This document shows, in pieces, positions 1-64,000 of a DNA stretch of 64,000 bases; positions within the stretch are counted from its first letter, which is position 1, and every line of letters starts with the position of its first letter. The notes beneath the pieces were generated by a model, which saw nothing but the letters and a program-made list of their open reading frames with translations, had not been told where the DNA came from and ran no database searches. A program made the translations under genes and the position numbers. Source of the stretch: Amphibalanus amphitrite (lineage: Eukaryota > Arthropoda > Thecostraca > Balanomorpha > Balanidae). The DNA lies in the NCBI RefSeq assembly GCF_019059575.1, contig NW_024882031.1, forward strand, positions 310,001 through 374,000, written 5' to 3'.

Positions 1-2012
1 CCATTCCTATTTTATCATAATCCTTCAATAAACTGTAATGGCCATTCAGCGCAAGCAAGCAAACAAAACAACCCGTTTAGCGGCGACATCATCTTGGATA
101 AAAAAGCGACAGTCATGATTAGAATAGACTTGGCGCGAGGACAAATCGAGGGGTATAACTATATGTATCACATACCGAGTATTTTATTCCCATTTAGCGA
201 ATTAAGATTGGGGATCTTGTCCAACAAGTCAGCGGCCGTTCTAGACACAGAATAATGCTTTGTATTCGGTCACATCATTATCTGCAATAATTCGAAGCGA
301 TATTTAACCCTCGCCGGCCGAGAAGAAGGGGTGGATGCCGCCACCATGCATTTTTTGCGGTAGCTCAAAGCACACTGATGATAGAAGGCTGACATTTTAT
401 ATGCCTTACATTTCATTCAAGCCGGATCACTTGACATCAACCACGTTTTCAGGTCAGGTCACTTAACTATGACGTCTTAGGTAAACCTCTGCACGGTTGT
501 CGGTTATAAAATGATGCAATCCGCAATGCACTTTGTGTCGTATAAGCATAATGGGGAATTATGGAAACTGTTAATTTGGCATCGGAAATGATATGAAACT
601 ATACCTCAAGCACATGAAATCGTGACTTCATACATTCTTGGCAAGGTCTAATGCTTCACTTTTGCCTTGTTCACCTTGCGTGACATCATTTATGACGTCA
701 CTAGGGTCATAGGAGCGTTTCGTCAATAACTCCCGATCAAAATGAGCTAGCCAGTCGGGACAGCCATCAATGGACTTTGCAAGACTTTGTTATGCAACAT
801 GTCCTCCTTTCAACAGCTTCGTGACCTGCGTTGCCCTAACATGACATTGACCTCAGGTAAACATGCTAAATTGCTTCACCTAAACAAAAAAGCATATACC
901 TAAATCGACGCGTCTGAGAACAGAAAACACGATTGTATCGAAATGACGATAATGCGTCTAGTTATTTACCAAGAACCGATCAAATGCCTTGGGCCCTTGA
1001 CCTGCCCTAAGAGGTCGCTGATATTTTAAAATGGGGTGCCAGTCGCTGCGTCACGTAACGACGCAAGCGCTCGTTTTTTTTTCCCGCGAGGCTCTAGCAG
1101 CTAGCTCAATTATAGGAGCTAAACATGGGGTCGGGGAATCGCTCCCTTCTCAGTCACTATTTGGCCGGGATAGTATTTGCAATTATTGTTAAAATCTAGC
1201 ATTTTAAGATTTCAAATGACCCATTTTTTCCCGTCCAATTTTTCAATTCAAGGTCATAACATCAGGTTACGTCAAGTGACCTTACCTCAAGGAGAGTTCC
1301 TGTGCTCATCATATCTAAATACACCGACTAACCGATCGCTTCAGAACTTTCAGCGATTTTAATGGGCAACAGTATATGTATTTGAAACGTTTACTTTGCA
1401 AGTTTGACATTGTTGACAGAAAGGCCGGGTCAATTTTGAGATCGCTCAACGGCTCAAGTCAATGGGAGAAAACTGAACTGCGCTTTTTTGGACGGAACGC
1501 ATAATAAACACTCTGAAAACATGTGGTGCTTGATGAGATACAATACTGGATGAGAAAATTGTTTGTTTTGTTGGGGGCCATCTTTTCCGGTCTAAAAAGG
1601 CCCTTGCAGAGCTATGACATAACTATGCTGTGGTGTAGTGATTGGGTTGTGCGAGCCAGCGACAGTGATCTGCGGAAGCGAGACTGTTCCTGTGGGACGA
1701 TTGCCTTGTCGGGACGGTCCAGCCGTCTCCCAAACGGTCACCCGAAGAGGATTATGTGTCCTGGACTGGATCCGACATCAACTACAGGTTGGCTGGTGGG
1801 GTGACCTCCAGTCCAGAGGGGTAAGCATGAAGGCTAGGGGCGATGCGGATGGGTTTTTCCTGAGGATAGCGAGGACGGAAGGAATCTAGCACCCTTGAAC
1901 CTTCCTTATACCTACTGAATGTATCTCAGGCTGTTAAATCTCCTAAGCGTATTTTTTTTTCTCTACATCGTCAAGGTGTCATTAACAAAAATATGAAATT
2001 CGGGAGGATAAA
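1..2012. other. Non-coding AT-richer flank, probably ANKMY2 upstream intron
   Basis: No ORF here resembles a protein I know. Because the first ANKMY2 exon in the window begins in mid-codon at 6002, this stretch is either intron of that gene or lies upstream of an unseen exon. It holds a full CRE palindrome TGACGTCA at 693-700 and scattered AGGTCA/TGACCT hexamers, for example an overlapping pair at 451-461. The ankyrin-repeat exons expected upstream of 6002 are not recognisable here. Confidence 0.5.
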
Positions 2013-2185
2013 TTAACCAGCGCCCAGCTGGGGGTCCTGGATTTCCACGTCCTGCTGGGGGGGGGGGGGTGTTTGAACACCCCCCCTTCTAACTCGGCTC
2101 CTGGGCCACGTAGCGATACGCGGAAGGCGGCGTTCGAAAGAGCGTCAAAAATAATGAGGATTTCACTTCGGTCAATTTTTTGGTC

Positions 2186-2203
2186 AGGTCAAAGGTCAGG
2201 TCA
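2186..2203 (+). promoter_or_regulatory. Perfect DR1 nuclear-receptor-type site plus a third overlapping half-site
   Basis: The sequence AGGTCAAAGGTCA (2186-2198) is two perfect half-sites with a 1-nt spacer (DR1), the geometry bound by RXR/USP heterodimers and HNF4. A third AGGTCA overlaps it at 2198-2203, and another follows just downstream. It lies inside the TTAA-flanked element. Whether any receptor binds here is inference. Confidence 0.45.
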
Positions 2204-2529
2204 CCAGAGGTCATTGAAGGCAAAATTTCGCCGATTTCCAGGTCGAATGTCGACAATTTCCAAGAAGCCAACGCATAACTCGGGAACCAATAGAGCTACA
2301 GCGCCGCGGAAAATCGTATTCGATAGCCCTATTAACGCCCTTTCTGAGTAAATTTCTCAGATTTGACCTAACGTCAACGGTTTTGCCTGCAGGGGGCAAA
2401 AACTGCAAAAAATAGCCGATTTTTTCGGAAACCGTTTTTCTGCAATAACTTTTGACCCAAGCCTTCTACGAGCTTACTTTTACCGGCATCGTGTTCCTCT
2501 CGTCAAGACGCATCGAATGAACTATAACT

Positions 2530-2581
2530 TGACCTTGAAAGGTCAACTTGAAAATTTGACCTCAGGTCAAGGTCATGACCT
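2530..2581. promoter_or_regulatory. Six AGGTCA/TGACCT half-sites in 52 bp, including DR0 and IR0
   Basis: Half-sites sit at 2530, 2540, 2557, 2564, 2570 and 2576. Those at 2564 and 2570 form a direct repeat without spacer. Those at 2570 and 2576 form the perfect inverted repeat AGGTCATGACCT, the geometry of the palindromic thyroid-hormone response element. A similar cluster lies at 3020-3062, with one AGGTCA and four TGACCT. The motifs are visible directly; function is inferred. Confidence 0.45.
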
Positions 2582-3214
2582 GACCGGAAAGGGTCATGTT
2601 GCATATCAGTCGATCCGTATCGTCGAGCTGAACACATCTAAGGCGTTTTCATTGCTCTAGCATGCCTCTATCAAAAGTTATTTGCGAAAAACTGTTAGAT
2701 ACCATTCGTGACCTAAGATGACCTCAGGGCATAAACAGGGGTCACGGACACCATTTTCATGTTCAGTGTGTCTAAACCACTTGTAATTCAGTGTTTGGGA
2801 GTGTTTATAATGTCTTTCGTCCAAAAGAGGCGCATTTCAATTTTCTCCCATTGACTTATAATGGGGAGGTCGCAAAATTGACCTGACCTTAGGTCATCGA
2901 TATCAAAATTCTGAGATATACATTTTGTTCATGCTATTGCTCTTAGCAATCGCTGAAAGTTTCAAAGCGATCGGTCACTCGGTGTAGCTATGACAGACAT
3001 TGAAACTTTTTATGAGGTGAGGTCACTTCAAGTGACCTGGTGACCTGACCTTGAATGACCTTGGTCTGAAATTTTTACAACATGTGTAGAATTGATGTAT
3101 GATAAGGTGTACCAAAAACGGCCGTCGTTTTTGAGATATTCGCGAAAAACCACAAGGGGGGGGGGGGGGGGGGGGTGTTCAAACACCCCCCCCCCCCAGC
3201 AGGGCGCGGGTTAA

Positions 3215-6001
3215 ATGTAGAAATTGTGGCCAACAGAACATTATCAGTTGCGTTCAACATACTCGCAAGCATGTTCACACACCCAGCTTACATATGAGCC
3301 ATTATTTTTGATAGACATGCTTAAGTTATGAAATCATCTGAAGTGTTTGTCAAGTTCCACGATACGGATCTAATATCCTGCTATGCATTATGACTATTTC
3401 TGGTCAGGTCATGTCTTTGAACATAGGCCAAATTTTTCAAATGACCTTTAAAGATCAACTTTTGATTCATTCGAAGCGTTTTGATAAGAGGAACACGAGG
3501 GTGGTAAAATTAATTTCATGCAAGTTTTAAGCTAAAAACTTTTAAGAGTTTGTGGAAAAGCAATTGGTTTTCCCATAACACCGATGGTGGCAGTTGTTGT
3601 AATTTACATGCTAAGCCGTTGACCCTAATTAAATCTGACAATATTATTCAGGTTTCAGACATAGCGGTAAACGAGCTGATTGTTGTGTTAGGTTAGTCTC
3701 TTTCGGTCAATTTCAGAGTGGGAAGGATGATAGGAATTAGGGGGAGACAGGGGGCCTGGGCGGGAGTCCTGGACCTCATGCTCCGCTGGGGCCGAGCCCA
3801 TCACGTGGGTTGGATTGCCCTGACACATGGATAGCCCTGGGCGGTGTTTCACGGCCCCGCGCTGCAGCACGCTGCGCTGCGCTGCTGCATTGTTGCGGCG
3901 GTTGATATCAATTCGGCTCCACGCTAGCGTTGCGAGCCATAAACGCGGGAGCCAGGGGGGGCAGCTTGCCCCCCCCCCCTCCAACTCTGGGGCCGTGGGG
4001 GCGGTGCCCCCACAGCTTTGAGACGGAATACCACACTTTTTTGCAATGTTTTCTTTTTTGTTGAAAAAGCTGAGGGATGAAAAATAAGTGGCCTAAAACC
4101 GGTGAGAAAACTAGATTTGGGGGGACCCTAGGTTGATCTCTATTATGGTGTGCCCCCAGTCTGAAAGTAGTTCCCGCGTTCCTGTTGCGAGCTTCCGAGT
4201 CTGTTGATGTTTCCATGGAAATTGGAAACCCAATGCACCGGTGCGCGCAACGCACCCTGTCTAAGCAAAATTTTACCATCGATGACCTCTAGTGACATGA
4301 CCGCTGGCTATGACCCGATCCAAAATTGGCTGAAGTATTTTTTCTTCTTTTTGCTACTTTTGACGCTACTTCGAATACCACTTAAATGCCCAAAGCTGAG
4401 TTATAAGAATGATGCTATTGCTCAATCCCCATTTCCCCTCCAACAGGGCGTGAGAGTCAAGGCATTCCTGTGGGGCACGGGCTAACAATGACTATCTCAT
4501 AATCATTGTGGCCATGAACATCTACTGCCATTCTTTAACACCGGTTTCGCTGCGCTGAGCGGTGGCCGTCCCGTTTGTTGGATTCTACAGCTGGCTGGTG
4601 GAAAGCGTTACCGGCCGCCCGTCTACCGCCCGCGGGCCGGACCGAGCGGTCCCGCTGACCCTACCTGACCTGAGCCCGGCGCGATATGGGACAGGCAGAC
4701 GGGGGTTCGGCTCAGCGAAGGCAGCGCCCACTGGTGCTGGGGACTTTTTTAATAGACCTACTGTACGTGCGACTGGTCCGTGTTTAACAAACAGTTTTCC
4801 CTTTTCGACGCATTGCTTTTCAAAGTTAAAGCTTGATATTTGCTTGTGTCTGCGGCAATTGATGTGCAGGGCTTATCTCAATTGTGGCATGTCTTTAGTT
4901 TGACCTCAGAATTAGATGGTGCATCATAGGACGAAATTTTCATCGCTTTATCATAGTGATGTCCGCCATCGTCAGTTCCTGTCGGGCTAGTTACGGCAGG
5001 GCGGTCGGTGTCGATATTGGACGTCGGACTTGGGGACAGGTGGGTTGGGTAGCATTCTGTTGATGACAACCCGCCCACCTCTCTTTTTTTTTGTCCTGAG
5101 GTGATTCGACTGTTCTTCCCAATTTTCATTGATAACGCTCATAAATGATGCGCTGGTCATCATAATCAACATCTCTCTAAAATCGATGTTAGTGTCACAC
5201 GATGTGAGTGAGGCACGTCTATCTGCCCATTCCGCCCGCCCACATTCCTGTAATCCCGTCAACATTCACATTCCCGTAGTTCACCATCCTGCTATCAAGC
5301 CCATCCACCGGCTCCACCCCCGTCCACTGACAGCAGTGCGCTCCTCCCCCACCGTCCCTCCCCCTCCCACAGTGGGGAACGGTCGACCAGAGCATGCAGA
5401 TCCATCGATCTATTGGGACAGGATGGGGCCGGGCGGGGCTGGGGAAGAGCACACATGACCGAGGGAGGTACTGGGCGGGGCGGGCGGCAGCGGGGGAGGG
5501 GCGGGCGCCCCGACACAGCTCGGCAATGTCGCAGATTGCCGGTGACTCCCTGAGGGACCGTCGTGAGGGAGGGGTGATCCTGTTACGGGAACGATCGGGC
5601 CGCCGCCGGACAGGCAGTGGTGGGTGGATTGGGATTAGCTATTGGACGTTTGATGGGACACTGGTTAATAGAGTTATGTTGACCGTCTTACTTTTGTGCT
5701 GGATAAGAATGTTGCTCATCTCTAGTCACGGTCATCAAAAAGTTTCACACGGAAACTTTTTGCGGGCTCACTTTTAAGTTTCGAGATTTTTTTTCTTTGA
5801 ACGATGCCCATTAATTACTACCAAACTTGTGTGAACCGAGCAGCTTTGTATTTTCCGCCTGTTTGCATGTAAGTAATACTTTCAATGTCTTTAGAACTTA
5901 TCCGTTCATTTTATTCGTCCGCTTACAGTAAAATTGTGCTTCGTTCATTGAACAGACGTTCCCTCGATCTTCCATTGACAGCCTCTCTCCCTTCCGTCTA
6001 G
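3215..6001. other. Non-coding interval upstream of the first visible ANKMY2 exon
   Basis: No supported gene. At about 3940-4140 there are long C and G runs followed by text resembling the interior of the hAT MITE at 10316-10797 (a match around AAAATAAGTGGCC at 4080), possibly a diverged relative. The stretch 4560-4760 and 5220-5640 is GC-rich with overlapping low-complexity frames that I do not believe. The last bases form a normal 3' splice region (pyrimidines, then TAG at 5999-6001). Confidence 0.45.
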
Positions 6002-6141
6002 GTAACCACCGTGTGGTGGCGCTGATAAACAACTTCATCCCCCGGGAGCTGATTGACTACTACACGGTGGCGCGGGGCCAGGAGACGGAGCCCAAATTGC
6101 TGCCCTCGTTGGCGGCGCCCACACACCACCTCCTCATGCAG
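6002..6141 (+). CDS. ANKMY2: ANKMY2 orthologue, penultimate coding exon (partial gene)
   Basis: This 140-nt exon begins with two bases of a split codon (xGT, glycine if the previous base is G) after an AG acceptor and ends CAG before a GTCAGA donor. It encodes 46 residues including VVALINNFIPRELIDYYT, then EPKLLPSLAAPTHH. These match the segment just after the ankyrin repeats of ANKMY2, where the vertebrate protein reads INNFFPRERLDYYT and EPKLPPKLAGPLH. ANKMY2 is a cytosolic ankyrin/MYND protein linked in vertebrates to ciliary Hedgehog signalling and trafficking of adenylyl cyclases. The ankyrin exons must lie to the left of the window, so the gene is truncated here. Confidence 0.9.
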
Positions 6142-6499
6142 GTCAGAACTTATCACAAACAGTCGTGTAATAATCGAACCGGACAGCTGAGATGGAAGGA
6201 GTGTGTTTATGACGCAAAATAGTCGATAATAGGATAGCACTTGGTCATCAGGATATTCCTGGAGATAATCGATCAGGTGCATATCTGAGTTCCAAGACAA
6301 AGCTCGCGAAATAATGTTAGCTGGCGAAACCAATATTATGCAGCATACAGTTAACAAATAGTAGTCGCTAGGTACTTCCTTTGAAGTGCACCAACTCGCG
6401 ACCTATGGTGGTCGACTGGCCTTACCGTCCGGCGTGTGCTGCGGACTGATCGCTCCTCTCACCTCTGCTCCATACTGACCATTCCCTTCCGATCGCCAG
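6142..6499 (+). other. Intron between the last two ANKMY2 exons
   Basis: A 358-nt phase-0 intron, GTCAGA at the 5' end and CGCCAG at the 3' end with a pyrimidine-rich stretch (about 6440-6495). No other feature is seen inside it. Confidence 0.85.
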
Positions 6500-7399
6500 G
6501 TGAATCTGCACCCTGTACACATCGTCAACGTGCTCCGTCAGTCGGCCCAGCTCTTCAGCCACCTGACACGCGTCTCACGGGTCCTGGAGCTCATTAGCGA
6601 ACGCGAGGTGCGCAAACCCTCGGGCGGGAACGACGTGCTGGCCGTCAAGGCACACTACCTCTCCTGTGTTCTACGCTCGCTCGACGAGGCACGGCGGGCC
6701 GAGCTGAAGAAGCTGGGCAGCGGGGAGGGCGAGGTGACCGAGGTCGACCAGAAGGAGCTGGCAGAAAAGGTGTACAGCCACATGAGCCGCGCCTGGCTCC
6801 GCTGTAACGACTCCATGGTGGAGGAGTACCAGGAAAACTACCTGCGCGGCTGTATCAAGAGCTTCCCGTGTCGCGAGACGCCGCTCTTTCAGCAGCTGGT
6901 GGCGAATCTGGCGCGCGCGCCGCCGGCGGCCGTAGAGACCAGCGCGCTGGGTCTCCTCTCGGCGGCCATCAACGGCCAGCGCGCCTTCCAGGACGAGAAA
7001 CAGTGCTTCGCGTGCGGCGAGGAAGGCGCCACCAAGCGGTGCGCGCAGTGCCGCGGCGTGCAGTACTGCGGTCGGGAGTGTCAGCGCGTGCACTGGTTCA
7101 CACATAAAAAGTTCTGCGCGGTGCTGAAGCAGCGAGTGATCGAACAGGAGCGGCGGGCGGCGGCGGCGGCGGCTGCTGAGGCTGCTGCCACGGCCGGCGG
7201 GGAGGCGGCAGCGCTGCCGGCCGCAGACGGGGCGGCCACCGTGCCCGAGGGCGAAGACGATGACCCCGGGCAGGGGCCGGCGCAGGCCGCCGGGCAGGGA
7301 GCGGCACAGGACGCCGGGCATGGAGCGGCACAGGCCGCCGGGCAGGGAGCGGCACAGGACGCTCCTCTGAACCAGCCTGTCGCCGGTGAGGCCCGGTAG
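6500..7399 (+). CDS. ANKMY2: ANKMY2 orthologue, last coding exon with MYND zinc finger
   Basis: A single 900-nt exon of 299 residues plus TAG stop, joined in phase 0 to the exon at 6002-6141. It opens VNLHPVHIVNVL, equivalent to TNLHPVKIVMLV of vertebrate ANKMY2, and has the conserved ALGLLSAAINGQ..F stretch before the finger. The MYND finger (7004-7116) shows the full C-x2-C...C-x2-C...YC-x3-C...HWFTH-x3-C ligand pattern. MYND fingers bind proline-rich partner peptides. After the finger comes an alanine-rich, then acidic, then repetitive tail (see 7268-7363), where vertebrate proteins have a different, acidic tail. Reading frame, splice sites and domain order agree, so identity is firm. Confidence 0.93.
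   Translation: MNLHPVHIVNVLRQSAQLFSHLTRVSRVLELISEREVRKPSGGNDVLAVKAHYLSCVLRSLDEARRAELKKLGSGEGEVTEVDQKELAEKVYSHMSRAWLRCNDSMVEEYQENYLRGCIKSFPCRETPLFQQLVANLARAPPAAVETSALGLLSAAINGQRAFQDEKQCFACGEEGATKRCAQCRGVQYCGRECQRVHWFTHKKFCAVLKQRVIEQERRAAAAAAAEAAATAGGEAAALPAADGAATVPEGEDDDPGQGPAQAAGQGAAQDAGHGAAQAAGQGAAQDAPLNQPVAGEAR
7268..7363 (+). repeat. Four 24-nt coding repeats in the ANKMY2 tail
   Basis: Four in-frame copies of a 24-nt unit encode the octapeptides GQGPAQAA, GQGAAQDA, GHGAAQAA and GQGAAQDA. Copies 2 and 4 are nearly identical in DNA, which suggests recent slippage or unequal exchange. The repeats are at the very C-terminus, outside the MYND fold, and their copy number is likely to be polymorphic. 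Confidence 0.85.
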
Positions 7400-8800
7400 T
7401 GTGTCCAGGACTGGACGGTGTCATTTCGTTGTAATGTGTCAGTGTCATCTGTGTGCGGCGCGATCTGCACTCAGTGTTTGATGGTAAAACCGGTACGTGC
7501 GAGCAGAGATATTGTGACCGGCCATATTTCATGTGTCAACACTTCCAAGCGGAATTGTCAGGCTGTTGTGATGGTCACTAAAAATGCAGCCAAAGTTCTA
7601 GAAGCGGCATTTGACAACGTGGGGCATCCTGCGTGGCTTCCTGAACGCTGCGACTGAACCATGTGAATGTGCTGATTGTGTCACGCTTGATGTTCGTATG
7701 TGTAAAGAGCGCAGAGGTGCGTGCCTGCCGAGTATATGTAGGTCGAAGTCAGCACCCGCGATGATCTTCAGAACTGACTTACCAGTGACCGTGCTAGGGA
7801 AAATGACAGATTCGTGCTGTTGTTCCCGGCATTTGCGGGTCATTCACCTGCCCGTACTTGTATGTAGACCGGCCAACTGCAATATACGGTCACCCATTCG
7901 TTGTGAAATGTGTCTTTGATGCAGTCAGGCACGTACAGCATAGAGCATGCATTTGGATGATCGTCTCCTACGCTACTCGGGGGATGTGAGCTTATTTGAA
8001 CTGGGAACTCTCCTCAAACGCAAGATGAGCTTCCTACACAGCGCGCGCGCATCCCCTGCCAAGACTGGGGTAACCCAGGATCCCGAATCAGCGTTTGCCG
8101 TCAACATGAGCCATTTACGAACTGCCGAGTGCTAAATATATCGACCTCCGGCTCTGTTTGGAACCGTTGTCAATCACCTAATGCCGGCAATGATCTCGGA
8201 CCTAGTTAGCCGGAGTTCAGTGATAACGGATCTCAGCGGACAATCGACTACGGAAAATCCACGCAGAGTGCGGAAAATGTTTTAAACGCTGCGACGGTTA
8301 GCGTTCTCCGCAGCGGTATTCATTAAAGGCAACCTTGCTTTTCAAGCCATCGCGGCCGGCGGCTTACATCAAAGACAACCCTATCGTACCACGTCCACAA
8401 TCGATGCAATACAGTTACAACAGCTTCCATTTTTTTTTGCTCCTCGTTCCGTCAATTCTATAGGTAGGAACCGTAAGCTACGCTCCCTTTCGAGGCCAAG
8501 GTTGAACCATTGAGTTTCATCAACAACTGATAATGGAATCGCTGGACTTGGGTATACCGTAACTGAGTCTGATTCAGCTCACGGATAGCTTACGGTCACC
8601 ATTTAACGCCACGCTCCTCTCGAACAAACAACGATACACAATGCACGAATGGCACATGGATATATATTTCCTACAATCGACTATCGTACTCAGGTATAAT
8701 GCAATTCGAAGTACAGACAACACATAGACTGCGCGGTGACACGCACTCAACAAAGAAAACAACGTCTTCACCACCACGCGGGCCACACTAAAAACAATGA
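7400..8800 (+). other. ANKMY2 3' UTR and intergenic sequence
   Basis: No gene recognised. The 3' UTR should start at 7400. I see no AATAAA close by; a single ATTAAA at 8322-8327 is a weak candidate poly(A) signal. The interval runs into the GC-rich block at about 8.8 kb. Confidence 0.4.
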
Positions 8801-9720
8801 CCTCTCTCCCACACACACAGCGCGCCGAATGAACTGATTTCGCGCGGAGTCGCCGCCGACTCCCGCTGTACGGCCCCGTCATGGCGGCCGGTCGCGCGCC
8901 AAAGTACACCCCGCCGCCGAGACACACCGCGGCGCCCCGCGCGCGCGCAAATTGTCCACCGAAGCTCATCACCACAAAAATAGCAGCAGCGGGTCGGCAG
9001 TAGCGCGCGCCACCCGCACACATACACACAGGCTCACACATCGGCGACACAACTCAGCATTACACCGTGCCCCCGGTCACTCTCCCCACCCATCACACAC
9101 GGTAATGCCAGGCTGAGCAAACGGGGCGCCCGCCGAGCGGGGGCGGGGCAGGGGGGCGGGACGGGGCGGGCCGCTAGCGAGATCAGGGCCCGACGCCCGG
9201 CCTATGTACACGGGGCCTCTCACTGACGGAATGCTCATAATACTGACGCGTCGGATGGCCGGCCGGACGGCGCGCACGGCGGCGGCCGCCCGGCCGGCTG
9301 ACGTCATGAGAAGAGATAAAATAGGGCGAGAGAGGGTGAGGGAACGGGAGGGGACGGGCAGCGGGAGGGACGCACCCCGGGATGAGACACAACGCACGAG
9401 CGAAATACGTAATGCACTTATGGAATATCATGCACGAGCCAGGCGCTGCGCGCGGCCGGCGCACGCGGGCCCATCGCTCATAAAATAGCAGCTTTGTACA
9501 CAGAACACTTGTGCGGCGCCCTTGTCGATTGGTCGCTGCGCGCGAGCCGGCTGGCCGCGCCCCGCCTACGCTACCGTCCCGCGCCGCTGCGCCACCGGGC
9601 GCGCCCACTCTATGTACACTAGCGCCACGCAGCGGCGCGCGGCAGAGTCAATAGGTATCACATGGGACGCGCTGCGCCGCGGCTGGCCACAGCGCCACGT
9701 GCGGCCGTCTGCCACAGTTC
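8800..9720. promoter_or_regulatory. CpG-island-like block between two convergent genes
   Basis: This roughly 0.9-kb block is sharply richer in G+C and CpG than its flanks, with many GCGCGC and GGCCGG runs and a complete CRE palindrome TGACGTCA at 9299-9306. It lies between the 3' ends of ANKMY2 (+) and the E-protein gene (-), where no promoter is expected for either gene. The open frames across it are composition artefacts. It may be an orphan promoter for a non-coding or antisense RNA, or only a GC-rich patch. Confidence 0.35.
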
Positions 9721-10095
9721 GGGTGTCACTGGCTGCCGTTAGGTGTCGCTACTGTTGATGCTGTAAGGAGTGCGAGGGCACCGCGCCCTGAAAACAAAGA
9801 CGAATGTCTGTCAGTGAGAAAGGAATTCGCCCAGGTCACCGTACCATGACGAATCAACTGAGCCGACTAACGGCATTACCTTCACATCCAAAAAAATCCG
9901 TCTTATTTATGGGAGGAGCTCGAAGGTCCCACGAAAATTATATCCGAATACAATCACCGGAAAATGCGCAGACGTTTGAGTCACAGCGCTATTACCATTC
10001 GAGACACTCCCTGCAGTCCAGTTCTAGAAGTAGCCCAACTTGGTTATCATGCAGTAACAAGTAAAAAGAAAAGAAAGAAAAAAGAAGATATCGTA

Positions 10096-10250
10096 CTAGG
10101 TGCTACGTACGGCGTGGCTGACGTTGGTCACGTTCATGTTGAAGGGGATGCCGGCGCCGGCGGCGGCCGGGTGGAGGTGGTGAGGGATGTCGTCCCCCTT
10201 CTCCTCCTCCCGCCGCTTCAGGCAGGCCGCCTTCGGGTTCAGGTTACGCT
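10096..10250 (-). CDS. da: E-protein (daughterless/TCF) terminal coding exon
   Basis: The exon follows a TCCGCAG acceptor and begins with two bases that complete GAG. It encodes RNLNPKAACLKRREEEK, the hallmark sequence that directly follows helix 2 in all class I bHLH E proteins. A short species-specific tail ends NVSHAVRST and the TAG at 10096-10098. Both alternative HLH exons (15077-15222 and 15291-15436) end in phase to splice here. The tail of about 33 residues after EEEK is shorter than in Drosophila Da. No clear poly(A) signal is seen just downstream. Confidence 0.93.
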
Positions 10251-10315
10251 CTGCGGAGAGAGGAGGGGACGGGCCGTGTCAGCGGGGTGGGACCGACACT
10301 ACGGTGCACACTGCA

Positions 10316-10797
10316 CAGGCGCGGATACAAGGGGGGGGGGCCATGGGGGCCATGGCCCCCCCCCTTGGCCGGTTTTTTTCAAAAATAAAATAAAAAGTTA
10401 AAAAGTTAAAAAGCTGAAAAGGGGGCCTCCTGAAAATAAAGTGGCCGAAATCCGATGAGTTTTTTTTTTTAACCTACCCACTTAGTTATTTCTTAGAAGA
10501 CTAGCTGAGAAGACTTCTTTGTTAGAAGATTGGTAAAGCTTTTCATAACTTGGAGGTCTCTTATACTCACAGAGATGACCACTTTTACAGGGCCTCCTAA
10601 CCTGCACAGAGGGCCTCCAAGCCTGCACAGATGTTGAGATGTTGCCTGAACAGCTAGATAAGCTCAATAGACGCAGTTTTTTTTGGGGGGGGGCCAACAA
10701 GTGGGAAGATGGGGCCTCCAACAGGTGGGATTATGGGGGGGGGGGCCTCCTGGTTTCTAATGGCCCCTCCCTTGGAGATTTTCTGGATCCGCCCCTG
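10316..10797 (+). mobile_element. hAT-type MITE, copy 1, in the last E-protein intron
   Basis: This 482-bp element is flanked by perfect 8-bp target duplications ACACTGCA (10308-10315 and 10798-10805). Its ends are inverted: CAGGCGCGGATACAAG on the left, and CAGGGGCGGATCCAGA read inward from the right. An 8-bp duplication with CAG-starting ends is typical of the hAT superfamily. It has no transposase; the small frames inside are not conserved proteins. Near the left end are a G run, a CCATGG palindrome and a C run. A second, inverted copy lies at 60222-60700. Confidence 0.88.
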
Positions 10798-11708
10798 ACA
10801 CTGCACAATGGGCAATAAACAGTAACACGATAAATTGGAAGTGGGAGTGAAGCAAACAATGTAGGAAATTAAGTTACGATACGAAAAGAATTATGTCTAA
10901 GCTTATTGAGCGACGAAACCACGCAAACATTATTGCAAAGAATTCCTTCCAGTTGCCTTGCGCTAAGTCAAAGGAATGCGATCGGTTGTTGCACTACAAA
11001 AAATAGCCAGTGAACATCCTTTCCGTTACTATGTGCATTGTGCACATCACCAGAGGAATGCGATCGATGATTAAGTGGGAACTCCGTGGGACAATATGTG
11101 ACGGCGGCGTCCGTTTGTATGACCACTCGTCAAACGATGCGCCATTTTATAAAAACACCTAGCCATTAATACCAAAACAAAGAGCTCTGGCACCAAGACA
11201 AAAATCTGAAACGCCAAACTACATATAGCCGGCCGATACGGTGTAACAAAATCCGAAACAATGGCGGCCACAGGAAAACTCTTACGACACTCAGCTATCC
11301 ACAAAATTACCTCGCCAGGCACAAAGCCCACTTACAACAAAAAATACGACAGGTGCTGTCCAAATGATCAGTCGACTGCGGACAGATTCCGGTAAATTTC
11401 ACCGAAAAACGCCACTGATTAGACATAAGCAGTAGTGGTGTCAATTTCAGAAAACGTATGTCCAAAGTCCGTCCAATGTCCAATGCTTACGTCGACTGTC
11501 CGTCCAAAAATGTCCAAGCCAGCCATTTGTCCAAAGATGTCAGACACCTACGCAATAGTTTACACTCAACACTGTTATTTAATTTGCTTTTCATGTACCG
11601 TTACCAGCTCAAAAGTGTCAATCATATTGAAAGGTGAGCTTTCTAATAGCCAATCAATGTCAAACACGATTAGTAATATTACTAAGTGCTCGAGCGAGGA
11701 ACATATTG

Positions 11709-12640
11709 AATATAATTAGATAAATAAAAGAAGTTGACCTTTTCCTCGACATCAAAAATGTAAAAAGCCGAAAGCTACGAAACAAACTGGTTAGATCATC
11801 ACTATCTAAACCTATCTGCCCTGGAGGCCCACGATGCAACATGTGTAAATCAGATTTTTCAGGTGATTGTACACAGAAGAACGTCGTCTACAGGCTAAAT
11901 TGTAAGTTGTGTGAAGGAAAGGGTGACGACGGCACATATATTGGCGAGACAAAACGACCTGTTCGACTAAGATTTAACGAACATTTACGAGACGCCTTGA
12001 GCGCATCCGAAGGGACCCCGATGGGAGACCACTTCCGTGAGCACCACCCCGGCGCGCCGCTAAACAAATCATCCCTTCCTCTTCAGGTTCGCGTCCTTTA
12101 TCGCTCCAAAGACCACCCGGACAGAAAAATCGCAGAATCCCTACTTATAAAAGCAAACCGCCCGCACATAAACTCAAATCTTTCGTCGTGGCCAATCATG
12201 TAAGCGCCTGTATCATGTGTATCTTGTGAGTGTGTAGCCTTTTCAACTCAATCGATTAATATGTGTATGTGTATATTATTTTGTTATGTGTGTGATGTAC
12301 ATCGGCGTTAGTGTACATACCTTCCATACGATGTGTGTTTGACAGCTACGTGTACAATTGTATATTATGTATGTTACGTACATCGGACACTATGTAGACA
12401 ATCGGTCTATCAAATAGTTTGCCCTTATGAGTAGCGCCTTTCCTAAAATATCACGATCTTCGGTTTTTGAAAAATGGCAGACAGATTATTCACAGGATCG
12501 TCTTTCAACATTGTTATCACGTTGGTTTGATAAAGGCCAGTGGCCGAAAGCTCACCGTTTTTTAAAATATATTATTCGGCTTTTTACATTTTTGATGTCG
12601 AGGAAAAGGTCAACTTCTTTTATTTATCTAATTATATTCA
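11709..12640 (+). mobile_element. Penelope-like element fragment with inverted 66-bp arms
   Basis: A 66-bp segment at 11709-11774 recurs exactly, in inverse orientation, at 12574-12640. Between the arms lies the GIY-YIG endonuclease reading frame (separate entry) and an AT-rich TG-microsatellite-like stretch (12220-12400). Penelope-like retroelements are known for inverted or tandem terminal repeats and 5' truncation. The reverse transcriptase is absent, so only the 3' part survives. A short frame at 12427-12669 has no recognisable product. Confidence 0.7.
11727..12203 (+). pseudogene. GIY-YIG endonuclease domain of a Penelope-like retroelement (RT missing)
   Basis: The frame is open from an in-frame stop near 11724 to TAA at 12201-12203; the first internal ATG is at 11841. 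It contains the PLE pre-endonuclease stretch SRKLRNKLVRSSLSKP and a cysteine cluster (CPGGPRCNMC), then VVYRLNC as the GIY strand. Next come TYIGETKRPVRLRFNEHL (YIG, the arginine and the histidine) and KIAESLLIKANRPHIN with the catalytic glutamate. All expected active-site residues can be seen, so the domain itself is not obviously broken, but it lacks the upstream reverse transcriptase and has no plausible start of its own. It is therefore a 5'-truncated relic. Confidence 0.85.
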
Positions 12641-12797
12641 AACACGATTACTTTTTAAAAAAATGTTGAGGTGTAGTAAGCGATTGTCCAAAGTTGTCCA
12701 AAGCCTGCTGCCATTGTCCAACCGAATTCCGAATTGGACATTGGACAAAATCGGAATTCCGAAGACTCAAGTTCCGATTGACACCACTAATAAGCAG

Positions 12798-15076
12798 TCA
12801 CCACAGATACCCCGATAGCCAACTGATCATTTGAACAACACCCAACACAATCGCTTACGGGAAGGCAGCGCACACAACAAATCTAAAAACAAACAAGCTG
12901 TTTCAACACAGCTAGGAACCATCAAGAAGCTAACAAAAGCCGAGCTGGCAGACAATCCGACTCGGAAATCGGGACCAGCGCCGCGCGGCACGCTACCCAG
13001 ACTGACATAGCATGCGATGTGTGCGGTAATTGACGGCAGCAATGCGGTCTGGCCGCCATGCAGGGTGTGTCAGAGCCAAATCCACCGCGGCGAACCGGCC
13101 GGTGGACGGACCGGGAGCCCGGTGCCGAACGACAGACAGACGGCGAACAGACAGACGTGCAGGCAGGCGGACCGACAGACAGACAGAAATACAGACAGAC
13201 GGACCGAGACACAAACAGGTACACAGCTGTCGCTTCACCGGGGTCACGGCCGACGACTGACATTTCAGAGCGAAATGTCAGCCCCAGCTGCTGGCGAGAC
13301 ATTTACAGGGCTACACCTATCATGACAGCGTCCACGTCTTAACAGAAAAGTATCACAGGCCGGGCAGTAAGCACAACAAAATAGACGACTCATCGGAAAC
13401 AAAGCAAGTAAAATATCCATAAAACGTGTATCGCTCTTATGCACGATCAAACTCAACCCAGCGCCGCAATAACACTGGTCTGGACAGCATACAGCACAGA
13501 CGCTCAAAACTAACGACCCCAGCCATGAAACCACCCCTCTACACTCACACAAGCTGCCATGGACCATGAGACAGTTGCCTCCCTGCAGACAACGGGACCA
13601 ACACAGACCACCAGCACTTGTCTCGGCTCTAAACCACTCATTGTCCGTCCAAATCCACCCACCGTGCACAAATCCCGAGAGCGGCTCGTGTAAAAACCAT
13701 AACGACTCCGTGATACTTAACATAGCTCGTCGGTCTAAGCTGGCGTGTCTGAACGTTAAGTTGGATGTCCTTGAGCACGCGCCAGACTAAAAATTGCCCA
13801 CTATGATTCTCGCAAAAATCGGATTTTAGCTAATTCATTGCCAGTGAACTACTCAGTAGAGCGTTAAGGGATGTAACCGTTAACAACTACATCGCGGAAA
13901 ATTAGAAACCCACCAGTCCAAATGAATACAATGGAAGAGAGGCAACGGTTTTACATAACGCTCCTCGTCTATATCCGGTGCAATTCCATTTGAGCATCCG
14001 GCCATTGAAAAACATAACACAAGCGCATCCGAATCAGATTTACCAAAAACGGGTGGACGGCGTCGTGACAGGTCCCACAATTTCAGCAAGAAAACACCAC
14101 AAAGTGATTCCTCGATCAGCAAACGGGACCCAATTTGCCCGTAAGCCGTTTATCCGCGAAACCGGTGCGCTTCGAGCTCAGGTTCGAGCCCAATCTTTCT
14201 ACACCATCAAATACATGCCCGATGCACCACACCAAAACAACTGACACCAAATATGAACAGGCGCCGCCGGAACTTGGTCATACTATCGTCGGAAAACGCC
14301 GGACCAATGATGAGGGGAGCGGTGCGCGAGGGAAGCACCTCTGACACAGTCGAAAACGCTCGACAATCTCAAGGACAACGCTCACATGACGGCACGATAC
14401 CCCACCAGCCACCTCACCAAGTTCCCCAACACCAATCATGCAGACATAAGAGGCTAGCTCTAGAAAAAAACGACACACCAACACGCCAAAACACACCCTT
14501 TTCCAGCAGCGGCGGTGGCAGCTCTGAAATACCTGCCGTCCGTCCATCCACCACCGTGAATATTCAGCCAACCGTAACACAGAGAACGGACAGAGACGGA
14601 CGCCAACGGATAGCAGGCAGCAGACACACACACACACACACCAACCAGGGACAGTGCAGGCGCACACCACACCCAGGCACCAATCGGGCGACACGACTCA
14701 CAGACACAGAGGAGGGGTGCGACGGGGCCGGCCCGGCCGACAACACGAGACGCTCGCATAGTTTCAGACACAGAGGCGGTTAGATTGTATGCAGAATACT
14801 GCAATTTCACTGTTACAATGCTAAGTTTTTCATGATTGAAACACGATAAGTGAAATGCCTCTGTTTCTCCAAACTCTGCGAGTCCGTGCGTCACGGTGAC
14901 TGGATTGTGTTCAGTACCGAGGTGTGCGCCCTGCGGTCGGAAATGCTAGCCCATCAGCGGCGTCACTGATTGGCCAGCACTCCGTCAGCAGCGCGCACAG
15001 CTCCGGCCGAACACGCACTACTATCCGGTCACCGCGGTCGGCCGTCCGGCCCGGCGGCGACCCGCCCTCGCCTGAC
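12798..15076 (-). other. Remainder of the last E-protein intron
   Basis: Intron sequence between the hAT-like element and the HLH exons. It contains a GACA-type simple repeat at 13126-13215 and a short CA run near 14628-14640. No ORF here looks like protein. Confidence 0.6.
13126..13215 (+). repeat. Degenerate (GACA)n simple repeat
   Basis: Interrupted runs of GACA units, for example GACAGACAGACAGA near 13180, interspersed with GGCGGACC. It lies within the E-protein last intron. Confidence 0.8.
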
Positions 15077-15222
15077 CTCGAACTTGCTGCTCCAGGGTCA
15101 TGATGACATCGACAGCCAGGTTGAGCACGCCCAGCTTGGTCTGCGGCTTGTCCTGCTTCATGTGCGCCATGCACATCCTGCCGAGCTCTTTGAGCGCCTC
15201 ATTGATGTCGCGAATGCGCACC
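15077..15222 (-). CDS. da: E-protein helix-loop-helix exon B (canonical Da-like form)
   Basis: A 146-nt exon with a GGCAG acceptor and a GAG|GTCAGG donor. It starts with one base completing the AG|G arginine codon and ends with one base of the GAG codon shared with the terminal exon. It encodes [34 protein letters not shown] and [15 protein letters not shown], which matches the Drosophila Da HLH almost residue for residue ([31 protein letters not shown]). Helix 1, loop and helix 2 carry dimerisation with tissue-specific bHLH partners. Its length and both phases equal those of exon A upstream, so the two look mutually exclusive. Confidence 0.92.
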
Positions 15223-15290
15223 CTGCCGGGGCGGCGCCGACGGCGGTCAGCCGGCGGCGGCCGGGGCGGGGGCGGGGGCGGCACACCTAC
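15223..15290 (-). other. 68-nt intron separating the two HLH exons
   Basis: It starts GTAGGT and ends GGCAG on the minus strand. The best branch-point-like motif, CTGAC, is at intron positions 41-45, about 43 nt from the donor. That is close to the minimum spacing at which a spliceosome can assemble in animals generally, so joining exon A to exon B directly may be sterically impeded. The intron is nearly all G and C. Confidence 0.7.
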
Positions 15291-15436
15291 CTCGGACCTG
15301 CGCCTCCAGCTGGCTGATCACTTCGACGGCATGGTGCAGAATGCCCAGCTTGGTCTGCGCCTTGTCCGTCGCCATGTGCACAGTGACCATGCGACCAAGC
15401 TCTTTGAACGCCTCGTTTATGTCTTTGACGCGGATC
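15291..15436 (-). CDS. da: E-protein helix-loop-helix exon A (divergent alternative form)
   Basis: A 146-nt exon with a CCCCCAG acceptor and a GAG|GTAGGT donor, in the same phases as exon B. It encodes [34 protein letters not shown] and [15 protein letters not shown]. It is plainly an E-protein HLH. It has EAF and KAQTKL as in vertebrate E47-type exons, but unusual residues at the end of helix 1 (VTVH for CM.H), in the loop (ATDK for KSDK) and in helix 2 (SQLEAQ for TLEQQ). The open frame, splice sites and conserved core argue against a decayed copy. Confidence 0.9.
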
Positions 15437-17066
15437 CTGGGGGGCAGCGGGTCAGCAGCGGTGAAGGCGGCGCGCCGCTGGCCCCTCTCAGACCCGACCG
15501 CACTCGGCGGCGACGGCCACAACGAGCATGCCCCAAAAGCTCGCCATTTAGACGGAGGCCTTGCCTCAGAGTGAGGGTGAATGAAAACGTACCCAATTTT
15601 TCCAAACGACTAAAGTAAGACAGGACAGGGAAGAAGGAATATTATATAAAGCCGAACCAGAAACTGAACCACATACGCCTTGGGCGTTAGAGACCAGAGT
15701 GCGTGGCCACGGACAGGCGCGGGAAGACGGCAAGAAGTGGAGGACCAGGGACACCGGGTAACACAAAGGGAAGAGAGGCGTGCAGCAAACGGCAAGACCA
15801 GAAACAAACAACTCAGGCGGCCAGCCACAACAACCAGGCTAACTCAACGCAAACGGTGTACAAACAAACGGTAAATCAAACTGTGTCAATATCCATACAG
15901 CAACAAAATACAGCAAATACCGTCAGTACTGTTTAGCTATGAGGGCAGCAGACTGCACTAGGGTACTAGTAAAAATACTGGCTACCCGAAAAATGCTAAT
16001 TGGTACTCCAATATTCCGAACAGATTTACGTTACTCACAAAAAGCCAAGAATTTTGGCTTATCTAACGGATCATCAAACAAGATTACGTTAAATATTTAC
16101 GGTCACTGCTAGGCTTCATTATCCAAGAACAAGATCTTACTGATTTAACGGAACAAAACACCAAAAAATAAAACCCATTACACACAACACCGATCTAGAC
16201 CACAGAAACATATTTCATGCATCGTGCTGAATAATCCCTCCCGACTGCTGGCCTGGGTCTGTAATCTAGTTATCCCCCTCCCCCCTCCCAGATCAGACGC
16301 ATAAGTCCTTACCATCTCCGTCCGGACAAATACCCACTAATCCGCCTACTTCACCCGCCCACAGCTCACGTCTGCTCAGCTCCAACCCCATCTCCATGTC
16401 TCCGTCCCAGTTATCTGCCTCTCATGACGTCACACCCGCCCCACTGACGTCATCAGAGGTAATCGGTCGTGGCCGCCGTCACTGGGAGATATCGTCCAGT
16501 GAGATGGGCCGCGCGGCGCCGCACGTTTCCGGCGCGAGGGAGGGGGGGGGGGGCTAATAAACCCGTTCCGGGGAGACCTCAGCCCGTCCCGTCCCTGCGC
16601 GGCCCGGCGGGCCCACCTAGACATTCCATTCGCTCAACCGGCCGGTTCAGTTAGCCGAGAGTCGCTCCGTGACAGAGCCATGGTCAAACCTGAGCAAGGT
16701 ATTGTGAAATTTGATACTCCGGCGTGAGGTGGATATCGAGTAGAAAGCGACACCAACGGCTTTATTTTTTATCGCAATTTGAACGGCATTTTTGAAGGCT
16801 TGTACCCGCGGACAGTGGACCTTGATAAGAAAAAGACAGTTACTAAAACGCAACACTTACCTCTCGAATGCCGTCGCAATCAGAAGAATACCTCACCTGC
16901 TTACCACCTACCTCTTACCACCTAGCCATCTGAGACGTCCCGTCCCCTCCTATCCTTTTCGGTTTCCTTTCCTGTACTGTTCCTCCCATCCCCATTCCCC
17001 AGTACCTATCCGCCCGGCCAGCAGCCCCCGACCGCCACCACCGCGCGCGCGCTCTGTGACACGTAC
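15437..17066 (-). other. E-protein intron upstream of HLH exon A
   Basis: Non-coding. It carries two full CRE palindromes at 16425-16432 and 16445-16452 (separate entry). The acceptor of exon A is preceded by GCTGAC and a C run, a compact but good 3' splice site. Confidence 0.7.
16425..16452. promoter_or_regulatory. Paired CRE palindromes TGACGTCA in an E-protein intron
   Basis: Two complete TGACGTCA octamers, starts 20 bp apart, about two helical turns. CREB/ATF-family dimers bind this octamer. A second pair with nearly the same spacing is at 40969-40997. Binding is inferred from the motif only. Confidence 0.45.
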
Positions 17067-17180
17067 CTCTCCCGCTGGTTGTTGGCGCTGCGTCGCTCCT
17101 TCTCCCGGAGGAGTTTGGTGCCCGGGTCGAGGTCAGTCTCATCTTCGCTGCAACAATCGACATCGGACCGTTGTCCAGGG
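17067..17180 (-). CDS. da: E-protein basic-region exon
   Basis: The exon ends REKERRSANNQRER at an AG|GTACGT donor and carries the DNA-binding basic region shared by both HLH exons. Upstream it is acidic (CCSEDETDLDPG), as in Da, which has an acidic stretch before REKERRQANNARER. The oddity is NNQRER, where E proteins have NNARER. The 5' boundary is uncertain: the acceptor AACAG gives 17180, while TTGCAG would give 17147. Both keep the frame and differ by 11 residues. Confidence 0.88.
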
Positions 17181-18226
17181 CTGTTTGGCGAGATAGGTGG
17201 GGGGACTTGTAGCGGCGCACGGTCCGCGAAATGGCACACAGAAACATACATACAGAGAGCGAGAGAGACTGTGTGTGCAGAGATCAAGCGCACAGTAAAT
17301 GAAAATAAAAAGATTGTGAGGGGAGCAAAATCCAGCCGTGAGTAAATTAATTGGAGGGGATTTTCAGTGCCGTGAGGTTGGTAATTAATGAAGAGTGATA
17401 GGTTGTGTGAGAGTGTGCAGAACTATGATCAGTAGAGCTAGTGGTACTAAAGAGCATGACATCTTCTAGTTATTTCATCAAACGTATCTTAGAAAAAAAT
17501 GAAGGGTTCAATCAATGAATATTGTTGAATGATTATTTTAATCGTTCTGCGGTTTGACCAATCATTCAGCATTACATTTGATTTACTGTCACAAGGTAAG
17601 GCGATTTCCATCAGCCAGGGCTGTTCCTGATTCGAAGACTCATGGGTTTTGCCATGAATTATTGTGGTAAGCTTTGCTTACAACATAATACGACGCTTGA
17701 CCAGCCATGTATCATATCAACATAGAACCTGTCAACTGTGACAGCAGCTTTGGGGAAATCACAACAGAAACTAGGCAACATTTCCCTAATGCGCGACCAC
17801 TCCAAAAAGGATCCGGAGGCTCAGACAGACTATGTTAATTAGGGCCTACAGCCGGGCGACAAACAGCTTCCTGCCACTGTGCACTTCCGGGCTGCATGAA
17901 TGACTTGGGTCGACAATGAATGAGTGATTCAAACACGACAAAACACGGAGGCGGCGTCACGGGCGGAGTTTCCCACCGGAGACGGAGCACAGAATGTTCC
18001 ACTGGCGTGAGCTTTTCCTGGGCATTCTGTCCGATTCCTCTACATTTGTAAGGTGTCACTATTTCCTTTATGAGCACCACCATGCCTTTTCCTCCAAAGC
18101 ATGGTACCGATAACCTTCTTCAAAACAAATTCTGAACAAGCTACCAAAATGTTGAATCTCAGCCTGTTTAACCACCACTCCGAAATTAGTGACCGCATGC
18201 CCCGCGCCAGAGTCGGCGACACTTAC
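17181..18226 (-). other. E-protein intron
   Basis: No coding or repeat feature recognised; AT-richer between about 17300 and 17780. Confidence 0.65.
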
Positions 18227-18350
18227 TATCTCCGCGCCCGCTTGGCCTTTGAGGAGGCGGCCGAGGCGGCCGAGGTGGTCGAGGCGGCCACCGAGCTGGA
18301 GGACAGGTTGGACGCCAGGTCCGTGCTGTCGGGAGCGTCCTTCCGCTTCT
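18227..18350 (-). CDS. da: E-protein exon with KRK and KAKRARR basic clusters
   Basis: A 124-nt exon, CACAG acceptor and ATA|GTAAGT donor. With the last base of the previous exon it reads KKRKDAPDS, then a Ser/Ala/Thr-rich linker, then SKAKRARRY. Da has the same order, KKRKE followed much later by KRPRRY just before the acidic stretch and basic region. The clusters are likely nuclear localisation signals. The linker is much shorter than in Drosophila. Confidence 0.85.
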
Positions 18351-18587
18351 CTGTGAACACCGCGAATGGCAAACGCCCGGTCAAGCACCGATTGCCAGCC
18401 AATGAAGCCACATAAGACAGTTGACAATCAGAGTACGACGCCCGCATCATTGAACGCCAACGAGCTATTTAACGAGCCCTTAAAAATGTCTTGAGGAACC
18501 TCACCAGCATCCAGCTCTAGGGTACTTTAGACTGTACCCTACCCTCCCCCTCCCCGAGATCCATTCATCCCCCTGTCCGTCACTCAC

Positions 18588-18837
18588 TGGCGCCGGCGGG
18601 TGTCCTGTCCGCCGTATCGGTGGGCGACACCAGCTGGCCGTAGGGCGGCGCAGAGCCGGCGGCCGCCCGCAGGCCCGCCACGTGCTGCTCCATGTTGTAC
18701 AGCAGACCGTTACCGTGCGGGTGCTGCGGCGGCGGCGGCCCGCCGGCGGCCGGGTGCAGGCCCATGCCGGCCGGCGGCTCGGCGTGGCTCCTCATCACCA
18801 TCAGGGCGTCATCGAGCCGCTCCTCGATCCGGCCCCC
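18588..18837 (-). CDS. da: E-protein exon with the EERLDDAL helix
   Basis: A 250-nt exon with a GTACAG acceptor and a CCA|GTGAGT donor. It opens GGRIEERLDDALMVMRSHAE, corresponding to VRMEERLDDALNVLRNH of Da and IEDRLERLDDAIHVLRNHA of vertebrate TCF4, the conserved helix of the second activation region. The rest is Gly/Pro/Ala-rich with MEQHVAGLRAAAGSAPP. It starts in phase 0 and ends in phase 1, so it cannot be skipped without a frameshift. Confidence 0.88.
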
Positions 18838-19433
18838 CTGTACCACCAGCGGGGGCGGGGCAGGGGCGGTCAGAGTGGGGCGGGGACGGCCGGACAGGGC
18901 AGGAGGCCCACCAGTCACAGAGCGAGACTTCAGCAGCTCTCGACTGCATGGCAGCGCTGAACGATAGAGCAGCGACAGGGCAACAACCGGCTCAGCCGCC
19001 TCTGATTCAGCTAATTATTGTAGCTTATTGTTTATGGTTATGTTAACATGCTTACGTTTCTTGTGTTTATGAGCATATTCATGTTTACAGCAAAACTGCA
19101 ATTGTGCATCAATAAGCTTCCGCTTATAATGATCAACTATTAAAATACCAGTGAAACATCAAAATTCATCCGCTTTCCTTGGCGTCTATATTTAGTTATG
19201 GCTCGCTGAACTCTAATGAACCATCCGTTTCACTCATCCGGGCTGACCCGGAAACTATCGCTGAAATCCCTCCGTGTTAGTACATCCGAGCCTCAGCCGG
19301 AACTGGTTAGTCGTGGGTACCACAGGACACCACTGTTCTCATGCAGGGCGTGTTGGAGGGGAGGTGTGACTGGTGGTAAAGTCCGGTGGGTTATTACGGC
19401 CAGGCGACAATTAACACACGCCACGACACTCAC

Positions 19434-19496
19434 CTGTGCGTGATCCCTCAGAAGGCCGATGGCATCATCCAAATGCTCGTCGGGCATTCGAGGGTT
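19434..19496 (-). CDS. da: E-protein 63-nt cassette exon with a second LDDAI helix
   Basis: A 21-codon exon in phase 0 at both ends, acceptor TTTGACAG and donor CAG|GTGAGT. It encodes DEHLDDAIGLLRDHAQ, a second version of the helix encoded by 18588-18837. Because it is a multiple of three and phase 0/0, it can be included or skipped without harm. Inclusion would give an E protein with two LDDA helices in tandem. Confidence 0.82.
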
Positions 19497-19889
19497 CTGT
19501 CAAACAGGCCAAACCAAAACGCAAACATCAAACGAGGGTCAAATTATAGACACGGCTCGTCCCGCCATCTGTCGGCGTACCACGCAGGATAAGTTCCTGG
19601 GGTCGCCAACAGATAGCAGGCGAGTCGCCGGTGCTGTGACGGTGAGAAAACGACATTGGTGACGGCAAACTAGGGTGACATGCACTAGTGCTGGATGGCG
19701 ACACAATCGAAAACCGTGACGGTTACTCTCAGACAGCTATAGGTATCTCACAGTCCGGTTCAGACCGGTTTAGGGCGGTTCAGAGCAGTTTAGAGCGGTT
19801 GTTCAGCAGAGGTTACACAGGGCCATGCCTGAGTGTGAGCAGCGGCAGGGTGGACAGTCAGAGCGCGGTGTTCAGTCACACATACGTAC

Positions 19890-19949
19890 CGGGGTGGTGG
19901 GGACCGCGGCTCCTCCGTACCCGCCGCCCGCCTGCTCCGGGGAATATAT
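19890..19949 (-). CDS. da: E-protein 60-nt exon (IYSPEQ)
   Basis: A 20-codon phase 0/0 exon with a TTTTCAG acceptor and a CCG|GTACGT donor. It encodes IYSPEQAGGGYGG and AAVPTTP. In vertebrate E proteins, the sequence GKALAS is followed by IYSPDH and a segment ending in STPVGSP, so this exon continues the preceding one exactly as expected. Confidence 0.85.
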
Positions 19950-20115
19950 CTGAAAACACAGCGAGACATCGTGTAAGACACACATCACACAACTCAAATA
20001 AACACAAATAAAAAAACTCAAATAAACATAAACAAATAAACTGAAATAACAGTGTGTTGCGAACAAATCGGGCGAATTAAGCTGGAAATTAGCATTACGA
20101 AAGCTGTCTACTCAC

Positions 20116-20322
20116 CGACGCCAGCGCCTTGCCGAGTGTGTCGCCGGTGTTGGGCGGCTGTGCGGGCGGCGGCGGCGGCGGTGCCGAGGGGGGTGGCGCG
20201 CCGCTGTACATGGGCGAGCCGGCTGACATCAGCGGGGACACGGCCGCCGGTGTGGAGGACGGCGGCGCGCGGAACGACGCCATCGACGGCAGACCCGTGG
20301 ACAGGTCGGCGCCGCCGCAGAC
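20116..20322 (-). CDS. da: E-protein exon with GLPSMASFR and GDTLGKALAS
   Basis: A 207-nt, phase 0/0 exon; acceptor CGTCAG, donor TCG|GTGAGT. It encodes DLSTGLPSMASFR (LPPMSTFH or LPPISSFR in other E proteins), a proline-rich linker, and TGDTLGKALAS, which matches the conserved TGDALGKALAS start of the loop-helix activation domain (AD2). The domain is thus assembled from this exon and the three that follow. Confidence 0.9.
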
Positions 20323-20883
20323 CTGACGTACGAGGAGAAATAAGGTCAGCGGGGACACGCGAGCGGGGCAGACGGCAGCATCATTTAGCACTCACACACC
20401 CGGCTAGAAATGTGGGCCAAGCATGTGAACTACGATTACGTGCAATATCAAAAGAGATGACAAATTCATTTAGCATCAAAATACCATTGCATTCAAGAGA
20501 ATGTTCAAAGGCAGGAGGATTGGCAACCATGCTTATAAACTATCGCGCGTCTAGTTATGCTGCCTTCAATCCCCCGAACTGTCAAGCTCAACCATACCAA
20601 TAATAACGCCTACCAGGAAATCTACATCAACAAAAAATAATCGATCACAAGTGTCAGCGCTGTGAGAATTGGGGAGTGTATGGCGCATTGACTCAAGTGT
20701 TCGGAGATGTGTGTCCTTTCTGCCCACACAGCCAGCGGGCGCAAAATGCGGTCGACATCGGCCACTGGTCTTATTGACAAAGCAGAAACGGTCCACGCCA
20801 AGGCAATGTTACATGGGGAGCGGTAGAACGTCTTACGGTACACGTAAACTACACCACTACATCAGTCGCCACACGTCACTCAC
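20323..20883 (-). other. E-protein intron
   Basis: Phase-0 intron without recognised features; it starts GTGAGTGACG after the ATG of ADGM. Confidence 0.7.
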
Positions 20884-21063
20884 CATGCCGTCAGCGATCG
20901 ACGTCATGCCGTAGTGGGGCGACGCCTGGGCCGTGCCCATGAGGCCGCCTGGCGAGTAGGTCGAATACTGTGGGTTCCACGGATCGCCGCCAGGGGCGCC
21001 CCCGTCGAGGAAGTAGGATCCGTACCGGCCGGCCGGGTCCGTGGAGTAGTCATCACCAACATA
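20884..21063 (-). CDS. da: E-protein exon with DDYSTDPAG...DPWNPQ
   Basis: A 180-nt phase 0/0 exon with a CATTTCAG acceptor and an ATG|GTGAGT donor. It encodes YVGDDYSTDPAGRYGSYFLD, then GDPWNPQYSTYSPGGLMG and SPHYGMTSIADGM. The spacing of DY, D, FxDG and DPW parallels the TCF4 segment DYNRDSPGY...FFMQDGHHSSDPW. It is read on the minus strand; the open frames overlapping it in other phases are shadows. Confidence 0.85.
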
Positions 21064-24000
21064 CTGAAATGGAACAGAGACACAGGGTTAGCCTCGAACA
21101 GCCGGGGAAACAAGCACTCCGCCCTCATATCACAGGGGTATTTGACAGTCATGCCAGTTGGCAGTAGACGACGGGGGTCGTTTATCATATTCAATGCACG
21201 GCCCACATTCCCCCCGCGCACAAAGCCGGTAGCTCGGCGGCTCTGTTTCGCTGGCGAGCGGGGACAGTGCGGAGGCACGATGTTTACGGCCGTCCAACGA
21301 GAGAGAACGCCGCCGTAAACCAGACACGCCGCGACAGAATTAATTAAGCCGACGTCGCATAAATAGTCCGTCGATTCATTAGGGAGGAGGCAGCGGCGTA
21401 AGACGTACGGGCCCGGTTAGTTACTGCGGCAAGCCCACCCGAATGACAACAAGGACCGCCTACTGCGGCATTATGGACGGGCGTCGTATGAATCATGGTC
21501 CACAATCACACAGACAAGCCAGTCGTATGTTGAAAAATCACACGTCTCTATACCTGGATTACCTTCTCGGCGGATTCCACGCGGTTTAGCACGTCTCGGG
21601 AGTGATGCATTGTTCTCTCTCTGCTGGTTATTTTAAGCTGTCAAGGATTGGTAACTAATGCTGACGACAAAATACCTCTAGATCCAAGGCTGCGTGTTTT
21701 CCAGATAACTCCCGGGTTTCCAGATCCGCCAGTGCATCCTGTTTAAGATCTCTATCCTGAGATCCGTTTTTAAGAGCCCATGCAACACACCACACATGCC
21801 TGCACAATAGGAGCACTCCCCAGTTCATTCAGCTACAATAATCCCTGTCAACTAGTATGCGTACCCAGTGTATCGCTGTACCTGCCACGGCTTTTCATAA
21901 GCCCCGTGCGCGTCCTGATCCGATTTTCCGTGCTCGTGTTCCCGCCGAGCTGAGCCAGTCCCGCTGGCCGGGCCTCGGTCAGTTTCCGGCGCTCATGAGC
22001 GACCGGTCCGCCGCCGGCCGGGCGCATCGCGGCGACAAATACGGCCCGTCGTGAGTCAAGGCTACAGCACGGCCGGCCGTGCAGCTCGCGCCGTGGCCGC
22101 CGCGCGGTGCCGGGCTGGCTGGCCGGCCGGCAGGACCGCGCCGGCGGACCGAGCCTCAAGGTGAGCTGGCCGGCCGGTCCGCCGCGCGCCGGCGGCCATT
22201 CACAGGCGCCCGGTTGGCTGCGCCGACCCGCGTCATGAGAGCCGAGTCGACCGGTCTCGGCGGCCCCAGAGCCGGGCCGCGTCATGAGAGCTGAGCCGGG
22301 TGGCCAGCGGGACATCGGATACCGGCGCTGCGGCCAAATGAGTAATGACGCCGACCATAGGACAATTACAGGATGAATGACTAGCAGCGAACATAAATCA
22401 GAAACAAATTGGGTAGGTACTATGAAGGCTCAGTAAAACACATCAGGTCATTTCTCCAACTCTATCACCGGGCATACAGAAATCGACACCCTTTCTCTCG
22501 GGTTCGGCGGTGCCCAGCTGGGTCGCCTGTCGTCCCGTATCGGCCGGCGGCGCGGCGCGGTGGCGTCGAGGGTGCCACTTCTCAGCCGGTCCGGTCGCCG
22601 TTTAATAAGCGGGTCGGCGCCGCTTAATAAACCGCCGCCGGCCGCCCAATAAACTGGTACGGCCGTTAGATAAACCCGTCCGGGCCCGGTTCGGACGCGA
22701 GCAATCGGCCCAATAAAGCGCGACGAGTCTCTATTTACGACAGCGTCTCAGGACTTTACAGCAACCGCCGATGGAAGGCCGGTCAATCGCCCCCCCCCCC
22801 CCGGTGGCAGAGTGGGGGGGGGTGAGATACCGCTGCTCGTGTGACGCCGTCACACCCGCCGCGCTGTAAAACGGACCCGCCGTGTCGTCCCAGACAAATT
22901 TAAACCGTGCCAGCCGCCTGTCCACCGGCAGCGTCTCCCAAATCGGACACTAATTAAGGCCACCTACAATCGATTCATGGTTATTACGGTCTCGTCGGCT
23001 ATCGCCATCATTGGCAGCGGCCGGCGCGGCGGCTTCTCACGGCGGCGGCGACGAGTGCGTCACGGCGGTACGGCGCGCATCCATCATGGTCCATCAGCGC
23101 GACGGCAGGAGACGAGCCACGGCGTCTGATCGTCGCCCGCGGCCGCCCAAAGCGGCGACAAAGCGGTTTTTAAGGAGGCGCGCCCGCCGGCGGCGCCGTG
23201 GCGGCCGGTTCCGGTTCCCAGCGTACGGCGCTGAGACCGCCGTGATGGCCACACATTGTGCGGCGACGATCGCGCTGATCGGCGCATCACCTGTCGCTCG
23301 TGCGCCGCGTTAGCCGCACCGCGGGAGTGACAACGCGGCGCACCAGGCGCGACAGGCGTGCCAAGCACGTGTGTCATGGTAAACGATTACTGGCCGTTCT
23401 GCGGACAGCGAGATCCAACCCACAGCTATGACCTAAACATAACCGCTCACCGCACATCAGGACGACATACGAGGTGACATCAGCCGCTCAGCGAACGCGT
23501 CCGTGCTTCGTGTCAACTTTACACGTAAATGTCGTCACTGTTGTCCACTACACGTGTCTGCGACGTACCCTACCAGCGACATCACAAACAGTCCTGTAAA
23601 CAGGGGAACGCGAGGCGGCGCGGGGGTGGCGCGGGCGGCCCGACGCCCGGCCGGGACGGGTGGATACCGCCGCGGTCCGAACCACTGTCAGATTATCAAT
23701 CTGTGGAGCGGACGGTGGCACGGCGAATAAATCACGTCTATTTGTCGCCGCGCGGCCGTTGGCCACACTTGTGGCCACCAAAGGGCCGCGAATCCGGCGT
23801 CGGCTGCGCGCCGCGCCACTCAGACAAACATCACATACGTCATAGATTCAGCGGCCCGGCGGCCAAATCAGAAACGGACGTCACCGCAGTCGCAGATAAA
23901 TTCCGTCGCCGGCCTATCCGTTTCGCTCTAGAGATGATAAAGAATCGCGCCGGTCGCCGAACAGAGAGCGACGGACTTTCGGAAACCACGGGTGAAATTG

Positions 24001-26177
24001 GTTTTCGTGCCAGCCAACCGCTAAAATTACATGACTTCCTTGGAAGCACTCAATCAATGAGCATCAACACCAGCAAGCATGACGAAACCCCGGCAGCGGC
24101 CGACAGGCGATGTACGTCGCGTTTGGCGAACGCTGGCGCTATTTATCATGACTGGGAGCGGCCGTCTCCACACGGAAAAACAATGGCCGGGCCGAGCGGC
24201 CGGCATTCCTGGCGCTGTGACCGCGCCAGCAAACGAGTTCTGGCCGGTGCAGCGCGCTAGGTCCGGGCCGTGCCGCTCCGGTGCCCATGCCGCCCGCTGA
24301 CGTGTCCTGCGGCGCGCTGGTCTGTCCTCCGCCGGCACGGCCTGACACGGCCGGCCGCCGACGCCAGGCAGTCTGCAGTGCCGGACAGCGGCCGTGCCGA
24401 TCGGTGCAGCCTGCCCCCCGCCTGTCAGCGCCTGCACGGGCCGGCTGCAGCGCTGGCGCCGCGCCCGTGTTCGCTGCACGGCCGGCCGTCTCGGCACACC
24501 TCGAACCGCCCATGGCCGCTCGGCTATCGGCCCAGCTCGGCTCGGCTCGGCGTCAGGCTGTCTGGGCCGCCGCATTCCGCCCAGCCGCCGGCGCGGTGGC
24601 CGGCCAGTTTTTAGCACGGCGCCCGACCTCTGTCCCTCCCCGGAGAGCGGCGGCAGCCTGCCCCGCCCCAGCCGCCCCGTCACTCCCCCGAGCTTACTCA
24701 CTAGTTGGCACCACACCCGCCCCCGTCCACTGACCAAACGGTACCCCGAATAACCCCAGCGTCCAGCCCATGCGGGCGCCGCCGAGAGCCGGTCCCCCAC
24801 AGGGCACGTCCGGTCGACACTCGATATGCACAGGGGCGACGCCATGCGTCATCGGCACCGGACGACCAAGGTCGGCCCCGCTGGGCCAACAGCCCCCGGC
24901 TCGGCACGGCGCCGCAGATGAGGGGAGTACGAGAGGCCGCGGCGAAACAAACGACCCAGCAAAGAGCCGAGTGAATGCTAAGTGAAGCACAAAACGTTGA
25001 CAGTGGTGACTTGGAGTTCGCGATAGTTGCTCCGATTTAGACCGCGCAACGCTCAGGGAGCTCGAACCTGCGCGCATTTCGGTCATTGTTTAAACACCGA
25101 TCATGCCTCGTGGCAATCAACAAACTCACAAAGAGCGCGGAGTGATATGACTTCCGTCGAGCATCGGTCACCACGTCAGCTTCCAACAACAAACGGCCAG
25201 CCGAGATAACATTCGATTGGTCATCTGACTTCCGAGCGGAAACGACGCGCCGTCGCCAGCTCATTCCGCAGCTCGTGACTCCGGGTCACATCAGATACCG
25301 TTCCGATCACATCGAACGCACCTTTCCGATCGCGCCACCTCACCACCTGTCATAAATCTAGCATCGACAATCTCCCAGCTCTCCGGTCGCCTCAGTGGTC
25401 TTATCCGCCACCAAAGCGCCGACCCATGCCCGCCGTTACACCGATACTCACACACAGAGAGGCCCTTCATCGGCGAGTTCATAGACCATATGGCATCAGC
25501 ACTAGTGCACGAACACATCACATAAGTGCGCGATTCTTCAAAACGTCGATATGCGTCAAACTCCCTGAAACACCATACTGTTTATCAGGCGCATCATAAC
25601 ATCGTCCGGGCATAAATAAATGTGAGGAGCCTCCCGAGGCCTGGCTCTTCACGGCTCGGCGATCAGTGAGCGCAGCGCCCCTCTCCCTGCCGGCCGGATA
25701 ACTTTCCACACAACTTCGACCAAACAAGATTAAGTTTCGGCGAAATCAGTCGACGGAAGGGCGATGCTCGATCCAATTTGTACGCCTACTAACGCCCCGC
25801 TATCCAACATATTGCCGCCGTCATCTCTATGCGTCCAAACAGCTGTCGTTTAGAAGCCAGAGGTTGTTTAGCGAGCGGCGCCCGCCCGCTCGTCCATTGT
25901 TGCGCCGTTCCGTGCTTCGTAGCTTGTTTACAGCAGCGTGTGTTATAAGCATAAACAACTCGCATCAAACCAGCGGAAGCCAAGCGACTATTATTGACGA
26001 AGTATTCGCGCTACGGGAAGCACGGGGCAGTACGTACTCACAGCCAGGGCGTTTTCGACAACTTTGCACGTATCAGCGTAAAAACAAGGGCGTAAAAACG
26101 CTCACTCATCGCTTTCCAGTATTTACATACAGAACCTTTCACCGATCCCGCTCACTAAGCGGCGGCGGGCACCTTAC
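21064..26177 (-). other. First intron of the E-protein gene (5.1 kb)
   Basis: GC-rich from about 21.9 to 24.9 kb, with C/G runs around 22791-22820. The large overlapping frames on both strands at 23.5-24.8 kb lack splice-site support or recognisable domains, and I treat them as composition artefacts. A possible small alternative first exon is noted at 21555-21602. Confidence 0.6.
21555..21602 (-). CDS. Possible alternative first coding exon of the E-protein gene
   Basis: On the minus strand an ATG opens MHHSRDVLNRVESAEK and meets a GAGAAG|GTAATC donor in phase 0. A second possible donor CAG|GTATAG lies 9 nt further on, also phase 0. The next exon (20884-21063) starts in phase 0, so a short E-protein form starting here is possible. 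I see no clear promoter and no match to a known E-protein N-terminus, so chance is the main alternative. Confidence 0.2.
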
Positions 26178-26423
26178 CTGACTGAGCCGACGTCTCATGT
26201 GCGGGTTGCGTCTGGCCATGATGACCATGTCTGCGGCCGGCGGGCTGACGGGCGACACGACACCGGGCCGGCCGCACGCCGACATCGCCGCCGGCGACAT
26301 CATGGGCGTCATCATGGCGCCAGGCGTCATCACACCGGAGGGCGACATCGCGCCGACGGGCGACATCGCGCCCATGGGTGACGGCGCACCCGACGGCGAG
26401 TATTGTCCGTGAGGAGCGTTCAT
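26178..26423 (-). CDS. da: E-protein first coding exon (N-terminus of the proximal-promoter isoform)
   Basis: The CDS starts at the ATG complementing 26421-26423, the first ATG downstream of the predicted start site, and ends CAG|GTAAGG in phase 0, matching the next exon. It encodes 82 residues: MNAPHGQYSPSGAPSPMG, a run of short [ST]P-containing repeats (GAMSP, GVMTP, MMTP, MMSP), then MARRNPHMRRRLSQ. The basic end parallels NNPRRRPLH in TCF4, which likewise precedes the DY...DPW segment. The LxxLL-type AD1 of vertebrate E proteins is not seen, so this isoform either lacks it or gains it from a distal exon. Confidence 0.72.
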
Positions 26424-26672
26424 AGCTGCCGTACTCTGAACCCGCCTCTCTGTCCAGAGTTGAGCGCGATCTCAGCGCCGATACCTCCCTCTCAGCAGGC
26501 CCTCTGACCGTCCGGTGAGCTCGCCAGATGTGCGGCTCTGTCCAGCAGTTCAGCAGACGGAGCTGGCCACTCGCCAGGACCTGGCCGCTCCAAAACGGCC
26601 ACGGTCGGCGCGATACCGTCCGACGTCGATAACGTTCACCGAACGGCCGCCCTGACTCACGCACCGAAACAC

Positions 26673-26703
26673 TGACTCAGAATCTTGACGCGACGCTTAT
26701 ATC
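26673..26703 (-). promoter_or_regulatory. TATA box plus Inr core promoter of the E-protein gene
   Basis: On the minus strand TATAAG begins at 26701 (ATATAAG from 26702), and an arthropod-type initiator TCAGT has its A at 26673, exactly 28 nt downstream. The 250-nt leader from 26673 to 26424 contains no ATG, so the start at 26423 would be the first AUG. Motifs and spacing are seen directly; transcription start is inferred. Confidence 0.6.
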
Positions 26704-29700
26704 AGCTCACAGGTCGATCTTGTTGAGAGCTCTGCGTGTCGTGGAGAGTGCGGCAGGTTAGCCCAGGTCAGCTCGGAATACGCAATAAAACTAAGCTCGC
26801 TATTTTCGTCCTTCAACTTCACAACATGGAACCTCTTTTCTATTACCTAGCGTCGGTGGAATTATTCCCCGCGGGCCGCGGCGTATGTGATATTCATCCA
26901 TCAAACACCTAATGAGGGAAAAAACTCCCTACTCGAGGCGCGCGCCGCGTTGGCTCACGCCATCACGAGCCGGCAGCGCCGGCCCGAACTAAAACAATGC
27001 CCCAATGACATCAGCGGCCGCCCACCGGGAGCCAAACAGAAACGAGCCGGCGCGTTTCATCGGCAGCCAATCAGTCCATCATCGCTCGATCGACACCTCA
27101 TTCAGCCGCCCGCGCCGGGCGGGGGCGGGGGCGGAGGCGGCTGTCCGAGATGGGACGACGCGGGAGGTGGCAGCCCGGGGGCGACACGCCCGCCGCCGCC
27201 CATCCGCCGCCACGCCCGACGGCCGGTCATGAGCGTGATCAGTGACAGCTCTAATGGCTCTCGGCGACACGGCCAGCATTTAAACTAGCAGCACCTGCCG
27301 CGGAAGTCAGCCGCCGCTGACCACACACTGACAGGTCGGGAGCGCCGACACGGCTAAATCGACGTCATGTTCAAAAGCTAACCGGAAGATAGGAAACACC
27401 GCCCCTCTTTACCTAACAGCGCGCACACTTCACTCCACCTTTCCCGGTCGGAGACCCCGACACTCGAAAACCCGCTAGTACGCACCGTCACTTCTGCCGA
27501 AACCGACCGCCGGCTGCCTATCCGAGGTGTGACCTGGGCCGACCTGCGCTCGCACCTGCTCGCCGCACCGTCTCCGAGTCACTGCAGGGGGCGGCGGGCG
27601 CTGCCGAGGTGCGGCCGGCCCCTCGGCCCGGCGCGGTCACCTGGTTGGTCGACGCCAGCGATCACGTCACCCCGCCGGCGGCGGCGACGGCGCCCAGCAG
27701 TCTGCAGCGGCCGGCCCGCCGCCGGACCGGGCAACAGTCAAGGCCAGGCGCAGTGCACGGCGCCGCGGCCGGCCGGACAGCTCAGCTAGCCGGCAGGCCA
27801 GCACGGCACGGCACGGGCCGAGTGCCGCTGAACGTTGATGTCACCGGAAATAGCGGAGGAAGTGGAGCCGAGACGGGACGTCGGCGGCGCCTCTGAGGTG
27901 ACAGGCCGTCTCCGGACATGACCTGAACAGTGTCCGGCCGCTGCAGTCACCGCTACCGCCGCCGCCGATTTATTCAAATCGACAATTTGAAAACGGCGGA
28001 CCGTCGAGTAACCGTACCACAGATTAGCAGCAGACGAACATCTTCCATCGCTCTACAGGAAATCCCACGAGACACATTAGCATTTGCCGGCTGCGTCGTA
28101 GATCCAACGACGCCAGAGTCCCCCAGGGCCCATAGTGCGTCCATTCGGGCCACTGTCCTCCGCAGGTGAATGCGTGGTCCGTGTAGAGGCGGCCCAGTGG
28201 GCGTCCATGTACCCGGCCGGCCAACAAATTGTTGGGGTCCGGTTGCACGCACGCGACCGGTTACCGTATGGCCCTGACAAATCCCTGGAAACGAGCCAGC
28301 ACGGCGGCGGCGGCGCGGCGATTCGGCGAGTCGGTTCAGCGGGCTGCACCTCGCCGTGCCAGCCAGCCAGCCAGTCGGCCGGCCGGCCAGTCGTGTCCAT
28401 CCGCCGAGCAAAAAACAGCCGATCGGCGGCGGCGCTGGCGTCTCCGATACAAAGACACGGCCAGTGCAGGCCGGCCGGCCGGGCGGGCGCAGCGGTACCC
28501 GCCGCCGTGCCGTATGGTCAGACCGGCGCCGACGAGAGCGCGCCGAACACCACGCAGCGTCGGCCGCTGCGCTGATGAGGGGTTATGAGATGGAACAAAA
28601 AACGCACCAGAAGTAATGGACGCCGTGAGCGATGGGGCGGCAAAGAAAACAGAAGAGAAAGGGTTCCGAGGGGAGACGAGCCGCCGACGGCCGACGGACG
28701 AGGGGAGCTCGCCAGATCGCATTGGGAAAGCGAACGAGCACCGTTATACGGGCGCGCAGACCGAGGGAGGGACGAGCGGGTCTAAAACACTCGCCGGTAA
28801 TCGGGTCCCCTCGCACTGCACAAAGCCAGCCAGTCCGCCGTAATGTAATTAACCGAGTCGGATTTGGCCGGCGTTTCTCTCTCGGTTGGATTCAGAGCAG
28901 CCCAGGGAGCGGGATTTCCGAGGTCGACCCGGGTGAGCACGGTCCTGCGGCCGGGCGTCCATGGGCGGCGGCGCTCTGTGCCAGGCAGGGACGGCGTGCC
29001 CGCAGTGTCCGGCGCCGGCTCAGAGCCGTGTGAACCCGGGCCCGGCGCAGCTCCGGCGACCAGCTCCTCTGATACTGCCGAGCCGACTGAACCGGCCACT
29101 GATCTCACACATAGATCCACCAGTAGCGGCTAATGGCCACACTGAATCACACACCAAGACATCACAGCATCCGCCGATTTAAATCAGCTAAGCTTTCGTC
29201 GAACGAATTCAAAGGCAAATATAATTAAATAAATAAATAAGAACGCGTCTTCACACGCCAGCTGGCAGACAAGTGGCAATCAAGCCTTCGGCCGGAGCCG
29301 CATTTACTGGTCGGGCGGCGCCGTTCCATCACACCTATCACGTCAGGCGACGCGCGCTCAATCACTGCGGTCCCGTCGTTTGGCGATATGACCAATCATC
29401 GCACTCCCTCACACCGCCGGCTGCCGGCCAGACCTCAGCGACAGATTCCTGAAAACCGCAACGGCGACACCTTTCAGCTAGACGGAAAAATACTACCAGT
29501 ATAACCTTCACTTCTGCAGCCGCGTTTTTAACAGTCAATTTTTTAACCATAAATTCATCGCTTGACATACTTTTTGGCATGGGCAGCGCTGGCACCCACG
29601 CCAGTACCAATATCATGGTCAACACCGGCACGAACACAGGCACCAGCACCAGCCACCCTATTCGGCACCAGCACCGGCAGCGGCCCCGGCGAGCGGCGCC

Positions 29701-32700
29701 AATCGACGGCCAATCGGCCCATCTGCATAAACCGATTACCGTCCTATAAGCCGACACGCCGGCGCTGGGTGGGTCGGCCGCTCCTCCGCCGGCCGCGGCG
29801 ACGACAGCGTACTGTGCCGCTGCTGTCAGCGCCGACACCGCCGGCTCTCGGCAGACGGCAACAGAGCGGCAAAAACCGCGGCGTAACGCCCGGTCATGTG
29901 CGCTGGGAACCGTATGTAAAATATCGCCGGCCCCCAAAAGCGGTGACGTTGGTTGTTCGGATCGTTTATACGATAAGGGCGCCCTGCTTTCCATATGACA
30001 GAATGAAATACGTCAATATATTCAGGCGCGATTCGCATCGTTGTTTGGTAATTCGGCAATTCATTTTGGGCGTCCATCAGCGCCGCTCTGACGTTTGGGA
30101 GGGCAGGGCGGCCGCGCGGTGACACAATCGGACATCGGAGGCGGTCACCGTCAGAGCGCATCACTGCAGGCCGACACCAACAGACGCGGCGGCTCGGCAG
30201 GCGCAGAGCGGCCCGCAGTCGGTTACCAAGCACGTGGCACCGCAGGACCACCCGGCTACCGAGCTGCCGGCCACAGTCCATGGGCCTCATCAGCGACCGA
30301 GCGCGGCCACCGCCGAGCCGCCCAGAGACCACCACTGTTTATACAACGATCATCTGGGAGTAAGCCCATAATCTTCCAGTCATACCCTTAGCATCAATAT
30401 TATAATCATTAGTTTATCACACATGCCTCTAAATTGTGTGAACAGGCGTAACGTCGTTCTCTGGAACCGTTCCAGCCGCTCCCGAGCCCACGGGTTTATC
30501 GTGAACGTCCATGAAGGAGGCAATAACCTCGCCAGAGCCCCTGGGGCGGTGTCGATATTGGCACACAAAGCCGCGAGTCGGCGTGCGAGCCGCCTCCGTC
30601 TGTGATTTCAGGCCCGGGTACCTTGTCTGCGGTGCACGTGTGCCGGTCCATTCATTCATACTGTGACACGATCCAGACGACACAACACCGGTTAGCTCTC
30701 AATGACCTGACGCTCTGGCAGCCGGCGGCGGCCGGGGCCGGCCCTCGGCGGCGCCCTCACACCGTGCAGCCGGGCCATGCAGCAGCCAGCAGCGGCAGCA
30801 GCAGCCAGCCGCCGCATACCAGACCGCTCTGGAAAAACAAATCCGACCTCTGGCGCCGGCTCGGCCGCCGCGTTATCGGCTCCTCGGGGCTCTCAGAGTC
30901 CCCCGACGGACCGGGTCGGCCACCTACAGTAGCCGGCTTCTCCCACCGGCCGCAGTAGCCGCCGGTTATATAACGCCCCAGCGCGTACAGAGTACACAGC
31001 CGACGGTGAACAGAAGCGGGATAACGGCCCACGTCATATCGCCGACCAGATCCAGCCCTAGACCACAGCCTCGAGGATGAATACATGACGCAAAACGTCG
31101 AATGGTAAAGGCGCGCCGATTTGCAAATATTTGTTTTTGCTTCGCCATTCATGCAGTTTGCAAATATTTGAATAGATGTCACGACAAAGGCGCATGATGA
31201 GCAATGAGCACATCAAAAGGAGTGAAGACGGCATAAATAAAAGAAAAAGCCTTGACAAGAATGCATTCCAAATGGTGATTTTCGTGCCAGAAATTCCTTA
31301 TCAAACGTTTGCACCTCTTTGTGAGTCTTCCGAGTGTCCTTGCCGCTTAAGTTCGGCACGTGGTCAGACGACCTCTCGGGGTCAAAAAGAAGAGCTGACA
31401 TTGGAAGTCGACAAACGAGACAGGCGTTGTAAGTCAGCCACCAATATCAGCGCCGAAAACTATTGCGGTTCCTTGGTCGACTCTTTCGACACTGACCGCT
31501 GACCAAGCCGATCGCCCACGCCTCTCGCACACCAATCCACCTCGCTCCTCCAATATTCTCTCATCGGTGCGTCCATCGGGTGGCGGTCGTCCCGCACATT
31601 ACCAGAGCACCGGGCCGCTCCCAATCCATGGATCGACGTCTCAATGGTCGGCCAGACGCCGTCCGGACTGGCTACTGAGTGCCGTCTGCACAGCAGCCAC
31701 CATTGGCGGCTATCGCGGCCACATCGGGGCGGCCATCAGCGCTCCGTAGACGGACGGGGCACGCCACGGTCCGCCGGGGGCGCCTGCAGGGTTCGAACAG
31801 TGTACTACGCGGGACGCCTGCAGGGTTAGACGAGAGAGTACTATTGCAGACAGCGCGGCGGCGAACAGCGTGCACCCTTGTCGGAGGGTCATCCTCCCAG
31901 TCAACTCGCTCCCAACAGACATGTCAAGAAGTTGTCTCCATCTTCCCGACTACCACCAAACCAGTCCTTTCTCCTGTCTCGTCTCCGTCACGGTACGTCA
32001 GGCCGTCCGTACCGCGCGATCCACCCGCGGGGGCAGTGCAGGCCACTCTCCCCTCCCCAGACGTCCCGTGTCACCCGTCTGCCTCACAGCGCCACTGAGC
32101 CTAAACTGGTCTCACTCCGAGACCGATACACGGTGCGACACGGCCGGCGACATGGTCCCGCTGCACGCCGCTTGGTAAAGCAGCAAACACAGCGGTAATG
32201 GCCGCCGATACGCGGACCACCCGGCCCACACCGCCGGCCGGAACGCTGTCAGTCTACAGCGCAGAAGGCCAATCCGATGCAAATGACACGGGCCACTCAC
32301 TACTGGAGGCGGAGACAGGCGGGAGGCGGGCGGGCGAGTGCACGCTGCAATGAATCGCCATGGAGACAGCCGAGGTGGTCTTCATCCAGGTGTGGTGTGG
32401 TCTGGTGGCAGGCGGCTGACAGCAACATCGGAGAACACGGCCAGAGACCGAGAGAGTCCACTGCGCGAGGCAGAAGTGTCACCGAACACAGGGGCCACCA
32501 GTGTTCGGGCTGACACGTAGTACAGAACTTACATCCATACATAGCCCATGGGCAACACATTAGCGTCGGGATGCGTATCAGCCCAGCTGTCAATATACAC
32601 CGAGCACTACCCCACCGCCCGGACCGGAGGCCCTCTCAGACGGCACGCACAGCCCAGAGGCGCGCCCGCCTCGCCTGATGTCATCAATGAGTGGCGTAAT

Positions 32701-35700
32701 CACTGCACCACGCCCCGGCGGCGGGCCGCCGCCGTCCCCTCCGTCATCAGCGCTGCCAGCAATCAGATAGGCCAGTTTAATCTCGGCTGATGGTCATAAA
32801 ACGCCACTCCTCCTCATCAGTGGACGTGCCTGCCGCAAACGCCGCTGCCCATGGCCACGAGCGCCGGCCGGCCCACGCAGGCGCAAATCACGGCACGCAC
32901 CCACAATGGCAAATCATCCCACGCGCCCCTGCTCGCAAATCATGGCACACGGGTGGTCAGTGGTCACCGGCGTTATATCGTAAATGTGGCGGTCACTCAG
33001 CTTAGCTGCAATCACTGGCGGTGATTTTCTGACCACACGTAACCATCACACGTGACTGGTATGACAGGGAAGCCACCGAACAGTCCTGCCACATAAACCA
33101 TGCGCCGATTACAAATCTATCCGTCGCTGCCGTCACCAATGACCGGTCGTCGGTCCCCGATCATCGCCTTCTCTCCCCGACAGTCGCGTGCCGCCGGCGG
33201 GCGTCACGCCACATCACCGGAACCACACCACTTCCGGTGGCGGCCCGCGCTCCCACGCCTCGGGCGCCTGACGACCGGAGGCGCTCCACAACCACCACGC
33301 AGCTTCATGGACACTGCCCTCCGTCCCCGGGTCCAGCGTGCGTCCCGTCCCGTCCCGTCCCTCGGCCATGCGCCATGCACTACTACTCTCACGAACCCGT
33401 CATGAGTTCTTCACGAGCTCGCCAGCATTGCCTTACCGTGTGATGGTCGGTCCTATATCCACCCAGAGCGCCCTTCCAGTGGCCCGCAGTGCTTACCTGA
33501 AACAAGATCGAGGCCATCTGGTGAGCATGCCACTGTCGAAATGAGCTCATCGTTCAGGCGGCCGTGCATGCTAAGCGGCGGCCGGCCAGATCGGCCGCGA
33601 TGGGCCGGGCGGACCCGCGTCAGCACACAATGGCCCGGCATATCTCAGCTGCTTAGCAACATGTGCAGTGTAATCGCGACATCCCGCGGCCCATGAACGA
33701 TGCAAAGCACGCCGGCGGCGGTTTCGTAATAACACAGTGCGGTGCTGGCCTCTGGCGGAACAATGGTGTATTACAGTTGATCGCGATATACAATAGAGGG
33801 CAGCACCACGGCGGCCGCCCACGGTAGGCGTCGAACGTCTGAAAGAAGTCGGCCTCACGCTGACGGCCAAGGTTAGCGGCTGCGTGTGTTGGTCGGCGTC
33901 CGATCACAATCTGCCGGGTGTGCTGGGCCCCGCCCTGGCCTCCTGCTCACCTCGCCGGCACCGCCCCCGCCCCCGCCCATTCAGCGCGGCGCCGATCACG
34001 CCCTTTCCGCCGCCCCGGGCGCCTCTGTGCTCCCCTCCCAATGACCGTCAGCGCTGCTCCGACGCGGGCCAAAACAGCGGCGATGCTTGCATCGGCGGCC
34101 GGCGCAGCGCGACGATGTCTGCGCAGAGCATCGTGCAGCGACGCGACTCGCGCTTCCCTGCTCCATCCGCCCTCCCTCCCTCTCTCTCCCCCGACCAACG
34201 AGCCATTTCACCAGAGCACCGAACGACCAGCAGCCAGCCAGCCAGGCAGCGCACAAAGCCGACCGGCGCGGTCGACGCTCTCCGCTCAGTGGCGAGCGCG
34301 TGGAGCGCGTGCGGCGCCGGCGCGCCCCCACCCCACTAATACTGCTCCATTAGCGCCGGCGGCGGCAAAAAGCGCCGATCGGCGCCGCGTCGGTGGCCGC
34401 CTGAGCCGGGCCGGAGGCAAAAAGAAAAAAAAAAAACAACGGCGGTCGTCCGCCGACCGATCGCGTGGCTCGCTGTTCTGGCTGGGTGCGCGGCCGCTGC
34501 CGTGTTGGCTCGGGAGCCGAGGGCCGGCCGATCGGTCGCGCGGCGCCCGCGGACGTGCGCCGAGAAACGAGCTTCCTCGCCGCCGCCGCGGGAGCTGGTA
34601 GGTGGTGCGTGACGCGCGTCCGACAAAGTTGGTCATTATACCGGCGTCGAATTAAAAACGGCACCGCACGGGCCGAATTCCGACCAACGGTGCGCCACCT
34701 GTCGCCGTATCGGCGCCGGCGGGGCGACGGCCGCCGAGACGGTGCGCGTCCGACGGCGGTCCGGGCCGACCGACCGGCCATGGCCGCGCCGAGGCCGCAC
34801 TCAAGGATACTGGATTCTACAGCACACTCGGGCTATCTGACATTAGAGGGAAACGGATTTACATCCACTCATGAACGCACTGCGCACATGACTTCATCGC
34901 TCCTAAAATAAGAACATGACGTGCGAAAATAAGATGATCCGTTTTGATAGCCTAACTGGGCCAGGCGCTGCACGCACGAATCACTATTCAGCTCAACGCT
35001 AATACTAGCACATGCACGAAGCCACCATAACGAGGCAAACAATCTTGCCGACACGCTAAACACCTACGCATGACACGCTAATTCCGTCCATCACCGCCTC
35101 CTTCACCGCCAAAGGAACAGCGTCACACCACACTACGCAAACACGCTCGGGGCTAACGCGCATCCCAAGGCGAGGCAGGCAGCGGTGAATACAGCGACGA
35201 CGCTTGTTTGGAGTTTCAGGGCACCGGAACCAGGGCTGTTCTATGGCACCCAGTGTTATTGTACGGCACTTTGACGGGCCGCCAGAGCGCGGGGCAGTGA
35301 CCGCCCCTCCCCCCCCCCCATCTCCATCCATCTCCATCTCCGAGCGAAGTGACCCAGTCCCGAGTCGGCGCTCCTCTCTGACCGGATGCCGCACTTCCGG
35401 CGAGCTCTCTGCCAAAAGTGTCGCCGACGGAAACTACAGTGCGTATGCGTCAGTGCGCGTGCCACGCACGAGGCCGACGCACGGGCGGAGGACCAGCGTC
35501 CTAGTCCGGACGCGGAAGCCGAGGCGGGAGGCGGCGCCGTCCTCCGCTCTGGTCGCGAGAGCCGCGGGCGGCAGAACAATGCCCGCTCCGAGATAGTCGG
35601 CCATCCGGTGGATGCAAGGTCGGAGGGAGCGATCGGTCACCGGGCCTGTCAGACGGCGGAGGTGCCGGCGGCGGCGGCAGTGGCACCGGGAGAGCATCCC

Positions 35701-37500
35701 CGAGTCTATCGCCGCGCCTCTGATCAACCGTCGGAACTACATCAAAGAGAGACGAACTCTGCTGCAAAAACCGGCAAAACCAATCAATGAAGCGTTTTAG
35801 CATCTTCCACGAATAGCAACCGCAGAGAAGCTATACGAGCACAAGAAAGAGACCCTTGAAAGAGCATTCTACGAAATGCATCAAACGATCTCATTTGCGG
35901 CGGAGATGGGCGATGCAGAGCGACTTGCTCATGACTCTTGCAGGCCGAGAGCGGAACTGGGCGGGTCCCCAGAGCAGCTGAACCATGCAGCAGCAGTCAA
36001 ATCACCACGGCATGTCACGTCCCGCGTCACGTTATGTTGCCGCTGGCGGCTTGCTCCAGTAATAAAACCCCTCTAAAAGGTACCGCTCTTGCTAACTAAG
36101 TCCATTCTGCGCACACGCCCTCAGTCAGACATCGCCCCGCGTGACGTGGCTCTCGGCTGAACAGTGTCACAACACTGCCTTGCAGACGACCACAATTTAG
36201 CGGCCAAAAGTGTTAAGCCGAAAATGTGTGCGCTGTCTTGCGGTGACTTGAGCTTCTCGCGGTTTCAAGAGCAGCAGGCAGGACAAACCATTTGCGTCAC
36301 TCAGATTTAAGCTGAGAGCGACACCCGTAAAACTCTGCCACAAAGCGGATTACTGAGATCAGACCAGTCTTATTATTAGACTGTTCTAAGCGTATCAGCA
36401 GTTGCGAGCTAATTTCATGCCGTGAAATGGAGAGTAGCTATCATCCCTGACAACCAACAGGATACAGACAAGGCATAACTAGCTCTGTTTAGAATTAAGC
36501 TCCCATTGAAGAGCCATATTAACGAGTGAAAGTCCTGACACAGATACTCATCACAGAAAACCCTAAACCGGTGCGGCAGCGTCATCTAATAAACACACAA
36601 TACCTAATCACATACAGCAACAAGGCGTCGGCGTTCCGCCTCCGCATGGCGGGTCGGTCGGAGGGCGACCAGCTGACCGGCCCGGCTGCGGGCGCGGCCC
36701 CACACCAGCTGGCCACTCCCATAGGCAACAAGTGGCGCATAGTGCGGCCCGGCGCCACCACCTGACCCGGTGTTAAAGGGAAGCCAGCAGCCGCCGCCGG
36801 GCGACAGCCGGCGCCCGTGCCGCCGCCGCCGCCGCCGCCACGCGCCGCCCCAATCTCGGTGCGGCCGCCGACGGACGCCGCCGGGCCGCCGATCGAGGGG
36901 AGGGGAGGGACCGGCAGGTGGGACACAGAGAGAGGGGACGGGCGGCGGCGGGGGAGCGCGAGCGCGGCGTCCCCTCTCCCCAGGGCTGGCGGCTATTCGC
37001 TGCCGGCGACGGCCGATCTATCTCAGCGTCCGCTCGAGGCCGGAGTCGACGGAGGCACCGCAGACCGGTCACCGCGACATGATAGTCCGAGGCTCCCCGC
37101 CGCGCCCCCGTGTCGTCCCCGCCGCCCTTCAACCTACGCCCGCCAGGACAGCTGTCAACACTAAAACAAAAACCACTCCCACAGTCGCGCCGCCATCGTT
37201 TCAGGCTCTTCAACCAGTGCTTCAGCTGGATTAGAGCCAGCGGTGATTTCGACCCAGCGCCCCCCTGACTGCTGATCTTCACTCTGACAGTGACATCCAC
37301 CCGGCCCTGATTCGAAAACAAAGACGCCTTAAAAATGACTCCAGTGTGCAATAATTCGGACTAACGGACGGCGCAATTAGACACATAATGACGTCGATTA
37401 ATTCAATTTATCGCCATCATAACGCTGGGACGCCGCGCGCCTCTGAGCGTGTGCCATCTATGAAAAATGGCCGCTGTATGGCGACGGCCGGCGGCAAGGC
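26704..37500. other. GC-rich 5' flank of the E-protein gene without recognisable genes
   Basis: Mostly GC-rich sequence with GGCCGGCC runs and abundant CpG, interrupted by AT-richer islands at about 29.2, 31.1-31.3 and 36.1-36.6 kb. Long overlapping frames on both strands (for example 29362-29994 minus and 33884-34601 plus) are Ala/Arg/Pro-rich and composition-driven. No tRNA, rRNA or transposon end was found. The only small motif noted is the duplicated TTTGCAAATATTTG at 31120-31170. It may be regulatory DNA or a long intron if the distal exon at 61.9 kb is real. Confidence 0.4.
31119..31170 (+). promoter_or_regulatory. Duplicated octamer/forkhead-like motif
   Basis: The 14-mer TTTGCAAATATTTG occurs at 31120-31133 and again at 31157-31170. 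It joins a POU-octamer-like half (TTTGCAAAT) to a forkhead-like half (TATTTG). It sits in an AT-rich island within very GC-rich DNA, about 4.5 kb upstream of the E-protein promoter. Confidence 0.3.
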
Positions 37501-37536
37501 GCGGTAGCTCGGCGCGGCGCGACGTACGCGGCGCAG

Positions 37537-37544
37537 TGACGTCA
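37537..37544. promoter_or_regulatory. CRE palindrome TGACGTCA
   Basis: A full CREB/ATF octamer in CpG-rich sequence about 90 bp before the 60-bp tandem repeat. One of eight full CREs in the window. Confidence 0.35.
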
Positions 37545-37630
37545 CCAAATGGGCCGTAATAACAGGCCGAGCGGGCGGCCGATGGCAATCTCCCCTCGTG
37601 CGCCGATTAACGGCCGCCGGCGTCAGGAGA

Positions 37631-37810
37631 GCAGCAGGACCGGGGCAGCGCCGCCGGCGCCAGGACAATGGGACAGGACAGCAGAGCGGGGCAGCAGGAC
37701 CGGAGCAGCGCCGCCGGCGCCAGGACAATGGGATGGGACAGTGGGATGGAACAGCAGAACCGGAGCAGCGCCTTTGGGAGGACAATGGGAAGGGGCAACG
37801 GGAGAGGATA
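37631..37810 (+). repeat. Three-copy 60-bp tandem repeat
   Basis: The anchor GCAGCAGGACCGG recurs with a 60-bp period at 37631, 37691 and, with changes, at 37751. Each unit continues with AGCAGCGCC and then GGACAATGGGA. The period is a multiple of three, so all frames stay open and produce apparent repeat proteins on both strands, which I do not credit. Confidence 0.85.
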
Positions 37811-39790
37811 GTACGACGAGACAGCATGGGTGGCGGTGGTTTTAACCAGTACTGGATTATACACCAAACCACACAGACAATAGTGCAGTGTGCGCTGCAT
37901 CCAGCTCCATGAAATCAGTTCTCAATGTTCGGCTGAGCGGCGCTCTGGCGGAACCCGAGCCCGTCTCGAGCCCGACCCGACCCGTTTGTCATCGCCAGTC
38001 CTTTGTGTGTCCTCAGACTGGACCCGAACCGGTCGCCGATCGTCGGGCCAGTCGCTTCCTGCGCCGGCGGCAAAAACTCCCCTCCAGACGCGTCGAAATC
38101 GGAGCCGAACGGCCGTCCTCCGCCCAGAAAAATGTCCCGTGCGCGACGGATTCGGTTACCACATTCCACGGGGACGCACCGAGGCAAAAACCCACCAGAC
38201 AAAATCGCTGCCCTCCAGACATTCAACGACATCGTCGACACGTCTTTCACAGAGCGGCGAGCGCTCAGGGACGATCGACGCGTCTGGCCGGCGGAGGCCA
38301 ACGGCTCGTCCGAGCGTTTGAAAGTCCGACAATGGTCCCAGACATCGCCGGTCGATGCATACATCACTTGTAGATGTGACGGAGGTGCGGTTAGGACAAC
38401 AGCACAAGTGCATCTACCCTGGTAATGGCGAACAGTGAACGTTCCTCATCCGCGCCCCAACCACCGTCTGCCACCAGCTGCCAGCCACGAGCGAGCGCCC
38501 ACCGCCGGCGGCAAGGACCGCCGTCCCACCGCCGCACACTGCCTCCCCCACCGGCGGCCAGACGGGGCAGCGCCGGCGGCGGCGGAGCGCGGGCGCAGCC
38601 GAGCGTGGAACGCTCAGCGGCGGCGGCGGCGGGGGAGCAGTCCAGCGGGGACGCGCCGCCACCGCCGCACCGACCGCCACACGGCCAGATTAGGCTTATC
38701 GTCCAGCCTTGGACGTTCCACCAACCGACGAGAAAAGAAAACGTTTACAAAAAGTCGTTTGTTGAAGTAAACACAGAGATAATTTGAACAGAGCTCAGTA
38801 GATTGACGCATTTTTGTCGGACGACCGGCGTTGTTCAGTTTCGGCTGGTTTCCGGCCGTTCCGCCGATGGCGGACGCTGTTCTTGCCGTCCCCAGGGCTC
38901 ACCCATTCACACCCGGCCCGCTGAGTTCTGTGTGGTACGGTCAGACCGATTTGCCGGCCAGTTCATCACTGTCGCTGCCCTGGCACCCGCGGACTCCTGG
39001 ACTCCGTGCACCGCGCGGCGCCGAACAAAGCCAGCCGCCGCGGCCGGGCCGACCGCAGCGCGGCGGCGGCGGCGGCGGCGGGCTCCCAGATCAAGGCCCT
39101 GCTCGAGTTTGTCATGGACGGCCGTGGAGCACCACAACCCCGACCAGCGGAGGCGGTGAAGCGAGAGTAAACGACCGGAGAGAGCAGTGCCGTACCAGCC
39201 GGACGGGAGGAGCAGGGAGAGGACGGGAGGACCGTGCGTGCGGAGCGGCGACTCGTGACGGCGCGGCGACCGCAGAGCGCCAGGAACCGGCCGCCGCGAT
39301 ACGAACTCGGAGGGACGCGGGGCGCGATGGATGCCGGTTCCGAGGAAAAGGCCACAAAGGAGCCAGCGCCGTCCGCCCGCTGACAGCCAGCGTTCACGCG
39401 AAGGACGCTCGCGCTGGCTTCCCCGAAGCGGCGACCGAATGAGCGCATAATTGGCGACTCGGGCCAAATTCCGTGCAACGACTCCTGGCACGGCGTGCAG
39501 CACGCGTCCTCCCGATAAAATTTACGACTCCTGCGAATGAAAAACCGACCGATTCGTTGGAGTATTGGCAGAGTGCGTCTCTGGTGCAGCACCTGGCAGT
39601 GTGGCCGGCGGCTGCGGTGACCTCGGGGCGCCCGCCGCCGGCGGATCGGCCGGCGGCACATCGATAGGCGCGGCGGAGGGACCAATCGCGCCGCCGCTGC
39701 TCACGCCAATGTTCTGCATCAGATCAATCGACCGACGGCCGACCGACCTCTCTGCCCACGGCCGAACGACCGCCGACTGGCTGGCTTGTC

Positions 39791-39792
<2 letters not shown>
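37811..39792. other. GC-rich stretch, no gene recognised
   Basis: Overlapping frames on both strands, no conserved domain or splice-supported exon seen. Composition is rich in CGGCGG triplets. Confidence 0.4.
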
Positions 39793-39865
<73 letters not shown>

Positions 39866-39866
39866 T
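39793..39866 (+). repeat. (CT)n microsatellite
   Basis: About 34 uninterrupted CT units from 39793 to 39860, then a degenerate end. The other strand is a GA/GAGA tract, which in arthropods can recruit GAGA-factor-type proteins. Confidence 0.97.
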
Positions 39867-40968
39867 CTGCCTACTGATATTCACACCAGGCGTGTCAGAT
39901 CTCTAGACTCGCTCGCGTCGAGGAATTCCGTCCTTTCGAGCACGAAATCAGACACGATCAACTTCACCTCACCTCACCTCACCGTTCACCATGACTGCTG
40001 TCACTGTCACCGGTCACATGACTGCCACCGCTGCTGTCACCGCCGCGGTGGGGCGCTGGTTATTGGCCTCTCTGGCGCCGGTCGTTTGCCGGCGCGCCCG
40101 TTTGAAGCCGGCCCATTCGGGGCGTCATTGAGCCGGCGGCGCTGCCGAGCTGCCCGCATCAATATGCTCGCTCATCCCTTCTATTTTATATCGGAGTTAC
40201 TGACCCATAAGTTTCCAATTACTCGCCGTCCTGCAAAGATAATAGGCAATTCTCGAGTGATAAATCAGAGCCGTTATTCAATAAGGCGGCGCATCGATCG
40301 GTCTGAGCGGGTACGCCGTCGCCGCGTCGGTGTCGGTGCGGCCGGGGTGCCGACGACGGCGTGCCCGAACGGCGGCCAGGGGACGGCGCGGCGGGCGACA
40401 CGGCGACGAGGGAGACGCGGAGACCGAGAGACAGGGAGACGGGGGGATGGGAGAGACGGGGAGATGGCAGAGATCGGGCCCAGAGGTATAGGGTGGAGAT
40501 GAGAGACGGAAGGAAGGGTGATAAAGGGAGACGGATAGAAGGGTGACCGGAGGAGAATAGGAGACACGTGACGAAAGGAGACGGCGAGCCCTGGCCCCGG
40601 GCCGAGTGACCGAGTGTCGGCGACGGAACAAACAACACGGGGAGGAAGAGGAACAACACGGGGAGGCGAGAGGAGCGGCCCGGCGTCGGCGGGGAGGGGA
40701 GAGAGCGCGCCGCCCCACTATCTCTGGGGAGAGGGGTCCGCTGACCACGGGAGGGAGCCAGCGCGTGCCAGTCATGCCCAGGAATTGACTCCAGAAATGG
40801 GCGGAATGGGAGAAAGAGCCATTCTCCCAGCAGCAGCGCACTCCCCGTCGACTATTGGGTGGTGATTGGATAGGTAAAAAGCGCCACCGCCCAAGGTCCC
40901 GACCTGTATCTTGAAAGCGGCCGCTGTAGGGCGCTCACTATTCCCGCCCGCCCACGTCTTAACAGACA

Positions 40969-40997
40969 TGACGTCATGCACACGGCCAGTGACGTCA
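40969..40997. promoter_or_regulatory. Second pair of CRE palindromes
   Basis: TGACGTCA at 40969-40976 and 40990-40997, starts 21 bp apart, close to the 20-bp pair at 16425-16452. A single further CRE lies at 42057-42064. No gene start could be recognised next to them. Confidence 0.4.
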
Positions 40998-41524
40998 CCC
41001 CGGCAGCGTCGGGGTCGGTGGCGCGACAAACTTTTCGCCGCCGTCACTGGACGCTGCGCTAACCCAGTTAAACCCTGGGCAGCGCTCTATTAGTGGTTGA
41101 GCAGGCCGGCGGCCGGGCGACTGCGGCGGGATCGATTCAGTGCAGTGGCCGGCGCTAGTGGAGGCCGCCGGCCGCCGCAGAGCGGTGGGCTGCACCGAGC
41201 GGCGCCGACCGCCGCCGGCAGGGCAGGTGGGGGCCGCCAGGGTATATTGAGTGAAGGGTAGGACGAACTTTGGTAGGAATTTCTAGTATAACTACTAAAA
41301 AACCTACTATATGTGGTCGGGACTAGCAAAAACTTAGTTCAAACTAGAATATGGTAGCGCTTATGGTTTGCAGTCGTGACGCGCACGTGACATTCATTTA
41401 TTAAATTTCTTAAATAACAGGTTTTAGGGGCCGATTAGTGGGCAGATACATTCAATTAGCTATTAATAATTGATTATGCAAACATTCAAGGATCTACATC
41501 ATTCAATTCAAGCCGAAATCACGC

Positions 41525-41596
41525 GGCGCTCCCAGGATTCGAACTCACGACCCTCGGATTCGTAGCCCGATACGCTACCGACTGCGCTACCGAGGC
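41525..41596 (-). repeat. tRNA-like sequence, probably a tRNA-derived SINE head
   Basis: On the minus strand there are an A box (TAGCGCAGTCGG), a well-paired anticodon arm with loop CTACGAA (anticodon ACG, Arg) and a B box (GTTCGAATCC). The acceptor stem has four mismatches and the T stem two, so a working tRNA is unlikely. Degenerate stems with intact pol III boxes are typical of a SINE head or tRNA pseudogene. An AT-rich stretch (41380-41520) follows as a possible tail. Only one copy is visible in the window. Confidence 0.6.
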
Positions 41597-41600
41597 CCGC

Positions 41601-43900
41601 GCGCCGACGATCAAAGAGCCGGATCGCGGGTGCTGGCGTGCAGAGAAATCTTTACCCTGTACGCCGTAGAAGATCGGCTGGGTTTCGTGAAAAATGGTAG
41701 AGGAATTGTCGAAAGAAAATTCATCGATCTATCATTTGAGACTAAGAACCATTAATTCCTTCAAAGGTTGACCGAGATATCGCTCGCCGAAAACAGGCCA
41801 TTTAACATGTAAACCCTATGGGCTGGTAGGAAATGTACGCCGTGGAGCGGCAGTGCTACCAACTAACTTCGGCGGGGGCCGGGGGCCGCCGCCGCCGCCG
41901 CCCGTCAGCTGACGCCGCGCCGCCGCCGCCGCCGCCGCCGCCCGGGGCCCTGTGGCGGCACGCGCGCGGCCCGCGCCGGTTTGAATCCGGCCGGCCAAAC
42001 CGAAAACTGCACGGCCGCCGCGTAATGGCACTGGCCGGCGGGAGCAGCTGGTCGCCTGACGTCACCGCCAGGTGCCGGCCGGCGCGGCCAATCGCAGGCC
42101 GCCGCCGCCCGGATAAGATGAATATGCCGCGATGTGTATCTTATTTTGCGGATCGGTCGGCCGGTCGCGTGGCACCTGCCGACCCGAGGGGGGAGCAGGG
42201 GGTGTACACCGGCAGGGAGAGGGGGTGGCAGTCTCGGCGGGCCGGTATGCCGCCCACGTGTCTCCAACGGCCGGGGCGGACCCGAAAAGAAACGAGGCCA
42301 CGCGCCCGGCGCGCGCGGAAGGGCATGTCAGGCGGAAATGACAAACGGCCGCCGTTCGGTACCGGGCCTGTCGAGGCCGCGGCGGCGGCGGCGGAGCGAC
42401 GCGCGCGATGACGCGTCGCCCCTGCACCGGGGACGGGGACGCCCCACCGGACACGGCCTGTCGTTGCAAAGGGTCCGGTTGCATTGCAACCTTCATAACA
42501 GACGCGCCGACAGGCCGCGCCAGCCGGACTCAGCCGGATTCTGAGCGGGGAGGAGAGGGAGGTGCTCTGCGGTACAAAACCCCCTTTTCCGGCAGTACTC
42601 AAAATAGCATTCAACAAGAAGACTTTGGGAGAGGAGCACTTCAACCATTACACTACAGCAAAGTGAAAGAAACACATCAGCTCCTCCAAGTTCCAACCCA
42701 TTGTATCTACCCCACGTTCCACGCCTCTTATCTCCACCATCGCCGATCACTGTTCATCCACCCATAGACCGGCCGGTATTCGGGCCCCGGGGGCACGGGT
42801 CCGCCACCTCTCGAGTGCCGGCAGCACCGGTGTACCGTGGTTCAGGCCGGTGACCGTGCACCGTCCCGTTCAGGTCGAGAGCCCTCGCCGCCTCCCCGGC
42901 CATGGACCCCGGCCGGCGGCGGCGGCCGTTCGGTCGGCAGGCACACCATCTGTCGCGCGCGCGCGCGCGCGCCGGCCGCGCCACAGCCGCCGCCACCACA
43001 ACAGGTAGCCGGGGTCCGACCGCGCGCCCAGGGGCCGCCGCCGCCGCCGACACAGACGAGGGGTGTTTGGAGGCGCCGGCCCTCCGCCGGCCCGACAGGT
43101 AGGCCCATTGGCAGGACTGATGGCGGGGAGGCCGGCCGCGCCGACTGTGATCAATGCCCTGTAATGAGGGGAGCTCTATCGGGATGGCAGGTAGCGCAGC
43201 CAGTAACGGTGACCATCCACTATCTCCCTCGGCTCTCAGCTTCCCACGCCGGTAAGTAAAAACCCTGACAGCTTCTCACGCTTATGAATCAGTTCCACTG
43301 CAATGCCCTCTTCACTACGGTAAATTGCTGGCAATTATACACATAGCCACGCATGGAGTCTCTAATCTCTTCTGTCCGGTCTTTATGAACCCACTCCACT
43401 CCTACCCACCAGTCGATCCTAGCGGCGCTCCTGGCCGTTCGCCCACCTGACTCAACAAAACCACCCGCTGTCCCCCTCACCCCCCCCCCCCCAGCACGCG
43501 CCGGTGCCGGTTCAGGTGACCGCCTATCCACGCGTCATGGCGGCGGAAGGGGGAGGGAGCACCGGCCACCTAACTGACGGCACCGCGCGCCGACCGCCAC
43601 CAGCCAGCCGCGAAATTCACCCAAAAACCGCATCACGCCGCGTGCACGCTGCAGTGACCAAGCAGCGCCCGACGACGGCGGCGACCCTGACGGACGTCGG
43701 CCGTGCTGTAATGACCTGGGGAGAGGGCGGCGGGGAGGCGGAGGAGGGCGACAGAGGGGTGCGCGAGCGACAGACAAGGACCGCGCGAGAAGGGGGGCGG
43801 GCGGGACACGGGTGACGGGGTGACACTCGTTAGTGCGGCGCTCTGTGCAGCCGAGCGCGGCCGCCAGCCGTCGCCGGACGACATTAATCGCGCCGCAGTC
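41601..43900. other. GC-rich stretch, no gene recognised
   Basis: GC-rich apart from 41640-41830. It contains the CRE at 42057-42064, a CG run at 42956-42972 and a run of C residues near 43480. No splice-supported coding exon was identified. Confidence 0.4.
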
Positions 43901-43909
43901 AGTGCGGCG

Positions 43910-44062
43910 GCGCACCGACCCCTGCACGGAGGACGCACCGACCCCTCCGCTGGCGCACCGACCCCTCTGCCGGCGCACCGACCCCTGCACGGAGGACGCA
44001 CCGACCCCTCCGCCGGCGCACCGACCCCTGCTCAGAGGACACACCGACCCCTCCGGCGGCGC
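43910..44062 (+). repeat. Minisatellite based on GCGCACCGACCCCT
   Basis: About eight copies of a 19-22 bp unit with the core GCACCGACCCCT, in alternating long and short versions (CTGCACGGAGGAC or CTCCGCCGGC spacers). Higher-order pairing of the variants suggests expansion by duplication of larger blocks. Confidence 0.85.

Positions 44063-55791
<11,729 letters not shown>

Positions 55792-55854
<63 letters not shown>
55792..55854 (+). repeat. (GA)n microsatellite
   Basis: About 30 uninterrupted GA units; the third long CT/GA tract in this half of the window. Confidence 0.97.
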
Positions 55855-55858
<4 letters not shown>

Positions 55859-58367
55859 GGAGGAGACATCCGGTGCGGAGAAGGGGTACGCTCGGCGCCG
55901 CCGGGACTGGTCTGAGTCGTGTGAGTTGTGTGTGTGTGTGTGGACGGCAGCACGTGGTCATGAGACGGCCCAGCCGGCCGGCGACAGGTCCCGGCTGGCT
56001 GTCCGGCTGACCCTCGACCTCTCCCCTGACCCTCGCCCCTCCCCCTCCCCCCCGACAGACACAGCCGGTGGATGCCGGAGGGGTGGGGAGTCACAAGTGG
56101 ACCGAGGCACAACAGCGGCGACCGAGGCCCACAACGAGGCCACCGCCGGAGTTCGGTGAATCTAACTAGATCGGGAACCATCACATCGATATTCCCTTTC
56201 ATTCGCGAGAAAACAGCTCAGCCTTTAGACAACTTGAATCATCGTGACCTGTGGAAGGTGTTACTAATTCTACAATCAGTCGCTCCTACCAAATAAGGGC
56301 AGGCATCCCCAACAACTACCGGTTAGTCACATTCCAGACACACTCGTATATTAGTCATCGAGCTCCGAGGCAGATTGACGCCAAATGACTAGATAAGGTA
56401 CCGCCTATCCAGATAAGGCGGCGCCTACCTATGCAACTCGTTCGGCTTGTTTTACGATAATGTCGATGCGCTCAACAAAAAGCATGAATCAAGTTAAATT
56501 TCACATCGCAATGCCCGATGAAAGGCACATCACCAAGGCCTATCGTGTCATTAATCTGATGACAAGTCATAAATCGGATACACATCTCTGTGCAAAACCA
56601 TCAAAAGACGGAAAAATCGCTACGCCTCTATCAGCCAACAAAGTAGGCGCTGACCGCAGCCTGATGAAACGAAACCCTGGCCAGGTTCGATCGGTCGGCA
56701 CCACTCGTCAAGATCGGGATCGGATCAGGCTGGATTCGAGGCAGCGGCGGCGGCGGAGGGAATTTCTGCCCGCCGTCCAACCCACCCACCCCTGCTCGCG
56801 CGTGCCGGGCGGGCGCCGGGCCGTCATCACGGCGGCGCGGGCGGCTCCGGGTCGCGGCGCTGCGCACCTGCCGGTGCCGGCGTCTGACCTCGGCCGGACC
56901 ACTCTCCCCGACCGTCCGGGCCGGCCGGCCGGCCGGTCAGCCGCGTGGCCGGCCGGCAGGTGCGAGGCGGGCGGGCCATGGCGCCGTCCTCAGAGCCAGG
57001 TGCACCCCTCTCCCCACCGACCGGCGCCCCGGGCGCCACTTGTTGCTATGGTAACAAGTGTTTGCGCGTGCGGCGCCGACGTCCGCTGATGCCCCTCTGC
57101 GTCTGCCCCTTTTCACGGCCAGAGAGCAGTGGGGTCATGTGCGGCGCAGCGGGACGCGGCGCGTGCAGATTCCAGCCGCGGGGCACCGGATGGCTCAAAC
57201 AAACACTGCCGGAGAGACGCCGAGATTTGACCGGCTCGAGACGGCAGGGAGACGAGAGGAGACAGCCGGAGAAGACATGGCCAGCCGGGTGAGAGCGTGT
57301 CGGCGCCGGCGTCAGCTGGTCGGGGCGGTACTTCAAAGGCGTCTCGCCCGAGCGGCCGCTGTGTTTCCCGAAGCACCACGTGCGACGCGTCGACGGTATC
57401 GGCGATGGAGCGACAGCGATTCTAAGCGACAGGGGAGGAGCGTCCGTCAGCCGTGACAATGGGCCGACGTCACACCCCAGTGGGCACCGCCGGACGGCCG
57501 TACATGGAAATTAACAACTAAAAATGACTCACTAGAACAGCAGCGTCAGTAAACTGTTCCAATTTACCTCGAAAAGCCGCGGCACGAGCCAAATATAGCC
57601 ACCCGTTCCCGTCCGGTTCGCTCCTTTCACGGCACTAACGGCAGCCAAAAATCATATACGACACCAAACGACCAGCCGTCATGCACAAAGAGGCAGCTGT
57701 CTGCACGCCTCGCCGCTCGCCGCCAACTATGAGGTGATTGGTGACGATAGCATCCAGCGCTGGGGGCTGGGCGGCCATATATGGAAGGGCGTGAGCGGCA
57801 CAACTCACCAGAACTAGCAGGGATGCACTACTGTGCACATCAAACGCGCCGCGTCAAACAAAGTATCACCGGCGATAGCACTCAGATGACGGCTATCTGT
57901 TTTAGATATGCTGACATAATTGGAAAGTCTGCTAACATAAAAACGGCCGAAAAACAAGGCAGGCTAATTCTGATCGCCTACTCTCCATGATCTTTGGATT
58001 TCAGAGCGCCCCCACTGCAGAGGTCACCGGCACCATATCCCCCCTCACTGCGGTCAATTATACGCGCTTTACCCAATCCCCCCGGGATCATTATATCTCC
58101 TTCCCAAAAACACCGGCCCGTCTCTAATCCCTCACCGTCCGACAGGCGGTCCTGGGACGCATCATCAGCGCGCGATGGCCGTATCATTCGCCATGCTTTC
58201 CCCACTGGCTGCGTGAAATCGGACACCTCCCCCAAGAAATCCGTACATGTGTCGCCGCCGAGTTCTCGGTGCTAAAAAGCGGCGGCACGGCGGGGCGTCG
58301 GCCGGCTCCAATGGTGCCAGATGTGACCGATTAACACGCCATTAGGCGCGCCGATTATCCGTCCCGG
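55855..58367. other. GC-rich to mixed stretch, no gene recognised
   Basis: Non-coding as far as I can see. It contains the RFX-like palindrome at 57037-57060. The frame 56460-57089 (+) has a natural-looking first 60 codons, but then runs into GC-driven sequence without a domain. Confidence 0.4.
57037..57060. promoter_or_regulatory. RFX X-box-like palindrome
   Basis: The core GTTGCTATGGTAAC (57042-57055) fits the symmetric X-box consensus of RFX factors (GTTNCC AT GGNAAC class). The symmetry continues outward: arms CACTTGTT and AACAAGTG give a 24-bp inverted repeat with only two non-symmetric positions per arm. RFX sites often mark ciliary gene promoters, but no gene start is recognised here. 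Confidence 0.45.
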
Positions 58368-58478
58368 CAGAGACGGTGACGGTCTGAGAGACGGTGACGG
58401 CCCGAGAGACGGTGACGGCCCGAGAGACGGTGACGGCCCGAGAGACGGCCGGAGACGGCCCGAGAGACGGCCGGTGAC
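58368..58478 (+). repeat. 18-bp minisatellite
   Basis: About six copies of AGAGACGGTGACGGCCCG; the last copies lose the GTGACGG half and become AGAGACGGCCGG. Apparent SGRHRL repeats on the minus strand come from this and are not a gene. Confidence 0.9.
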
Positions 58479-60221
58479 ACTCTGGGACGGCTAGTGAAGA
58501 TCGGTGAGTTTTGGCGACACCAGACTGATGACCTCAATGACGGCTGGACTCCGGTGACCATCGGTGACGCTCGGAGCAGTTTCATGACGCGACAGCCAGC
58601 GTTTCTCCACCCCTTTTCTGTTTGTTGGGGGTTAGGGGCGCGCCGACTACGAGGTCATTTTGCGCCCATTCCACCCCTTTTTCAGCGGATTTCAGCGGAG
58701 GAGGGTGTGGCCCGTCACCCGTCTGGCCCGCCCGCTGTCGATAGGACATGGTAACGCACAGCGCCAGTGACCTGCCGCTAACTGATCCAGAATATATTTG
58801 TCAAGGAGACCGTTTTAATGTGCCTCAGGAATCTGTCTACCTTGACAATGCTCCAGATGCCAGAGCGGAATTGAAAATTAAACGTATTCATTAGGCGAGC
58901 TCCGTATGGTAATGATTTCAGGTATTAGAGCGGCGCTTCTGTGTCCCTTATGCCATGCATATCCATAGAATTGGAACGCTGTAACCTAGCCATTTGGGCG
59001 GTTCGAGACCTTGCCCGACAAGGACGATGGACGGCGGCCATTCTGTAGGCCGCTACAATCGCCCCGGGAGCGAGAGCTCAGCATGTGATGGCACTGCCGA
59101 TTGTGTCAGCTTCTCAATGTGCTGAGTGATTTGCGGTGGTCACGCAGTCTGCTTTCAGGCCTAAGGCCAGTCTGGTGCAATGTGGTGCATTAGGGTGACG
59201 GCGATTTTCATAAATAACTTAACCCAAAACGAGAGTTGTGAAATATGCAATGCATTTGGTTGGTGGTTACTTTGGGAACATCCTGTTGTTGACAGTCTCC
59301 AGACCAAGACGAGAAACAATTTATTATGACAGATTTCGGACATCTCAGATTTCTTTCTCCTGCCAATCTGGCTTATTTCATGAATATGACAGTCATTTTA
59401 AACATTGTCGCATGGTATGATAAACAAACCTAGAAATGAGACAGGAAATATATAGTTTGTGCCTAAGACCAAACAATCATCTTCCAAAAACTTTGATATT
59501 GGAACTACCAACCATTATCATGAGCTGGTAGAAGTTCTCCTAAACAGACTTTCTGGCATTTCTAAACAATGGCGAGAGTTCGAGAGAATCAGAGCTAATG
59601 AAGGCATCTCATGATAAGGCAACATATACAGACAGCGTACAAATTCTCTTTGTCCTTGAACCTCACCATCTCATGAGAATACCCAACAAAATTTCATGAA
59701 GCAACATGTTGTGCATACAAATGTGGACCGGAACAATGAACATAAGGTCCTCCAAGAGACCGCAAAAAAGTTGGAAAATGGCACTTTGGCTCATGTGATC
59801 ACATTTAACGCACTTTGGTTTCTGTCCTATAAAACGCAACCATCACCCCGGCGTGAAAAGCGTTTTGTCTTCGCACATTACTCCATCCACCCGAGGTGCC
59901 ATCCCGAATCGGTGACCGTGCGGCACTAACGGGCCCGGGCCACCTTCCGGAAACCCGATCTGCCGTCCGACACCGGGCGCCGGGCGAGGGGCGGCGCGAC
60001 GCCGGTCCCCTGCCGCTGCCCGACGGACCGAGGGATGGAGGTAGGGACGCAGGGACGGGACCGGCGCCAGGCGTTACTGGGTCAGCGGCGCCAGGGCGGC
60101 AGCAGGAGAGCTAGGGCGGCAGCAGGAGCGTCAGTAGGAGCGTCAGGGCGTCAGCAGGGGCGTCATAGGAGAGCCGGAGCGTAAATAGCGCGTCAGTATG
60201 AGCCTCAACGTCAGTGCCATG
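58479..60221. other. No gene recognised; short GC-rich repeats at the right end
   Basis: AT-richer from 58.8 to 59.9 kb with no credible coding exon. At about 60100-60175 there is an irregular repeat of AGGGCGGCAGCAGGAGCGTC type just left of the MITE. Confidence 0.4.
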
Positions 60222-60700
60222 CAGGGGCGGATCCAGAAAATCTCCAAGGGAGGGGCCATTAGAAACCAGGAGGCCCCCCCCCCATAATCCCACCTGTTGG
60301 AGGCCCCATCTTCCCACTTGTTGGCCCCCCCCCCAAAAAAAACTGCGTCTATTGAGCTTATCTAGCTGTTCAGGCAACATCTCAACATCTGTGCAGGCTT
60401 GGAGGCCCTCTGTGCAGGTTAGGAGGCCCTGTAAAAGTGGTCATCTCTGTGAGTATAAGAGACCTCCAAGTTATGAAAAGCTTTACCAATCTTCTAACAA
60501 AGAAGTCTTCTCAGCTAGTCTTCTAAGAAATAACTAAGTGGGTAGGTTAAAAAAAAAACTCATCGGATTTCGGCCACTTTATTTTCAGGAGGCCCCCTTT
60601 TCAGCTTTTTAACTTTTTAACTTTTTATTTTATTTTTGAAAAAAATCGGCCAAGGGGGGGGGGCATGGCCCCCATGGCCCCCCCCTTGTATCCGCGCCTG
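60222..60700 (-). mobile_element. hAT-type MITE, copy 2, inverted relative to copy 1
   Basis: A 479-bp element flanked by perfect 8-bp duplications GTGCCATG (60214-60221 and 60701-60708). It is the reverse complement of the family member at 10316-10797, nearly identical in its interior, with the same ends (CAGGGGCGGATCCAGA and, read inward from the right, CAGGCGCGGATACAAG). Intact duplications and the high similarity between copies point to fairly recent activity. It has no transposase. Confidence 0.9.
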
Positions 60701-60708
60701 GTGCCATG

Positions 60709-61895
60709 ACTCGCTATAAGCTGGTGAGCGTGCAGCACAGTGGACAGCAGCCAAGTGATGATGAGGGGGCACGCCAGAGTGCCAAGGAAGGCCGATCGAC
60801 GGCGAACCAACATCAACGAGGGAATGACTGAACGGAAAAACAAAGCCAATGGCCAGCCGAGTAAGGGTAAACGACTGGCCGCAAAACAATGGGCATCGGG
60901 AAGGGAAGGACAATGCACAGGCGAACGCCGCCGACGCTCGCGGAAGGCGTAACATCAGGAAGCGTATGGCAGGAGCGCATGTCTCAGTTGCCTCAATCAA
61001 ACCGAACGGCACCCACTTACTGCCATATTGGAATCCAAATCAGTCAGCCGACCAGTCATCCACCGGCCGAAAAGCCGACGATCCCCTCCAGCAGAGTAGA
61101 AGGGGTGCGCGCAGCGCGGCACACGCGGGTTAATCCCATATCCCGGGCCGATCCGCCGGCACGCCATCCAACCAGCAACATTGGAGAGCGCCGGGAGTTC
61201 ATTGATCGCATTTCGGCGAGATGGGATTATCCACTCGGTGAGCGGGCGAATCTAATCAGGCCGCGGGGGTAACAATAGCGCGGCCGATCGTGACGTGCAG
61301 CCCGTGAGCGTCCGCCAGAGGCCCGGAGAGCGTGATGAGCGCTGCCGAGAGGCCCGATTAACGAGCAGACGAGGGCGCTTGAAAGCTGTCCTGTTAAGCG
61401 ATTCTGCCTCAGACCATTTCGTAGAAAATTAATAGTAGATGGACCTCATTGGAATTAATAATTGAACAGGAAATTACTACTCGAATGCCTCTACAAGTGG
61501 AGAGCGGTAAACACATACGGAAAGTGATACGGGAGTCGTGTCCGTGTCAGTGAGGCGTCCGCAGTGGAGATGGATAGGTATGGCGTGAATATGAACCACA
61601 ACCACAGGCATAATTAGCCACCATTTGGACATAAAGACGTGCTGAGCTGCCCATATGAGAGGGCCAATGAGGAATGCCACAAGCAATGCATGCTGTGGCA
61701 AATACTTTACAAATCAAAGCCAATCAACACATTTCAGATGCCTGTTTCGCGCCTAATCACACGCACCTTTCTAATGCGCCCGCACGCCTGCCAACAACAT
61801 CAAATCACTAACAGAGCCCCTTGTTCTGCTTAGCACAAGCTAAGCGAGTCTTCCCTTCATCCCTTACACATAGGCCACACCACCCCGCACCGTAC
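60709..61895. other. No gene recognised
   Basis: Mixed-composition sequence right of the MITE; frames on both strands overlap and none shows a domain. Confidence 0.4.
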
Positions 61896-61934
61896 CTGTG
61901 GCGGCTGGTAGCCGTTCGAATACAACTCCGACAT
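61896..61934 (-). CDS. Possible distal first coding exon (MSELYSNGYQPPQ)
   Basis: On the minus strand an ATG in fair context (CTGCC ATG T), preceded in frame by a TGA about 60 nt upstream, opens 13 codons, MSELYSNGYQPPQ, and ends at a strong CAG|GTACGG donor in phase 0. The segment at 26423 could receive it through the acceptor GGTTCAG next to AGTACGGCAGCT, giving a longer E-protein N-terminus over a 35-kb intron. It could equally belong to another gene or be chance. I do not recognise the peptide. Confidence 0.3.
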
Positions 61935-64000
61935 GGCAGGCAGGGAGCGGATGAGCACGTGGGAAGAGTGAAGCTGGGCGACCGGTCACAACAGCAGACC
62001 ACCGTACATCACAGGCTGCGTCCGCGCCTAGTCCTTGCCGTGTGGCCACGCGGGGTGCTCGCCCTCCGACAGACAGTCCCGGTCCGGCTGCTCGCGGCTG
62101 ACTCACACCGGAGGCTGGCTCTGACCACGCAGCGTGCGCACCCACCGTCGCAGCGTTCGGCGGAGACTGGCCCGAGAGGCGGGCCGCCGCGCGCCGACGC
62201 CATTCATTGGTGCGCACTGCGCCGCGTCGGACCGGTAGGAGCCCAACGACGAGACAGATCAGCGGCGCGTGGGGCGGCCGACGGGTGGTTCGTCGGAGCG
62301 AGGCTGGAAGCTGCACCCCGATCGGTTTCGCCCGGTGATTGTTGCCAGAGAGCTGATGAATATGTAGTGTGTGCGCGGTGGTCATGGTTGAATTCATTTC
62401 CATCTTCAATGCCCCTATCGGATCAGAGGGTTTTAGCATCCAGCCGTAACTGCATAGAGAATGCATGTAGCAGCAGTATTTCGAATGCCGAGCATGCTGT
62501 CCCAAGATTCCTCTCTTTGAATCTGCCGATGGATTGCTCGGTCACTTTGTCCCGAAAAAGAACAGATTAACCGTGAGCCCCTGGGTGAGCCCGGTAACGA
62601 ATACAGATGTAAATTGAACAGATTTAACTTCTAAACCATGGTCGGAACACGCAACAGTTCCATTACGTTACGGGCATCCGACTTTTATTTGATAAAATTT
62701 CTGAATTATTCCTTTTATTTGAAGACGACGGCGAAGTATCACCTGGCAGGTGATAAGTACATTTTAAGGTCATGTTACCATGCAATGCCGACCTCATCAA
62801 AGAGTTATGCGTAATAAGGAATTGCAAGAATTGCAAGAAAAATCGCAATTATATCACGTGAATGAAAAAATGTAAATGTAAATGCCTGCCTGAATAATGC
62901 CTATAAACTATCCTTGAACTTTGTTTAACGTTTGAGTGTATAGGAGGTTAACCTTGGGTTAACCGTGAAAAATAAGTATATGTATACCTGCGTGACATAC
63001 AAGCACTATGAAATCAAGAGCCGTTGATAAAATGTGTGGGATCAACGAATTTACCAAAATGAAGCTAAGCCCTTTAAAAAATAATGCTAAGACAGCATTC
63101 TAAATTCATTGCTGTTGGGGAAAACGAACAAGAAAAGAAAAAAAAAGAACGTAATAAACTATCTCTCTGCTATCGTAATACAATCTCTATGTTCAAAATC
63201 ATAACATTTTTCACCAACCCACGCTATAAAAGGAGTTGAAAGACGGAAAATTTGACGAAATAGCAATGGTTACTGGGCATAAGCCTGTATAATACTTATC
63301 AAATGCACATGACAGAGCCAATCCTGGCAGTGGGGTGTCTAAACTGAGAAAGCGCAGGTGTCATGTACTTGGGATTAGTACAACAAATCACATCAAATGT
63401 GACGGTAAGTAAGCATCTCAGACGCCAAAATTGTACACCAATTTTCCACATGCCGGACAATATCATACTCCCAATGCCCAGACGCCCATGGTCATGGCTG
63501 CCCTTCGCATGTGAACGAACCAAGTCTCGAGTAGAGAAAGGAATATCTAGGGCCATAAAATCCATTTTTTAACGTTATATTCAGTGGTTGTGTGACCACT
63601 CAAAATGCTTGTGTTAGCTATGCATGATCAGAAAAAAACAAATGCACGAAAAACGTTGAAATGCACAATTTAATTTGAATAAAATGTAGCGCAAGAAAAT
63701 ACAGACTACATCAGTAGCGTGCCAAGCTACGGCGGGTTAAAACATTCACTATCAGCATAAACAAGGAAGGGATTGTCATTAACATACCTATCCGACAATA
63801 CCAACAAGGAATTTATTCCGGCTATCAAAAACATACTTCGTCCGTCATTATTTTTCGAGCACATGGTTAGCCACATACCCTGTAACACGCCCGCTTGTAT
63901 TCGGCTCGCGTGACCCGGCCCATCCAAATGCGATCGCAGATACGGCCAGCTCGGTGGTCGCGTGTCAATTTTGTCCAAATGCGGAGACGATTGGACGGGG
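61935..64000. other. Right flank, GC-rich to 62.4 kb then AT-rich, no gene recognised
   Basis: The 61821-62570 (+) and 61864-62505 (-) frames overlap each other and lack recognisable domains. Beyond 62.6 kb the sequence is AT-rich with many stops in all frames and no repeat or RNA gene that I can see. Confidence 0.4.

What the first reader, a model, noticed from the sequence alone, without database searches (positions are those of the whole stretch)
15077..15436. Two mutually exclusive helix-loop-helix exons in an arthropod E-protein gene
Two adjacent exons of identical length (146 nt) and phase each encode a full HLH. B is Da-like ([21 protein letters not shown]). A is divergent ([31 protein letters not shown]). 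Both join the same basic-region exon and the same RNLNPKAACLKRREEEK exon. Since 146 is not a multiple of three, using both or neither breaks the frame. Vertebrate TCF3 makes E12 and E47 by the same kind of choice. I know of only one HLH in Drosophila da, so this is either an ancestral arrangement kept here or a convergent one. Partner choice or homodimerisation could differ between the two forms.
Basis: partly seen in the sequence, partly recalled or inferred. Interest (0 to 1): 0.88.

Follow-up and report, generated by a model that had tools for sequence, protein, structure and literature searches.

The report
Either-or dimerisation exons in arthropod E-protein
One arthropod gene for a master developmental regulator carries two adjacent versions of its pairing module, and the DNA layout suggests that each finished protein gets only one of them, which could let one gene choose between partners.

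Summary
On the minus strand, 15436..15291 (A) and 15222..15077 (B) are 146-nt, same-phase exons, each completing a helix-loop-helix (HLH) between a shared basic-region exon and a shared ERNLNPKAACLKRREEEK exon. Using both or neither breaks the frame; either alone gives an open frame of 440 residues across ten joined exons. It is the only E-protein gene that two searches of the 807-Mb assembly found. A second haplotype carries both exons, identical over 542 nt, although the haplotypes differ at 3.97% of non-coding sites. A does not look decayed. The 68-nt intron between A and B has one usable adenine, about 44 nt from A's donor, below the ~50-nt limit described for vertebrate mutually exclusive exons; no other intron I measured was under 100 nt. 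The pair is very probably mutually exclusive, enforced by crowding and frame.

It works like vertebrate E12/E47 but is not the same exon unit: there the choice also swaps the basic region. A weak tree puts B with fly Da (recalled sequence) and A outside, hinting that the duplication predates the split from the fly. A butterfly da with temperature-dependent mutually exclusive exons is published; the passages seen do not say which domain they encode. No RNA data were available.

The parts
15291..15436 (-). Alternative exon A (146 nt), divergent [51 protein letters not shown]
15077..15222 (-). Alternative exon B (146 nt), Da-like [51 protein letters not shown]
15223..15290 (-). 68-nt GT..AG intron between A and B; adenines only at positions 3, 44 and 67, so one candidate branch site (CTGAC)
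15020..15561 (-). 542-nt block (A, B, intron, flanks) identical on both haplotypes
17067..17180 (-). Shared exon with the N-terminal half of the basic region, ending SANNQRER
10111..10250 (-). Shared exon ERNLNPKAACLKRREEEK, joins to A or B
9749..9787 (-). Last coding stretch ending GAVPSHSLQHQQ-stop; presumed 3' UTR follows
18227..18350 (-). Upstream coding exon
18588..18837 (-). Upstream coding exon with LDDALMVMRSHA motif (second copy, likeness judged by eye)
19434..19496 (-). 63-nt coding exon with LDDAIGLLRDHA motif (first copy)
19890..19949 (-). Upstream coding exon (IYSPEQ..)
20116..20322 (-). Upstream coding exon (..GDTLGKALAS, E-protein similarity)
20884..21063 (-). Upstream coding exon; exons further 5' not mapped

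Best explanation
This is an E-protein gene (Daughterless/TCF3-4-12 type), the only one found in this assembly. A tandem duplication of its HLH exon gave two mutually exclusive exons, and each mRNA takes A or B. Shown: anatomy, phase, intact frame with either exon, presence on both haplotypes, a single candidate branch adenine. Inferred: U1 on A's donor and U2 on B's branch site cannot both assemble because they are about 44 nt apart, so A is not joined to B; any A-B or skipped mRNA that does form has an early stop and would be destroyed. Inferred: both isoforms share the DNA-contacting NNQRER half of the basic region, so the choice mainly changes the dimerisation surface. A keeps most of the expected helix core and has a more polar helix 2. 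The likely effect is a shift in homodimerisation or partner preference of the E-protein with which class II bHLH factors pair.
For: Exons and frame. HLH domain in both. One locus plus one allele. Conservation: 0 differences in 292 nt of A+B against 14 in 884 nt of six upstream exons (one-sided Fisher p 0.018), and the only one of 14,166 overlapping 542-nt windows with no difference. Selection on A: dN 0.31/0.30/0.26 against dS 0.64/1.30/2.14 by NG86/YN00/ML; simulation. Intron: one candidate branch A at position 44 of 68. Intron lengths elsewhere: shortest ~187 of 18 myosin estimates, ~103 of 63 kinesin estimates, 166 among 8 others in this gene; introns hidden inside 44 stop-bearing matches show excess lengths of at most 30 or at least 174 nt. 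The ~50-nt limit: passages of PMC7969005 and PMC5740500.
Against: No transcript evidence. The ~50-nt limit comes from vertebrate work; flies splice many introns this short (recalled), though the sample here shows none. B's splice sites look weaker than A's (donor GTCAGG; one U in its 17-nt acceptor tract), so B, the more Da-like form, would need help to be used. Haplotype identity could partly reflect local recent ancestry; the basic and downstream exons are identical too, and the comparison with six upstream exons was chosen after seeing the data. Intron lengths are estimates that count alleles separately.
Confidence: 0.82

Rival explanations
1. Exon A is a relic of a tandem duplication, kept by chance and rarely or never spliced in.
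For: No transcripts examined; A is on the longest branch of the small tree.
Against: A is open, has splice sites at least as good as B's, scores above B against Pfam HLH, keeps 31/48 residues at high dS, and is identical on two haplotypes.
Confidence: 0.07
2. The pair descends directly from an ancestral E12/E47 pair shared with vertebrates: A corresponds to E47 (both KAQTKL) and B to E12 (both KPQTKL).
For: A/P correspondence at position 26; A+E47 not rejected, AU 0.191; the alternative segments end near the same protein place, QVR.
Against: The vertebrate segment starts upstream of the basic region, here it starts inside it. Over 48 residues A is no closer to E47 (32) than to the E12-type chain (32), and closest to TCF4 (34). 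A, B and recalled Da share G31 against vertebrate L31.
Confidence: 0.1
3. Double inclusion or skipping is a regulated output: the frameshifted mRNA tunes E-protein dose, and A is mainly a poison exon.
For: Both aberrant products have early stops.
Against: A alone gives a complete conserved HLH protein, which a poison exon need not do; the 44-nt donor-branch distance argues against A-B joining.
Confidence: 0.06
4. The tandem is an assembly error.
For: The assembly lists many HLH loci twice.
Against: The two exons differ at 42 of 146 nt and the same order and spacing occur on two separate contigs.
Confidence: 0.01

Closest known systems
Vertebrate TCF3 (E2A) exons 18a/18b, giving E12 and E47 (which exon gives which form: recalled)
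   Same: Same gene family, alternative HLH, same downstream ERNLNPK segment; exons 18a and 18b treated as mutually exclusive (PMC12585103 passages).
   Different: The vertebrate unit also swaps the basic region and residues before it (the two chain types differ there); here the first half of the basic region is shared. The human intron between the exons holds an intronic conserved region tied to regulation; here the whole intron is 68 nt.
Bicyclus anynana daughterless wet- and dry-season exons (PMC9218548)
   Same: An arthropod da with a mutually exclusive exon pair, temperature dependent, checked by qPCR and PCR (section 9 read; passages).
   Different: What I saw does not say which protein part the exons encode; both were unannotated before, which argues a little against their being the HLH.
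Steric-type mutually exclusive exons (OGDH 4a/4b; alpha-tropomyosin and alpha-actinin cited there)
   Same: Branch site within about 50 nt of the upstream alternative donor (PMC7969005 passages).
   Different: In OGDH the branch sites are distant from the acceptor with a large pyrimidine tract; here the intron itself is very short and GC-rich, with the branch candidate 24 nt from the acceptor end.
COE/EBF duplicated HLH exon in vertebrates (PMC2394523, abstract and outline seen)
   Same: Tandem duplication of an exon coding part of an HLH.
   Different: There inclusion of the duplicate is mandatory; here the two would exclude each other.

Membership tests
E-protein (class I bHLH) | HLH domain closest to TCF3/TCF4 among solved chains | tested here: met
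   best hits E2-alpha and TCF4 for both isoforms
E-protein (class I bHLH) | ERNLNPKAACLKRREEEK after helix 2 | tested here: met
   18 of 18 identical to a recalled human E12; also chain 8ubk
E-protein (class I bHLH) | N-terminal AD1 with LLDFS-type motif | tested here: inconclusive
   regex and tblastn gave no AD1 on this strand; 5' exons may lie elsewhere
Mutually exclusive exon pair | Adjacent, similar, same length and phase; joint use or skipping breaks the frame | tested here: met
Mutually exclusive exon pair | Junction reads for each exon and none stable between them | not testable with these tools
   no RNA data on hand
Steric-type mutually exclusive exons | Branch adenine less than ~50 nt from the upstream donor | tested here: met
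   only one adenine outside the splice sites, position 44; met by position only, branch use itself not mapped
Vertebrate E12/E47 exon pair (orthologous unit) | Alternative segment includes the basic region and residues before it | tested here: not met
   here the shared exon encodes up to NNQRER
Vertebrate E12/E47 exon pair (orthologous unit) | A and B pair with E47 and E12 in a tree | tested here: inconclusive
   six sequences of 48 residues, Da recalled; of four trees AU rejects only A+Da (0.039)

The most novel reading that the evidence does not exclude
The HLH exon pair arose before this animal's lineage (a crustacean, I suspect) split from insects. Drosophila lost A, while other arthropods, perhaps including the butterfly with temperature-switched da exons, keep it. 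In these animals one splicing decision at the E-protein gene resets partner choice for the whole bHLH network, independently of the vertebrate E12/E47 switch, and without touching the main DNA-contacting residues.
Probability: 0.27. Interest if true: 0.86.

Novelty: new variant of a known kind. Interest (0 to 1): 0.64.

Why it matters
E-proteins are the common partner of tissue-specific bHLH factors for nerve, muscle and sex determination. Vertebrates diversified them by three genes plus the E12/E47 choice; arthropods are usually described as having one gene and one form (both statements recalled). A conserved either-or HLH here would mean that an arthropod can make two E-protein forms with different dimerisation surfaces, and gives a natural experiment in which dimerisation varies while the core of the DNA-contacting region is constant. 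It also offers a concrete hypothesis for the butterfly result.

Tried and rejected
Relatives: viral-contig scans with B (no pattern match) and A (34 pattern matches, none a relative) gave nothing. By their descriptions the other collections open to me hold prokaryotes, phages or plasmids; I did not search them, and distribution in arthropods could not be tested. An RNA hairpin in the 68-nt intron: no more stable than shuffles (z 0.34), rejected as a mechanism. Human-like hnRNP H control (recalled): GGG runs lie downstream of B and upstream of A, but in GC-rich sequence this is no evidence. Species: the assembly size made me think of a barnacle; the passages read gave no matching size, so no species is claimed, and even arthropod rests on B's likeness to a recalled Da. 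Printed Da sequence: a text search for a peptide found 0 papers. That library lacks most subscription papers.

Full report
What is there. On the minus strand, an exon ending at 17067 with ..RRSANNQRER is followed by exon A (15436..15291, 146 nt) and exon B (15222..15077, 146 nt), 68 nt apart, and then by an exon starting at 10250 with the rest of ERNLNPKAACLKRREEEK. Joining through A gives [61 protein letters not shown]; through B gives [62 protein letters not shown] plus B shifts frame and stops; skipping both stops one codon after RER. Mapping further exons from 21063 to the stop codon at 9749 gives one open frame of 440 residues plus stop with either exon, ten exons joined, all junctions in phase (exon ends read by me). 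The 5' part of the gene was not mapped. The window lies in an assembly of 807,550,619 bases in 2,644 contigs. Queries with B and with A each found 4 matches at E <= 0.001: A and B here, and A and B on contig C1369, which is 95.7% identical to the window over a 14.8-kb alignment. The simplest reading is one E-protein gene with two haplotypes. The HLH family scan listed 98 matches, A's exon among them on both contigs; B's exon alone was not listed.

Is A real? A and B share 31 of 48 residues and 104 of 146 nt. Distances are dN 0.31, 0.30 and 0.26 and dS 0.64, 1.30 and 2.14 by NG86, YN00 and ML, so the duplication looks old; the spread of dS shows how uncertain so short a stretch is. Under neutral change from B at 0.635 substitutions per site, 28% of 20,000 runs stayed open but none kept 31 identical residues; at 0.3, 3.9% did. 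Both isoforms match Pfam HLH (A 50.1 bits, B 43.9) and have E2-alpha and TCF4 as best solved relatives. A is as close to the vertebrate chains (E12-type 32, E47 32, TCF4 34 of 48) as B is (32, 33, 33), and A and B are no closer to each other (31). Between haplotypes, A, B, the intron and flanks form a 542-nt run without a difference (15020-15561), the second longest of 14 runs of at least 150 nt and the only zero-difference window among 14,166 overlapping windows of that size in the 14.7-kb aligned block (123 windows have at most one), where non-coding sites differ at 533 of 13,418. A+B have 0 differences in 292 nt against 14 in 884 nt of six upstream exons (one-sided Fisher p 0.018); the basic and downstream exons also have none. 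This fits constraint on sequence as well as protein, though shared local ancestry could add to it.

How exclusion could work. The 68-nt intron has only three adenines: position 3 (donor), 44 (in CTGAC) and 67 (acceptor AG). If an adenine is the branch point it must be position 44, about 44 nt from A's donor. Papers on vertebrate mutually exclusive exons put the limit for the two complexes to assemble together near 50 nt (PMC7969005 passages; PMC5740500 passages, where 57 human clusters, 9%, were classed so). To ask whether such introns are normal here I estimated 18 introns in myosin genes (shortest ~187) and 63 in kinesin genes (shortest ~103; alleles counted separately, 110 of 139 matches used; one further pair about 666); 8 other introns measured in this gene are 166 or longer. 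None was under 100. Introns of a length divisible by three can hide inside one match; among 44 matches with stops inside, the excess lengths were at most 30 or at least 174 nt. In the human survey 377 clusters, 60%, also carry the frame safeguard seen here. B has the weaker sites: donor GTCAGG and one U in its 17-nt acceptor tract, against GTAGGT and two for A. So use of B probably needs active help or repression of A; this is inference. The intron does not fold better than shuffles.

What the choice changes. The NNQRER part is shared, so the choice affects the last basic residues, both helices and the loop. Of the 17 differences, position 10 (F in A, L in B) falls on a core position by the usual heptad pattern (recalled, not modelled), position 41 is uncertain, and the rest look like loop or surface, with helix 2 more polar in A (H35, S41 against L35, M41). 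I therefore expect both to fold and dimerise, with different strength or partners. No structure was predicted.

Relation to E12/E47. E2-alpha chain 8ubk (E12-type by recall, KPQTKL) and chain 2ypa (E47-type; 7wz6, named E47 in the record, has nearly the same residues) differ already before the basic region, KAEREKERRV against KDLRDRERRM, and agree from LEQQVR on through ERNLNPKAA, where 2ypa ends. So the vertebrate alternative unit covers the whole bHLH, whereas here it begins after RER. The 3' boundary matches at protein level; intron positions in vertebrates were not examined. The A/P difference at position 26 matches E47/E12, but that is one site. In a six-sequence tree of 48 columns, B joined fly Da (recalled) with bootstrap 88 and A stood apart; AU values were 0.906 for that tree, 0.264 for A+B, 0.191 for A+E47 and 0.039 for A+Da. 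B and Da share I3, L10, M18, N34, M41 and T42; A keeps V3 and F10 of all three vertebrate chains and H34 of two. Against this, A and B share M21, and A and Da share I1 and E38. I read this as a modest lean to a duplication older than the split from the fly, with loss of A in the fly, not as proof.

Literature. A search of the held library found an insect case that bears directly on this: in the butterfly Bicyclus anynana, daughterless shows mutually exclusive splicing between seasonal forms (delta PSI 0.84), with two previously unannotated exons (PMC9218548, section 9; passages). Which domain they encode is not stated in what I saw. In the wasp Cotesia vestalis 19 da isoforms are listed (PMC8228208 passages). 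The human survey names TCF3 among genes with three such clusters; its section on human and fly, which I read, names no da case.

Verdict. It is a new variant of a known kind: an E12/E47-like choice with a different exon unit, in what is very probably an arthropod.

Noticed in passing
window 19434-19496 and 18588-18837, minus strand: A possible second tandem duplication in the same gene: two neighbouring exons each carry an LDDA(I/L)..(L/M)R.HA motif (recalled human E12 has one, LDEAIHVLRSHA; likeness of the second copy judged by eye). The first exon is 63 nt and symmetric, so it could be a cassette.
   Followed up: partly
window 17067-17083, minus strand: The basic region reads NNQRER where the solved E2-alpha and TCF4 chains shown have NNARER; both haplotypes have Q.
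   Followed up: partly
G000 contig C1366, 116359-119022: Three tandem stretches match the same Pfam myosin-head segment (376-436; two of them with a TAG inside the match), like the known alternative exons of arthropod muscle myosin (recalled).
   Followed up: no
window 9067-9798: The longest run identical between haplotypes (732 nt) covers the last coding stretch and the presumed 3' UTR of this gene, suggesting constraint there.
   Followed up: no
whole assembly G000: Many HLH matches occur in pairs of equal score on different contigs, as if both haplotypes were assembled separately.
   Followed up: partly
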